IMG/VR virus record: IMGVR_UViG_3300024520_000114
Span: 1 to 48,780 of that record
DNA: 48,780 bases
Source: a virus
Strand: one strand, 5' to 3'
Shown: positions 1 through 48,780 of the stretch, piece by piece
Numbering within the stretch: the first letter of the stretch is position 1
Layout of the letters: the number at the start of each line of letters is the position of its first letter
Program-made: the position numbers and the translations under genes
The notes under the pieces: generated by a model
Seen by the model: only the letters and a program-made list of their open reading frames with translations
The model's database searches: none
Told to the model about the DNA's origin: nothing

Positions 1-2
1 AA

Positions 3-116
3 CGACCGAGAGAGTTGCGACCGCTATTCAAGTTGATGCTAGAAGAAGGGGCGCTAACTCAAGAGATGTACGATGCGCTGATAGCGGTGTTGGAAAGATT
101 CGAGAGGCAACTATAG
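3..116 (+). CDS. Partial hypothetical protein, C-terminal end only
   Basis: An open frame enters from the left edge and stops at 114-116. The visible 37 residues are charged and look helical, with leucines spaced as in an amphipathic helix, and they end in FERQL. I do not recognise a family. The same-strand gene at 174 follows after a short gap, so this is probably the previous gene of the same operon. Because the start lies outside the window, neither length nor function can be judged. Confidence 0.5.
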   Translation, partial: RPRELRPLFKLMLEEGALTQEMYDALIAVLERFERQL

Positions 117-173
117 CTGACGGCGTGAAGGCGGAGAATGAGGCGGACCCGCCGTTTTAGATGGAGGTTAAGC

Positions 174-431
174 ATGAAGCTGCTGGAATTGCTACATATT
201 TTATTGCAATGTGACGGTAAGGCGCCATATCCGGTGAGAAACTCATCGGATATTCACAACGGATTATGGCGCTTGGACCAAATTGGGCTTATTCAGCATA
301 TTGACGTGGCCGGGCTGAGGACTGTGTCGCTCACAACAGAGGGGCGGGAGAAGGCTGTAAAGGGTATACAGGCGGACACAGAGGGTGTCAATGCTATGAT
401 GGAAGCTGTCATGGAGGCGTTGCGCGACTAG
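174..431 (+). CDS. Small hypothetical protein, possibly winged-helix-like
   Basis: This encodes 85 residues. I chose the ATG at 174 because GGAGGT at 163-168 sits at the right distance, whereas an in-frame ATG at 138 has no ribosome binding site. The pattern is a helix-rich start (MKLLELLHILLQCDG), then NGLWRLDQIGLI and a beta-like stretch ending TTEGREKA. This resembles the helix-turn-helix plus wing layout of small phage winged-helix proteins, where 'LT.EG...' is common. That is inference from pattern only. It sits in the small early/accessory gene cluster. Confidence 0.6.
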   Translation: MKLLELLHILLQCDGKAPYPVRNSSDIHNGLWRLDQIGLIQHIDVAGLRTVSLTTEGREKAVKGIQADTEGVNAMMEAVMEALRD

Positions 432-457
432 CCGCTGCGTGGCGGAGGAGGTGTGAG

Positions 458-658
458 GTGTCTGATACTACGCATGAATGCGAACAACATGAGCGGCGGA
501 AGTTGTATTCCATACACGCGAATACAACTATTCGCGAGATAGACAGAAGAGATGGCGGCGGCTGGCGTTTAGAGTTAAGGGAACGGGCTGGCGATTTTGA
601 TAGCCTGGATATAGGTGTCAGATATTGCCCGTTTTGTGGTGAGGAATTGAGGAGGTGA
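458..658 (+). CDS. Small protein with C-terminal CPFCGEEL zinc-ribbon half
   Basis: This encodes 66 residues from a GTG start at 458, preceded by GGAGGAGG. The N-terminus holds Cys and His residues (THECEQHERR), the middle is beta-rich, and the C-terminus carries C-P-F-C-G-E-E-L. That knuckle is usual in small phage proteins that bind one zinc ion. The CxxC could pair with an upstream Cys/His to complete the site. No enzymatic role can be assigned. The stop codon overlaps the ribosome binding site of the next gene, so the two are probably translationally coupled. Confidence 0.65.
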   Translation: MSDTTHECEQHERRKLYSIHANTTIREIDRRDGGGWRLELRERAGDFDSLDIGVRYCPFCGEELRR

Positions 659-662
659 GGTG

Positions 663-1013
663 GTGAACCTGAAAGAGGTACGAAAGAAAGTTGGGATAAC
701 TCAAGTTGAGTTGGCGCGGCGGGTTGGGTGCGGCAGGGCGTATTTGTGCAATATCGAGAAGGAATATCCAGAGGATAAGCGGCCGAGAAAAGCGATAAAC
801 GCAGCCAGAGCATGGTTGGAAAATGATTCAGTGGAAACCCGTAAGGCCGCGGCCTATGCCGCTGCCGCTGCCTCTGCCGCTGCCGCTGCCGCTGCCTATG
901 CCGCTGCCGCTGCCTCTGCCGCTGCCGCTGCCGCTGCCGATGCCGCTATGTTGGTTTCGATTCTGGAATATGGTTTGAAGCTGTTGGCGAGTGATAGGGA
1001 TTGCGACGGATAG
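663..1013 (+). CDS. XRE-type HTH protein with Ala-X dipeptide repeat
   Basis: This encodes 116 residues. GTG 663 is preferred to GTG 660 because AGGAGG at 650-655 is too close to 660. Residues 1 to about 50 form an XRE/Cro-type helix-turn-helix (EVRKKVGITQVELARRVG, then YLCNIEKE), so DNA binding is likely. Residues of about 62-95 are a low-complexity array in which Ala alternates with Ala, Ser, Tyr or Asp. The tail returns to ordinary sequence (LVSILEYGLKLL). The repeat DNA is annotated separately. A regulator carrying this type of repeat is unusual. The repeat may form a long helix or an oligomerisation segment, which is inference. Confidence 0.75.
   Translation: MNLKEVRKKVGITQVELARRVGCGRAYLCNIEKEYPEDKRPRKAINAARAWLENDSVETRKAAAYAAAAASAAAAAAAYAAAAASAAAAAAADAAMLVSILEYGLKLLASDRDCDG
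846..947 (+). repeat. Hexanucleotide coding array GCC-KMT, 17 units
   Basis: Seventeen consecutive 6-nt units each begin with GCC (Ala). The second codon is GCT, TCT, TAT or GAT in every unit except the first, which has GCG. The variable codon is therefore (G/T)(C/A)T, and all four combinations occur (Ala, Ser, Tyr, Asp). A perfect 42-bp higher-order duplication is visible (855-896 and 897-938). This suggests growth by unequal exchange or slippage. The same logic appears with Gly at the other end of the window (48661-48780). Confidence 0.95.
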
Positions 1014-1049
1014 TTCATTATCAAGAGAACTTGAAAGGGGAGTGAGGAA

Positions 1050-1364
1050 GTGGAAGAGACAGAGGTAGTAAATATACGGGATCATAAGAACTGGAAGGCA
1101 GAAGGCGGGGTGTATATCGGGCGTGGGTTTCGCGGGCAGAGAGGATCGACTTTTGCTAATCCATTCAAGATAGGTGCTGATGGCGATAGGGACACGGTAA
1201 TTGAAAAATACAAAAAGTGGATTTCCGCTCGCTTAAAACATCATAGTGGTGTTGCGGAAGAGTTTGAAGGGCTACGCGGTAAGATGCTTGTCTGTTGGTG
1301 TGCCCCTGAGCCGTGTCATGGTGATGTTTTGGTGGAATTGCTGGAAAGGCTGAAAGCGGAATGA
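1050..1364 (+). CDS. DUF4326 domain-containing protein
   Basis: This encodes 104 residues from GTG 1050 with an upstream GGGGAGTGAGG. The signature pieces of DUF4326 are visible: VYIGRG near residue 25, the GSTFANPFKIG stretch, and the C-terminal LVCWCAPEPCHGDVL motif rich in Cys and His. DUF4326 proteins are common in phages and have no established biochemical role. The conserved Cys/His/Asp residues would suit metal or nucleotide binding. The stop overlaps the next start (ATGA), so it is coupled to the downstream HTH protein. Confidence 0.85.
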   Translation: MEETEVVNIRDHKNWKAEGGVYIGRGFRGQRGSTFANPFKIGADGDRDTVIEKYKKWISARLKHHSGVAEEFEGLRGKMLVCWCAPEPCHGDVLVELLERLKAE

Positions 1365-1618
1365 ACTTGAGAGAGATGAGGAAAGAGGCGGGGCTGACGC
1401 AGAAGGAACTTGCAAGCCGGCTCGGTATGTCAGTTGAGTATATCCGCCAAGTCGAGAAAGGACAGCGGCGGCCAGGCCAGGCTACAAGATGGAGAATCCG
1501 CGAAGCGTTACATGCGCGGGGCTTCTCTTATTCGCCCCCAGAGATCCCGTTCGACAACGCAAAGCAGGCAGCAGACCTCAAAGCCATGTGGCTTGAGCGG
1601 GGATACGGGACGGAATGA
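1361..1618 (+). CDS. XRE-family helix-turn-helix regulator
   Basis: This encodes 85 residues and overlaps the previous stop by four bases. Residues 1-55 are a clear XRE/Cro helix-turn-helix: EMRKEAGLTQKELASRLG is the first helix pair, and the recognition helix region is SVEYIRQVEKGQRRP. The remainder (residues 56-85) has no recognised domain. It is probably a small phage transcription regulator. It is the second HTH protein within 1 kb, and its DNA target cannot be inferred from the window. Confidence 0.8.
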   Translation: MNLREMRKEAGLTQKELASRLGMSVEYIRQVEKGQRRPGQATRWRIREALHARGFSYSPPEIPFDNAKQAADLKAMWLERGYGTE

Positions 1619-1633
1619 AAGGAGCGGAAGAAG

Positions 1634-1957
1634 ATGTTCGAGTTGATTTGGGAAACTGTAGATGGCAGAAAGCAACACTATTGGAACCTTTCTGGTGGGG
1701 TGGTCCAGGATACGATACTGATGGATGTTCAGCGATGCCCTGAGCTGCTTCCTGAGAGCATCAAGATTGTAGAGCAGCCCATAGCCCCTGACGATTCTGT
1801 TTTCAAAGGTGTGGAATGGAAGCCACTTAAAGACTGGCGGGCGTCGGTTACTGGCGGGCGAGAAGTGGTGTCCAGTGATGAGGCTCTCTTGATGCTGATG
1901 GGCGTCCCTGAATGGTCTGTTGACGCTGAGTTGATAATCGCGAACTGGAGGTCATGA
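1634..1957 (+). CDS. Hypothetical phage protein
   Basis: This encodes 107 residues from ATG 1634 behind GGAGCGGAAG. It is a mixed alpha/beta, acidic protein without a motif I recognise, and has no membrane segment or signal peptide. The sequence begins MFELIWETVDGRKQHYW and contains a central proline-bearing stretch (EQPIAPDDSVFKGVEWKPL). It overlaps the next small gene by four bases, which supports it being translated. Function is unknown. Confidence 0.65.
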   Translation: MFELIWETVDGRKQHYWNLSGGVVQDTILMDVQRCPELLPESIKIVEQPIAPDDSVFKGVEWKPLKDWRASVTGGREVVSSDEALLMLMGVPEWSVDAELIIANWRS

Positions 1958-2109
1958 TGAGCAAAACAAGAGGAATCCTTTACAAGATGGCGAGGATCCT
2001 GGGCGACGTCGAGGCTGTAGGCTCAGGCCGTCCTAAGAAGATGGCGAATAGAGTGAAGAATAAATACATAGGCAAGCGGCTTAAAAACATCTGGAAATGG
2101 CCGCTGTGA
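1954..2109 (+). CDS. Short basic protein of the 'ILYKMARILGDVEAV' type
   Basis: This encodes 51 residues and starts within the stop of the previous gene (ATGA at 1954). The N-terminal pattern RGILYKMARILGDVEAVGSG, followed by a Lys/Arg-rich tail (KKMANRVKNKYIGKRLKN), is a small protein type seen repeatedly in phages and plasmids of many bacteria. No function is known for it. It is strongly basic, so nucleic acid or membrane surface binding is possible, but this is inference. It is followed at once by GGAGGT for the next gene. Confidence 0.65.
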   Translation: MMSKTRGILYKMARILGDVEAVGSGRPKKMANRVKNKYIGKRLKNIWKWPL

Positions 2110-2119
2110 GGAGGTAATC

Positions 2120-2662
2120 GTGAGGAAAACAATCAAAGAGAAGGTCCTGGACGCGTGGACGAAGGATCTGGAGGTTACTTGTGAGTTGGCCGATGAGAAT
2201 CCCTTGACGGGGTTCATTACTCAATGGAATTCAACGAAAGTTTATATCAACGGGAAGATGTATTTTTACAGGGAAATCACCGACATTCGCTCCGTGGGGG
2301 AGGTGGAAGAGGAAGAGAAGTCTGTCAATAATAAATGGCATGTGGGGTCGAAATATCATGATGGCCAATTGGTGTATTTGTGGATACTTGATGATCAATA
2401 CGAGACAGTCATGCCAGAGACGGGTTCTCCATTAGCTTTGGAGATATTGAATATGGGCACAATAGAAGACGCACAGAAAATAGTTGATGCGCATAACGCG
2501 GATCTAACTACTCACGACATGGCTTCTGTGGAGGCGGCGGACGACGGATCTATATTGGGAGATTTTCAGAAAGAGCGCACGAAAGCAGTGGCGGAGATGT
2601 TTGATAATCCAGATCCAGAAACGAGTATATACCCCACTACCGCGCTATATAGAAGAGGGTAG
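2120..2662 (+). CDS. Hypothetical phage protein, acidic
   Basis: This encodes 180 residues from GTG 2120 with GAGGAGGT immediately upstream. Residues 1-60 look like a small beta-barrel (EVTCELADENPLTGFITQWNS, then VYINGKMYFYREITDI), similar in rhythm to SH3/Sm-like folds. The C-terminal two thirds is acidic and mostly helical. No catalytic motif is evident and I cannot assign a family. Another gene with a comparable beta-rich opening lies at 3591. Confidence 0.65.
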   Translation: MRKTIKEKVLDAWTKDLEVTCELADENPLTGFITQWNSTKVYINGKMYFYREITDIRSVGEVEEEEKSVNNKWHVGSKYHDGQLVYLWILDDQYETVMPETGSPLALEILNMGTIEDAQKIVDAHNADLTTHDMASVEAADDGSILGDFQKERTKAVAEMFDNPDPETSIYPTTALYRRG

Positions 2663-2782
2663 CTTGCTCGCTAATGAAAATGATAGTCGCAGGGGTGGGG
2701 TCGGAGGTAAGGGCCGTTTTTGAGGAAATGGACTAGATAACTCGCAATGAAGGCTACACTTAACGTATGTGAGGTGATCCGG

Positions 2783-3538
2783 ATGGGCTTATTGAAACCG
2801 ATAGAAAACGGACGTATGTATCCTGGCTGGTGGCGCTGGAATCCCATCGGCGGTTGCTTGCATTCGTGTACTTATTGCAGTATCAAGCGGATAGAGGCGC
2901 GGTCTACTCAAGATATGACCACGCCGGTTTTCAGGAATGGCGAGAACGGTACGAAGAATTATCTGAAGGATAACCTGGGGTCTGGGCGCAAGATATTCGT
3001 GTGCAGTTCTGGCGATATGTGGGGCGAATGGGTGGAGTCTGAATGGATCAAAGCCGTACTTGATCATTGCCAGAAGTATCCAGATAATGAATATATGTTC
3101 TTGACTAAAGATCCTGTTCGTTATCGGTCGTGGGGGACTGTCTTGCAGTATCTAAATTGTATTATCGGGACGACAGTAGAGACCGATAAAGCGATGGTGA
3201 CGGCGTCAGTATCTGATGTCCCTGTGTCTGGGTTAGATAGGCTCTATTGGTTAGGTGCGGTCAAGCAAGGTATTAAAACAATGATTAGCATCGAGCCTGT
3301 TATGAAATTTAGCCATATATTTGCGGATAACATAAAAGACACATCACCCTACATCGTATACATCGGCGTGGACAGCGGCAAGAACGGACTCCCAGAGCCT
3401 TCGCCAGACGAGCTACAAGGGCTTATAGACGAGTTGCGAACGTTTACTGACGTAAGGCTCAAGTCTGGAATCGAGCGGATTCTGGAAAAGCCCGGACGCT
3501 CTCCAGCGGTCAAAGGTGAAGAGATCGAGATCATCTAG
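2783..3538 (+). CDS. Gp37/Gp68 (DUF5131) family protein with radical-SAM-like CxxxCxxC
   Basis: This encodes 251 residues. ATG 2783 is chosen because GAGGTGAT lies just upstream, while the in-frame ATG at 2747 has no ribosome binding site. The N-terminus reads WRWNPIGGC, then SCTYC, giving Cys25, Cys29 and Cys32 with C-x3-C-x2-C spacing. That is the cluster motif of radical SAM enzymes. Further DUF5131 traits are IFVCSSGDMWGEW, MFLTKDPVRY, IGTTVET and MISIEPV. The family occurs widely in phages, and its substrate is unknown. I infer an iron-sulfur, SAM-dependent enzyme acting in the cytoplasm, perhaps on nucleic acid. It stands between two short gaps and is probably its own translation unit. 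Confidence 0.8.
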   Translation: MGLLKPIENGRMYPGWWRWNPIGGCLHSCTYCSIKRIEARSTQDMTTPVFRNGENGTKNYLKDNLGSGRKIFVCSSGDMWGEWVESEWIKAVLDHCQKYPDNEYMFLTKDPVRYRSWGTVLQYLNCIIGTTVETDKAMVTASVSDVPVSGLDRLYWLGAVKQGIKTMISIEPVMKFSHIFADNIKDTSPYIVYIGVDSGKNGLPEPSPDELQGLIDELRTFTDVRLKSGIERILEKPGRSPAVKGEEIEII

Positions 3539-3590
3539 GATCCGCAGAAGCCGGAGATCAAAACTTGTTATCCTGAATGAGAGGTGACTT

Positions 3591-4082
3591 ATGACTCAAG
3601 AAGAAATCAAGAAGTGGATAAAACATGCGTATGAATTGGGGTACTCTGTGAGGGTGGTATTTAAGGGCTGTACCAGGGAAGGAACGGTCATTGAGGTTAA
3701 TGCGGCAAACTTCATTATGAGCGTCAACCACGGCGCCTGGCATCATTACGCTGCTGTTGTCTCAGTCGAGCCGCTGGAGCCGGCCGACGAACCGGAGCAG
3801 CATGAGTCGGGGATTCTGGAAGAGGACTGGCGGTATGACGATGGGTCGGGCAGTTATGTTGGGAAGGGGATCTATCGCGTTGATGACGCCTATGTTGTCT
3901 GCCCTGATAACTGGGAGCGAGAGTTCGCCGCGTCACCTGATGCGTATAGGGCGTTGAAGATGGTGAGAGATCAAGCGCTGCTTACTAAATATGTCATTGT
4001 GGGGAGCAGGATAACCGCCAACTTCGATGAACACCAATGGGATGCTGTTGTAGCCGCGCTCAAGAAAGCGGGGATTGAATGA
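3591..4082 (+). CDS. Hypothetical phage protein with SH3-like start
   Basis: This encodes 163 residues from ATG 3591 behind GAGAGGTGA. Residues 1-60 (GYSVRVVFKGCTREGTVIEV, then NFIMSVNHG) have the alternating pattern of a small SH3/Sm-like barrel that commonly binds nucleic acid or protein. Residues 75-163 are mixed helices and acidic loops. No catalytic residues stand out. It overlaps the following membrane protein gene by four bases. Confidence 0.6.
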   Translation: MTQEEIKKWIKHAYELGYSVRVVFKGCTREGTVIEVNAANFIMSVNHGAWHHYAAVVSVEPLEPADEPEQHESGILEEDWRYDDGSGSYVGKGIYRVDDAYVVCPDNWEREFAASPDAYRALKMVRDQALLTKYVIVGSRITANFDEHQWDAVVAALKKAGIE

Positions 4083-4225
4083 TGAAAGAGTTGATCGGTG
4101 ATATAGGGATACTGGCTGGCGTCTTGATTATAGGCTTCGCATGGCTCAAATACAAGGCGGAGAAAAGGAAGCGGCGGCAGATTTATCAGCACACGAAAAA
4201 GGCTTTGACACGAACAGAAGATTGA
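4079..4225 (+). CDS. Small single-pass membrane protein
   Basis: This encodes 48 residues starting inside the previous stop (ATGA). One hydrophobic segment covers about residues 6-22 (IGDIGILAGVLIIGFAWL) and is followed by a strongly basic tail (KYKAEKRKRRQ). This fits an inner-membrane protein with a cytoplasmic C-terminus. The role is unknown. Small membrane proteins in early phage regions often act in superinfection exclusion or host takeover, but nothing in the sequence proves that here. It is the last gene before a promoter-bearing intergenic region. Confidence 0.55.
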   Translation: MMKELIGDIGILAGVLIIGFAWLKYKAEKRKRRQIYQHTKKALTRTED

Positions 4226-4245
4226 CGCGGCTTGTCATTATTCTC

Positions 4246-4274
4246 TTGACTCATTGGCTCTAGTATGATAATAT
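4246..4274 (+). promoter_or_regulatory. Promoter, sigma-70 type with extended -10
   Basis: TTGACT (4246-4251) is followed after 17 bp by TAATAT (4269-4274), with TG at 4266-4267 giving the TGnTAATAT extended -10 form. Transcription would start near 4281 and run into the methyltransferase-terminase block. The architecture is the same as at 43484-43512, which supports both calls. Confidence 0.7.
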
Positions 4275-4310
4275 TGAGATAGAATTGGTTTTTCCATGTA
4301 AAATAATCGT

Positions 4311-4358
4311 CGGCTCCTGGCTTCTATCTCCCATAGCCGCACAATTTGTCAGGAGTCG
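4311..4358 (+). other. Leader inverted repeat / RNA hairpin
   Basis: CGGCTCCTG (4311-4319) can pair with CAGGAGTCG (4350-4358), nine pairs including one G-U, around a 30-nt loop. No U-tract follows, so it is not a classic terminator. It lies about 30 nt after the predicted transcription start and could affect stability or readthrough of the late transcript. Confidence 0.4.
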
Positions 4359-4556
4359 GCCATTATACGACAATACCAAGAACCACGCGACGACGATATA
4401 AGCAACCGCAACGAAGCCAAAGAAACAAACGATAGCGAAGACTCAAAGACGGTTGCAGCAGATGTCGGGATCGATAAAGGACATGACGATCCTGATTAAC
4501 AAGGGGCGCGGAAGATACCCTACCCATTCGACCGCGTCCTTACTTCCAAAGGCAAT

Positions 4557-5924
4557 ATGAGTGCAGACGTAGCGACAACGGGCGATAAATCGTTGGAAGT
4601 CGCAGAGCTAGATATTGAGCGACTCCCGTTGTCCGAGGTTTCACCCCATCCTGATAATCCCCGTCTTCACTCTCCAGAACAAATCAAAGCAATCGAACAA
4701 AGTCTCATCATGGATGGCTATATTGCGGGGTCTATGGGTATACAACGCTCAACACATAAATTATATAAGGGGCATGGCGTTTATGCGGCCCTCTTGCTTT
4801 TAGGCTGTATAGAAGCAGACTTCGTGGTCAAAGACCTGACAGACGCAGAAACGCTGGCGCTCTTGGCGCGTGATAATGCTCTCTCGGATATGTCTACCAA
4901 TGACGGGGTGAAGCTCAAGGCGATCTCCGTGACCTTGCAAAAGATGGAAACGCCTATCGAGCGTATGGGATATACGCTGAAAGAGATAACAGCCATGCAG
5001 CCAGCGAAGCCTGTTACTGAAGACGACCCGCCAGAGGTTGACGAAGTCAAGCCAGTGACGCAGCATGGTGACCTGTGGAGTCTCGGAAAACATAGGGTGT
5101 TATGTGGGGACTCTACGAAGCGTGAGGACGTTGAGCGGGTTATGGGAGGGGAGAAGGCGGACATGGGTTTGACCTCACCGCCTTATGGTGTAGGCAAGGA
5201 ATACGAAGCCGGGGTATCGTTTGTCCAGTATCTTGGAATGTTACGGAAAGTTGCAGACTGTTCGCTTGAAACAATTAAACCAGGGGGGTTTTTCTTTGTC
5301 AACTTTGATGAGATTGCGTCGCAATCTCATAGTAAGCCAATGACCAGCAGTAACAGGCAATGCCTATACCCAACCTCAAAAGATTATTGGCAGATATTTC
5401 ATGAAGAGCGCGGAATGGATTTATACGCACAGCGAATATGGTATAAGCCGTTCAATCGGTTACAGCAGCCATTCTGGACATACAAGACCAGCATACCGCA
5501 CCATCAAGAATGGGAGCATATATGGACATGGCGACTTCCTGGCGGAGAAGGGGACCAAGTTTATGATTGGGATATAAGCGTTCGGGCTGTGTGGGACACC
5601 AGAAACGAATCAACTGATGACAGGCCGCTAACAAGGCACGTTGCAGCCTTCCCGGTAGGCATACCGGGAAGGGCAATCAAAGCCCATTCAGAAGCGGGGC
5701 ATATTATCTGGGAGCCTTTTTGTGGCTCAGGCACAACGCTCATAGCCGCAGCCCAACTGGACAGAATCTGCTATGGTCTGGAGATCGCCCCGAAATATTG
5801 CGACGTCATTGTCAAGCGATATATAAATCATTCTAAATTCGATTCTGCTGGCGTATCAGTCCAGCGCAACGGCAAGACGCTATCATGGGAAGAAGCGGGG
5901 CGTAAACCGCTGAAGGTGGGATGA
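4557..5924 (+). CDS. ParB-domain / DNA (N4/N6) methyltransferase fusion
   Basis: This encodes 455 residues. Residues 18-110 are a ParB/sulfiredoxin-like domain (LPLSEVSPHPDNPRLHSPEQ, then KLYKGHGVYAALLLLG). Residues 175-440 are an S-adenosylmethionine-dependent DNA methyltransferase. The catalytic motif TSPPY is at 206-210, and the SAM-binding motif EPFCGSGTT at 386-394. This catalytic-before-SAM order is that of the beta class. It would methylate adenine N6 or cytosine N4, probably to protect phage DNA from host restriction; the ParB part may target or fold onto DNA. The recognition site cannot be read from sequence. Its ribosome binding site is weak (AAAGG). No cognate restriction enzyme gene is nearby, so it is an orphan methylase. 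Confidence 0.9.
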   Translation: MSADVATTGDKSLEVAELDIERLPLSEVSPHPDNPRLHSPEQIKAIEQSLIMDGYIAGSMGIQRSTHKLYKGHGVYAALLLLGCIEADFVVKDLTDAETLALLARDNALSDMSTNDGVKLKAISVTLQKMETPIERMGYTLKEITAMQPAKPVTEDDPPEVDEVKPVTQHGDLWSLGKHRVLCGDSTKREDVERVMGGEKADMGLTSPPYGVGKEYEAGVSFVQYLGMLRKVADCSLETIKPGGFFFVNFDEIASQSHSKPMTSSNRQCLYPTSKDYWQIFHEERGMDLYAQRIWYKPFNRLQQPFWTYKTSIPHHQEWEHIWTWRLPGGEGDQVYDWDISVRAVWDTRNESTDDRPLTRHVAAFPVGIPGRAIKAHSEAGHIIWEPFCGSGTTLIAAAQLDRICYGLEIAPKYCDVIVKRYINHSKFDSAGVSVQRNGKTLSWEEAGRKPLKVG

Positions 5925-5925
5925 T

Positions 5926-6102
5926 ATGGCAGGCATAGGCAAAGATTGGCTGGAATCAAGAGCAGGTTGTGGTAGAAAGATGCCTGATGTCTGTAAGAAA
6001 GCATACGCTGATTTCTGGATAGATAGATTTATAACAGCAGGACATTTGAAAGAACTGGGGCAGGAACCAGATGCCGAAACTAGAGACAGCCATAACGCTT
6101 GA
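5926..6102 (+). CDS. Small hypothetical protein before the terminase genes
   Basis: This encodes 58 residues from ATG 5926, one base after the methyltransferase stop. It contains two Cys residues in its first half (RAGCGRKMPDVCKKAYADFW) and an amphipathic C-terminal part. Its end overlaps the next gene by 32 bases in another frame. A ribosome binding site (AAGGTGGG) lies inside the preceding gene. No family is recognised. It may be a small HTH-like adaptor of packaging, but that rests on position only. Confidence 0.45.
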   Translation: MAGIGKDWLESRAGCGRKMPDVCKKAYADFWIDRFITAGHLKELGQEPDAETRDSHNA

Positions 6103-6619
6103 CGCCTATATGATGTATATGGAGCATGGAGGCATCAATCTGGACTTTCTTGGAAAATTCCAACAAAAGTTTGGAAAGGGGAAATCCACCGCCTACGGTT
6201 GGGAAAAAGATCTCCATTGGAAAGAACGCGCAAAGCAGCCCGTACAGGAAGCCGTCGAGGAATTAGAGGAAGAGGAAAAGCTGGACGCGAAGGAATTGAT
6301 CTCCGGCATTCTGGATTTGTGCAGCGTTAGAGTTAAAGATATAGCAACTAAGACATCATACATTAACGCTGTTTTCGGGACTGCCTTCAAGAGGATTCCT
6401 AGCGATGATAATCCAGAGCCAGAGAATCCCATAGTGGTCAACTCCATAGAGGATATGGAACGGCTGTCAAACATGCAGGTAAGGATGATCAAGGCAGAAA
6501 TAGATCTTGCTAAACTGACACTGGTATTAGTCGGTGAACCTGATAGTCACACAGAACACAGCGGGTCGGTAAACATTACTCAGGCGATTATGAATGGGAG
6601 TTATTACGAAGAAAGCTAG
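6071..6619 (+). CDS. Probable terminase small subunit
   Basis: This encodes 182 residues. It lies directly before, and overlaps, the large terminase gene, which is the usual place of the small subunit. Residues 20-60 (LGKFQQKFGKGKSTAYGWEKDLHWKERAK) resemble the helix-turn-helix of small terminases, where a 'tvygWkkk..W..Ra' pattern is common. An acidic helical linker and a helical C-terminal half (MQVRMIKAEIDLAKLTLVL) suit ring oligomerisation. Its role would be recognition of phage DNA and stimulation of the large subunit. The call combines context and weak motif evidence. Confidence 0.65.
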   Translation: MPKLETAITLDAYMMYMEHGGINLDFLGKFQQKFGKGKSTAYGWEKDLHWKERAKQPVQEAVEELEEEEKLDAKELISGILDLCSVRVKDIATKTSYINAVFGTAFKRIPSDDNPEPENPIVVNSIEDMERLSNMQVRMIKAEIDLAKLTLVLVGEPDSHTEHSGSVNITQAIMNGSYYEES

Positions 6620-8021
6620 AATCATTGAGTTTTTAGAGAAGGAATACTTTGTGCCAGATAGCAGACAGCGTATAAACTTCGCTCAGTGGGGATGGCAAAA
6701 ACAGATACTAAGTGAATTGTTCCAAACGATGGATGGTGACAAACGCATGTATACAGGAGCAGTAATTTCAACACCGAGGCAGCAGGGGAAGTCGCTCATT
6801 CTCCAGTGTATTGGATTGTATATGCTGGTGTGTTGCGGTTATGGCCTCAACATCTACTCCATAGCGTGCGATAAAGATCAAGCTGCGTTAGTTCCTGAAC
6901 GGGTCAAAAAAGCCATAGCATTCAATCGTAATCTATCAGATCACATAAAGATTACCAGAGATGTGATGACCAATCCAACCAACGGCAATACCTGGACCAT
7001 CCTTACATCTGATAAGGCGTCGGCTCCTGGTATCACTGCCGATGTGCTTTTATGGGATGAACTGGCCCAACTTCCTGAACATTCGTGGAATCTTGTATAC
7101 TTGCTCCTACCTTCTCAGTCCGCCAGATCCCAGCCGCTGATGATAATAGCCTCCACTGTTGGCGAAGCTGAAGAGGGGCCGCTCAACGACTTCATGAAAC
7201 TCGGAAGGGACGGAGCCGAAAAGGAAACCTACCTTTACGAAACTACCGAACTCAAATCCCCGTTGACCAACAAAGCGCAGATCGAACGTGATAGAAAGAT
7301 TATGCCGCCTGCTGTATTCGCCAGGCACTACAGCAACTTGGTCATTCGAGGAGCGTCGTTTCTGTCAGATGATGATATAGAGGCAATAATTCGGCCAGTC
7401 TGGGAGAAACCGACCGATCTGAAGTATGCTGGAAACTTCATAGGCTGCGACTGGGGCTTAACGAAAGACAAATGTGCTATATCTAAAGTCACCAAAGCAT
7501 CTGATGATCTCTATATCGTGGATGGAATAAAGATATTTAGAGGGAGCAAGGCAGAACCAGTTGATCTGAATGAAGCCGCTGACACAGCCGAAGAAATGCG
7601 AGATAAGAAAACTCAAAAGGTACTGTTTGACAAGTGGCAGGCAGTCGCCACAATACAACGTTTCCAGAAAAAGTGGGGCAAAGATAAAGTCGATGGCTAT
7701 AATTTCACAGGCACCGGCAGGAAGCATCTGTTTCAGAATATACTTCCAATTATAAAAAACAGATGGCTTGCAATCTATAGCGATACTTTGCTGGACTGTT
7801 GGAAGGAAAGCTGCACGAATTGTTCGCAAAATATGGTGTGCCAGGAACAGGCGACTCATGAATTACTGCGGGAACTCCAGGGCTTGCAGTGTGATTCTGA
7901 TTTTAACGTTACGCATGGCAATCGCGGCGACGATGTTACTGTGGGGACGGCATTGGCATTGATACCGGCGGCAGAAGGTAAAACGCCCGACACGAAGGAA
8001 TACAAAGGCTATAGACTATGA
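6594..8021 (+). CDS. terL: Terminase large subunit
   Basis: This encodes 475 residues. The N-terminal ATPase has the Walker A motif TPRQQGKS at residues 60-67 and the Walker B motif LLWDE ending at Asp155-Glu156. The C-terminal RNase H-like nuclease begins with FIGCDWGLTKD (Asp286), followed by a second acidic site (LFDKWQA) and a late HGNRGDD motif. It cuts concatemeric DNA and drives packaging through the portal, using ATP. The length fits the family. It overlaps the small subunit by 26 bases and the portal gene by four. Two CxxC-like Cys groups (SCTNCSQNMVC) near residue 405 are a minor oddity. Confidence 0.95.
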   Translation: MGVITKKARIIEFLEKEYFVPDSRQRINFAQWGWQKQILSELFQTMDGDKRMYTGAVISTPRQQGKSLILQCIGLYMLVCCGYGLNIYSIACDKDQAALVPERVKKAIAFNRNLSDHIKITRDVMTNPTNGNTWTILTSDKASAPGITADVLLWDELAQLPEHSWNLVYLLLPSQSARSQPLMIIASTVGEAEEGPLNDFMKLGRDGAEKETYLYETTELKSPLTNKAQIERDRKIMPPAVFARHYSNLVIRGASFLSDDDIEAIIRPVWEKPTDLKYAGNFIGCDWGLTKDKCAISKVTKASDDLYIVDGIKIFRGSKAEPVDLNEAADTAEEMRDKKTQKVLFDKWQAVATIQRFQKKWGKDKVDGYNFTGTGRKHLFQNILPIIKNRWLAIYSDTLLDCWKESCTNCSQNMVCQEQATHELLRELQGLQCDSDFNVTHGNRGDDVTVGTALALIPAAEGKTPDTKEYKGYRL

Positions 8022-9478
8022 GATCTCTGTTCAGGAAAGCAGCGCAAGAAACTCTACCGCCAGTTACGGATGGGCGAAAAGGCAAGGCGTATGTCATAAC
8101 GACAACCGATGATGTTGTATCTCTGGAGAAACTGGAAAAGTACCAGATAGAGAAGTTCAAAGTTCCGGGCTTGAATGTAGATCCCGTGGTAATCAGTCAG
8201 ACGGAGATGAAGCTCAAGGGTCTGGAACTGAAACCGCACCCCTTCGATATGCCGCCGCTGATGGAATTGTGTGAGTCAAACGTAACTCTGGGAGCTATAG
8301 TGGCGCAGATAGCAACTGACGTTGCTGGATTGGGTCATACGCTACCGCTCAAGACTGACGCATCCGAGAACGCCGCTGAACTCGCTAAAATAGAGGCCTT
8401 CCTGGAAACGCCAAACTCTGAACGGCTTTCCTTGCGATACATACTAAAGGCGCTGTCCGATGACTGGGGTTGTCTTGGAAATTATGCTCTGGAAGTTATT
8501 TGGAATGCTAAGGACGAAGTTCAGGAAATTCGACATCTGCCTGTGCATAATATCTGGGTACATAAGGACGGGAATAAATATGCCAGGCTCACGAAGACCA
8601 AGCAGAAAGTAAACCAGCGATGGTATAGGCGTTTCGGATATGAGAACCAGGTTAATCAGGAAAATGGCCATGAAGGAACTATTGGATTCCAGCAGCGCGC
8701 GACTGATATTATCTATATGCACGACTACTATCGCAAATCGAAATACTATGGCGTCCCGAAGTCGATAACATCGCTTGGCGAGGTGCTTTCTCTGATAGGC
8801 ATACGAGACTTCCATCTGGGCTTTCTCAGAAATAACGGAGTCCCTGCTTATATGGTACAGGCAAAGGGCGAGTGGGATTCGTCTAACGTCCTCAAGGCGA
8901 TCAAAGAGTTTATGAATAAGGGTGTATTACGAGGCGGGGAATCTTACGCTACCCTGGTCTTGGAAGTTCCTGGCGGTGAAGGGAATGGATTAACATTTGA
9001 GCCGCTGACCGTTAAGTATGGAGAAACAGGTAACACATTCCGCGTATACAAGAAAAGCCTTCAGGAAGACGTATTGAGCGCGTACTCCATGCCACCCTAT
9101 AGGATAGGGATTGCCGAGGTAGGCAAGCTGGGCGGTACCAACATAATACCAGCTACGAAGATATACAAGAACGCTGTGGTCAGTCCGTTGCAGATGAGTC
9201 TCGAAGAGATGATCAACATGGTTCTGCGGGAAGGCCTGGGCGTTGAGTCATACAGATTCGACCTGAATGAGATGGACGCTAGCGACGAGATCACGCCACA
9301 GGACATTGACAGGCTGAGGCGCACCGCCGTTATAACAGCAAACGAGGGCCGGATGCTCCTAGAGCAAAAGACGCCGATGGAGTTAGCGCCATACGAAACC
9401 GGAGATATATTCCATATTGAAGAGAATTTGATTCAGGAGGGTGAGGTTGAGCCTTCTACCGATGGATCGGGGGGATGA
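8018..9478 (+). CDS. Portal protein, PBSX-type
   Basis: This encodes 486 residues and follows terL with a four-base overlap. The pattern LGAIVAQIATDVAGLGHTL, then DDWGCLGNYALEV, HLPVHNIWVHKDG, YYGVPKSITSLGEVLSLIG and FLRNNGVPAYMV matches PBSX-family portal proteins. The dodecameric portal forms the DNA channel at the capsid vertex, docks terminase during packaging and then receives the neck proteins. Length is normal for the group. The acidic C-terminal tail (about 25 residues) is probably disordered. Confidence 0.9.
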   Translation: MRSLFRKAAQETLPPVTDGRKGKAYVITTTDDVVSLEKLEKYQIEKFKVPGLNVDPVVISQTEMKLKGLELKPHPFDMPPLMELCESNVTLGAIVAQIATDVAGLGHTLPLKTDASENAAELAKIEAFLETPNSERLSLRYILKALSDDWGCLGNYALEVIWNAKDEVQEIRHLPVHNIWVHKDGNKYARLTKTKQKVNQRWYRRFGYENQVNQENGHEGTIGFQQRATDIIYMHDYYRKSKYYGVPKSITSLGEVLSLIGIRDFHLGFLRNNGVPAYMVQAKGEWDSSNVLKAIKEFMNKGVLRGGESYATLVLEVPGGEGNGLTFEPLTVKYGETGNTFRVYKKSLQEDVLSAYSMPPYRIGIAEVGKLGGTNIIPATKIYKNAVVSPLQMSLEEMINMVLREGLGVESYRFDLNEMDASDEITPQDIDRLRRTAVITANEGRMLLEQKTPMELAPYETGDIFHIEENLIQEGEVEPSTDGSGG

Positions 9479-9481
9479 GAA

Positions 9482-9754
9482 GTGATGATCAGAGATGCTC
9501 GTAGAGTAGATGGTGACAAAGCGATAATAGCATCAATGTATGTCAATCAGGTATGGAACATAGCCTCAGGTAACGGGCCGCTATCCAATTTAGCTCATCG
9601 TGATTTGAAACGTCGCAGAGTATCCGACGAAGTAGCTGAAGATTTAACTGTCCGACTACGAGAAATGCGGAATAGTAATCTGGGCAAAATCAAACTACGA
9701 ATGATGAGAAAGAATCTAAAAGCAGAGCAGGAAATAGGGCGGATACCGCTTTAG
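9482..9754 (+). CDS. Small basic protein between portal and MuF-like gene
   Basis: This encodes 90 residues from GTG 9482 (an ATG at 9485 is the alternative), preceded by GGGGGG. It is mostly helical and basic (KRRRVSDEVAEDL, then KIKLRMMRKNLKAEQEIG). It has no recognised domain. Its location within the portal-to-capsid block suggests a head-related role, which is inference only. Confidence 0.6.
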   Translation: MMIRDARRVDGDKAIIASMYVNQVWNIASGNGPLSNLAHRDLKRRRVSDEVAEDLTVRLREMRNSNLGKIKLRMMRKNLKAEQEIGRIPL

Positions 9755-9773
9755 CCCTGTGAGGGAATTTCAA

Positions 9774-11738
9774 ATGTGTCAGGACGCAACACTACATAAA
9801 ACTATAGACCCGACAGCCCCAGTGCTTCTACCGCTTCACATGCAAAAGGGCGAATCCGACGAGGTGCGCGCCCTGAAGCGCAAGATCCGCCGGAAGATGA
9901 TCGAGGCGGAGCGCGAACTTCTCGTGGCTGTGAACAAATGGATGAAGGCACTGACTGAGCAGGTGATGGAGGGTTACGACACAGCGGAAGATACCACGAT
10001 ATTCAAGGCTGATGGCGTGGACATCTTCGTTGAGGGCCTGGTTGACTGGGAGCTTGCCGTTGCAGGCGGTATCGCTATCACGAAGCCTGCTATATCGAAC
10101 GCATTTGGCGCTGGCGGGAATATAGCCTTTGACCTGGTGGGATTCGTGCCGTTCCCGTTTGATCCGCTGAAGGTAGCCTCCGCAGCTCTCGTTGATGAAA
10201 TCTGCTCCAATATGGTGACTGCTGTTACTGACGAGACTCAACGAGCGATCAATCAGGTTATCAGGAAGGGTATCGAACAGGGCAAAAGCAGATTAGCTAT
10301 CGGTAGGGAACTCAGGCCGAAGGTTGGGCTTTCACAACAGATGATCGGATGGTCTGCAAATAGGGAAGAGAAGCTTTTGATAGATGGCTTTTCACGAGCG
10401 CAAGTTGACAAGAAGATAGCCGCCTATGATCGTAAGTTACACCGTATCCGTAATGAGAGCATAGCAAGGACAGAATCCGCCAGGGCGATGAACGCGGGAC
10501 AACTACAGGGCTTCGCTGAGGCTGGTGTTGAAAAGGTGTTTTGGTTTGCTCTGTTTGACAGATGCCCTATATGTGATCCGCACGATGGGGAAGAGTTTAC
10601 GATACGCACCAGTCAAGGAGTGCTTCCGTTCCATGTGCAATGCTATGATAAATTAACTGAAATGTATACAGAACACGGATGGCAGCCCATTAAGGATGTC
10701 GAAAAAGGAACGTCGGCATTAACTCTTAATCCCGAAACTAAAGACCTCGAATGGCATGATGTCGTTGCGACAACCACGCATCACGAAAGCCATTTATACC
10801 ATATCACCAACCAGCAGCATTCGGTTGACATGATGGTTACGGAAGACCATCCATTTTTCATATATAAGCGTGTACAAAAGGATGGAACCAGGCGGCTAGA
10901 ACCGAGGGTTGTGGACGGAATACATAACCTCGACAGCGAGTCCGCGTTCTATCTATCTTCGCAATGGCAGGGCAATAATCCGCTGATAATCCCCGTCAAC
11001 GGGCTTCAATTCAGGGCGGATGAATATTGTGTTCTGATGGGCTACTATCTATCCGAAGGGAGCGTAGTCCAACGAGAATCGGGACGCTATCAGATTAGTA
11101 TTCACCAGCAAACTCACTTATTCGAGATGTGGGATGATCTCAAGAATCTTCCGGTTAGAAAGCTCTGGCTTGGGAAAAACAAAATTTACATTCCTGATAA
11201 TTTACTCGGTGAACACCTTATGCAGTTCGGGAAAAGTCACGAGAAATTTATTCCTGATGAAATCAAGCGACTGGCTCCGCAATATATCAGAATATTTCTT
11301 GATGCTTACAGGCTTGGTGACGGAACGGTTAGAAAAGGAAAGAACTGGAAGGACGCTAAGTTTGCCGATAGCGCTTCATACTGTACTTCATCAAAGCGTA
11401 TGGCGGATGATCTTGGTGAATTGATTATAAAGAGCGGTAAAGCAGTCAGTTATCGTCTTGAAGCGCGTGCTGGTCGGATGCAAGAATTTGCGAATGGTAC
11501 ATATATGATCAATCACGATATTTGGTTAGTATATGAATTGACGAGTAAATACAGGATGTTCACCAATATGAATACACAAAAGGTCGAATATAATGATTAC
11601 GTTTATGACGTTGAAGTCGCCCAGAACCATACAATACTGACCAGGCGAAACGGTAAAGTTGTTTGGGGGAGTAACTGCCGGTGTATGTGGTTGACAGAGA
11701 AGTTTGCCAGCCAGGGACCGAAGCTGGAAGCGGCATAA
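9774..11738 (+). CDS. MuF/SPP1 gp7-like head morphogenesis protein, intein-containing
   Basis: This encodes 654 residues before splicing. ATG 9774 is chosen over GTG 9759 because GAGGGA sits seven bases upstream of it. Residues 1-289 and 635-654 form the extein of about 309 residues. It shows the MuF-like helical region ending IARTESARAMNAGQLQGF, then DRCPICDPHDGEEF and, after splicing, FHVQ-CRCMW, equivalent to the conserved 'HP.CRC' motif. These minor head proteins bind the portal and may enter the host with DNA. Residues 290-634 are an intein. Without splicing the Cys motif is broken, so function probably depends on excision. Position after the portal fits the family. Confidence 0.9.
   Translation: MCQDATLHKTIDPTAPVLLPLHMQKGESDEVRALKRKIRRKMIEAERELLVAVNKWMKALTEQVMEGYDTAEDTTIFKADGVDIFVEGLVDWELAVAGGIAITKPAISNAFGAGGNIAFDLVGFVPFPFDPLKVASAALVDEICSNMVTAVTDETQRAINQVIRKGIEQGKSRLAIGRELRPKVGLSQQMIGWSANREEKLLIDGFSRAQVDKKIAAYDRKLHRIRNESIARTESARAMNAGQLQGFAEAGVEKVFWFALFDRCPICDPHDGEEFTIRTSQGVLPFHVQCYDKLTEMYTEHGWQPIKDVEKGTSALTLNPETKDLEWHDVVATTTHHESHLYHITNQQHSVDMMVTEDHPFFIYKRVQKDGTRRLEPRVVDGIHNLDSESAFYLSSQWQGNNPLIIPVNGLQFRADEYCVLMGYYLSEGSVVQRESGRYQISIHQQTHLFEMWDDLKNLPVRKLWLGKNKIYIPDNLLGEHLMQFGKSHEKFIPDEIKRLAPQYIRIFLDAYRLGDGTVRKGKNWKDAKFADSASYCTSSKRMADDLGELIIKSGKAVSYRLEARAGRMQEFANGTYMINHDIWLVYELTSKYRMFTNMNTQKVEYNDYVYDVEVAQNHTILTRRNGKVVWGSNCRCMWLTEKFASQGPKLEAA
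10641..11675 (+). mobile_element. Intein with LAGLIDADG-type homing endonuclease
   Basis: The 345-residue insert starts at Cys290 (CYDKLTEMYTEHGW, a Hint block A). It has block B VTEDHPFFI with the T-x-x-H pair, and ends with YDVEVAQNHTIL and NGKVVWGSN. The first extein residue after it is Cys. Two LAGLIDADG-like motifs are present: LMGYYLSEG and FLDAYRLGDG. Both retain an acidic residue, so the endonuclease may be active. The usual penultimate His is Ser here (GSN), a known but less common variant. Splicing would be autocatalytic, and the endonuclease would cut intein-free alleles. Confidence 0.95.
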
Positions 11739-11753
11739 GGAAGAGGAATCGCG

Positions 11754-12458
11754 ATGAAACGCATCGAAGACAAAGAATTAGTACCAATCGAAGACCTAAC
11801 ACAGGACGATGTGACGAAAGCCGAGTCCGCTGACCTGCTAACGTATCGCTTGAAGTTCTGCCAGGTATTCAAGAAACGGGAGCGAGCGAATAAGCCTACA
11901 GATATGATGTTGCCCGGTTATGCGTTCCTGGCGGCGGAAATGAAAGATCGCGGGCTGGTCTGGAAATCGCAAGAGATTGATCTGGAGTTATTTCGCGCAC
12001 AGATAGCGGTCGGATTGAAGCCGCGTATCCCGGACGAAGATAACGAATCGGAGGAAGAGGAGGTCATTCAGGACGCTCCTGATATAGAGAAAGAAGCAGT
12101 AGACGTAAGTATCATATCCAAATCGGATGATGATGAGCGGATAGTGTTCGGCGTGGTTTACGAGCCGGACGAAGAGGACACACAGGGCGATTACGCCACA
12201 GCGGAAGAGATACGGAAGGCCGCGTATAGTTTTATGGAGAACGGCCAGACGTATCACGTTATGCACAAAGGCGCTGCGGTTCCTGTATGCGTCCTGGAGT
12301 CCTATCTTGCTCCTGTCGAGTTCCAGATGGGGGAAGAGACGGTTAAGAAAGGAACGTGGCTGCTAGGGTCCAGGATTCCCGAAGGGGAGATGTGGGCTGA
12401 TATAAAGTCCGGCGAACTGGCCGGATATTCGATGGGCGGCACCGGGGACAGGGTATAG
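11754..12458 (+). CDS. XkdF-like prohead serine protease
   Basis: This encodes 234 residues from ATG 11754 behind AGGAAGAGGA. Residues 125-234 match the XkdF-like family (Peptidase_S78_2): IVFGVVYEPDEEDTQGDYAT, then FMENGQTYHVMHKG and a C-terminal EGEMWADIKSGELAGYSMGG. The conserved His (YHVMHKG) and Ser (GYSMGG) would be catalytic. The N-terminal 100 residues are helical and acidic. The enzyme would process scaffold and capsid during maturation. It sits just before the probable scaffold and capsid genes as expected, but a strong hairpin separates it from them. Confidence 0.8.
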   Translation: MKRIEDKELVPIEDLTQDDVTKAESADLLTYRLKFCQVFKKRERANKPTDMMLPGYAFLAAEMKDRGLVWKSQEIDLELFRAQIAVGLKPRIPDEDNESEEEEVIQDAPDIEKEAVDVSIISKSDDDERIVFGVVYEPDEEDTQGDYATAEEIRKAAYSFMENGQTYHVMHKGAAVPVCVLESYLAPVEFQMGEETVKKGTWLLGSRIPEGEMWADIKSGELAGYSMGGTGDRV

Positions 12459-12491
12459 AGCCGCAAGTTCTAAGCTGTAGTTGAGATCGCT

Positions 12492-12553
12492 ATAGGGCGG
12501 ATGCTCAAGCTGATAGTTAGAAGCTAACAGTTTGAGTGTCTGCCCTATTTTTG
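12492..12553 (+). terminator. Long hairpin with U-tract (intrinsic terminator)
   Basis: ATAGGGCGGATGCTCAAGCTG (from 12492) pairs along about 21 positions with the arm ending TGCCCTAT at 12548, allowing several G-U pairs. A small TTAG/CTAA stem sits in its loop. TTTTT follows directly. The shape is that of a rho-independent terminator or strong attenuator. It lies inside the head operon between protease and scaffold genes, so it may set capsid expression relative to upstream genes. Confidence 0.75.
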
Positions 12554-12595
12554 TTGGATTTTCGCAACCTTACGCTAAAGAGCGCGGAGGTAATT

Positions 12596-13543
12596 ATGAA
12601 GAAAAAGAAGCAGTTGAAAAATATGGACATCGATGAGGTCAGTCTTGTGGACAGGCCTGCTAACAAGCGCAAGTTTCTGCTTATCAAGCGAGAAGACGGC
12701 GAAGTTACTGAATTGACGATCAAGACTGACGGCACTTTCGATGGTACGACCTTGTCCGTCAACGGTGAAGAGGCAGACGACCTCAAAGCTTTCTGGTTTT
12801 CGTTATGGCCCCCGGATGATTTCGATCAGGGCATGATGATGGGAAGCTACACCGTATCGGAGACGGACGGAGCCGAGTTTGATCAAGAGACAACGTTTAA
12901 CCTGAAGAAAGGAATGAACACGATGAAACAGATCACACTCGGAGCATTATTGAAATCACTTAACGTAGACGCCGCCAGTCTGAGCGAAGAACGTACAGCC
13001 GAGGTGGAGTCTTTACTGAAATTCGTCAACATGATGCCGCCAGAAGATGCAGCAAGCGCGCTGAATATCATCAAGGCGTCATTGGTTAAGGAAGAAACGC
13101 CAGCAGAAGGCGAGCCTCCAGCCGCTGATGAGACTGCAGAAGAGATGGATCCGGAGAAGGTCGTGGAGATCAAGTCTGCAATGACGCAGCTTAACGAGAT
13201 GCTTCCTGAAGGCGAGAGGTCTGTACTGAAGACAGCGGAACCGGACAAAATGGATGTTATCCTTGCCGCTATCGCTGGCATCAACAAGACCGAAGATCAG
13301 AAGCCTGCCGATAAAGACGCTGCGCCAGATTCGGCGGCGGATATTCTGAAAAGGCTAGTCAAGGTAGAGAAGACTACCGGCGTCACTGATGACGAAGACG
13401 AAGAAGCCGAAGAGACGCCGACTCCAATGGAGCTATACACTAAGCTGACTAAGGAAGACAAATTGGCCAAGTTCGGCACACTCTACGGCAAAACTCAGGC
13501 TAACATGGGCTTCGATCTCAAGGAGTATTTAGAAGGTCAATAG
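12596..13543 (+). CDS. Probable scaffold protein
   Basis: This encodes 315 residues from ATG 12596, which has GGAGG at 12586-12590. An upstream in-frame ATG at 12536 lies within the terminator arm and is rejected. The N-terminus carries DIDEVSLVDRPANKRKFLL, a motif often found in protease/scaffold proteins of phage heads. The rest is acidic, low in aromatic residues and helical, with Ala/Glu/Pro-rich linkers. That is typical of internal scaffolds, which are removed by the prohead protease. It precedes the major capsid gene directly. A fused decoration or structural role is the alternative. Confidence 0.6.
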   Translation: MKKKKQLKNMDIDEVSLVDRPANKRKFLLIKREDGEVTELTIKTDGTFDGTTLSVNGEEADDLKAFWFSLWPPDDFDQGMMMGSYTVSETDGAEFDQETTFNLKKGMNTMKQITLGALLKSLNVDAASLSEERTAEVESLLKFVNMMPPEDAASALNIIKASLVKEETPAEGEPPAADETAEEMDPEKVVEIKSAMTQLNEMLPEGERSVLKTAEPDKMDVILAAIAGINKTEDQKPADKDAAPDSAADILKRLVKVEKTTGVTDDEDEEAEETPTPMELYTKLTKEDKLAKFGTLYGKTQANMGFDLKEYLEGQ

Positions 13544-13587
13544 GCGGCTTTTGTCGTCTGTTTTAATATAAATAAGAGGTGAATCAA

Positions 13588-14727
13588 ATGCTATCAAATG
13601 AAAATCTCCTGCGTGGTTTGCGTAAAGACGACCTGCTGAAAAGCACCGTGTCTTTACCCAATATAGCGCTTGAAGCCGAAGAAGCTAACGCCTTCATAGA
13701 TGTAGTCTATGATGAATCTGTGCTATGGAAAAACGTCAACTTCATTCGGATGAATAAGAACGAGAAGAACATCCGGCATCTGGGTATTGATGACCGGATT
13801 CTGTTCGCTGGCACAATCCAGCAGGCGGACTACGTGACAACGCTGACCGAGAATCTGATCGGCCTGGCTGCTAAAGAGCTTGTAGGCATTATACCCATCA
13901 AGGACGTTGACCTTGAGGATCTGCCAGAAGGTCCGGGATATTTCGATCACGTCATGGACATGGCTGCAAAGAAGATCTCCAACGAGCTTGAGGAAGTGGC
14001 GCTCATAGGTGACACCTCAACAGCCAGTGGGTTCGGAGCCAGAGATGCAAGAAAGCAGATGGACGGCTGGTTCCGCCAGCTTGACAACAGCCAACTTACT
14101 GGCACCGAGACATACAACAACACCGTCACAGGATCAGCCGTCATGCTTGATGCTTCAAACACAATCAACGGCGGAAACTATGGCGACCATACTGGCGATT
14201 ATCAGCTTGCCGGTAACATTGCAGAACAGGACGATACAAGCGGACGTTGGGAATTCAAGATGGCGAAGATGATCAGGAGCCTCCCAACAAAGTACCTGCA
14301 AAAGTTCGGACTCAACGAACTGAAGCTGTACATGGCGCCTACAGTAGAGTCGATCTATGTTGAGGCCCTGGAAAGCAGAGCGACCAAGTTTGGCGATGAC
14401 GCCATACAGGGCGGCCAGGTTATGCGGTATCATAACAGGCCAATAGTATCCACGCCGTCAATACCACTGACTATGGAAGCTACCAGCGGCAACATCACGA
14501 AGGATAACTTCGACGCTACCAATGGTACTTACAGTTTTGTCCTGTACACCCCGTCGGTCAACCTGGCAGTGGGTATGCAGCGCAACATCAAGATAGAGCT
14601 TCAGCGGGACGCCATCAACAGGCAGACCTATATCGTTTATACGATCAGGTTTGACGCAAAGGTTGAGGACGTGGCTGCCGCTGTAATACTCAAGAGAGTG
14701 GTATATGACGCTGATTTCAGTCAGTAG
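13588..14727 (+). CDS. Major capsid protein (HK97-fold)
   Basis: This encodes 379 residues. ATG 13588 is chosen because AGAGGTGA lies seven bases upstream, so the in-frame GTG 13579 is part of that site. The order portal, MuF, protease, scaffold and this gene is diagnostic. The sequence shows an N-arm followed by IRHLGIDDRILFAG, an E-loop/spine-like region, and a C-terminal P/A-domain pattern (KLYMAPTVESIYVEALE, then VMRYHNRPIVSTP and an RFDAKVEDVAAAVILKRV end). It assembles the icosahedral shell. Codon use is regular and strong, as expected for a highly expressed gene. Confidence 0.85.
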   Translation: MLSNENLLRGLRKDDLLKSTVSLPNIALEAEEANAFIDVVYDESVLWKNVNFIRMNKNEKNIRHLGIDDRILFAGTIQQADYVTTLTENLIGLAAKELVGIIPIKDVDLEDLPEGPGYFDHVMDMAAKKISNELEEVALIGDTSTASGFGARDARKQMDGWFRQLDNSQLTGTETYNNTVTGSAVMLDASNTINGGNYGDHTGDYQLAGNIAEQDDTSGRWEFKMAKMIRSLPTKYLQKFGLNELKLYMAPTVESIYVEALESRATKFGDDAIQGGQVMRYHNRPIVSTPSIPLTMEATSGNITKDNFDATNGTYSFVLYTPSVNLAVGMQRNIKIELQRDAINRQTYIVYTIRFDAKVEDVAAAVILKRVVYDADFSQ

Positions 14728-14758
14728 TAATCGCTGACATTCAGTAACAGGTGATCTT

Positions 14759-15031
14759 ATGTTTATAATAGAAAACAATGGCGTCTCCCGTAAGTTCTCT
14801 ATCAACGGGCGGCCATATTTCATGAGAAGAGGCGGGATCAAGCGTACTGATGATCGCGAATTTGCAGAAGCTATGAACGCACAGCGTCATGTCATAGTCA
14901 GAGGGCTGGATGATATTGACAACATGAAGATCGGCGCTCTCAGGCATCATGCAAAGGTTCGCGGCGTAACGCTTAAGCGCGGTGATAAAGCCAACGATAT
15001 AAGGTTGAAGCTCCGCTCCCTCGCTTCCTAA
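14759..15031 (+). CDS. Hypothetical protein after the capsid gene
   Basis: This encodes 90 residues from ATG 14759 behind ACAGGTGAT. The N-terminal half is beta-rich (MFIIENNGVSRKFSINGRPY). The C-terminal half is basic (IGALRHHAKVRGVTLKRGDK), with an ADIR/NDIRLKL pattern like the SAP-type or HeH-type helix-extended loop-helix found in phage head-tail proteins. A DNA-binding or connector-associated role is plausible but unproven. Confidence 0.6.
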   Translation: MFIIENNGVSRKFSINGRPYFMRRGGIKRTDDREFAEAMNAQRHVIVRGLDDIDNMKIGALRHHAKVRGVTLKRGDKANDIRLKLRSLAS

Positions 15032-15052
15032 TATGAAAGAGGTGTAGATGTA

Positions 15053-15895
15053 ATGGCTGAGGAATTTAATGGCACTCTTGACGCCGGGCTTGCATCAACT
15101 TTGAAGACCGGCTACGAAACGGATCAAATCCATGTATCGAAAACAGGTAACGACAGCAACGGCGGATCCAGAATAGCTCCGTTGCTCACAATCACCGCCG
15201 CGTTTGCTGCTGTAACCGCCGCAAAGAAGACCATCCGCGTAGGGCCTGGAGTCTACGAGGAGGCTGCTGGCTTGACGTGGCCGACGATCAGCGGCGTGAA
15301 ACTCATCGGTGATCATCCCAAGTGGACGACTGAGATCGCTCTCGCTTCAGGGCACGGCGCTGATCAGGTGATCAACGTCGCTCCTGGCGTCCAGACCTCC
15401 ACTTTCGAGCTAACGATAATGAATCTCCGGATCAACCATGACGAGGCGGGGCTTGACGGGATACTGCTCAATAATACGTCAATGACCAAGAAACTCAACG
15501 CCTATCTGGATGCTGTTGGCGGAGACGCCGATTCTGATAGCGATTCATTTATCACGCTAACTCATACTGATACGGATAACGCCATTCGTATCTATTGGGG
15601 AGGCCCGCGCAACGGTGAGGTCGATGGTCGCATAGCCTGGAACGTTGGGAACGCAGGCGACAGACTCTATGTGGAGCAGGCATACCTCATGGGCGGCATC
15701 GTGGTCGGCGCTGGAGCTATTGCAGCTACTTTGCGCTTGAGAGACTGCGTCGTGAAGCACGCTGGGGTCACTGGTGGCAATGCAGCGACCCTGGTAACGA
15801 CCATGAGTTGCTTCTCACTGACAGGCACGACTTTCGCCGCTCTTGATGGCGACGACATCGCTGGCTCAATCACAGGTGAGCTTATCCTGCCGTAA
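15053..15895 (+). CDS. Right-handed beta-helix-like protein
   Basis: This encodes 280 residues from ATG 15053. The opening IHVSKTGNDSNGGSR, then PLLTITAAFAAVTAAKKTIRV and GPGVYEE, is typical of DUF1565/pectin-lyase-like beta-helix proteins. The rest alternates short strands and turns. No signal peptide is present. A capsid decoration, whisker or appendage role is possible because it follows the major capsid protein; such folds are otherwise typical of spikes. Catalytic residues cannot be identified. Confidence 0.6.
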   Translation: MAEEFNGTLDAGLASTLKTGYETDQIHVSKTGNDSNGGSRIAPLLTITAAFAAVTAAKKTIRVGPGVYEEAAGLTWPTISGVKLIGDHPKWTTEIALASGHGADQVINVAPGVQTSTFELTIMNLRINHDEAGLDGILLNNTSMTKKLNAYLDAVGGDADSDSDSFITLTHTDTDNAIRIYWGGPRNGEVDGRIAWNVGNAGDRLYVEQAYLMGGIVVGAGAIAATLRLRDCVVKHAGVTGGNAATLVTTMSCFSLTGTTFAALDGDDIAGSITGELILP

Positions 15896-15934
15896 ATACT
15901 GAAGCAGGACAACGTAGATACTATGGAGGGTATT

Positions 15935-16111
15935 ATGGCAAAAAGAAGAAGGATCATCGAATACCGCATCAAGGACTATAAGGCAGCAGGAGTCAAGAAG
16001 GGCGACCTTGATGGTGATATTCTGGAAACCAACGACAACGCCCTGGTCGCAAAGCTACGCAGATTGGGTGATAGCGCAGCGATGGAACTTTCACGGGAAA
16101 GGGCGTCCTAA
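15935..16111 (+). CDS. Small basic hypothetical protein
   Basis: This encodes 58 residues. The ATG at 15935 is used because GGAGGG at 15925-15930 is its ribosome binding site; the ATG at 15923 overlaps that site. The protein is basic at the start (MAKRRRIIEYRIKDYKAAG) and helical afterwards. No family is recognised. It is followed by a perfect inverted repeat. Confidence 0.6.
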   Translation: MAKRRRIIEYRIKDYKAAGVKKGDLDGDILETNDNALVAKLRRLGDSAAMELSRERAS

Positions 16112-16125
16112 GACGTCAACCAGAG

Positions 16126-16158
16126 ATGGGCGGTATGGTAATATCTCGTACCGCCCAT
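16126..16158 (+). terminator. Perfect 10-bp inverted repeat, possible terminator
   Basis: ATGGGCGGTA (16126-16135) pairs perfectly with TACCGCCCAT (16149-16158) around a 13-nt loop. The hairpin is GC-rich but has no U-tract, so it could be a factor-dependent terminator or a transcript-end stabiliser. It marks the boundary between the capsid genes and the secreted-protein cluster. Confidence 0.45.
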
Positions 16159-16175
16159 AAATCCAGGTGATTAGT

Positions 16176-16331
16176 ATGAGGCCTGAAGCGTTATGGAAGA
16201 TAGACCGATCAAAAAGCATAGAATTCAAGATCTATAATCACGTCATGCCTGATTATTTGGCGATGCAAGTATTCAGGGAACGAGCAACTGGGTTTCTGCT
16301 TACTAAATCACATAGAAGGATGATACTATGA
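16176..16331 (+). CDS. Small hypothetical protein
   Basis: This encodes 51 residues from ATG 16176 with AGGTGATT upstream. Its stop overlaps the start of the next gene (ATGA), which supports translation and coupling. It is basic and mixed in composition (MRPEALWKIDRSKSIEFKIY...). No motif is recognised. Confidence 0.5.
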   Translation: MRPEALWKIDRSKSIEFKIYNHVMPDYLAMQVFRERATGFLLTKSHRRMIL

Positions 16332-16798
16332 AAAGACTAAACAAACTACTTGCAATACTGATTGTCTTGGTATTGATGTTCGGGTATACAGTGCCTGGGG
16401 CTTATGCCTACGGCAAGGCTAATATAGACGTGAGATCCAGCACTATTCGATCTGCTGCTATATTGACGACTGGTTACGTCGCCAGTTCACCTATACGGAT
16501 CGATGATCGCAATCAGCTTAACTTGCTGGTATCGTTTACTGTTGGCAGTTCGACGGGATCCAAAATCATTGCAGAGGTGCGATACGAAGATTCAGATACG
16601 TGGTTTCAAACACAGGTCGCATCAGTTAGCGCGGCGGGACTGGTCACACTTACACCCGCTGAATACACGAAGACGATAACAGACGATTATGTAATAGATA
16701 TTCCTGTCTCGTATTACGAGGTTAGGGTGAGCGCCAAAGCTTTGGGATCAGGCACTGGCACGTCAATGTCCATAGTATTGAGTGAAAGCACGCATTAA
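16328..16798 (+). CDS. Exported protein with Sec signal peptide
   Basis: This encodes 156 residues. Residues 1-27 form a classic signal peptide: basic MKRLNK, a hydrophobic core LLAILIVLVLMFG and a likely cleavage site after AYA. The mature part is about 130 residues and almost wholly beta, with Ser/Thr-rich strands (LNLLVSFTVGSSTGSK, then SYYEVRVSAKALGSG). It resembles small beta-sandwich surface proteins. Signal peptides are not expected on virion proteins, so it is probably exported by the infected cell. It leads a run of similar genes. Confidence 0.7.
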   Translation: MKRLNKLLAILIVLVLMFGYTVPGAYAYGKANIDVRSSTIRSAAILTTGYVASSPIRIDDRNQLNLLVSFTVGSSTGSKIIAEVRYEDSDTWFQTQVASVSAAGLVTLTPAEYTKTITDDYVIDIPVSYYEVRVSAKALGSGTGTSMSIVLSESTH

Positions 16799-16806
16799 GG
16801 AACGAC

Positions 16807-17340
16807 ATGGCACGAACTACAATGGCTCACATCCTAGCGCATCTGCGGCTCAAGTTAAACGATTCGGGGTCTTCTATCTGGACGGATGACGATGAGCTGC
16901 AGGTATATCTAGATATCCACAGGCGGAGGCTTTACCGTGTCAGTTTGGATGTTGATCAGGACTGGCAAGTATTTGAGGCTAGATTCACTATGCTTGAGGG
17001 CGCTACTGATACATGGACAGGAACGGGCGACCCGGAAGAAGTGATCAACATCTGGGATCGGCCAGGTCGCGATGCTACGTTCAAGACACCTACGAGTTAT
17101 AATCTGGTATCAGGTACGTTCAAGTTTGACTCTGAGCAGAACCAACAGCCGTATTATTTGGACGCCATGAGCTACAATGTGTCGGGGGCGATGGCTGAGG
17201 CTTATGAGCAACTTGCGGGAGATCCGACTAGAGCCGAACAATGGTCGCGCGGCGGCGTAAGTTATACATACGCGAGCTTGCTGGACATGGCTAAAAGATT
17301 TAGACATTCATCAGGGACAGATAAAGGGAGGCTAGTATGA
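16807..17340 (+). CDS. Probable head-tail connector (adaptor) protein
   Basis: This encodes 177 residues. The first 45 residues (MAHILAHLRLKLNDSGSSIW, then DDELQVYLDIHRR) follow the pattern of gp6/gp15-like adaptors, which start with a helical 'lr..l.d.....sdd.l..~l' segment. The centre is beta-rich and the C-terminus helical (MAEAYEQLAGDPTRAEQWS, YTYASLLDMAKRF). It would bind the portal ring on the tail side. Its position among secreted proteins is unusual. The family call is by pattern only. Confidence 0.5.
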   Translation: MARTTMAHILAHLRLKLNDSGSSIWTDDDELQVYLDIHRRRLYRVSLDVDQDWQVFEARFTMLEGATDTWTGTGDPEEVINIWDRPGRDATFKTPTSYNLVSGTFKFDSEQNQQPYYLDAMSYNVSGAMAEAYEQLAGDPTRAEQWSRGGVSYTYASLLDMAKRFRHSSGTDKGRLV

Positions 17341-18020
17341 TGAGGCCAACTATAAAGAAGCTATTGAAAATATTGATAATCCTGTCGTTACCAATAGGCC
17401 TCGCTGTTGGATCCACCTTACAGAATCCACGCGGATTCAGGAACATCGCAAGTCTTCTGGGCGACCTCGGATCTGCTGTGATAGGGACAGCGGATCAGAT
17501 TACTGTTACTGATAATGGCGATAATACGATCACGCTGTCAACGCCATCGGTAACCAGATATTTCACTAACCTGGTATCGAAGCAAGCTGATAGTTCTGCC
17601 AGCGGCGCAGTAACTGTCATTGCAGACCATGATGGGACAGGGAATAAGTCTTACTTACAAGTCAGTTCAGGGTCAGGGGCGGAAGCTGGTGTTATAGTAT
17701 TTGAGTATATCGTTCCTGATTTCTGGGTCGCATGGACTGGAGCGAATAGCATCTCCATCTGGACACGGAGTTCCGACTTCGCAAACTGTACGTTTGTGGT
17801 AACGATGGAAGATGGCTCTGGGAATATTGACGCCACTATCTCCGGTAGCGACATCGCTCCTGGATCTGATAATACCTGGGCAGAGACGACTTTGGAACCT
17901 GGATCTGCTGTTACTCCTGGCGAGACTATACGATTGATATTTACAGCCACTAATGCAGATGCTAACGATACTAGCTGGCTGGCAACCGATGTGCAGATTT
18001 CATATCTGACGAATAATTAA
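17337..18020 (+). CDS. Exported beta-rich protein
   Basis: This encodes 227 residues, overlapping the previous stop; GGGAGG lies upstream of ATG 17337. Residues 1-26 form a signal peptide with a basic start and hydrophobic core (LLKILIILSLPIGLAVGS). The mature protein has a GTADQITVTDNGDNTITLS segment, a common module in phage appendage proteins. It then has a jelly-roll-like carbohydrate-binding pattern (FWVAWTGANSISIWTRSSD to a beta-rich end). A surface adhesion role is inferred. Confidence 0.65.
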   Translation: MMRPTIKKLLKILIILSLPIGLAVGSTLQNPRGFRNIASLLGDLGSAVIGTADQITVTDNGDNTITLSTPSVTRYFTNLVSKQADSSASGAVTVIADHDGTGNKSYLQVSSGSGAEAGVIVFEYIVPDFWVAWTGANSISIWTRSSDFANCTFVVTMEDGSGNIDATISGSDIAPGSDNTWAETTLEPGSAVTPGETIRLIFTATNADANDTSWLATDVQISYLTNN

Positions 18021-18029
18021 AGGAGTGTA

Positions 18030-18767
18030 ATGATGCGTAAGATAATCCTTGCAATTATATTGGGTGTAGTGTTGCTAGTTGGCAGCATTTACTCGATGAC
18101 GATCAATCAAGTAGACACAGCATGGAAGGCTGGCGACCTGGTTTACTACGCTCCGCAGGAGATATACGACTATATGCAGGAGCGGCTTGGGTCAGTTCCC
18201 TGGCCACCCTTCACAGGTGATACCATAGTCCCGAATAATATTATAGAAGATACGAGAACGAACAGAGACTTAGTTGACGGGAATGTAGTGGAGAGCCACG
18301 AGGCGCTTGTTGATGGTCAATGGATGCCGGTCGGAAGGCTTTATATATCTTTAACGGCTTTCAAGGCAACGTTAGCGGCGGCGTTTGTCTCTCATTCCGC
18401 AGCGTTAGAAGCAAGGGCGGCGCTTGATCTTGTCTATGCCGATTCTGTGCTTAATATAGGCACATCCGACATGACGCTCACAGAAGCAAGCCTTGATTTC
18501 GGAAGTTCTACAACTGAATTGACTCTGGATATAGGTAACGATGGCGATGCAAGGTTGAATTGGTCTACCGCTGTATCGCCTGAAAACATGGCATCAAAGA
18601 TAGACGTTGATCCTGCTGAAGGCCAGATACTTGCCGCCGGCGATCCCGTCACCATAACCATAACAGTTGATAGATCTGGCGTTCCCGCTGGTGATTACGA
18701 GGCGACAGTGACGTTCACCGGTGATCAGGGCGTTCAAGTGGTTACGCTCACTATAAACGTACCATAG
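18030..18767 (+). CDS. Exported protein with C-terminal BACON-like domain
   Basis: This encodes 245 residues (ATG 18030, or 18033). Residues 1-22 are hydrophobic and act as signal or anchor. Residues 150-245 have the BACON/Ig-like pattern: ASLDFGSSTTELTLDIGNDG, then LNWSTAVSPE, IDVDPAEG and ITITVDRSGVPAGDYEATVTF. BACON domains occur in surface and phage proteins and are thought to bind glycans or mucin. The central part is helical. A preceding AGGAGTG ribosome binding site supports the start. Confidence 0.65.
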   Translation: MMRKIILAIILGVVLLVGSIYSMTINQVDTAWKAGDLVYYAPQEIYDYMQERLGSVPWPPFTGDTIVPNNIIEDTRTNRDLVDGNVVESHEALVDGQWMPVGRLYISLTAFKATLAAAFVSHSAALEARAALDLVYADSVLNIGTSDMTLTEASLDFGSSTTELTLDIGNDGDARLNWSTAVSPENMASKIDVDPAEGQILAAGDPVTITITVDRSGVPAGDYEATVTFTGDQGVQVVTLTINVP

Positions 18768-18777
18768 GGCTGTGAAT

Positions 18778-21402
18778 ATGAGATACCGATTTACAATATC
18801 CATAGCGTTCTTTCTAGCTTTCCTGTGTGTCTTTGGCGCGGCAGATGGTCAGATTCTGCTTGAGAAGGAATGGCGGTTTATAGATCTAACACCTACTGAT
18901 CTTACGGATGAGAAGGCTATCCATATACTGCCTTATGTTGGTGGAGCTAATAATGACGACTTGCAAGAAGAAGCCGGCAGCGCGTCGTTGAACAGCGCGG
19001 TGGTGGCGGAGAACTGGAACGCTAACCAGATGACTATCCTCTGTTGGGTGAGATTGAACTTCTCCCCTGGAGATGGTATAGATCGCTATATACTTGAGAC
19101 TCGTAAGTCTGCCGGTTCCAATAGGTTCTTTATTCATGTTGACACTGCGGGACTGTTGGAATTTTTAATTTTAGATAAAGATAGTACACAGCATAAAGTC
19201 GAGTTTGATATAACCGGCTGGTCTGCTAGTGAATGGCATCAGATAGCTTGTCGCTTAGACTTCAAAAATGATGAAATTGAACTCTATACGGACGGGGTAA
19301 GCCGTGATGCCGTACCCGATAATGCACTCTCTAATGATAGCATGGATGATCTCGGAACCACTGTTCATATTGGGGCGGATAATAACGGCGCAAGCCAACT
19401 CAACGGCGCACTTACAATTTTGGTGTCAAAACGAAGTTGGGACGATTCGGAGATCCTTGCGGATTATGATTCTGGATCAGGCACACCTTTCGTGGTATCG
19501 CCAGATACGATAATGTTGGGAGATTTTTCGCAAGAAGGCACAGGTATCGTCTATCACCCTGGTCAACTAGCTATATCGTCCATATCAACAGTGACGTTGA
19601 CGCTGACTCAAGCCGCTGATACGAAGTTGGTAGCTGGTGAAGAAGTAGTCGTTTATGATGACGACGATCCCGCTAACGTGGTATATACAGCCGTTGCTAC
19701 TGTATCAGGAGTGACCGTCACCGTTGACGACTCATGCGCCGCTGTATCAGGAACCAACAAGACGATCACTCGTAATTTATGGGTGGATGGCGACCAAGAG
19801 AGTTCCAGCACAGACAATGTATCGGCAGGCGCAAATCAGACCATAACCAAAGACACCAGCGTTGTCAAGTTCGACGGCCAGTCCTTGAAGGATGTATGGG
19901 CCGCCGCTGACGACAACGACGAGTCAACGCTTGCCACAATGACGCTTGTTAGTGGGGGCGACTACACATCACGCCTATGGCTACGTCCTGATCAGATGCA
20001 CGACGATTCAACGATATGGGCAGACTATGACGGCAGCGCAACGCCTATACTGAGTCGTGAGATAGGGAAGTCGCTTGATGACCGCGGCAATTTTGCGCGG
20101 GCGTTTGATCTGGATGCGACGGCGCAGGCCGATGGTGGTAATATTCACAATATAGGAACCAACGATGTTGGGGTTTGGGCTTGGGTAAAAATAGATACAG
20201 ATAGTGGCACCGGAGTTATTCTAGGGAAATGGAACAGTAGTCTTAATACGCCAGGTTGGTATTTCTTCACTGACGGTAATGGCCGGCCTAACATTCGGCT
20301 AACCGACGGAGACGGCACTAGTGATTCAGCGGTCAGGGGGGCGATAGATCTACGGGATAACAAATGGCATTTTGTTGCAGGATATTTGGATAGAGATAAC
20401 ATTGGCGGCTCGAAGGTATTTGTTGATGGCGTTGACGATACCACGATAATAACTGATACAGGTGATTCTACAGGCACAGCGTCCAATGCAGGCAATTTTT
20501 ATTTGGGCAGAAGGCAGGACGACACGGCGATCACTTTCAATGGCGAAATGAGAGATGTCGGGATAGCCTACCCCGCCGACATAATGGCAGCCAACGAAAT
20601 GGGCGCGGCTGGAGAGATAGCTAATCTGTATAACAACCCCGGTGATCCTAGCCAGTGGCCTAACGCAGAGGGAATATATCTGTGCAATGATAATGCCGCT
20701 GATACTGTAGTGGCAGATAACTTAGGCGTAAACGATCTGACAGCAAGCGCGAATACTGACACCTTTGCGGTGCTGAACTGGAAGTATTACGAGATGGCTT
20801 TCGAGGCTGACCAGGCGGCTATCACGTTGAACTTGAGAATAACAGGCGCAGGCGCGGGCACTAACTCAGCTACTGTGTATGTGGACGAGGGTGAAGTGCT
20901 GGCCCAGTTAGTAACGCAGCCAGGGTGTGAAGCCGCTGATGGCAATGCGCTTCCGACAGGGTGGTCAGATACAGGAACACCGGATGCTGACGAGACGCAG
21001 ACTGATACCGCGGAAAAGCATAGCGGCGCGTCGAGTATTTTGCTGAATAATTGCGACGCTAATGAAGGCGTGACTCAGGACGTGACGGTTGTAGTTGATA
21101 ACTATTACACGTTCAGTTTCTGGGAGAAGAACAACGCGCAAGATATAAACGCAGTTCTTTCGGGCGCTGCGGTCACTACTATAGACATCACGGGCGATAA
21201 TAGCTGGACAGAACATAGCTTCACATTCAAGGCTGCCACAACTACACTGACGATTAAGTTCACCAGTGGAGCCGCTGATCAATCGAGTTGGATAGACGAT
21301 GTTACCGTTACCCGCAACGACACGCGGGCGGCTAATACGGCAACAAAGGGTGATGGTTTGATCCCGTTAGATATGCCATATTTCCCCGCTGATTTCCAGT
21401 GA
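18778..21402 (+). CDS. Large exported LamG/concanavalin-like protein
   Basis: This encodes 874 residues. ATG 18778 is preferred because AGGG lies eight bases upstream; GTG 18772 is too close. Residues 1-23 are a signal peptide (hydrophobic FTISIAFFLAFLCVFGAADG). Two LamG-like beta-sandwich domains are visible: near 80-215 (MTILCWVRL, SEWHQIACRLDF, IELYTDG) and near 460-600 (VGVWAWVKI, NKWHFVAGYL, KVFVDGV). A carbohydrate-binding-module-like repeat ends the protein (YYTFSFWEKN, WIDDVTVTRND). A glycan or host-surface binding role is inferred. It is by far the largest member of the secreted cluster. Confidence 0.75.
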   Translation: MRYRFTISIAFFLAFLCVFGAADGQILLEKEWRFIDLTPTDLTDEKAIHILPYVGGANNDDLQEEAGSASLNSAVVAENWNANQMTILCWVRLNFSPGDGIDRYILETRKSAGSNRFFIHVDTAGLLEFLILDKDSTQHKVEFDITGWSASEWHQIACRLDFKNDEIELYTDGVSRDAVPDNALSNDSMDDLGTTVHIGADNNGASQLNGALTILVSKRSWDDSEILADYDSGSGTPFVVSPDTIMLGDFSQEGTGIVYHPGQLAISSISTVTLTLTQAADTKLVAGEEVVVYDDDDPANVVYTAVATVSGVTVTVDDSCAAVSGTNKTITRNLWVDGDQESSSTDNVSAGANQTITKDTSVVKFDGQSLKDVWAAADDNDESTLATMTLVSGGDYTSRLWLRPDQMHDDSTIWADYDGSATPILSREIGKSLDDRGNFARAFDLDATAQADGGNIHNIGTNDVGVWAWVKIDTDSGTGVILGKWNSSLNTPGWYFFTDGNGRPNIRLTDGDGTSDSAVRGAIDLRDNKWHFVAGYLDRDNIGGSKVFVDGVDDTTIITDTGDSTGTASNAGNFYLGRRQDDTAITFNGEMRDVGIAYPADIMAANEMGAAGEIANLYNNPGDPSQWPNAEGIYLCNDNAADTVVADNLGVNDLTASANTDTFAVLNWKYYEMAFEADQAAITLNLRITGAGAGTNSATVYVDEGEVLAQLVTQPGCEAADGNALPTGWSDTGTPDADETQTDTAEKHSGASSILLNNCDANEGVTQDVTVVVDNYYTFSFWEKNNAQDINAVLSGAAVTTIDITGDNSWTEHSFTFKAATTTLTIKFTSGAADQSSWIDDVTVTRNDTRAANTATKGDGLIPLDMPYFPADFQ

Positions 21403-21412
21403 TAGGAGAATC

Positions 21413-21685
21413 ATGAACACCGAAAAGCCGATAATGGGTATCGCGTTAGTTGTCATGGTGACAGAGATAATCATGCGGTTCACCGGAGATTCATTCGACA
21501 AAAAGCGCTTTGCCCCGCCTGTAGCTGTCATAGTAGGAATTGTCTTATCCGTGGGCGATAGTTTTATCTATGGAGCAGGCGTCTGGTATGTGATGCTCTG
21601 GGAGGCTGTTATCAGAGGGATCGGCGTCGGGGTAGGTGCGGTAGGCGCTCATGCGACATGGAAGAATTATAGGAACACCGAATGA
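21413..21685 (+). CDS. Holin-like small membrane protein
   Basis: This encodes 90 residues from ATG 21413 behind AGGAGA. Three hydrophobic segments are visible, near residues 8-24 (MGIALVVMVTEIIMRF), 34-49 (PPVAVIVGIVLSVGD) and 58-80 (MLWEAVIRGIGVGVGAVGAH). A short charged tail (WKNYRNTE) ends it. Size and topology fit phage holins, which open the inner membrane for lysis. A Gly-rich third segment is a known feature. No endolysin follows it, so the call is moderate. Confidence 0.55.
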   Translation: MNTEKPIMGIALVVMVTEIIMRFTGDSFDKKRFAPPVAVIVGIVLSVGDSFIYGAGVWYVMLWEAVIRGIGVGVGAVGAHATWKNYRNTE

Positions 21686-21692
21686 GGATCAG

Positions 21693-22133
21693 ATGAAATA
21701 TATCATCCCTTTAATTTGCTTGCTCATAGTGGTAATTGATGTAGATTATGAGCATGGTTCTGATATTTGGTATGCCATTAAGCAGGAATTACCACGCTCC
21801 AATATTCAACTAGTATTGATTAATAACGGGCAGAACGGTTTGCTTCAGGGCATTGGATGGGCTGTTACCAACCGCGCTGATGTTATATGTATACCGCTAG
21901 TGACATCAACATACAGCCGAGATGTTGAGCGTAGCATCATTAAGGCTGGTGAGCAAGAAATTAAAATAGTTGCGCCACTATGGAACAAAGACTTTTTGTA
22001 TAGACTGAAAATGAGGATGGGTATAAATATGGATCTGGTATATCCTGCTTGTTATCCAGGAGTCATTAAAGCCAACGGCAATAGACGTGGTAATTCCTTC
22101 GCATCAGCTATTGAAGCCGCAGGGATTTATTGA
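21693..22133 (+). CDS. Reduced subtilase-like protein
   Basis: This encodes 146 residues from ATG 21693. The protein resembles a compact subtilisin-type fold. A hydrophobic N-terminus (MKYIIPLICLLIVVID) runs into DYEHGS (His21 at the place of the catalytic HGTH). LLQGIGWAVTNRADVI (51-65) matches the 'GIeWAi..gaDVI' segment. The C-terminus GNSFASAIEAAG (Ser135) matches the 'GTSmAap' nucleophile motif. A clear Asp of the triad is not obvious, and the length is about half the usual one. It could be an inactive or minimal derivative. It directly follows the holin-like gene. Confidence 0.45.
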   Translation: MKYIIPLICLLIVVIDVDYEHGSDIWYAIKQELPRSNIQLVLINNGQNGLLQGIGWAVTNRADVICIPLVTSTYSRDVERSIIKAGEQEIKIVAPLWNKDFLYRLKMRMGINMDLVYPACYPGVIKANGNRRGNSFASAIEAAGIY

Positions 22134-22159
22134 ATCGGTAACCATAAAGGAGCCATATA

Positions 22160-22396
22160 ATGAACGATCCACGGACGATCATACAGATTGACGAAGCGTC
22201 ACACAGTCAGGCAATGAGCGTATTGAATATAGAACGACAGGAACTACTCTATCACCGTAAACAGTCGGTGGAATTGGGACAGCGGATACAGAATCTGACG
22301 AAGCAGCTTGCTGAAGCCCAAGCAAGGATTTCTGAGCTTGAAACTGCGGCGCTAGCAACTACGGACGAAGGACAGGACGAGGCGACAGGGCAGTAA
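22160..22396 (+). CDS. Small coiled-coil protein
   Basis: This encodes 78 residues from ATG 22160 behind AAAGGAG. A long amphipathic helix spans residues 20-60 (VLNIERQELLYHRKQSVELG, then IQNLTKQLAEAQARISELE) with leucine/isoleucine heptads, followed by an acidic tail. It probably oligomerises. No further function can be given. Two hairpins follow the gene. Confidence 0.6.
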   Translation: MNDPRTIIQIDEASHSQAMSVLNIERQELLYHRKQSVELGQRIQNLTKQLAEAQARISELETAALATTDEGQDEATGQ

Positions 22397-22398
22397 TG

Positions 22399-22456
22399 GC
22401 AAAACGCGCCGTCTGTCGTTTTGCGTGGACGGTTGGGTGGCTCCTTAGCCGTCCGC
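22399..22456 (+). terminator. Two tandem hairpins between coiled-coil gene and sigma gene
   Basis: GCAAAACG (22399-22406) pairs with CGTTTTGC (22417-22424), an 8-bp perfect stem. GTGGACGGTT (22425-22434) pairs with AGCCGTCCGC (22447-22456), with one G-U. The stems abut each other. The second has no U-tract. They may form a terminator/antiterminator element upstream of the sigma factor gene. Confidence 0.5.
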
Positions 22457-22478
22457 CTCTGTTGCTTGGAGATGCGAT

Positions 22479-22946
22479 ATGATAGACATAAACGCAATTA
22501 CCAATGAATATTACCCTAAAACGTTGCGGCGAGTCGGGATAGCCATTCCTACGCAAGATGTTGAGGATGTTACGCAAGAAGTATTTGCTTCTCTATATCA
22601 ATCTATCGCGTCATTTAAAGGCGATTCTTCCTTTAGTTCCTGGTTTTACAGTATAGTTAGTGCCCGGATAGCTGACTATTACCGTAAACGAAGCAGAACG
22701 ATTCCTCTGTTCGACTCAGAAACCAACCATGCAATAGCAGTTCCAGCATGGAATGATTTGGAAATATCTGATTTGATTCAACAATTACCGGAGCAGTATC
22801 GGGATGTTATCTGGAGACGCTTTTATCTAGGCTTGAGTTATGTGGAAATAGCAGATGAAGATTCGCGGACATATCAATCAGTCCGCTCCTGCGGTAGGCG
22901 CGCCATTAAGTACATTGGGCGTCAAGACTTGGTGGAGAGGTATTGA
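22479..22946 (+). CDS. ECF-like RNA polymerase sigma factor
   Basis: This encodes 155 residues from ATG 22479. Region 2 covers about 10-72, with the polymerase-binding pattern DVEDVTQEVFASLYQSIASF and SSFSSWFYSIVSARIADYYR. Region 4 covers about 97-146 (LPEQYRDVIWRRFYLGLSYV, followed by a degenerate helix-turn-helix). Region 3 is absent, as in ECF sigma factors. It would direct host RNA polymerase to phage-specific promoters, perhaps for late or glycan genes. The C-terminal HTH has EIADEDSRTYQSVRSCGRRA, less canonical than usual, so binding specificity cannot be predicted. Its placement in the structural block is unusual. Confidence 0.8.
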   Translation: MIDINAITNEYYPKTLRRVGIAIPTQDVEDVTQEVFASLYQSIASFKGDSSFSSWFYSIVSARIADYYRKRSRTIPLFDSETNHAIAVPAWNDLEISDLIQQLPEQYRDVIWRRFYLGLSYVEIADEDSRTYQSVRSCGRRAIKYIGRQDLVERY

Positions 22947-22947
22947 T

Positions 22948-24819
22948 ATGAGAATCGGATTTGTGAGTTATTGGTTTGAACGGGGTCAGGCTTACGTCAC
23001 CAAGAATGTGATACAGGCCATACAAGATGACTGCGAGGTATTTGTATTCGCCAGGAGCGCGGGGATTCTCAAGACAGATGGTGAGTGGGCGATCCCGAAT
23101 CTTACCACGCATGATCAATACCAGATACCGAAACACGTCCTGAGAAAGTGGATAACCGATAATAATCTGGACGCGGTCTTTTTCAATGAAGAATACGATC
23201 TTAGATTAGTCTACATGGCCAAAGAGATGGGCGTCAAGACTGTGGGGATCTATTACTGGGAGTTATTCGATCCGAGAACGGCAGGGCCATGCAATACCGC
23301 CTACGACGCTATCATCTGCCCGACTAAATGTAGCTTTGAGAAGTTCAAGAGCTTTGGTATGACAAACATTCACTATATCAAGTGGGGTGTTGATCTGGAT
23401 GTGTTCAAGCCGGCAATCAGAGAGCCAAACGAGAAGGTGCGCTTTTTCCATCCGGCGGGATGGGGCGGGATGCACAACAGGCGCGGGACTGAGTTTGTGA
23501 TCGACGCGTTCAGGATGATGGAGAACGATAACGCGGAGTTATTCATTCATAGCCAGAAGGTATTGACTCGCGAAACTCAGGATATAGATTTGCATTGCGG
23601 TACAGTGTCCAGAGAAGAACTTATCAACATGTATCAGGAATCTGACGTTGCTATATTGCCTTCTAAGTGGGAGGGTTTGGGTTTGACGTTCCTGGAAGCT
23701 ATTGGATGCGGCTTGCCGATCATCACGGTATGCGCTCCGCCAATGAATGAGTTTTTGGATTGGGGAGAGACAGAAGACTTTACAACCGGGTACTGTTGCA
23801 GTATAGCGCATGAGAAACAATATCCAGATATATTCGTTCCGGGGATGTTCCCAAATATAGCGGATATGGCGGGGCTGATGGATGCCATTACCGATAGAGC
23901 CTTGCTTGAGGGGATGCGAAAGGCCACTCTATTCCGTCGGTCTGAATGGGACTGGCGGGAGAATTCCCAACCATTGAGGAATCTCATTCTGGAGTTGGGG
24001 AAAAATGCTGGAGGAAACGAGAGGGGAATGGGGAAAACCGATCTGGATGCAATAACGACGCTGATCCAGAATGAATGCCCGTCGGTGAATTCCGTGGAAA
24101 TAGACACGCAGGAATACGCCAGATTCCATAAGATATGCGCTGATCCGATGATCAGTGGCGAAGTCCTGGACGTGGGATGCAAGCATGGAACGCTGACCAT
24201 GATGTTAGCTGAAAATTACCCATGCGTCGGTGTTGATAAGAATGCGGCAAATATTGAGATATGTGAAAAACAACGAGAAGTCAGAGGCTATTTCCCTGAT
24301 GTAATTCCGTTTCACCAAGCAGAGATAAAGTCGTTACCGTTCGATGATGAGACCTTTGGCACGGTGATACTCGCTCAGGTGATCGAACATTTACGGGATC
24401 CCGAAGACCTCAAAGAACTCATGCGGATCTTACGTCCCGATGGGTGCCTGATAATCACGACCAACGTTGGCTTTGCTCACTGGGATCCAGATCACCGGTG
24501 GTTCTTTCTGCCTGATAAAACGTATGAAATGCTCCGGGGCGGATGGTTCTTTATGGAACGAAATGGTGAGCCTGCGTTTATGAAGCAAGGGACAGTAGTT
24601 CCCTTTGGCGCCTTTATCGAGAAGTATACAGGGGAATCCTATGGCTATCAGGTGTACAACAATCATGACAATCCGCATCACAGTCTTGAGATATACGCGC
24701 GGGTATACAAGGATGAGGCAATATTGAAACCATTCCCAGAGCTGCCAGGCGATGAGGTTATCATGGAGGATTATAGTAGCGTGAAAATCCAGACTACACA
24801 CGCTACTGCTGCATTATGA
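22948..24819 (+). CDS. Fusion: glycosyltransferase (GT-B) + SAM methyltransferase
   Basis: This encodes 623 residues. ATG 22948 has GGAGAGG at 22934-22940; an upstream in-frame ATG overlaps the sigma gene and is rejected. Residues 1-350 form a GT-B/GT4-like transferase: MRIGFVSYWFERG, HYIKWGVDLDVFKP, and the donor-site pattern DVAILPSKWEGLGLTFLEAI with the Glu near 242-250. Residues 395-580 are a class I methyltransferase with motif I VLDVGCKHGT at 406-415 and ILAQVIEHL. The pair would transfer a sugar and methylate it or its acceptor. The target could be virion or host surface glycans; this is inference. It overlaps the next gene by four bases. Confidence 0.8.
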   Translation: MRIGFVSYWFERGQAYVTKNVIQAIQDDCEVFVFARSAGILKTDGEWAIPNLTTHDQYQIPKHVLRKWITDNNLDAVFFNEEYDLRLVYMAKEMGVKTVGIYYWELFDPRTAGPCNTAYDAIICPTKCSFEKFKSFGMTNIHYIKWGVDLDVFKPAIREPNEKVRFFHPAGWGGMHNRRGTEFVIDAFRMMENDNAELFIHSQKVLTRETQDIDLHCGTVSREELINMYQESDVAILPSKWEGLGLTFLEAIGCGLPIITVCAPPMNEFLDWGETEDFTTGYCCSIAHEKQYPDIFVPGMFPNIADMAGLMDAITDRALLEGMRKATLFRRSEWDWRENSQPLRNLILELGKNAGGNERGMGKTDLDAITTLIQNECPSVNSVEIDTQEYARFHKICADPMISGEVLDVGCKHGTLTMMLAENYPCVGVDKNAANIEICEKQREVRGYFPDVIPFHQAEIKSLPFDDETFGTVILAQVIEHLRDPEDLKELMRILRPDGCLIITTNVGFAHWDPDHRWFFLPDKTYEMLRGGWFFMERNGEPAFMKQGTVVPFGAFIEKYTGESYGYQVYNNHDNPHHSLEIYARVYKDEAILKPFPELPGDEVIMEDYSSVKIQTTHATAAL

Positions 24820-26276
24820 AACCAATGCTCTTACTAGGAGCCGAAAACAAAGGGATTGAACCATTAAGGCTGAATCTTGGGTGTGGTCAAGATATACGAC
24901 CTGGATATGTCAATATAGACAGTCACCAGTTTTCCGGCGTTGACGTCGTTACGGATGTATCGCGCTTAGGCTATCCTGATAATTCAGCGGATGAAATATT
25001 AGCGTCTGATATTATTGAGCATTTCCCAGGACAACAGACCGAAGCAATACTGAAGGAATGGCTGAGGGTATTGAAACCTGGTGGGTTGTTTACCATCCAA
25101 TGTCCAGATGTCAGGGTACTTGCAGAAGCATTATTGTCCGGCCAGATTACAACCCAGGAATTCTCCCGCAGAATTTATGGCGGACAAGACTATGAAGGCA
25201 ACTTCCACTATGCTGGTTTCGACATGGAAGGGATGATGCGCCTCCTTGCAGACTTGGGCATGGACGTTGTGTTAAATACACGATCATCTAACGGGAATCT
25301 ATTATTGTCGATGCAAAAGAAAGCACAGAAACGGATAACTCCACGGGTGGGCGTCAAGCGAATCCTGTTTCTCAGAAACAGGAAGAACGTCCCTGAAAGC
25401 TATAATTATAACCTCAATTATGGATGGGTTAAGTGCGGTGTAGACGCGGGGCTATACGAAGCCTATGACTGGTATATTGATGACATACCGACGGGCGAAA
25501 GGTTCAATAAATATCTGGCAGAATACGAAATAGATTGTATCATATCTCTGTGCGCTTCTGAGTCATTGTTTATTGAATTCAATGCGATGGAATGGTTGCC
25601 GCTACTGTACAAGGCGGACGTTCCGGCGATTCTCAGATCCAGCGATGCTTGCTATCATTCGTGGCGGGAACCTTTCTATCAGGTATGGGATTACATTCTG
25701 TATAATTGCGCGGATAGGGATGGTAGCTATCCAGATAACGGAGATTTTATTCCGTGGTGTATTGATGTAGATAAATATACACCGGTATGGGGTGGCGATC
25801 AAATCGTTATGGCTTGTTCTACAGGCCTGGCGTATCCTTTACGGGAAGCATTGCGAGATCTGAATCAAGACTCTGGTGAATCTCTTTTCCTTGATATGTG
25901 TAACATGGCGGACGATCTGAAGGGCGATAAATATATCGAAGCGTTGCAAAGCGCAAGAGCTATTATCGCCACAGGTAGCATACCTTCTCCTGAGACCAAA
26001 GGGAAGGTCATAGAGGCGGCGGCATGTGGCGCTCTTGTCATAACGTCGCCTACATCTAATCTTGAGCGGTATTTCAGTGAGGATCAGGTTTTCGTATTTA
26101 AGACAGGCAATGAATTCGTAGAGATGTGCAGACGCGTTCAGGAGATGCCTATGGACGAGGTTATCTCAAGACAGAAGGCCGCCTATGAACACGTTTCACA
26201 AAACCATGAGTGTCTTGGGTTCGTAGAGGAACACATTTTACCTGCTGTAGATATTGCAGCGAAGGAGCCAAAATGA
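24816..26276 (+). CDS. Fusion: SAM methyltransferase + glycosyltransferase
   Basis: This encodes 486 residues. It is built in the reverse order of its neighbour. Residues 15-165 form a class I methyltransferase with motif I LNLGCGQDIRPGY (19-31), ASDIIEHFPGQQ and LRVLKPGGLF. Residues 180-480 are a GT-B-like transferase of the CgeB/YkvP-type with the C-terminal pattern KGKVIEAAACGALVIT and QDQVFVF-like end. The gene follows its partner by overlap (ATGA) and precedes a small unknown gene. It would act in the same glycan modification pathway. Substrates are unknown. Confidence 0.75.
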   Translation: MKPMLLLGAENKGIEPLRLNLGCGQDIRPGYVNIDSHQFSGVDVVTDVSRLGYPDNSADEILASDIIEHFPGQQTEAILKEWLRVLKPGGLFTIQCPDVRVLAEALLSGQITTQEFSRRIYGGQDYEGNFHYAGFDMEGMMRLLADLGMDVVLNTRSSNGNLLLSMQKKAQKRITPRVGVKRILFLRNRKNVPESYNYNLNYGWVKCGVDAGLYEAYDWYIDDIPTGERFNKYLAEYEIDCIISLCASESLFIEFNAMEWLPLLYKADVPAILRSSDACYHSWREPFYQVWDYILYNCADRDGSYPDNGDFIPWCIDVDKYTPVWGGDQIVMACSTGLAYPLREALRDLNQDSGESLFLDMCNMADDLKGDKYIEALQSARAIIATGSIPSPETKGKVIEAAACGALVITSPTSNLERYFSEDQVFVFKTGNEFVEMCRRVQEMPMDEVISRQKAAYEHVSQNHECLGFVEEHILPAVDIAAKEPK

Positions 26277-26794
26277 ATGAAGTGCAAGTCGAAAGTAAAA
26301 TAGAGTTAACCCCTGGTGACGTATTGCTGGTGGAAAAGCCCCGGTTTCCTGGTGCTGATGAAAATTACCAATATATGTGTATTTACGACAGGGAGTATCG
26401 CGGGCATGTTGCTAAAGCCGCATGGAGAGTGGGCGCACCAAAACTATGGTATGATCCGGATTGGAATATATTTGAGTTCGATGACGATGACGTTTTAGAC
26501 AGACTCAATAACGCAACAGGTAAGCATAACGAGCTTGTCGGAAGACTGGCGGACGCCGCGAACATAATAGAAAACACCATCGCCCCTATATTTGGTGATG
26601 GTGAATTAGTTACAAGCCAAATGCAGTCATTTCTCGAAAAAGCCTATAGGCTCTGGGTCATGCCGTTCTTGAAATCGGAATACGAGACTTATATGGCGCT
26701 TTATTTTCCACCAGCAGATTATGATATTTGTTTCGCATCATCGGAGGCAAGTGCAGTTCCTGAACCGGATGAATATCCAGGAATGACTAGGTGA
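26273..26794 (+). CDS. Hypothetical protein within the glycosyl cassette
   Basis: This encodes 173 residues from ATG 26273, which overlaps the previous stop and follows AAGGAG. The N-terminus is beta-rich (ELTPGDVLLVEKPRFPGADE), the centre acidic (EFDDDDVLDRLNN), and the C-terminus helical. No known domain is visible and no signal or membrane part is present. Because it lies between two glycosyltransferase genes it may serve the same pathway, for example as partner or substrate-binding protein. Confidence 0.55.
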   Translation: MNEVQVESKIELTPGDVLLVEKPRFPGADENYQYMCIYDREYRGHVAKAAWRVGAPKLWYDPDWNIFEFDDDDVLDRLNNATGKHNELVGRLADAANIIENTIAPIFGDGELVTSQMQSFLEKAYRLWVMPFLKSEYETYMALYFPPADYDICFASSEASAVPEPDEYPGMTR

Positions 26795-26799
26795 GGGTA

Positions 26800-27972
26800 A
26801 TGAGAAAGAACATCACCGCAGTAATGATCGCCAAGGATGAGCAGGAACACCTTGAGCGATGCTTAACAAGTGTTAAGTCGATCACTGATAAGATCGTTGT
26901 GGTTGACACCGGCTCCACTGACGCCACTATGGAGATCGCTCACAGCTTCGGAGCGGAGGTATATCAGCATCTGTGGGCGGACAGTTTCAGCGCAGCTCGT
27001 AACCACGCTCTGGAATACGTCATGACCAAATGGGCATTGCAGATGGACGCTGATGAGGAGGTCATACAATCAACTATTCATCATCTGGATAACCTGGAAG
27101 ATAGTATATCGGCGTATCTGACACCAATCCAGAACAATAACGCTGATGGATCGATGTCCCTACATTACTTCGAGCGGCTTTACCAACCGGAGAAGGTGCG
27201 CTATATCTGGCGCGCTCATAACGAGCTAGTGGTAGAAGGCGATACAGAAAAGACGGAATTCACTATACTCCATCATGGTTATGCTCTATCTCCAGATGAG
27301 ATGCGGAAAAAGTCCGAGCGCACGTTGAGGCTGTTGATGATGGACATTGACGACGCCGGGTATGTCAAGCGGAACGTGGTTTACCTCGTCCAGACGTTGA
27401 GATCCTTGCAGAAGTGGGAGAGGTTGATTGAGACAGTTCGGCAGTATGGCCATGTGGTGGACAATGACGAAACCGCTTATCAGATGATACATGTTGCGTT
27501 GATGCTCGCTTATGAGGCCATCTCCGATCCGGCCTTAGCGATTCGCGCTGGCGAGGAAATACTTGCCGACTACCCTTGCAATATTGATGCTTTGTTTTCT
27601 CTGGCGGTTATCTATCAAGGGCAGGGGCTGTGGGAAAAAGCAGTAGGGGGCTATTTAAGCTACATCAGAAGGCGTAGGCGGCTCCAGTACGGCGGAACGG
27701 TAGAGACGATGATATACAGCACATGGGGCAGCCTGCTCACGGCGTTCGCCAGTCTTGGAACATGCCTGGTGAGTCTTGATAGGACCAACGAGGCGGCGTT
27801 GGCGTTTTCAAGGGCGGATAGGTTGGCTATAGGCAGATCGGACGAGGAAAACTATATGGCTAATACTGACCAGGTAATCGTCAGGTTGATAGAGCAAGAA
27901 TCTCTGGTATGTTTAGAGCCTGCTGGATTGACAGACGGAGGTTGGAGTAATGACCTTATCCGCAAGCGTTAA
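26800..27972 (+). CDS. Family 2 glycosyltransferase with TPR-like C-terminus
   Basis: This encodes 390 residues. ATG 26800 is preferred; a GTG at 26791 overlapping the previous stop is the alternative. Residues 4-200 form a GT-A family 2 domain: ITAVMIAKDEQEHL, VVVDTGSTDAT (36-41 the DxGSTD nucleotide site), FSAARNHAL and the metal-binding QMDADEE (83-87). The C-terminal 180 residues are helical repeats (YLVQTLRSLQKWERLIETVR, ALFSLAVIYQGQGLWEKAV), as in SunS-like transferases. It would attach sugar to a protein or glycan acceptor. Its end overlaps the next neck gene by 23 bases. Confidence 0.85.
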   Translation: MRKNITAVMIAKDEQEHLERCLTSVKSITDKIVVVDTGSTDATMEIAHSFGAEVYQHLWADSFSAARNHALEYVMTKWALQMDADEEVIQSTIHHLDNLEDSISAYLTPIQNNNADGSMSLHYFERLYQPEKVRYIWRAHNELVVEGDTEKTEFTILHHGYALSPDEMRKKSERTLRLLMMDIDDAGYVKRNVVYLVQTLRSLQKWERLIETVRQYGHVVDNDETAYQMIHVALMLAYEAISDPALAIRAGEEILADYPCNIDALFSLAVIYQGQGLWEKAVGGYLSYIRRRRRLQYGGTVETMIYSTWGSLLTAFASLGTCLVSLDRTNEAALAFSRADRLAIGRSDEENYMANTDQVIVRLIEQESLVCLEPAGLTDGGWSNDLIRKR

Positions 27973-28351
27973 ACCTGATGTCCCAAAGATGCTCTTGGAC
28001 TTTGCGTATGAATTCTGCAACGTGAGCAAGCGAGTCGAGGGGGCATTGAACGATCTTGGTGAGGCGACCTGGACGTGGACGGCTACCGACAGCAATGTCA
28101 AGGTAGACATCCAGGAACTGACCGCCAAAGAGGTCAAAAACATTGGCGCAGGCGAAGAGATTGACGCTACACATAGGGCTTTCTTTTTGAGTGGCGTATC
28201 GTTTCCGTCTACTTATGCGACAGCGGTAGCGATGCGAGTAGAGGTGGATACCACAGGCGACGGGAACCCTGATTCATATTTCAGGATACTTGACGTGAAT
28301 AACTGGGCAAGCCACGTCGAGGTGCTACTGGAGCCTACGAAGGACGAATAA
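27950..28351 (+). CDS. Head-tail joining (stopper) protein
   Basis: This encodes 133 residues from ATG 27950 behind GGAGGTT. The pattern KVDIQELTAKEVKNIGAGEE, then THRAFFLSGVSFPST and a closing YFRILDVNNWASHVEVLLEP, is that of head-closure proteins, which end in a strand 'v..~~d.~~~~hhle~ll'. It would close the portal channel and bridge to the tail. It starts the neck/tail module after the insertion block. Confidence is moderate because the sequence signature is weak. Confidence 0.55.
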   Translation: MTLSASVKPDVPKMLLDFAYEFCNVSKRVEGALNDLGEATWTWTATDSNVKVDIQELTAKEVKNIGAGEEIDATHRAFFLSGVSFPSTYATAVAMRVEVDTTGDGNPDSYFRILDVNNWASHVEVLLEPTKDE

Positions 28352-28785
28352 TGGCAAGTATTGAGCGAAATCTCATGGAGGCTGTACGGGCGGTACTGAT
28401 AGCCGACGGCACACTGACGGCTTTGGTGCCAGCGACGCAGATCAGGCCAAAGGATTCGCCATATCCTGCCGTGTATCCAGCGATTTCATTATCAGCGCCC
28501 GGATCCAGGGCTGGCGGGTTTGCCGGCACTTGGGACGGGTTATTTTGGGTAAGGATATACCATCAGGGAGCCAATCCTTACGGAAGCCTATACGCCATTC
28601 AAGATGCAGTTAGAGTGCTATTGGATAGCGAAACGGCATTTTCCGATATTTCCGACAGCGATGTAGGTGTTGACCTTTTTAGGGAAGTGACCGCTTCAGA
28701 GGTCATTGTTGAAGATGAAGCGCCTGTAAGGGAAACGTATAGTATTAATATGCCTTATCGCGTGTTAGCGAAGGATAAAACATAG
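28351..28785 (+). CDS. Tail terminator-like protein (DUF3168-type)
   Basis: This encodes 144 residues starting at TAATG. The initial helix (SIERNLMEAVRAVLIADGTL, then TALVPATQI) plus PYPAVYPAISLSA and a closing IVEDEAPVRETYSINMPYRV strand match tail-completion proteins, which form the hexameric cap at the head end of the tail. Its place between the stopper and the tail tube candidate supports this. No other motif is visible. Confidence 0.6.
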   Translation: MASIERNLMEAVRAVLIADGTLTALVPATQIRPKDSPYPAVYPAISLSAPGSRAGGFAGTWDGLFWVRIYHQGANPYGSLYAIQDAVRVLLDSETAFSDISDSDVGVDLFREVTASEVIVEDEAPVRETYSINMPYRVLAKDKT

Positions 28786-28796
28786 GAGGCTTTCTG

Positions 28797-29339
28797 ATGG
28801 CAAACGAACGAGTAACACAGAATTTGGCCATATACGTGGCTGCAAACACTTTAGCGCTAGTAACAGGGTCGGCAACCCAGTTACTGGCGACATCTAACGG
28901 AGCCGGTGGGGTCAGTGTTGATGACACTGATATTTTCTGGAGCGGTCAGGGTCTGGTTGACACGAAGGCGCAGTTGATAAAGCGCGATGTTTCTATTGTA
29001 GTAGCTGGATTAACCGTCCGACCTGCCACACTTGATACGCTTTTGGGAATCACCGCAAGCGCTACAGCGTCAGTGCATAATGCCGCTGGTAATACAGCGA
29101 CGGCGAGACGTATACTGAACACCACTGAGAAGATTTATTTCCGGCTGGGACTCAGGTACACCGACTCTGACGATGACGACGCTGAGGAATGGTACTCACC
29201 GCGAACACAATTTGTGGGATCCCTTCCGTTCGCGCAGGATAAGGAAAACTGGGATACCCAGGAGATAACGTTCAAGTGCTTTGGCCCGGCCAGCGGCGAC
29301 GGCACATTAATCGAGCATTTGGATCAGACATCACCATAA
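28797..29339 (+). CDS. Probable major tail (tube) protein
   Basis: This encodes 180 residues from ATG 28797 with AGGAGG upstream. It is beta-rich throughout, with an acidic insertion (YTDSDDDDAEEWYSP) and a terminal TFKCFGPASGDG. Position just before the gp10-like and chaperone genes and after the terminator agrees with the major tail protein that polymerises into the tube. No family motif is strong enough to be certain. A second neck protein is the alternative. Confidence 0.5.
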   Translation: MANERVTQNLAIYVAANTLALVTGSATQLLATSNGAGGVSVDDTDIFWSGQGLVDTKAQLIKRDVSIVVAGLTVRPATLDTLLGITASATASVHNAAGNTATARRILNTTEKIYFRLGLRYTDSDDDDAEEWYSPRTQFVGSLPFAQDKENWDTQEITFKCFGPASGDGTLIEHLDQTSP

Positions 29340-29743
29340 TGGAAGAAATACAGGGCGTTGACGAAACACGAAAGAATCTGAAAGAGTTTGAGCGCAAGTT
29401 GATTAAACGGCTGGTGAACGCTATTGAGCTTGTCGCCATAGCCGTAGCAGATCATATCAAAGTAACGTATCAACGCCCATTGACGGGGAAAGGCTTTACC
29501 GACCGGACGGGGGCATTAAGGCAAAGCATAACCCACAAGGTACGCGTTGAGCGCGGTATGATTGTCGCCTACATCTTCGCGGGGATGGAGTACGCTCCGC
29601 ATGTGGAGTCCGCTCCGCATGTGGAATTTGTAGTAGGTGGCAAATACGCCTTCATGCTTCCAGGTTTTGTTGATATGAAGGGCATGATCATTCCACTGAT
29701 TATGAAAGAAATGAAGAAACAGGGGCTAATATTAGCCGCATAA
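29339..29743 (+). CDS. HK97 gp10-like neck/tail completion protein
   Basis: This encodes 134 residues from ATG 29339, overlapping the previous stop (TAATG). The HK97 gp10 pattern is good: VDETRKNLKEFERKLIKRL, TGALRQSITHKV, then GMEYAPHVESAPHVEF and a final helix of KEMKKQ. The YAPHVE box is diagnostic ('YA.~vE.G'); here it is duplicated as APHVESAPHVE. These proteins cap the tail or join it to the head. The short duplication (APHVES/APHVEF) is a small local oddity. Confidence 0.75.
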   Translation: MEEIQGVDETRKNLKEFERKLIKRLVNAIELVAIAVADHIKVTYQRPLTGKGFTDRTGALRQSITHKVRVERGMIVAYIFAGMEYAPHVESAPHVEFVVGGKYAFMLPGFVDMKGMIIPLIMKEMKKQGLILAA

Positions 29744-29753
29744 GGAGCCAAAA

Positions 29754-30251
29754 ATGAAGACCAACTTTTTCGATATTATCACAGAGGTAACGGACGACAG
29801 AGAGAAGGCAACGCCAGCGGAGATCAAGCTGGTTCGAAGTAAACTGTCCGCAAACACCACCCGCCCGATCCCTGATTGCGCTGTTGACGCTAATGGCGAG
29901 TATGACTGGGAAAACATTGCAGCTATGGTATGGGTGCGCGGGATGCGTGACAGGCCTGAGTATACATACGAGCAGGCTCTGAAAGATGTCGGCTTACATA
30001 ATGTCCGCCAGATCCTACCGGAGATATACTTCTATTTCTGGGACATTGCCAGTAAAAAAGACGTGGTTGCTCATTGGAAACGGATCTTTTCCGTGGTCGA
30101 TTCGTTCGATACTTGCGAAAACTGCCGCAGTAAGAAGGTCAGTACCTGGCGATACTGCGCCATGTGTGGGTATGACTTTATGAATAAGACGGAACCTGAG
30201 CGTATAGAGCCAAAGGAAGAGGTAGCGGAAAAGTTGGACCCTACACTTTAG
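29754..30251 (+). CDS. Tail assembly chaperone, short form (zero frame)
   Basis: This encodes 165 residues from ATG 29754 behind AAGGAG. It lies directly before the tape measure gene, as the tail chaperone does. Helical parts (PEYTYEQALKDVGLHNVRQI) precede a C-terminal zinc-ribbon-like C-x2-C-x10-C-x2-C (CENCRSKKVSTWRYCAMC), which is unusual in this role. A -1 frame stays open from 30200 to 30556, so a frameshifted long form is likely. The short form would be the 'G' product and the long one 'GT'. Confidence 0.65.
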   Translation: MKTNFFDIITEVTDDREKATPAEIKLVRSKLSANTTRPIPDCAVDANGEYDWENIAAMVWVRGMRDRPEYTYEQALKDVGLHNVRQILPEIYFYFWDIASKKDVVAHWKRIFSVVDSFDTCENCRSKKVSTWRYCAMCGYDFMNKTEPERIEPKEEVAEKLDPTL

Positions 30252-30556
30252 AGAATCAGCTTGAGCATATCGCTGAACTGATTTCATTCGTCTATACTCA
30301 CGGCAAGGAACCTCTGGAGACTCTCGTTACTCAGTGGTCAGTCGTGAAGTTGGGAACTATAGCAGAGAAGATAGCTGATCGGTTACTTCCTAAAGGCAAG
30401 CGTAAGGCTAAAAAAACAGACGAATACGAATCAAGCAGAACAGAGCGGCGCGAGGGCGACAAGACGCATACCAAGACGTTCATCAGTTTCAAGGATATGT
30501 TCAAGAAAGCCAAAGAAGGTCGTAATACTACCATAACACAGCGCGGGAGGTTGTAA
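29754..30556 (+). CDS. Tail assembly chaperone, -1 frameshifted long form
   Basis: Shifting by -1 after Lys160 at GGAAAAG (30227-30233) gives a protein of about 267 residues whose added part starts VGPYTLENQLEHIAELISF. This extension has no start codon with a ribosome binding site and stays open to the TAA at 30554-30556, which overlaps the tape measure start. Its ending is basic (KGKRKAKKTDEYESSRTE). The G/GT arrangement with a fixed ratio is conserved across long-tailed phages, which supports the fusion. The zero-frame stop is at 30249-30251. Confidence 0.7.
30227..30233 (+). promoter_or_regulatory. Probable -1 frameshift site GGAAAAG
   Basis: In the zero frame this reads G-GAA-AAG and can re-pair as GGA-AAA-G. 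The A-AAG part is a recognised slippery element for lysine tRNA. It lies 18 bases before the zero-frame stop (TAG 30249-30251), inside the only overlap where both frames are open. Confidence 0.6.
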
Positions 30557-33500
30557 TGTCCGCAGGATTAGGCAGTCTCGGAACGCTTGGGTCGCTCAGA
30601 GTCAACCTTGTTATGCCTACGAAGGGCTTTGAGAAGGACGTTAAATCGGCGGATAAAACTCTGGCCGGATTCGAGACTACAACGGGGAAGCGGACGAAGG
30701 CGATCAACGCCGGACTTTTGGGTGTAGGCGCCGCCGTTATTACAGGCGTAGCTCTTGCCACTAGGCACTTTGGCAATTTCGAGAAGTCGATGAAGAACGT
30801 GCAGGCTGTGTCAGGAGCTACGGCTGAAGAGTTTAACAGGCTGAAAGAATTTGCTATCGAAATGGGGTCAACGACCGCTTTCACCGCGAAGGAAGCTGGC
30901 GACGCCATGTATTTCCTTGCCAGCGCTGGGCTGAATGTTGCCGAACAGATGGCTACTACAGCAAGTGTTTTAGACCTCGCCGCAGCTACACAAGAAGAGC
31001 TTGCTTCTACCGCTAGTATAGTGGTCAATACTTTGTCAGGTTTTTCTCTTGAGGCAGAAGAGTCCCGCCGTGTAGCTGATGTATTTGCTAAGGCTATATC
31101 TACCAGCCAGGCTAGTATGGCAAAGCTGGGGGCGGGTATACCTGTTGTCGCTGCCACTATGCAGGATCTGGGCGTCCCGCTGGAGGCTACCGTAACGGGA
31201 TTATCCCTTTTATTTGACAAGGGGATACGGGCGGAGCGCGCCGCAACTGGCTTGCGTAACGCAATGAAGCGGCTAATTGATCCCACTGACGAAGCGAAGG
31301 ATGAGATCGCTCGGTTAGGATTGACTGTAGAAGAACTAGACCCGCGCACCAATAGTCTGGTAGATGTTATCGGGAAATTGGAACAGGCCGGTTTCGACAC
31401 CGCAGCCTCTATCAAGTTATTTGGCCTTGAAAATGACGCCATGAATTTGCTTGTAGCTACTGGCGCGGAGAAGTTCAGGGCATTCGAGTCTAGCCTCAGA
31501 GGTGCGGCAGGCGCAGCGGAGACGATGAAGGATGTGCAGCTTGATAGCTTGAGCGGCTCTATAACGCTCCTGACCTCTGCCGTCGATGGTTTCGTAATAT
31601 CCTTTGGAGAAACATTTGCACCTATTGTCAGGACTGCGGCCGAGGTGTTGACTGGACTTGTGACAAAGTTTAATAATCTGGGAGATACCACCAAAAGTAT
31701 TTTAGCATGGACTGTGGCTATCGGAGGTGTCGGGCTTGGCGCTGTTGGCGCGCTAGGTTTATTAGGCACAGCGATCCCGGCTGTAGTAGCAGGCTTTACA
31801 GCAATGGCGCCTTTACTAGTAGCCGCCGCCCCTTTACTGGTAGGTATGGTGGCGCTTGGCGCTGCGGCATGGGTAGTCAAACAGAATATGGAGGCGTTGA
31901 ATCCTGAACTTATAGAGTTCAACTCAACGGTTGGCGCAGCGGAAATCATAGAGAATAGAACATCCAAAGCTATCAAGCTAATTACAGATGAGCTTCAGCG
32001 ATTAAAAGGTCTGGGTATTGACACTGTTGATTTACAAGTCAGCGATTTAGATATTAGCATGTCAAATTTGCAGGCAACGATCAATGATGAAGGTGGTGTA
32101 TGGGATAAATTAATCAATAAGATCACTGGCACAAAGACTGAAGTTGGCCTTTTAATCACGCCCACCACAAGCGTCAATACATTGTTAGGCGCTCTTGAAA
32201 AACATGCGGGGAAAGCCGCTACGACAATAGATGAATTAAAGACTGGCGTTACTGATGTCAAACAGCCAACAGAAGATGCGGCGGCAGTGACAGAAGATTA
32301 TGATACTAAACTTGCAAAATTACCGACTACGATGGATACATTCACTAACAGATTTAATACTCTGGCGACTGATACAGCTACTAATTCTCAGGCTATAATT
32401 CGAGATACAAGCGAAGCGACTACCCAGGTGATTGAAGGTTGGGGAGAAATACCTCTTGCTGCGGAAGAATCTACCGAGAAGGAATTAGCCATAACAAAAG
32501 ACCATATAGCGGATATGCGTACAGAACGTGACAGGGCAGCCATTGATGAGATTAGGGATGAGACGGCGCTAAGTGGTAAGAAGATAAATATACAAGCAGG
32601 CGAATTTGAGGCGCGGACTAAAATAGTTGACGACGAAAACAGGCTCATGATGACGTCAACAGACGAACAGATAATACAGGCTGACAGATTGGCGGAAGGG
32701 AAAATTGATGCTCGCGAAAAGGATGAAAAAGCATTTCAAACATATATAGACACGATAGTAACATTCCAGGCTACTGAGTTAGACAGCTACGAGGCGCAGA
32801 AACAATTGCTGAATATCGAATTTGATGATAGAGTGGCGCAATTCGCAGAGTTCGGTATAGACACTACAGAGCTTGAAAGAAAACGCCGCGAGGAGCTATT
32901 TGTTATCCGCTCTGGGGTATGGACGGATTTCGCAGGGAGAGTATCTGGTGGGTTCAACAATATTAATACTCTATATAACGCTATAAGAGGTGACCAGGAT
33001 AATTTCCATGAGACGTGGCTTTCGAGAATGACTGACTGGGCAACAAGAATTAAAGGCATACTGGATGGCGTGGTGACCTTGTGGCAAGACGCATCTAGCA
33101 TCATCAGCGGGATCGCCGGAATTATCGGTGGCGACGATGGCGGCGGTTTAAATCTGTCCGGGCTAGGCAGCATAGGCGGCGGTGGCGACTCCATCGCTGA
33201 TTTTGTCGGACCACCGGCTCCGAGCGCTGATTTTGTCGGACCACCGGCTCCGGGCGGTGATGCGGTCGGCGGGAATGGTTCTGCATTGGGTGACGTAGCG
33301 GGCGCTTTATCACTCGCAGCTTTCGCTACTGGCTTCCTGGATGCAGTGAATTTAACGCCGCAACAACTTAATGCTGACGGAACTTTACCAGCAGATGTTA
33401 GGGCGACGTTAGTTTTTCTACAGGGTGAAGAAATAGTGCGTGGCTTTGAGGAAAACTTAGCGGAACAGATCAGAGCTGCGGAACTGTCCGTAAGGGTCGG

Positions 33501-33672
33501 CTTGCCTACGGAGGATGTTTTCGCCGATCCCGAAGCGTTGGAAATACTAATCAGAATAGCGAACACGTTAGAGAATCCGCAAGTAGCCACTAATCCTGTT
33601 ACTACAGCGCAACTGCTCCAGGCGGTAGTTGATTTGATCCTGCCGGAACTTCAAGAATCGGGTGTACTATAA
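30556..33672 (+). CDS. Tail tape measure protein
   Basis: This encodes 1038 residues, starting at TAATG after the chaperone. Residues 60-260 match the TP901/PhageMin tail tape measure region (VQAVSGATAEEFNRLKEFAI, TAFTAKEAGDAMYFLASAGL, VAATMQDLGVPL). Hydrophobic helices near 375-440 (ILAWTVAIGGVGLGAVGALG, MAPLLVAAAPLLVG) and helical stretches around 640-760 are present. It sets tail length (about 0.15 nm per residue gives roughly 150 nm, an inference). A Gly/Pro-rich segment near 880 contains a 30-bp tandem repeat. It overlaps the next gene by one base. Confidence 0.95.
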   Translation: MSAGLGSLGTLGSLRVNLVMPTKGFEKDVKSADKTLAGFETTTGKRTKAINAGLLGVGAAVITGVALATRHFGNFEKSMKNVQAVSGATAEEFNRLKEFAIEMGSTTAFTAKEAGDAMYFLASAGLNVAEQMATTASVLDLAAATQEELASTASIVVNTLSGFSLEAEESRRVADVFAKAISTSQASMAKLGAGIPVVAATMQDLGVPLEATVTGLSLLFDKGIRAERAATGLRNAMKRLIDPTDEAKDEIARLGLTVEELDPRTNSLVDVIGKLEQAGFDTAASIKLFGLENDAMNLLVATGAEKFRAFESSLRGAAGAAETMKDVQLDSLSGSITLLTSAVDGFVISFGETFAPIVRTAAEVLTGLVTKFNNLGDTTKSILAWTVAIGGVGLGAVGALGLLGTAIPAVVAGFTAMAPLLVAAAPLLVGMVALGAAAWVVKQNMEALNPELIEFNSTVGAAEIIENRTSKAIKLITDELQRLKGLGIDTVDLQVSDLDISMSNLQATINDEGGVWDKLINKITGTKTEVGLLITPTTSVNTLLGALEKHAGKAATTIDELKTGVTDVKQPTEDAAAVTEDYDTKLAKLPTTMDTFTNRFNTLATDTATNSQAIIRDTSEATTQVIEGWGEIPLAAEESTEKELAITKDHIADMRTERDRAAIDEIRDETALSGKKINIQAGEFEARTKIVDDENRLMMTSTDEQIIQADRLAEGKIDAREKDEKAFQTYIDTIVTFQATELDSYEAQKQLLNIEFDDRVAQFAEFGIDTTELERKRREELFVIRSGVWTDFAGRVSGGFNNINTLYNAIRGDQDNFHETWLSRMTDWATRIKGILDGVVTLWQDASSIISGIAGIIGGDDGGGLNLSGLGSIGGGGDSIADFVGPPAPSADFVGPPAPGGDAVGGNGSALGDVAGALSLAAFATGFLDAVNLTPQQLNADGTLPADVRATLVFLQGEEIVRGFEENLAEQIRAAELSVRVGLPTEDVFADPEALEILIRIANTLENPQVATNPVTTAQLLQAVVDLILPELQESGVL
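33195..33252 (+). repeat. Tandem 30-bp repeat in the tape measure gene
   Basis: A 28-bp identical block (starting CGCTGATTTTGTCGG) occurs at 33195-33222 and again at 33225-33252, period 30. It encodes two copies of ADFVGPPAP. The repeat is in the flexible Gly/Pro-rich zone, so copy number may vary without loss of function. Confidence 0.9.
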
Positions 33673-35240
33673 TGGCAGCTAATTTTTTCCTGTTGGATAA
33701 TGCTGGATACTACACAGAATTTTCAAGCGCATTCGAGGTGACTCAATGGGCTGGCGAGGATGGCACAGTGACCATCGCCAGAGATCAGGATGCTGTTGAG
33801 AATCCTGACCATCCTTCCTCTATGAAGATTATCTCTACGACTGATGGGAAGGGAGGCTTTTTCGATGTTGAAGATCTGCTTCCTGAGATAACTCATGTTG
33901 TGGAGTTTGATTATAAGATAACCGCTACCCAAGACATTGACTGGCAAATTTGGGACCAGTCAAACGGCGCAGAGATAGCGTCGGGAACACTTGATCAAAC
34001 AGGCGACTGGTACGGCTTTTACAGAGAGGTGACGACTCCTGTCAACTGCGTTACTATCAGGATATTCTTGAGAGCGGGGACAGCGACCGCATTAGCTTTC
34101 TATATAGACAACATAGGCTGTCGTGGCAACCTCATCCTGGAAGATGCAGAATCGAAGGCATATTCGCGGACGTTACTGAGCCAATCACGGCTTCATAATA
34201 TGCAGAGCGGGAACGCTGTTGAAGACGCCACGCCGCCCCGGATGACCTTCCCGTTATCCTGGGCGTATCTAACCAATACACAGTATGCTCGGCTACTGCG
34301 ATTTGTGCGTTCAGGAACTACTTCGTATTTTGATGATGGCAACCTCCCACAATTTGCGGAATTGCAGAACGTGTATCTGGAGACACAATACACCTATACA
34401 GGGATCACCAACCCGTCCGCTACTCATGTAGCTTATTCCGATACTGATGTTGACATACCTAACGGAGAGGCGGACTTCGAGTCCACCGAATTTTCAACAG
34501 CTAATTATGGCGCTGTTGACGCCAACGATGCCAACTCAGTAGATACCAGTGTCACTACAACATCAAACGTAAAGAAATATATCTATCATAAATTCATTCT
34601 GGATATATCCGGTGAGTATTCAGTCATTGACGCTATCCAGAGGATTAAGGTGAAGTACGTTGGCGAGTGCGATGATCTGTCAGATAACGATGTGAATGGC
34701 GTGGTCGTCTATGTATGGAATAATAACAACTGGATGCGTATTGGTGAGACGACAAGTAAGGATAAGACTACTGTTGATTATATGACTGATGAGCCGGTAC
34801 AAGCACAGGACTTCGTTGACATAGCCGCTCAGACGGTAGCTATCTTAGTACGCTCACGAGGGCATAAAGGCTCAAGCGGTAATCTAACACTCAAGAGCTA
34901 TTATCTATCTGTATGGATCAATCAGGATATGGGATCTGGCGTTCAGCTATCCGGGCAGTTTACTCTTGACGCTTCTGGTGATGTAATATCTGTTGAGAAT
35001 CTCTCTGATGATACGACGCTCACGCTTGACACGGATTATGTGATAGGCGATGGATTGAACAACATCAAAGGCATGAGCGAGACGGCGGGAGATCTGATCA
35101 AGGTGACATATAACCCTCGCATACGGGTAACTAAGAGCGGCGCTGTATCAGACCGCTGGCATGGAACGCCTACCCCATCGACGCCGCCGCGAGCTGTTAC
35201 TTTGAAGCTATTGGCGCTGGATGCGCTCACGGAGCTATAA
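33672..35240 (+). CDS. Tail protein (distal tail region) with carbohydrate-binding-like N-terminus
   Basis: This encodes 522 residues and starts in the tape measure stop. Residues 20-155 resemble a carbohydrate-binding module (SSMKIISTTDGKGGFFDVED, FYREVTTPVNCVTIRIFLR, LAFYIDNIGCRG). The middle carries a helix-strand mix (YLTNTQYARLLRFVRSGTTS). The rest is beta-rich, including FTLDASGDVISVENLSDDTT. Its place between tape measure and hub suits a distal tail protein with receptor or glycan contacts. Membership is inferred mainly from position. Confidence 0.6.
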   Translation: MAANFFLLDNAGYYTEFSSAFEVTQWAGEDGTVTIARDQDAVENPDHPSSMKIISTTDGKGGFFDVEDLLPEITHVVEFDYKITATQDIDWQIWDQSNGAEIASGTLDQTGDWYGFYREVTTPVNCVTIRIFLRAGTATALAFYIDNIGCRGNLILEDAESKAYSRTLLSQSRLHNMQSGNAVEDATPPRMTFPLSWAYLTNTQYARLLRFVRSGTTSYFDDGNLPQFAELQNVYLETQYTYTGITNPSATHVAYSDTDVDIPNGEADFESTEFSTANYGAVDANDANSVDTSVTTTSNVKKYIYHKFILDISGEYSVIDAIQRIKVKYVGECDDLSDNDVNGVVVYVWNNNNWMRIGETTSKDKTTVDYMTDEPVQAQDFVDIAAQTVAILVRSRGHKGSSGNLTLKSYYLSVWINQDMGSGVQLSGQFTLDASGDVISVENLSDDTTLTLDTDYVIGDGLNNIKGMSETAGDLIKVTYNPRIRVTKSGAVSDRWHGTPTPSTPPRAVTLKLLALDALTEL

Positions 35241-36434
35241 ATGGAAACGGGGAACCTACTACGAGGCTGGACGCTAGGCGATGGTATATTCCTGGCTGAT
35301 GGCTTGCCTTTAGGCGCGGAGATAGGCCGCTGGGAAGCATTCAAGCGCGCCGCCAGCAAGCCAAAGCGCCGGCCAGTTCTATCTGTCTTTATCGAAAATG
35401 TGGGAACGCTTACTTCCAGCGTCAAGCACGTTTATCTTCGGAGGGCAATCAAGGATTCGCTTCATGAGCCAGGACATGGGGCCGGTACAGTGACCTTAGA
35501 AGACGCTGGCGGATCGCTAATTACTAATGGCCGATCAGTTATCAGACGCAACGACAAGATCAAAATATGGGCGGGATTTGACAATCAAGGCTTTCGGCAT
35601 GGTGACTTAGTGCCGCGTTTTTCAGGCGTGGTAAAAGATCCTGTTATCAATACCAGTACAGGCGAGATAAGACTTGACGTACAGGACTACGGCTATCTGA
35701 TGAAACGAGCGCTCACCAGCGGTGACTTCTCAGGGTTCAATACGCCGAAGCTGATGGTGAATGAACTTTTGGATAGACTCAACCTTGCTGATGCTGTATT
35801 TGAAAATGAGACTGGATTGCCAACGACTTATATTCTAGGGAACACGCAACTCAGGAGACGCAACTACTGGAAAATAGCTAATGGCGCTCTATTAGGTATT
35901 GGGTATGTATTTTATTTTGACGCAAACGGCGACCTTCAATGTAAGCGCCGCGACAATTCCTCAGAGACGTTAATATCATTTAGAGATGAAGATATAAAAG
36001 CCATAGTCCATAAACGTACTGCGGAGCTTATCAACAGCAAATCATTTGAATTAGGTAATGCTGATCCCGTTCCATGGTCTGGCACCGTAGACGATTCGCT
36101 CCGATGGGGACAAGGATTGTATGCGAAACAACATAAGCAATCGCAGGCGCTTTATGGTGAGTCGGCGGACTTTGAAGACGAAGAGATGATCGAAGGATGG
36201 GATAACATCTTTCCGTTTTGCCGTGATTCTGTCATGTGGTTTAAGTTCCCAAGACAGGTATACGAGATGCGCTGTGCCGCCCGGCCGTTTTTCGAGCTAT
36301 TAGATAAAGTTAGAATTGATAGTGATATACGAAATATACATAGTCAGATGACTATCATTGGCCTTGTGGAAAATATATCGGCGCAGAATTATAGCCAGAC
36401 ATTGCAGCTATTGACTCATAGGGAGCTTTTCTGA
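35241..36434 (+). CDS. Baseplate hub / tail-associated protein
   Basis: This encodes 397 residues from ATG 35241, immediately after the previous stop. A beta-rich start (VLSVFIENVGTLTSSVKHVY) is followed by GAGTVTLEDAGG and IRRNDKIKIWAGFD, typical of gp27/hub-like domain openings ('~~~~~GD.i.i~~G'). Mid-protein features are GVVKDPVINTSTGEIRLDVQ, LMVNELLDRLNLAD and a late YEMRCAARPFFELLDKVRID. These hub proteins form the trimeric tip around the tape measure. It ends with an ATGA overlap. Confidence 0.7.
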   Translation: METGNLLRGWTLGDGIFLADGLPLGAEIGRWEAFKRAASKPKRRPVLSVFIENVGTLTSSVKHVYLRRAIKDSLHEPGHGAGTVTLEDAGGSLITNGRSVIRRNDKIKIWAGFDNQGFRHGDLVPRFSGVVKDPVINTSTGEIRLDVQDYGYLMKRALTSGDFSGFNTPKLMVNELLDRLNLADAVFENETGLPTTYILGNTQLRRRNYWKIANGALLGIGYVFYFDANGDLQCKRRDNSSETLISFRDEDIKAIVHKRTAELINSKSFELGNADPVPWSGTVDDSLRWGQGLYAKQHKQSQALYGESADFEDEEMIEGWDNIFPFCRDSVMWFKFPRQVYEMRCAARPFFELLDKVRIDSDIRNIHSQMTIIGLVENISAQNYSQTLQLLTHRELF

Positions 36435-37546
36435 TGCCTGATGTTGAAACAACCTTTTTAGCGATAGGTATTTTCGGGAAGGCCGATCTAACGTACTTGA
36501 CGGCTCAAGAGGCGGCATCGGGTGGGTTATGGTTTACGCAGGCTGGATGGACGGGACAGAATTTACATAGCAATGGAAATTACGAAGTATACAGAACGAT
36601 TCTACAGTTCGACTTCGCTGGCATACCGCCCAGCGCTAATATAACAGGGGCGACATTAAAACTCTTTGGGACTGATTCAGACCCTGATATAGATTTTATT
36701 TTCTATATCGTTGAGGCCCTTCTATCCGACCCTGTAGCGTATACCGATTATGCAAATTTGCAGGCTACTGATTTTGGTCAATTCAATACCACAGGTTGGA
36801 ATAATACTGGTTTTAATATTATCACTTTTAACGCCGCAGGGCTAGTATATCTTAACGCAGCGCTCCAGACGAACAAGGTTGATATAGGGATCAGAAGTGA
36901 AGAGGATATAAACCAGAGTCCCGTTGCGACGGCAAATACGGAATATGTAAAATATACAGGAACATTTTCAGGTAATGCGCCTGTACTGACGATCACTTAT
37001 ACTCTATGGCCAGATGCTTATCCTAATACCGTAGCGGCGCCTTTAGCGGGGAAAATCGACCTAGCGACCTATGGCGTTATCAACGAATATATGACCAAGT
37101 TCGACCTCGAAATCTCTAATGTGCTTGACGCTGACGGCAACATTGATCTGGCGGTAGCGAATTGGATAACGTGGACAGGCACAAGCGAGAAGATAGCTTA
37201 TGACAACGGAACGAGTAATGTCACCTTTACTACTCTGGAAACCACCTCTGTTATAACGTTAGATGGTGACTTGTCTTCTGTTGACATTACCGGCACTATG
37301 AATGCCAGCGCTGTCGATTGTACTGTTGGTGGCGACCTCGGACTTGGGGCTGGCGCTTACTCAGGTATAAAAAGCAAAGTAACTGATAATGAAGTTGTCT
37401 TCTCTGGTATCAGCGCCCCAAGTCCTGACGATGACGAAGCTGATATTTACATGGACTCAACTTCTGGCGACTTCATAATCAAGACGCGGGATGACGGGCA
37501 AGCAGGCGTCAAGACCGACATACTAGGCGATTTTTCGGCGATGTAA
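36434..37546 (+). CDS. Tail fibre protein, member 1 of tandem set
   Basis: This encodes 370 residues. The first 180 residues are a jelly-roll-like module (YEVYRTILQFDFAGIPPSAN, ATLKLFGTD, VPVLTITYTL-like end). The C-terminal part (from about 195) contains the unit shared with the next two genes: EYMTKFDLEISNVLDADGNI, WITWTGTSEKIAY, then strands of repeat-like TLETTSVITLDGDLSS. It ends DEADIYMDSTSGDFIIKTRD. A fibre or baseplate appendage role is likely. It overlaps the hub by one base. Confidence 0.7.
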   Translation: MPDVETTFLAIGIFGKADLTYLTAQEAASGGLWFTQAGWTGQNLHSNGNYEVYRTILQFDFAGIPPSANITGATLKLFGTDSDPDIDFIFYIVEALLSDPVAYTDYANLQATDFGQFNTTGWNNTGFNIITFNAAGLVYLNAALQTNKVDIGIRSEEDINQSPVATANTEYVKYTGTFSGNAPVLTITYTLWPDAYPNTVAAPLAGKIDLATYGVINEYMTKFDLEISNVLDADGNIDLAVANWITWTGTSEKIAYDNGTSNVTFTTLETTSVITLDGDLSSVDITGTMNASAVDCTVGGDLGLGAGAYSGIKSKVTDNEVVFSGISAPSPDDDEADIYMDSTSGDFIIKTRDDGQAGVKTDILGDFSAM

Positions 37547-37548
37547 TT

Positions 37549-38109
37549 ATGTCATTTTATCCAGATCTCACATACCCCACAGCGCCAGGCTTTCCCACAG
37601 GACACGAGGATGTTCCAACAGGGCCGGATCTCTATAAAGCAGTCATGTCCTATATAACGGATATTACAGCGCAGGTGGTCGTCCTCTTGGATAGAGTTGG
37701 TAATATAGAGCTAGGGGCGGCTAAAGGTATCGAGTGGGATAATACTATCAGGATAAATCTATCAGGCGGTGAGATCAAGGTAACAGCATTGCAAGTCAAC
37801 ACTACACTGACCGCCGATACTCTCACGCTGACAGGATTGGTTATTACTGATGACCTGATTATTGATAATGACTTGAATCTTACCGGGGGGAGTGACATAG
37901 CCGTTACCGGCGCAGTGAGCGTGGATTATGTTGATAGAACCCAGCATACACTGACCCAGGCGGCGGAACCTGGCGACCCGGCGGATAATAACGCCGTGTT
38001 ATGGGTCAGTAACGGCACAGGCGCAGGCGACGCTGGTGATTTCATGTGTAAAATAACCGAAGGCGGCGGGACAAGCGCCTTCACCATATCGGACTATTCA
38101 GCGCTATGA
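37549..38109 (+). CDS. Tail fibre protein, member 2 of tandem set
   Basis: This encodes 186 residues from ATG 37549. It has the same layout as its neighbours: YITDITAQVVVLLDRVGNIE, LGAAKGIEWDNTIRI and repeated strands (TLTADTLTLTGLVITDDLII). The C-terminal box is TQAAEPGDPADNNAVLWVSN with GTGAGDAGDFMCKI, shared with the third member. Recent duplication followed by divergence is likely. Its stop overlaps the next start. Confidence 0.7.
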   Translation: MSFYPDLTYPTAPGFPTGHEDVPTGPDLYKAVMSYITDITAQVVVLLDRVGNIELGAAKGIEWDNTIRINLSGGEIKVTALQVNTTLTADTLTLTGLVITDDLIIDNDLNLTGGSDIAVTGAVSVDYVDRTQHTLTQAAEPGDPADNNAVLWVSNGTGAGDAGDFMCKITEGGGTSAFTISDYSAL

Positions 38110-38645
38110 GTTATCTTGAATCAGCATTCCCGGCAGTAGTCAATACAACAGACTTCGACCTGATAATGTATAATCGGATCACTAACGGTCTGACCGATAT
38201 TACAGCCGCAATGGCCGCCGCGTTCGATACTGATGACAACGTTAGCCTGGCCGCAGGGAAGGCTATTGAATGGGGAAGCGTCTCGAAATTAACCTTCTCT
38301 AGCTCTAAGGTACAGGTGGATAATCTGGAGGTGGCCAGTCCCTGGAGCTTTGGCACACTATCGCCAACGGGAGATTGCTTAGTATCTAACGATTTCACGA
38401 TCAACGGTCTTGGTCAGACTCTGACGCTGACAGGCAATCTATCAATAACTGGTATTATCATAACATCCGCCATCACAGATTCGACCGTCACTATCGCGCA
38501 GATAGCGGAGCCAGGCGACCCGCCGGATGAGCATTCTGTCATCTGGTGTAGTAACGGCACAGGAGCCGGTAACGTGGGCGATATAATGTTAAAAATACAG
38601 CACGGCTCGGTCGTGAAGTCGAAGACGCTGGTGACATTTGTATAG
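38106..38645 (+). CDS. Tail fibre protein, member 3 of tandem set
   Basis: This encodes 179 residues and overlaps the previous gene by four bases. The parallels with the previous gene are direct: ITDITAAMAAAFDTDDNVSL, AAGKAIEWGSVSKLTF, strands of TLTLTGNLSITGIIITS, then QIAEPGDPPDEHSVIWCSN and GTGAGNVGDIMLKI. It ends in a slightly longer tail (KSKTLVTFV). It is a paralogue; the combined set may form a hetero-oligomeric appendage. Confidence 0.7.
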   Translation: MSYLESAFPAVVNTTDFDLIMYNRITNGLTDITAAMAAAFDTDDNVSLAAGKAIEWGSVSKLTFSSSKVQVDNLEVASPWSFGTLSPTGDCLVSNDFTINGLGQTLTLTGNLSITGIIITSAITDSTVTIAQIAEPGDPPDEHSVIWCSNGTGAGNVGDIMLKIQHGSVVKSKTLVTFV

Positions 38646-38654
38646 GAGAGGAAT

Positions 38655-38849
38655 ATGGCTACATTTAATGTCAAAGATTACGGTGCAGTTGGTGATGGCA
38701 TCACAGATGACACTGCCGCTATACAAGCATGTTTCGATGCCGCTGAGTGTTATTATCAACTCGAATGTTTTTTCAATAAATACGGAAGTGAACGAATCAT
38801 ATTCTTGCCGCCCGGCGCTTATAAAGTCAGTGGCATATTGGAGGACTAA
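38655..38849 (+). CDS. Short pectate-lyase-3-like protein (N-terminal stub)
   Basis: This encodes 64 residues behind GGAGAGG. It begins FNVKDYGAVGDGITDDTAAI, the standard opening of pectate lyase 3 / phage tailspike beta-helix domains, and continues to FLPPGAYKVSG. It then stops after one or two coils. The following gene repeats this same motif twice. The gene looks like a remnant left by duplication or recombination, though its ribosome binding site and start are intact and it may still be translated. Confidence 0.7.
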   Translation: MATFNVKDYGAVGDGITDDTAAIQACFDAAECYYQLECFFNKYGSERIIFLPPGAYKVSGILED

Positions 38850-38851
38850 TT

Positions 38852-41800
38852 ATGCCAATACCAACAGATATACCTCAAGGAACTAATGGAACGGCGGTGA
38901 ATCCAACTAACTGGAATGTGCTCGTGGATACAATCAACGGGAACAGGGACTACTACTCAAAAGAAGTAGTCTTTGACGTGACCCATGAAGATTACGGCGC
39001 TACAGGCGATGGCTCTACAGATGACCGAACGGCGATAAACGCCGCCCACACCGCCGCCACAGCCAACGGCGGTGTGTTGTATTTCCCTGGCGGAAGCGCT
39101 AACAACACCTACAGGCTGTCGTCAAACATCACTTTTAACAGTGATGTAACGCTCGTCTTTGCGGCTGGGGCGAAGCTCTCGATTGACAACACTTTTACAG
39201 TAACGATCAGCGCCAAGATTTCGCCGACAATGCATCAGATATTCAGCGGCGCGGGTACTATCGTAATAGAAGCCGGCGCGGTTGAGTTCCTTATTCCGCA
39301 ATGGTGGGGCGCTGTGGGAGATGGAGTAGCGGACGATACAGCAGCTATCCAGGCTGCACTGACCGCGGCGGAACTTAAAACGAGAATAGTACACCTCCCG
39401 CAAGGTACTTATCTGACCAGTTCGCAGTTATCAATGCGGTATGCCACCAAGCTAATTGGAGCGGGTAGAGAAAGCACAACTATCGCTGTGGGAGAGGCCG
39501 ACGGCAGCGGGATTCTAGTAACAAAGGTTGTGGATGCTTTAGCTTACGAAGGTTCTATCTTGAGCGATTTTAGGATATATTCGCTCACCACACCTGTTGC
39601 CGGTATCGGTATTGATGTAACTGGGGATAGGGATATTTTGATAGAGAGGATTTGGATCGGCGGATGGTATTCTGGAGCGCTAAACACCAACAAGTACGGC
39701 TTCGACAAGGGCATCCAGTTAAGAGACATTCCGCTATTCTACGGCACTGTCCGACTGTGTGAACTCATGCGGAACACATACGGTGTGTATATTACTAGCG
39801 CTGCCAACGAATGCCGCGTAGAAAATAACCATATTTTATACGGCGATTATGGCGTTTACATTACATCAGGTATTCAGAATGCGATCATAGCAAACAACTC
39901 TATCGAGCTTTTCGTTCTTCGTGGTGTATATACCGAAGGCATCGAGACGATTATAAAAGATAACCGATTTGAGAGCAGTGGAATCCAACCTATTGAGTTA
40001 GGCGCTGGCGCACTAAAATGCAGGATTGTCGGCACTCACAGCGTGTCAGGTTTTAGCGATAATGATTCAGTCCTGGATAATAGCGGCAACGATAATACGC
40101 ATCGTAAAAACAATTCCCAAATATCAATAGCTCACAACAATATTGATAATCAGCACCCGTCGGGTGTTATTAAGTCCCAGTTCTATAATTTCAACCATAC
40201 CGAGATGGTGATTGAAGCATTAGCTGGCGATCTGCTGATAAGATCCGCCTACGAGGATAATATCTCCGTTCAATCTTCTCTGGGTGTAGATAGGAGTACA
40301 TTCAATACGCCGATTTTGGGAGTTGGTGATTATGCAAATAATATCCAGAGGTTTAGTGACGATTTTGATAACTGGGGGTCGTCTGGTGATATATTAACCA
40401 GGACAGGTAATGCAGCCGTAGCTCCCGACGGAACAACGACCGCTGGTCGCGTGGTAAGCAATAGTGATTCCGGTATTATATTCAACACTACCAACAGCCC
40501 TGATTTCGTGCAAGGCGACCTATTGCAAATCAGCGTTTGGTTAAGGTCGGAGGTTGCCCACAACGGCAAATTGTTTTTCCAGATTGATGGGGTGACTCGC
40601 ATTTCTGATGTCGTAGTCCCGATAGATACCCGTTGGCGTCGATATGTAATGAATATTGCAGCCCCTATATCGCCCGGCACCAACATGGCTTTCCAGGTTG
40701 CTCCGGGCGCGGACACCCCAACCTACGTCTGGGGAGCGCAGATCGCCAAAGGGACGCCTGTTACAGGCACGGATGACAGCGGTGTAAACAACAAGACCAC
40801 GAAACTTGTGGACACAGGAACAGATTTTAGAGCATCGGGTATTGATATTGGTGGCGAAGTCCAGACTATTGCCGCAAGTACAGCCGCAAAGGGTAATATC
40901 ACAGGCATCAACACGCTTCTGAATTATAACACTGGCTCAGGAACAGAGCCTTCTGTAGGTGATACTGTTACAGGCGGCACGTCAGGGGCTACTGGCACAA
41001 TCGCTGAGGTTATTATTGACAGCGGAAGTTTTGCCGGAAACGATGCGGCGGGAACAATGGAGATAACGCCAGTTACCAGAACCTTTGAAGCTGAGGCCCT
41101 TGCATGGACGGCATCTACAGCTACTGTAGCTTCTGTCAACCCTAATTGCGTTTTGGTTACTAGCTTTGCCGCTACATACGGAGCGAAGAACGATGCTGAT
41201 AACGGCGACACATATTACGCGTGGAGTTCTATACAGAGGTCGCCAAAGCCTTATGTAGCTAGTCAATCTGTGGCGGCGTCATTTATGTCCTCGACTACTC
41301 CTACGGCAATCGCAAAGGACATTATAGGTACTCGCTACGTCAAGGCAATGGCATCGCTCATAAAGAAAGCTACTATTATTGATCCTATGACCGCCAACAA
41401 GTCATTTAGCCATGAGGATCAAGTTCAAGTGGAGTCTGGTCAGATATTCATTCTTGATCCTGATGCTGATAATCGATCTATTGGGGTTTGGGCTACCGCG
41501 CCCACAATAGAAGATGGAACGGTTATTGATATTATAAATATCAACACCGGCTCGAATCGTGTTCGATTTTTCCAGACAGGTACTTTTATAGCGCCTGGTG
41601 AACGGGGAACGTTCGTCTATCAAGATGCAGCGTGGCATGTCGTTTCGCTTACGCAGGATCTCAGGTCGATAGACTCGCCCACCTTCGCTGGTCTTTCGCT
41701 GCTGGATACGTCGCCAGAGTTGTTATTGCATAATACAACCGAAGAAGATGCTGATGACGGTAGAGAGTCTACTGTACGCTTCAAGGGCGAACAGTCCGGT

Positions 41801-42931
41801 GGTGAGTTGACGACACTGGCTATGATTCGTGGGTCGCATGACGGCGCTGCGGATGATGAAAAAGGCAAGCTGGAGGTATTGATCAACGATACCAATGACG
41901 GTGATACGCCGACATTGCGGCTGTCCATAGACAGCGAAGGGAATACTCAAATCGTTGGCGACCTTGTAGCTAATACATACAACTTCGCAGCCGATGCCGA
42001 AGCCAGCGATACCTATGTAATAACACTAGATCCAGCGCCTGCGGCTTATGTTAACGGCATGACAATAAGATTCACTGCCAATACCGCCAATACTGGCGCG
42101 TGTACTGTGAATGTGAACGCATTGGGCGCTAAATCGCTCAAGGTTTTACATGACAGAGATCCCGGAAACGGATATATTGAGAGTGGTTCGGTGGTAGTTG
42201 CTGAATATGACGGCACGAATTTCCAAATGATCCAGCCTGACGCTTCCAAGCCCGACTACGCCGGAATATTAGCAGATGACAATGCTGTAGCAACGACTAT
42301 TTTGTTGGTTGACGCTTACGAACCTATTTTAATATGGGACACCAATATGCCGGAGATAATTTCCAACGGCGACTTTACGAGTAACAATATCACTATTGGC
42401 AATGATGGCGATTACGAAATACGTCTTCATGTGAACGCTGAAAGCTCTGGGACTGGCAAGACTATAGAGGTTGATGTATTTGAGATAGCCGCTTCGGGGG
42501 ATTCGATTACCGCAGGGGGTGTCACTCAAGCCAATCCAGGAGTGGTCAATTCAACAGGACACAGTTTCAATGATGGCGACCGTGTTAAGATCAGCGGTGT
42601 CGCCGGCATGACAGAACTAAACGGCCAGATCTATACTGTGGCAGGCGCTGGCGCGAATGATTTCCAACTGAACGATGACAATGGCGCGAATATTAACACA
42701 ACGGGTTATGGCGCGTATACGTCCGGGGGAACTGTATTCCTGGCTAGTTGCGTTGATGTTGCCCACTCTCATAGAAAGTTCGGCGCCGGGGCGGGTGATG
42801 TTGGCAGTATGAGTGGTGGCGGCATTGCAACTTTGACCGGTGGCGACACTCTGGAAGTACACATAAAAAACATCACAGACGCTACCAATATGACTACCGA
42901 ATCTGTCCAGCTGTCCATAATACGGTTGTAA
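38852..42931 (+). CDS. Large tailspike / tail fibre with beta-helix and FCCH-like domains
   Basis: This encodes 1359 residues. Two pectate lyase 3-like openings are visible, near residues 40-85 (DYGATGDGSTDDRTAINAAH) and 150-180 (WWGAVGDGVADDTAAIQAAL). A long beta-helix follows (IERIWIGG, VENNHILYGDYGVYITSG). A carbohydrate-binding-like region lies near 500-630. Later modules include TKLVDTGTDFRASG and a C-terminal unit VNSTGHSFNDGDRVKISGV, the FCCH-type repeat of phage fibres. It likely binds or degrades surface polysaccharide. Modules probably shuffle between phages. Confidence 0.8.
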   Translation: MPIPTDIPQGTNGTAVNPTNWNVLVDTINGNRDYYSKEVVFDVTHEDYGATGDGSTDDRTAINAAHTAATANGGVLYFPGGSANNTYRLSSNITFNSDVTLVFAAGAKLSIDNTFTVTISAKISPTMHQIFSGAGTIVIEAGAVEFLIPQWWGAVGDGVADDTAAIQAALTAAELKTRIVHLPQGTYLTSSQLSMRYATKLIGAGRESTTIAVGEADGSGILVTKVVDALAYEGSILSDFRIYSLTTPVAGIGIDVTGDRDILIERIWIGGWYSGALNTNKYGFDKGIQLRDIPLFYGTVRLCELMRNTYGVYITSAANECRVENNHILYGDYGVYITSGIQNAIIANNSIELFVLRGVYTEGIETIIKDNRFESSGIQPIELGAGALKCRIVGTHSVSGFSDNDSVLDNSGNDNTHRKNNSQISIAHNNIDNQHPSGVIKSQFYNFNHTEMVIEALAGDLLIRSAYEDNISVQSSLGVDRSTFNTPILGVGDYANNIQRFSDDFDNWGSSGDILTRTGNAAVAPDGTTTAGRVVSNSDSGIIFNTTNSPDFVQGDLLQISVWLRSEVAHNGKLFFQIDGVTRISDVVVPIDTRWRRYVMNIAAPISPGTNMAFQVAPGADTPTYVWGAQIAKGTPVTGTDDSGVNNKTTKLVDTGTDFRASGIDIGGEVQTIAASTAAKGNITGINTLLNYNTGSGTEPSVGDTVTGGTSGATGTIAEVIIDSGSFAGNDAAGTMEITPVTRTFEAEALAWTASTATVASVNPNCVLVTSFAATYGAKNDADNGDTYYAWSSIQRSPKPYVASQSVAASFMSSTTPTAIAKDIIGTRYVKAMASLIKKATIIDPMTANKSFSHEDQVQVESGQIFILDPDADNRSIGVWATAPTIEDGTVIDIININTGSNRVRFFQTGTFIAPGERGTFVYQDAAWHVVSLTQDLRSIDSPTFAGLSLLDTSPELLLHNTTEEDADDGRESTVRFKGEQSGGELTTLAMIRGSHDGAADDEKGKLEVLINDTNDGDTPTLRLSIDSEGNTQIVGDLVANTYNFAADAEASDTYVITLDPAPAAYVNGMTIRFTANTANTGACTVNVNALGAKSLKVLHDRDPGNGYIESGSVVVAEYDGTNFQMIQPDASKPDYAGILADDNAVATTILLVDAYEPILIWDTNMPEIISNGDFTSNNITIGNDGDYEIRLHVNAESSGTGKTIEVDVFEIAASGDSITAGGVTQANPGVVNSTGHSFNDGDRVKISGVAGMTELNGQIYTVAGAGANDFQLNDDNGANINTTGYGAYTSGGTVFLASCVDVAHSHRKFGAGAGDVGSMSGGGIATLTGGDTLEVHIKNITDATNMTTESVQLSIIRL

Positions 42932-42951
42932 TCAACTCAAGAAGGTGAGGC

Positions 42952-43011
42952 ATGAGGCGATATTTAACTGATAAACTTAGACGGTATCTTATCGGTTTTT
43001 TAAGGTGGTGA
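42952..43011 (+). CDS. Possible 19-residue basic leader peptide
   Basis: ATG 42952 has AAGGTGAGG upstream and opens a 19-codon frame (MRRYLTDKLRRYLIGFLRW), an amphipathic, strongly basic helix. It precedes an A-rich stretch and the membrane protein gene at 43055. It could be a small antimicrobial-like or membrane-active peptide, or chance. Evidence is limited to start context and composition. Confidence 0.3.
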   Translation: MRRYLTDKLRRYLIGFLRW

Positions 43012-43054
43012 CATTCCCCAGAAAAAAAAACTCAGAAAGGGGGTTTGTCAATAA

Positions 43055-43372
43055 ATGGCAATTAACGAAAACATAAACGTAGGCGATATAACGATGGATA
43101 ATGATGACTGGAAACGCATAGAAACGCTGATGGCCGCCGCCGTGCTACCTATTAAAGAGCGCCTTGATATGCTGCCGTGCGCCGATACTTCCACCAAAGT
43201 AGAGAACGTAGCCGGGCGTGTAACTATCATCGAAGCGCAGCGGGACGCGGCAAAAGAGCAAAAGAAAGAAACAAAGGAATCCCGGGACTGGCATCTGAAG
43301 ATCATCATGGCGGGAATTGCCGTCTTAGGGTTACTACAGGCGTATGGAGTATTGAAATCCTTCCTGAAATAA
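43055..43372 (+). CDS. XhlA-like / holin-associated membrane protein
   Basis: This encodes 105 residues from ATG 43055 behind AAAGGGGG. A charged helical region (IETLMAAAVLPIKERLDML, then KVENVAGRVTIIEAQRDAA) is followed by one membrane span near residues 82-100 (LKIIMAGIAVLGLLQAYGVL). This layout resembles XhlA-type proteins, which act with holins in lysis. The placement after the tail genes fits a lysis module. The signal for XhlA is by pattern only. Confidence 0.55.
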   Translation: MAINENINVGDITMDNDDWKRIETLMAAAVLPIKERLDMLPCADTSTKVENVAGRVTIIEAQRDAAKEQKKETKESRDWHLKIIMAGIAVLGLLQAYGVLKSFLK

Positions 43373-43373
43373 T

Positions 43374-43424
43374 GAGAGCCGGGTTTTGTGGCTTTATCGA
43401 CGCCCATCTCCTCGCCCGGCTCTC
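43374..43424 (+). terminator. Terminator-like hairpin closing the late operon
   Basis: GAGAGCCGGG (43374-43383) pairs perfectly with CCCGGCTCTC (43415-43424), giving a strong GC-rich 10-bp stem around a 31-nt loop. Only a weak U-rich stretch follows. It lies between the end of the structural block and the next promoter, which fits an operon boundary. Confidence 0.6.
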
Positions 43425-43483
43425 TCCCTATACAATAATTTAGACGTAACGCCGTTTTTGGTGGGATTAGTTTGATTTAGTTC

Positions 43484-43512
43484 TTGACTTTAGTAACAGG
43501 CTATGGTATAAT
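43484..43512 (+). promoter_or_regulatory. Strong sigma-70 promoter with extended -10
   Basis: TTGACT (43484-43489) and TATAAT (43507-43512) are separated by 17 bp, with TG at 43504-43505 giving TGGTATAAT. It is the best promoter in the window. It should start a transcript near 43519 that covers the HTH, exonuclease and RecT genes. The first codon is reached after an AGAGGAGAAAC leader. Confidence 0.85.
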
Positions 43513-43563
43513 GATATTAGAGCGGGGGAGAAACAAAAGATACGAAACAAGAGGAGAAACAAA

Positions 43564-43821
43564 ATGGCAATCGCTGGAAAAGTAAATGTTGGGAATTGGG
43601 TTCAGGTAGCATACGAAGGCAGAGATAAGAACATAAACGCTCTCAGGAAAGCAGCGAGAGCCAAAGGCATGAGAGTCGCATCGAGTAGTATGGGGCCACA
43701 AGTAACACCAGTCGGGACAGTAACGCTCAGGATGATGACAATCTTCGCAGAAGGCAGAGCGGATGAACTGACAGAAGAAATAATCGCTTGTAACCAGGCC
43801 GACGTCTTTAACGGCATGTAA
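43564..43821 (+). CDS. Hypothetical protein, first gene of the recombination operon
   Basis: This encodes 85 residues from ATG 43564, preceded by AGAGGAGAAACAAA, a leader form that recurs before 44114. The protein is alpha/beta and mildly basic (ALRKAARAKGMRVASSSMGP, then MMTIFAEGRADELTEEIIA). No motif is known. Being first after a strong promoter suggests early and abundant expression. Confidence 0.65.
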   Translation: MAIAGKVNVGNWVQVAYEGRDKNINALRKAARAKGMRVASSSMGPQVTPVGTVTLRMMTIFAEGRADELTEEIIACNQADVFNGM

Positions 43822-43833
43822 CACCAACCCGAA

Positions 43834-43847
43834 ACGCCGCGAGGCGT
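43834..43847 (+). other. Small stable hairpin with GCGA tetraloop
   Basis: ACGCC (43834-43838) pairs with GGCGT (43843-43847) around GCGA, a GNRA tetraloop. It lies between the first gene and the HTH gene and might limit expression of later genes or stabilise the mRNA 3' end. No U-tract follows. Confidence 0.4.
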
Positions 43848-43904
43848 CTTCCGCTAAGAGGCGGGACTGACGAGGGACAGAAACAGAATGGAGGTGATTC
43901 AGAG

Positions 43905-44087
43905 ATGAAGAACTTGAAGAAGATACGGGAGAAGCAAGGGATGTCAATCGAGGAGTTGGCAGTATCAAGTCACCAGCCTTATGGAACGGTCAGGACGTGG
44001 GATAGTAACACGAAGAAGGCCAGCGCCGAGGGTGCGTGGGAGGTAGCGAAAGTGTTAGGGGTCACGGTTGAGGATTTGCTCAAGTAA
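43905..44087 (+). CDS. Small XRE-type helix-turn-helix protein
   Basis: This encodes 60 residues from ATG 43905, with GGAGGTGATTCAG upstream. It is a single HTH domain: LKKIREKQGMSIEELAVSS, then QPYGTVRTWDSNTKKASAEG and a closing AKVLGVTVEDLLK. It is probably a repressor or activator of the early operon. It lies second in the operon from the strong promoter, so autoregulation is possible, though no operator repeat was seen. Confidence 0.8.
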   Translation: MKNLKKIREKQGMSIEELAVSSHQPYGTVRTWDSNTKKASAEGAWEVAKVLGVTVEDLLK

Positions 44088-44113
44088 TTACCAAAACAAA
44101 AGAGGAGAAACAA

Positions 44114-44455
44114 ATGGACGATCTACAGACACTTAACGCAGCACTGGACAAATTGATCAAACTAAGGCGAAAGGAATCGAGAAACCATAGCGACGAAGTG
44201 TTGGAACTGATGCGTGAAAAAGAGCGTTGGCGCCAAGAGACGTTGAGTCTCAGGGAGGAGAAGGCGGCGACTGATAACAAATGGAAAGCGGCTCCTCAAA
44301 AGATGCTGGACAAGCGGCATATCGAGAATGAGAAAGTCGCTCAGTTATTCCGCGACCATCTTGACGACAGCGCAAACGATATGGAAAATGATAATGAATG
44401 GGAGCAGGAAGCCCGGAAGATCACATGGAATGACGAGGATGTGAGATCATTATGA
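44114..44455 (+). CDS. Coiled-coil protein upstream of the exonuclease
   Basis: This encodes 113 residues behind AGAGGAGAAACAA. It is highly charged and helical (LDKLIKLRRKESRNHSDEVL, then REKERWRQETLSLREEKAAT), with an acidic tail (DENDNEWEQEARKITW-like). It overlaps the exonuclease by four bases, so it may be a partner of the recombination enzymes. No known domain. Confidence 0.6.
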   Translation: MDDLQTLNAALDKLIKLRRKESRNHSDEVLELMREKERWRQETLSLREEKAATDNKWKAAPQKMLDKRHIENEKVAQLFRDHLDDSANDMENDNEWEQEARKITWNDEDVRSL

Positions 44456-45219
44456 ACATCCAGACACTATCGCCCTCGATGGTCAACGCGTTCAGGAAGT
44501 GCTCGCGACAGTTCTACTACCGATATGTAGAGCAGCTCCCGACGCCTTCCAATTATTTCCTTGCGTTCGGGTCCAGCTTCCACAGGACGGTTGAGGAAAA
44601 CTATTACCAGAAAGTGCAATCCTCTAAAGACCTTCCGCTGGATCTTCTCCAGGATTTCTTTGTGGAGGATCTGGAATCCCAGGACGATGTAGAATGGAAC
44701 GGAACGACGCTCTCTGAAGCTAAAGACGAAGGCGTTGTAACCGTCGAGGCATATCAGCGGAAGGTCGCTGCTGTGACGTATCCTCAGCTTGTGGAACACG
44801 CCTGGATAATGGAGATCAGGAATCGCCCGTATAACATCCGCGGGAAGATCGACCTGATAACCACTGACGATCTAGTAATAGACACCAAGACCACAGGCAA
44901 GCGGGTGAACAAACCGAAGCCTGATCATGAATTCCAGGTGAAGACTTACGCTGCGGCGTGGAAGGCTCAGACGGGACTCCCCACAGTGAGCGGCAGGCTT
45001 GATTATGGCCTCCGGGGAAAAGACGAGATTTACTCTCATCCGCTTGAATTCTCAGAGACCATGACCCAGGACGTGTTAAACGAGTTTGACGATGTGGCGA
45101 AGTGGATCCAACGTGAGGCATGGGTTCCACACAGGCAAGGGAATTTTCTTTGTAGCCACAAATACTGTGACTACGCGAATGCGTGCGAAAAGGACTGCGG
45201 AGGCGTGGTCAAACCATAG
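44452..45219 (+). CDS. PD-(D/E)XK exonuclease with Fe-S cysteines
   Basis: This encodes 255 residues. It is a RecB/Cas4/AddB-type nuclease: SSFHRTVEEN (His44), GKIDLI (Asp134), VIDTKTTG (Asp144, Lys146) and the helical QVKTYAAAW (Gln162, Tyr166). Cys17 together with Cys234, Cys239 and Cys245 (plus Cys249) suits a 4Fe-4S cluster as in Cas4 and AddB. It would degrade one strand to make the single-stranded substrate for RecT, which lies directly downstream. The pair is a phage homologous recombination system. Confidence 0.9.
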   Translation: MNIQTLSPSMVNAFRKCSRQFYYRYVEQLPTPSNYFLAFGSSFHRTVEENYYQKVQSSKDLPLDLLQDFFVEDLESQDDVEWNGTTLSEAKDEGVVTVEAYQRKVAAVTYPQLVEHAWIMEIRNRPYNIRGKIDLITTDDLVIDTKTTGKRVNKPKPDHEFQVKTYAAAWKAQTGLPTVSGRLDYGLRGKDEIYSHPLEFSETMTQDVLNEFDDVAKWIQREAWVPHRQGNFLCSHKYCDYANACEKDCGGVVKP

Positions 45220-45231
45220 AGGAGAAAGTCA

Positions 45232-47328
45232 ATGACACAGGAAAGAACGGAGAGCAAGCAGACACTTGAGATCGAAGAGCAGGAACAGGAGAGCGCCCTT
45301 GATGCTCTTTTGCGGAAGGTGGACATCAATGATCCGCTGGAAATAAAAGACCACGCGGGGAACATTGTGGAAGTGTCTCAAGAGAAGTTCATGGAATATT
45401 ACATGCCGCAAGGCACTTCAAAAAGCGATGCCTTCCATTGTATGCAGGCGGTACGCGGAACGGGCTTGAGTCTATTCGCTCCTGGTGAATGTTACTTCTT
45501 CAAGACAGGCGGCGGCCCTGTGAAACTGTTTACAGGATACACAGCATATTTACGGAAAGCGTACGCGGCCGGATTGGAACATATCGAAAAGCCTGTTCTA
45601 GATTTCGCAAACGACGCGGCCGGGTATCCAGTATCATGCACGATCACGATCCACATTACAGACAGGGAAAACATGGAATGGACAACGTGGTTCGCTGAGG
45701 TTGCAGGGAAGCAGGGCAACGCGTTAAACTCCAGATGGCTGAAGGCCCCAATCCAGATGCTGATCAAGTGCGCTATCGTGAATATTCTGCGACTCTCCGG
45801 GCTGGTAGATTTCACGATGCCATACACGGTTGACGAGATGGACGATCCGACAGTACCGGGATTTCGCACACTAACGCAACCACAACTGGACGGATACGAA
45901 GAACAGCAGGAAGCCCCGGAGGTGGGCAAGGTATCAGCGACACATCACCAGAATTTTGATTTCCGTCCATGTCATAAGCAATATAGAGGAATGCTTAATG
46001 AAAACAGTCCGTTTAAGGATGACGCCCAGCGGAAATTGTGGCAAGAGTCTGAGACAGGCAAAGCATCAAGCGCTGATTTCGGTTTAAGTGAATGGCTCAA
46101 CATACTGAGTGCATACAAAGATGGCGCTGCTCATAAATGGGTTGAATCTCAGAAGCCCGAACCAGATCCGCCAGGGGGAGGCGGACTTGCAGATCAACCT
46201 CGATACCATAAAGATAAGCCTGGGGAGATGATCGGCGCGAAGACTGCGGAAGAACTGAAGGACGCTGATGACAATAGTGATTTCGATCCTGAGACCGAGC
46301 CGGTCGATGGGATGTCACTAGAAGCACAGGACGAAGAGGCGGCGTCACGAGCTGCCTTCCAGGAAGCCCAGCAAGCTGAACGGGAGAAACTACGCGATCA
46401 ATTCATGAAGATGTTGATCGTGGTATTCCCGAATCAGGAAGACCGCTACAAGTGGATCGCTAATAATATAGGGCTTCCTGTGAACGGGATCGACATCTGG
46501 GGGATTACTTATTACGAGCAGGGGATAGACTTACTGGGCGCCCTTCAGAGCGGCGCCGGCAATGCCGAAGGGGGAGAAGGTAGCCAGGAGCCAGAGAAAG
46601 GGCAGGAAGGCGCAACGGAGCCAGCGGAACGGAAGATAACGAACGCAACTAAAAGCAAACTGGGGCGCTTAGTGAGGGAATGGCCGGAAACCCCATACAC
46701 CCAGACGATCAAAACACAGACGTTCAAAAAGAGAGCGGAGAAAGACATCGGCCCATACGACGATATAAACAATATCACAGAGGTGCAAGGGTTGGAGCTA
46801 CTAGCTTCGCTGAGCGTTGAACTCGCGGAAATTACAGGCGAAATCGTAGATGATGATCCTTTGGGCGTTAATTTCCTCGGACCCGACATCCCGTGGATTC
46901 AGCAGTTCAAGGACAAAGCGGTTCTCCGGTTTACTCCGGCGGATTCGTCCAAGTTTGTGGAGTGGAAGCGCTACAACGACCTTGATGGTGTAAAGGTTGA
47001 CGAGTGGGACGACGACACAGCCAAACGCGGTATCGCACTTCTGGAAGGTGTACCTTTGCTGGAGTCGGCGCAAGAGGAGTTTATCAACCAGGGACAGCGG
47101 GACCAGATCGACAAGTTGCTCCCCGGTATGCCTGAACGGTTCCACGGTTCCACGGGTTCTGAGTCATTCCGTAACTTTGCAAAGACTATCAAGCCTGATT
47201 ATAATGGGTTGCCCGGACTGACCGAAGAAGAAGCATCAGACGTGATCCACCAGATGCAGGACATGGTTGAGACAGAGGGAATCAGGAAAGAGAAAGCGGT
47301 CGCGGATAGAGCGTCGATGTTCGAGTAA
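45232..47328 (+). CDS. recT: RecT-family annealing protein with long C-terminal extension
   Basis: This encodes 698 residues from ATG 45232 behind AGAGGAGAAAG. Residues 20-240 are the RecT/RedB core: EVSQEKFMEYYMPQG, FHCMQAVRGTGLSLF, FFKTGGGPVKLFTGYTAYLR and MLIKCAIVNILRLSG. After residue about 240 comes a very long extension with low-complexity linkers (PEPDPPGGGG, EGGEGSQEPE). At least two helical units resemble the C-terminal modules of phage annealing proteins: ITNATKSKLGRLVREWPE... and INQGQRDQIDKLLPGMPE..., both ending LxxLt..eA-type. It anneals single strands in phage DNA repair and recombination. The size is well above the usual 250-350. Confidence 0.9.
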   Translation: MTQERTESKQTLEIEEQEQESALDALLRKVDINDPLEIKDHAGNIVEVSQEKFMEYYMPQGTSKSDAFHCMQAVRGTGLSLFAPGECYFFKTGGGPVKLFTGYTAYLRKAYAAGLEHIEKPVLDFANDAAGYPVSCTITIHITDRENMEWTTWFAEVAGKQGNALNSRWLKAPIQMLIKCAIVNILRLSGLVDFTMPYTVDEMDDPTVPGFRTLTQPQLDGYEEQQEAPEVGKVSATHHQNFDFRPCHKQYRGMLNENSPFKDDAQRKLWQESETGKASSADFGLSEWLNILSAYKDGAAHKWVESQKPEPDPPGGGGLADQPRYHKDKPGEMIGAKTAEELKDADDNSDFDPETEPVDGMSLEAQDEEAASRAAFQEAQQAEREKLRDQFMKMLIVVFPNQEDRYKWIANNIGLPVNGIDIWGITYYEQGIDLLGALQSGAGNAEGGEGSQEPEKGQEGATEPAERKITNATKSKLGRLVREWPETPYTQTIKTQTFKKRAEKDIGPYDDINNITEVQGLELLASLSVELAEITGEIVDDDPLGVNFLGPDIPWIQQFKDKAVLRFTPADSSKFVEWKRYNDLDGVKVDEWDDDTAKRGIALLEGVPLLESAQEEFINQGQRDQIDKLLPGMPERFHGSTGSESFRNFAKTIKPDYNGLPGLTEEEASDVIHQMQDMVETEGIRKEKAVADRASMFE

Positions 47329-47362
47329 ACCAACCATGCTGAAACAGCGAAAGGAGAGAGGG

Positions 47363-47596
47363 ATGATTAACGATTTAGTACATATAATACAGCGATTAGT
47401 ATTATTTCTTTTACTGATCACTCTGATAGTGGTACTTTCCAAAATCGATGAGAGATTAATAAACCAACAGATAACCGAACTCAAGTCACAGATAACAGCG
47501 TTGACAGAAGCTCTTGAGAAGCACGACGCCGCGTTAACGACACATGATACTAAACCCTATTGGTGGGAGGCTAAGGATGCCAAAGAAGACAGATAG
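47363..47596 (+). CDS. Small membrane-anchored coiled-coil protein
   Basis: This encodes 77 residues from ATG 47363 behind AAGGAGAG; the ATG at 47336 has a poorer site. A membrane helix (IQRLVLFLLLITLIVVLS) is followed by a coiled coil (DERLINQQITELKSQITALT, EALEKHDAAL). It probably faces the cytoplasm or periplasm as an oligomer, similar in build to Rz-like spanins or exclusion proteins, but neither can be shown. Confidence 0.55.
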   Translation: MINDLVHIIQRLVLFLLLITLIVVLSKIDERLINQQITELKSQITALTEALEKHDAALTTHDTKPYWWEAKDAKEDR

Positions 47597-47648
47597 ATGG
47601 CGAGGAGAAGAGGGTACGTTTCCAGTGAGGGTGTATCGGATTCTATAG
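47577..47648 (+). CDS. Very small basic protein (23 residues)
   Basis: ATG 47577 is preceded by GGTGGGAGG at good spacing and opens MPKKTDRWRGEEGTFPVRVY. It overlaps the previous gene by 20 bases in another frame. Composition is basic and proline-bearing. The ribosome binding site is the main evidence. Confidence 0.45.
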   Translation: MPKKTDRWRGEEGTFPVRVYRIL

Positions 47649-47664
47649 CATATTAACAACACGG

Positions 47665-47747
47665 AAAGGCCGCTCTAAAGCGTTTGAAGGGACGCTCGTA
47701 TATACATCGTTGATTCACTACCTCGAATGTAATCCAGGGCGGCCTTT
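47665..47747 (+). other. Structured intergenic RNA (long-range stem)
   Basis: AAAGGCCGC (47665-47673) pairs with GCGGCCTTT (47739-47747), and a nested AGCGT/ACGCT stem lies between them. TTTTCC overlaps the end of the right arm. The stretch 47649-47767 has no gene I can support, and the stem might form a terminator or a multi-arm RNA ahead of the next ribosome binding site. Confidence 0.5.
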
Positions 47748-47767
47748 TCCACATGGAGGTGATTCAG

Positions 47768-47941
47768 ATGGCTAAAGACGACGAGATAAGGGCAGAAATA
47801 ACAGAAATAATCAAGACCTGGACTAAGGGATATGATGCTAATATCAACCAAGCCGCGACTCAGATCATGATCGTAATGAAGCGCGAGCAGTCGGCTCTTT
47901 TGAACGAGACAATCGAAATTCTCAGTGACGGAGGTAACTAA
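47768..47941 (+). CDS. Small hypothetical helical protein
   Basis: This encodes 57 residues. GGAGGTGATTCAG precedes ATG 47768; the in-frame ATG at 47753 overlaps that site. The protein is a single helical unit (DEIRAEITEIIKTWTKGYDA, then MIVMKREQSALLNETIE). It overlaps the next gene by one base. Unknown function. Confidence 0.6.
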   Translation: MAKDDEIRAEITEIIKTWTKGYDANINQAATQIMIVMKREQSALLNETIEILSDGGN

Positions 47942-48195
47942 TGACGATAGCAGAAATGCAGAAGCTAAAGCGTGGCGATATAGTGAAGGTTCAAGCAGAT
48001 GAGGATATACAGCTTGAAGAAGCCGTTATCCTGGACGTAGGTGATACGCGCTGTATGGTGATAGGCGACGACCCTGAAATGGGACGCTTCTATATGCCAT
48101 TGCGAGCCAAGAGGATCATATCGAAGGTTGAGGATGATAGCATATTAGCTGCTGTAGTCAAGGCGTTTATAGAAGACGCAACTGGGTTGTGGTAG
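47941..48195 (+). CDS. Small beta-barrel-like protein
   Basis: This encodes 84 residues from ATG 47941 (TAATG). The opening (MQKLKRGDIVKVQADEDIQL) and VILDVGDTRCMVIGDDPEMG suggest an SH3/KOW-like barrel, with a helical end (EDDSILAAVVKAFIEDAT). A nucleic-acid or protein-binding role is possible but not shown. GGAGGT lies upstream. Confidence 0.6.
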   Translation: MTIAEMQKLKRGDIVKVQADEDIQLEEAVILDVGDTRCMVIGDDPEMGRFYMPLRAKRIISKVEDDSILAAVVKAFIEDATGLW

Positions 48196-48205
48196 CGCAT
48201 TATCC

Positions 48206-48236
48206 TTGACAAAACGACGCGAAGGGAGGTGATAAT
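48206..48236 (+). promoter_or_regulatory. Candidate promoter
   Basis: TTGACA (48206-48211) is consensus, but the best -10 (GATAAT 48231-48236) is at a 19-bp spacing, or TGATAA at 18. It lies in the gap before the DUF6948-type gene. Strength is doubtful because of the spacing. Confidence 0.4.
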
Positions 48237-48289
48237 AATATATTACGGGTAGCCTGAAACATTAACATACATTTACAGGAGACAGAACA

Positions 48290-48646
48290 ATGGAAAAGGA
48301 AGTAAAGATCGATGGTGTTGTATATGTACCAAAGAATCAACCAGCGGACGATCTGGATGGCATGGAGTATAAGATAGTCCGCACTTATAGCGCTGGCGTA
48401 TTCGCTGGCTATATTGAGTCTCGTCAAAATAAAAATGTAACTATCAGGAACGCGCGGCGACTTTGGCGATGGGCCGGGGCGGCCAGCCTATCTCAGTTAG
48501 CTGCGGAAGGGACGAAAGATCCAGGCAATTGTAAATTCCCGACAGAAGTAGATAGAATCACAGTTACTGAAGCCATCGAGATCCTGGATGTTACGCGGAC
48601 GGCACAGGAATCAATAGCCGCTGTTCCGGTATGGGAGGAAAAATAA
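48290..48646 (+). CDS. DUF6948-type phage protein
   Basis: This encodes 118 residues from ATG 48290 behind ACAGGAGA. The conserved run YKIVRTYSAGVFAGYIESR, then NARRLWRWAGAASLSQLA and EGTKDPGNCKFP, matches the small phage family DUF6948, with the ending EAIEILDVT and VPVWE. Its function is unknown. It is directly followed by a Gly-X repeat protein whose start overlaps its stop. Confidence 0.8.
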   Translation: MEKEVKIDGVVYVPKNQPADDLDGMEYKIVRTYSAGVFAGYIESRQNKNVTIRNARRLWRWAGAASLSQLAAEGTKDPGNCKFPTEVDRITVTEAIEILDVTRTAQESIAAVPVWEEK

Positions 48647-48780
48647 TGGCAGAGGAAAAGTACGGTTCCGGTTCCGGTTCCGGTTCCGGTTACGGTGACG
48701 GTGACGGTTACGGTTACGGTTCCGGTTACGGTTACGGTGACGGTTACGGTTACGGTGACGGTGACGGTGACGGTTACGGT
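48646..48780 (+). CDS. Gly-X dipeptide repeat protein, 5' part
   Basis: ATG 48646 overlaps the previous stop (TAATG) with GGGAGG upstream. After MAEEK the visible 40 residues alternate Gly with Tyr, Ser or Asp only, and the frame continues past the window edge. There is no signal peptide. Such a chain would be disordered or weakly beta-like and could phase separate or bind surfaces, which is inference. The repeat DNA is described separately. Confidence 0.8.
   Translation, partial: MAEEKYGSGSGSGSGYGDGDGYGYGSGYGYGDGYGYGDGDGDGYG
48661..48780 (+). repeat. Hexanucleotide coding array KMC-GGT, 20 units to the edge
   Basis: Twenty units of 6 nt are visible, each made of TAC, TCC or GAC followed by GGT. 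The Gly codon never varies and the other codon is always (T/G)(A/C)C. Runs of like units suggest expansion by slippage. It mirrors the array at 846-947, which uses GCC plus (G/T)(C/A)T. Confidence 0.95.

Follow-up and report, generated by a model that had tools for sequence, protein, structure and literature searches.

The array of alternating glycine codons that closes the DNA analysed here (IMG/VR virus record IMGVR_UViG_3300024520_000114, 48,780 nucleotides, in the following called the window) belongs to a conserved phage module of two genes, of which it forms the 5' part of the second. The first gene encodes a protein of the DUF6948 family and the second a chain of Gly-X units, (Gly-X)n. 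Both form a near-obligate pair whose members overlap or directly abut. The module is apparently without previous description; among the papers searched for DUF6948, for Gly-Tyr peptides and for tandem repeats in phages, none dealt with it and none mentioned DUF6948.

Results

Positions 48661-48780 consist of exactly 20 hexamers of the form [TAC/TCC/GAC]GGT, of which TACGGT occurs nine, GACGGT six and TCCGGT five times. Glycine is encoded by GGT in 20 of 20 units and the codon of the variable residue X ends in C in 20 of 20, GCC, the fourth KMC codon, being absent. The Tandem Repeats Finder score of 163 lies far above chance. The frame is set by the ATG at 48646, which overlaps the stop codon of the DUF6948 gene in the sequence TAATG (Table 1). 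The first-pass annotation had described this hexamer rule, a DUF6948-type gene in front of the array and an array running past the window, and all three were confirmed. All hexamers obey the rule in frame, the upstream gene product scores 100.2 bits with the Pfam profile PF22253 (curated cut-off 27) and thus belongs to the family, and the contig stops within the array, so that the length of the window array is not readable. Elsewhere in the window, the tape-measure gene (30556-33672) contains a 30-nt tandem repeat at 33195-33269.

Table 1. Features of the window discussed in the text.
Feature	Position	Strand	Basis
Protein with the first (Ala) array; matches HTH_3 (N-terminus) and Imm5_like; regarded as having no relation to the module	660..1013	+	Pfam
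PD-(D/E)XK nuclease, context	44452..45219	+	Pfam PF12705, E 5.9e-24
RecT-family ssDNA-annealing protein, context outside the module	45232..47328	+	Pfam PF03837, E 3.7e-13
DUF6948 protein, 118 aa, predicted Sm/LSm-like small barrel	48290..48646	+	Pfam PF22253, E 7e-29; AlphaFold2; Foldseek/VIA
Likely ribosome-binding site GGGAGGA, 6 nt before ATG 48646	48633..48639	+	Read from the sequence
5' part of the array gene, product beginning MAEEK-YGSGSGSGSGYGDGDG; 3' end incomplete	48646..48780	+	Layout shared with 137 related arrays
(Gly-X)n array of 20 units, truncated where the contig stops	48661..48780	+	Hexamer count, Tandem Repeats Finder

The pairing was assessed with a DUF6948 profile search that is blind to arrays and yielded 82 viral genes, 46 genes in genomes and 15 in annotated phages. 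Of the 82 viral genes, 80 have an array behind them and two are truncated because their contig stops there. An array also lies behind 38 of the 46 genes in genomes (five of the remaining eight are truncated in the same way) and behind 14 of the 15 genes in annotated phages. Within the viral DUF6948 loci (80 loci, 430 kb), 107 GX runs follow DUF6948 and none lies elsewhere. A pattern scan of viral contigs for six GGTKMC units, itself ignorant of DUF6948, gave at least 120 hits; among the matches listed, most were short ORFs made up of a leader and a Gly-X array, and 58 loci had DUF6948 immediately upstream. The array gene starts within 20 nt of the DUF6948 stop codon in 132 of 137 cases, possesses an in-frame start in all 137, and is fused to DUF6948 in a single ORF in two loci (L060 and L107). 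As exceptions to the gene order, L124 and L134 carry the array ORF upstream of DUF6948. Typically the array gene comprises a short leader followed by 8-57 Gly-X units and, in some cases, a C-terminal domain.

Hundreds of phage contigs carry the pair, as do contigs that were binned with many groups of bacteria and some of archaea; cultured carriers include Iodobacter phage PhiPLPE, Chlorobiaceae phage CV-1-33 and the Pectobacterium Ymer group. Its genomic neighbours are early or recombination genes, namely RecT and a nuclease in the window and Erf, SSB, RecE/Bet, DnaB and NinB/NinG elsewhere. Fifteen of the 82 viral DUF6948 contigs end within 300 nt past the gene, compared to one in each of the next two 300-nt bins; the frequent breaking of phage assemblies at the array gene is thus explained by the array. 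Some loci are of a different make-up. One phage contig (L216:1015-2415) encodes, shortly upstream of DUF6948, a protein with TROVE and Ro60 vWA domains (Ro60-type, RNA-binding), which is a single case. Five GX-array genes follow one another in L386:1719-2850 and four in L302. A second GX family of the form M[TN][EY]..YPV-(GX)n-ISTRTRRR occurs as tandem paralogs in L086 (four) and L094 (three) and also in L119 and L100; DUF6948 was not detected in these four loci.

To describe the DUF6948 protein, its structure was predicted with AlphaFold2 using 52 relatives, 30 of which match PHROG 18306. The model is a confident small barrel (pLDDT 93) with the five-stranded fold of Sm/LSm proteins. Nearly all of the best 50 PDB rows obtained with Foldseek and VIA are Sm/LSm proteins, including the Sm/LSm-like metagenomic protein 3by7. 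Foldseek reaches a best E of 6e-3 (prob 1.0), and VIA gives an rmsd of mostly 1.6-2.2 over 57-68 residues with Z values of 6-7, which are middling for a small barrel, since Z below 8 may mean merely a common arrangement. A GVxxGxL...A pattern in DUF6948 resembles Sm1, by eye only, and phmmer and profile searches of PDB sequences found no Sm protein. In view of these Z values and the missing sequence match, we therefore consider DUF6948 as Sm/LSm-like with respect to its predicted fold only and make no claim of membership for RNA binding. PADLOC and NCBIfam searches gave nothing convincing for DUF6948.

Residue usage at X was evaluated in 118 arrays of at least 8 units each, not chosen by codon and comprising 3073 units. 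Ser (0.37), Tyr (0.27) and Asp (0.22) predominate, followed by Asn (0.05), Phe (0.03) and His (0.01), and Ala makes up 0.6% of X. These proportions are alike in arrays of the GGC/C, GGC/T, GGT/C, GGG/C and GGT/T classes, the few GGA/C arrays being richer in Asn, and the constraint thus acts on the protein and not on the codon. Codon or translation optimisation of GGT/KMC was rejected, as much the same residues are encoded in other arrays with GGC, GGG or GGA and with codons ending in T. Within arrays, heterozygosity at the two silent sites is 0.084 and 0.079 (median 0), and that at the first and second base of the X codon is 0.454 and 0.475, which is near maximal. Both silent sites are uniform in 54 of the 118 arrays, X in none.

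The Ala codon is one step away from both the Ser and the Asp codons. Ala was observed 18 times at X, where 269 occurrences are expected from the position-wise base frequencies. This 15-fold deficit presupposes that the bases are independent and has merely indicative value if inheritance is by whole units. Seed units that were inherited without Ala could be part of the reason for its absence. An aromatic residue (His counted) is present in all 95 arrays of at least 15 units, and the spread of composition between arrays exceeds the binomial expectation. The restricted residue set that had been noted in the window is hence real, and, judged from sequence composition, it appears selected. Arrays contain acidic residues and almost no Arg or Lys, and therefore are not expected to bind nucleic acid themselves. 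In a survey of low-complexity regions of prokaryotes and phages, aromatic residues are heavily under-represented (PMC6821194), which makes a Tyr-rich class unusual.

The turnover of the arrays is best seen in the Pectobacterium phages Ymer and Amona, which overall are mosaics with about 92-96% identity. The DNA flanking the array gene, however, is identical in both over 1704 and 4058 nt on its two sides, and only the array differs, its gene measuring 222 nt in Ymer and 204 nt in Amona, with different order and composition of units. Array genes of their relatives range from 162 to 270 nt. Three contig pairs (L193/L194, L214/L217 and L147/L223) likewise combine identical upstream DNA with different arrays, although these are metagenome assemblies and thus less certain. 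Length and order thus vary strongly among near-identical phages, which supports the reading of the first-pass annotation, and the arrays are among the fastest-changing coding sequences seen in the present analysis. Unit order is near random, with identical neighbours depleted (0.89), and internal repeats are longer than in shuffled arrays in 21 of 95 cases. Minority Gly codons are coupled to the X codon next to them in the same unit (mutual information 4.77 compared to 1.78, sd 0.25, after shuffling) and rare silent variants cluster within arrays. Both observations speak for units that are copied and lost as a whole, rather than for X codons that mutate.

Some arrays run into one of two C-terminal domains, b (...FAHG...WH..LTGSC..G...) or c (...ALHAT..P.KWKGERLW...). 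Domain b has no significant Pfam match and, at an AlphaFold pLDDT of 95, no convincing match in the PDB; a single-protein scan with it returned its own contig only. Domain c has no match in Pfam or in annotated phages, and its sequence is present in 17 viral loci, nearly all with a preceding GX array. Loci with domain b (WH..LTGSC) are L335, L171:5557-6363, L023 and L101, where it is preceded by GX arrays, leucine-rich repeats (L335) or an ENSRVEAW repeat (L171). Since domain b also follows structured repeats, GX arrays may take the place of such repeats.

The window contains a second dipeptide array of another kind. At 846-947, GCC alternates with GCT, TAT, TCT or GAT, with one GCG, in line with its earlier description as GCC paired with KMT codons apart from this one exception. 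It belongs to a protein with HTH_3 at the N-terminus, followed by the Ala array itself, which matches Imm5_like (PF21805). From the presence of two arrays drawing on Tyr, Ser and Asp, the first-pass annotation had suggested a shared generating process or shared selection. This link was not supported, as Imm5_like occurs in only one of 50 viral DUF6948 contigs, and Ala arrays elsewhere use Arg, Gly, Thr, Gln, Leu and Pro besides Ser, Tyr and Asp. We thus rejected a common generating process on the same two grounds, and the Imm5_like family is not part of a common module with GX arrays. Scanning for (GCCNNN) and for (GGCNNN) amounts to one search on opposite strands. The true partner of the GX array is the gene in front of it and not the Ala array.

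Discussion

We favour, with a probability of roughly 45%, the explanation that a Sm-like phage protein is accompanied by a multivalent low-complexity partner rich in Tyr, Ser and Asp, the composition of which is selected while its order is turned over by unit copying. Two parts of this explanation differ in strength. Selection on composition combined with unit copying is likely. Hereby, whole hexamer units would be copied and lost by slippage or recombination, and this turnover probably homogenises the silent sites. Selection at the protein level would in turn maintain an aromatic residue, which is Tyr or, in part of the arrays, Phe or His, alongside the small polar residues Ser, Asp and Asn, and would reject Ala and Pro, leaving the order nearly free. 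That X remains heterogeneous is most simply explained by selection for a mixed palette. The functional step, i.e. that the array serves the Sm-like protein as a multivalent low-complexity partner, is more tentative. The Sm-like protein might be an RNA- or ssDNA-binding oligomer made in the early or recombination region, and the array might be its sticker-and-spacer partner, with Tyr as stickers and Gly, Ser and Asp as spacers, which could gather the Sm-like complex or its clients into an assembly. Dependence on composition and independence of order would be expected of low-complexity chains of this kind. The arrays possess the aromatic-sticker and Gly/Ser-spacer composition of phase-separating low-complexity proteins, and the array protein may form a condensate. 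Against the favoured explanation speak the middling VIA Z values and the missing Sm sequence match, the scarcity of Arg and Lys in the arrays, the deviations of unit order from randomness and the more than binomial spread of composition.

The main rival, which we regard as rather unlikely, is a hypervariable recognition or decoy array in which order matters too and which could bind or bait a changing host protein, e.g. a defence component. It would account for arrays that differ between phages with identical flanks and for the depletion of identical neighbours, and the occurrence of domain b behind the structured repeats of L335 and L171 is the best hint for such a role. Moreover, Tyr, Ser, Asp and Gly form the palette of minimal synthetic antibody loops, and KMT codons (Ala/Asp/Ser/Tyr) are used in antibody libraries (PMC3626704). 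Against recognition speak the lack of a convincing PADLOC match for DUF6948, the composition common to phages of very different hosts and the strict Gly alternation, which offers little structure for specific binding. A related, still less probable idea is that the hypervariable Gly-[Tyr/Ser/Asp] chain represents a standing binding repertoire, in which the multivalent surface displayed on a ring that binds RNA or ssDNA would differ from lineage to lineage, unit copying reshuffling a residue code like that of minimal antibodies. If true, phages would have a further route of protein diversification besides retroelements and phase variation.

A silk-like beta structure, with Gly on one face and Ser, Tyr and Asp on the other, stacking into beta-sheet fibres or a coat, would suit arrays of 8-57 units in which every second residue is Gly. 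Silkworm fibroin contains such Gly-X repeats, with X mainly Ala, Ser or Tyr. The GX arrays share the alternation, but Ala, a main X residue of such silk, is almost missing at X. In addition, the Asp residues, which make up 22% of X, would repel one another if sheets were stacked, and the alternation follows directly from the 6-nt repeat unit, which renders a silk-like structure improbable.

Targeted hypermutation of the X codon, e.g. by a retroelement-like diversifier or a transversion-specific mutator, would explain that mostly the first two X bases vary, mostly T/G and A/C, at fixed silent sites. However, a rare silent variant and its X codon move together as one unit, GGT does not change to G at its silent T, and the variation (T/G at base 1, A/C at base 2) is not limited to adenines, as diversity-generating retroelements would require; we thus give hypermutation very little weight. 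Specifically, a transversion mutator converting TAC to GAC, TCC and GCC by A:T to C:G changes was rejected, as the silent T of GGT is unaffected and Ala is missing. Equally slight is the chance that short reads scrambled the repeat and that the array differences between near-identical genomes are unreal. Phages of the Ymer genus were sequenced by Illumina 300-cycle chemistry and assembled with metaSPAdes (PMC11445585), and contigs often end in the array, but exact repeats within the Ymer and Amona arrays are 22-58 nt long, the arrays differ over most of their length and not through one collapse, and identical arrays recur in several records. A functionless, neutral by-product of hexamer slippage, suggested by tandem repeats of fast-changing length, is already contradicted by X being uniform in no array while about half are uniform at the silent sites, by the similar palette across codon classes, and by arrays that are tied to DUF6948, absent elsewhere in its loci and always provided with an in-frame start.

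The module represents a natural test of whether selection can see composition alone, and not order, in a low-complexity protein, and the array a phage minisatellite that is tractable in the laboratory.

Among known systems, the DUF6948 family is recorded in Pfam as a domain of unknown function; the family records consulted mention neither its near-obligate GX partner nor the predicted Sm-like fold nor any fusions. With the Sm/LSm superfamily (archaeal SmAP, Lsm1-7) DUF6948 shares the predicted fold, but it carries an additional C-terminal helix after the barrel, and no sequence similarity to these proteins was found in the PDB. The Imm5_like Ala arrays are likewise dipeptide arrays with one constant codon and occur in the same window, yet they reside in another gene with other family matches, and their X accepts many other residues. 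Bacterial VNTR or contingency loci resemble the GX arrays in that multiples of a short unit are gained and lost much faster than the flanking DNA changes; the 6-nt unit of the GX arrays, however, keeps the frame, so that the gene is not switched off, and amino-acid heterogeneity is retained while silent sites are homogenised. Eukaryotic low-complexity domains of the FUS/hnRNP type are chains rich in Gly with Tyr at intervals, and they are likewise linked to, or occur together with, a domain of a nucleic-acid-binding type. Compared to these, the GX arrays alternate strictly, lack Arg/RGG, usually form a separate gene and reside in phages.
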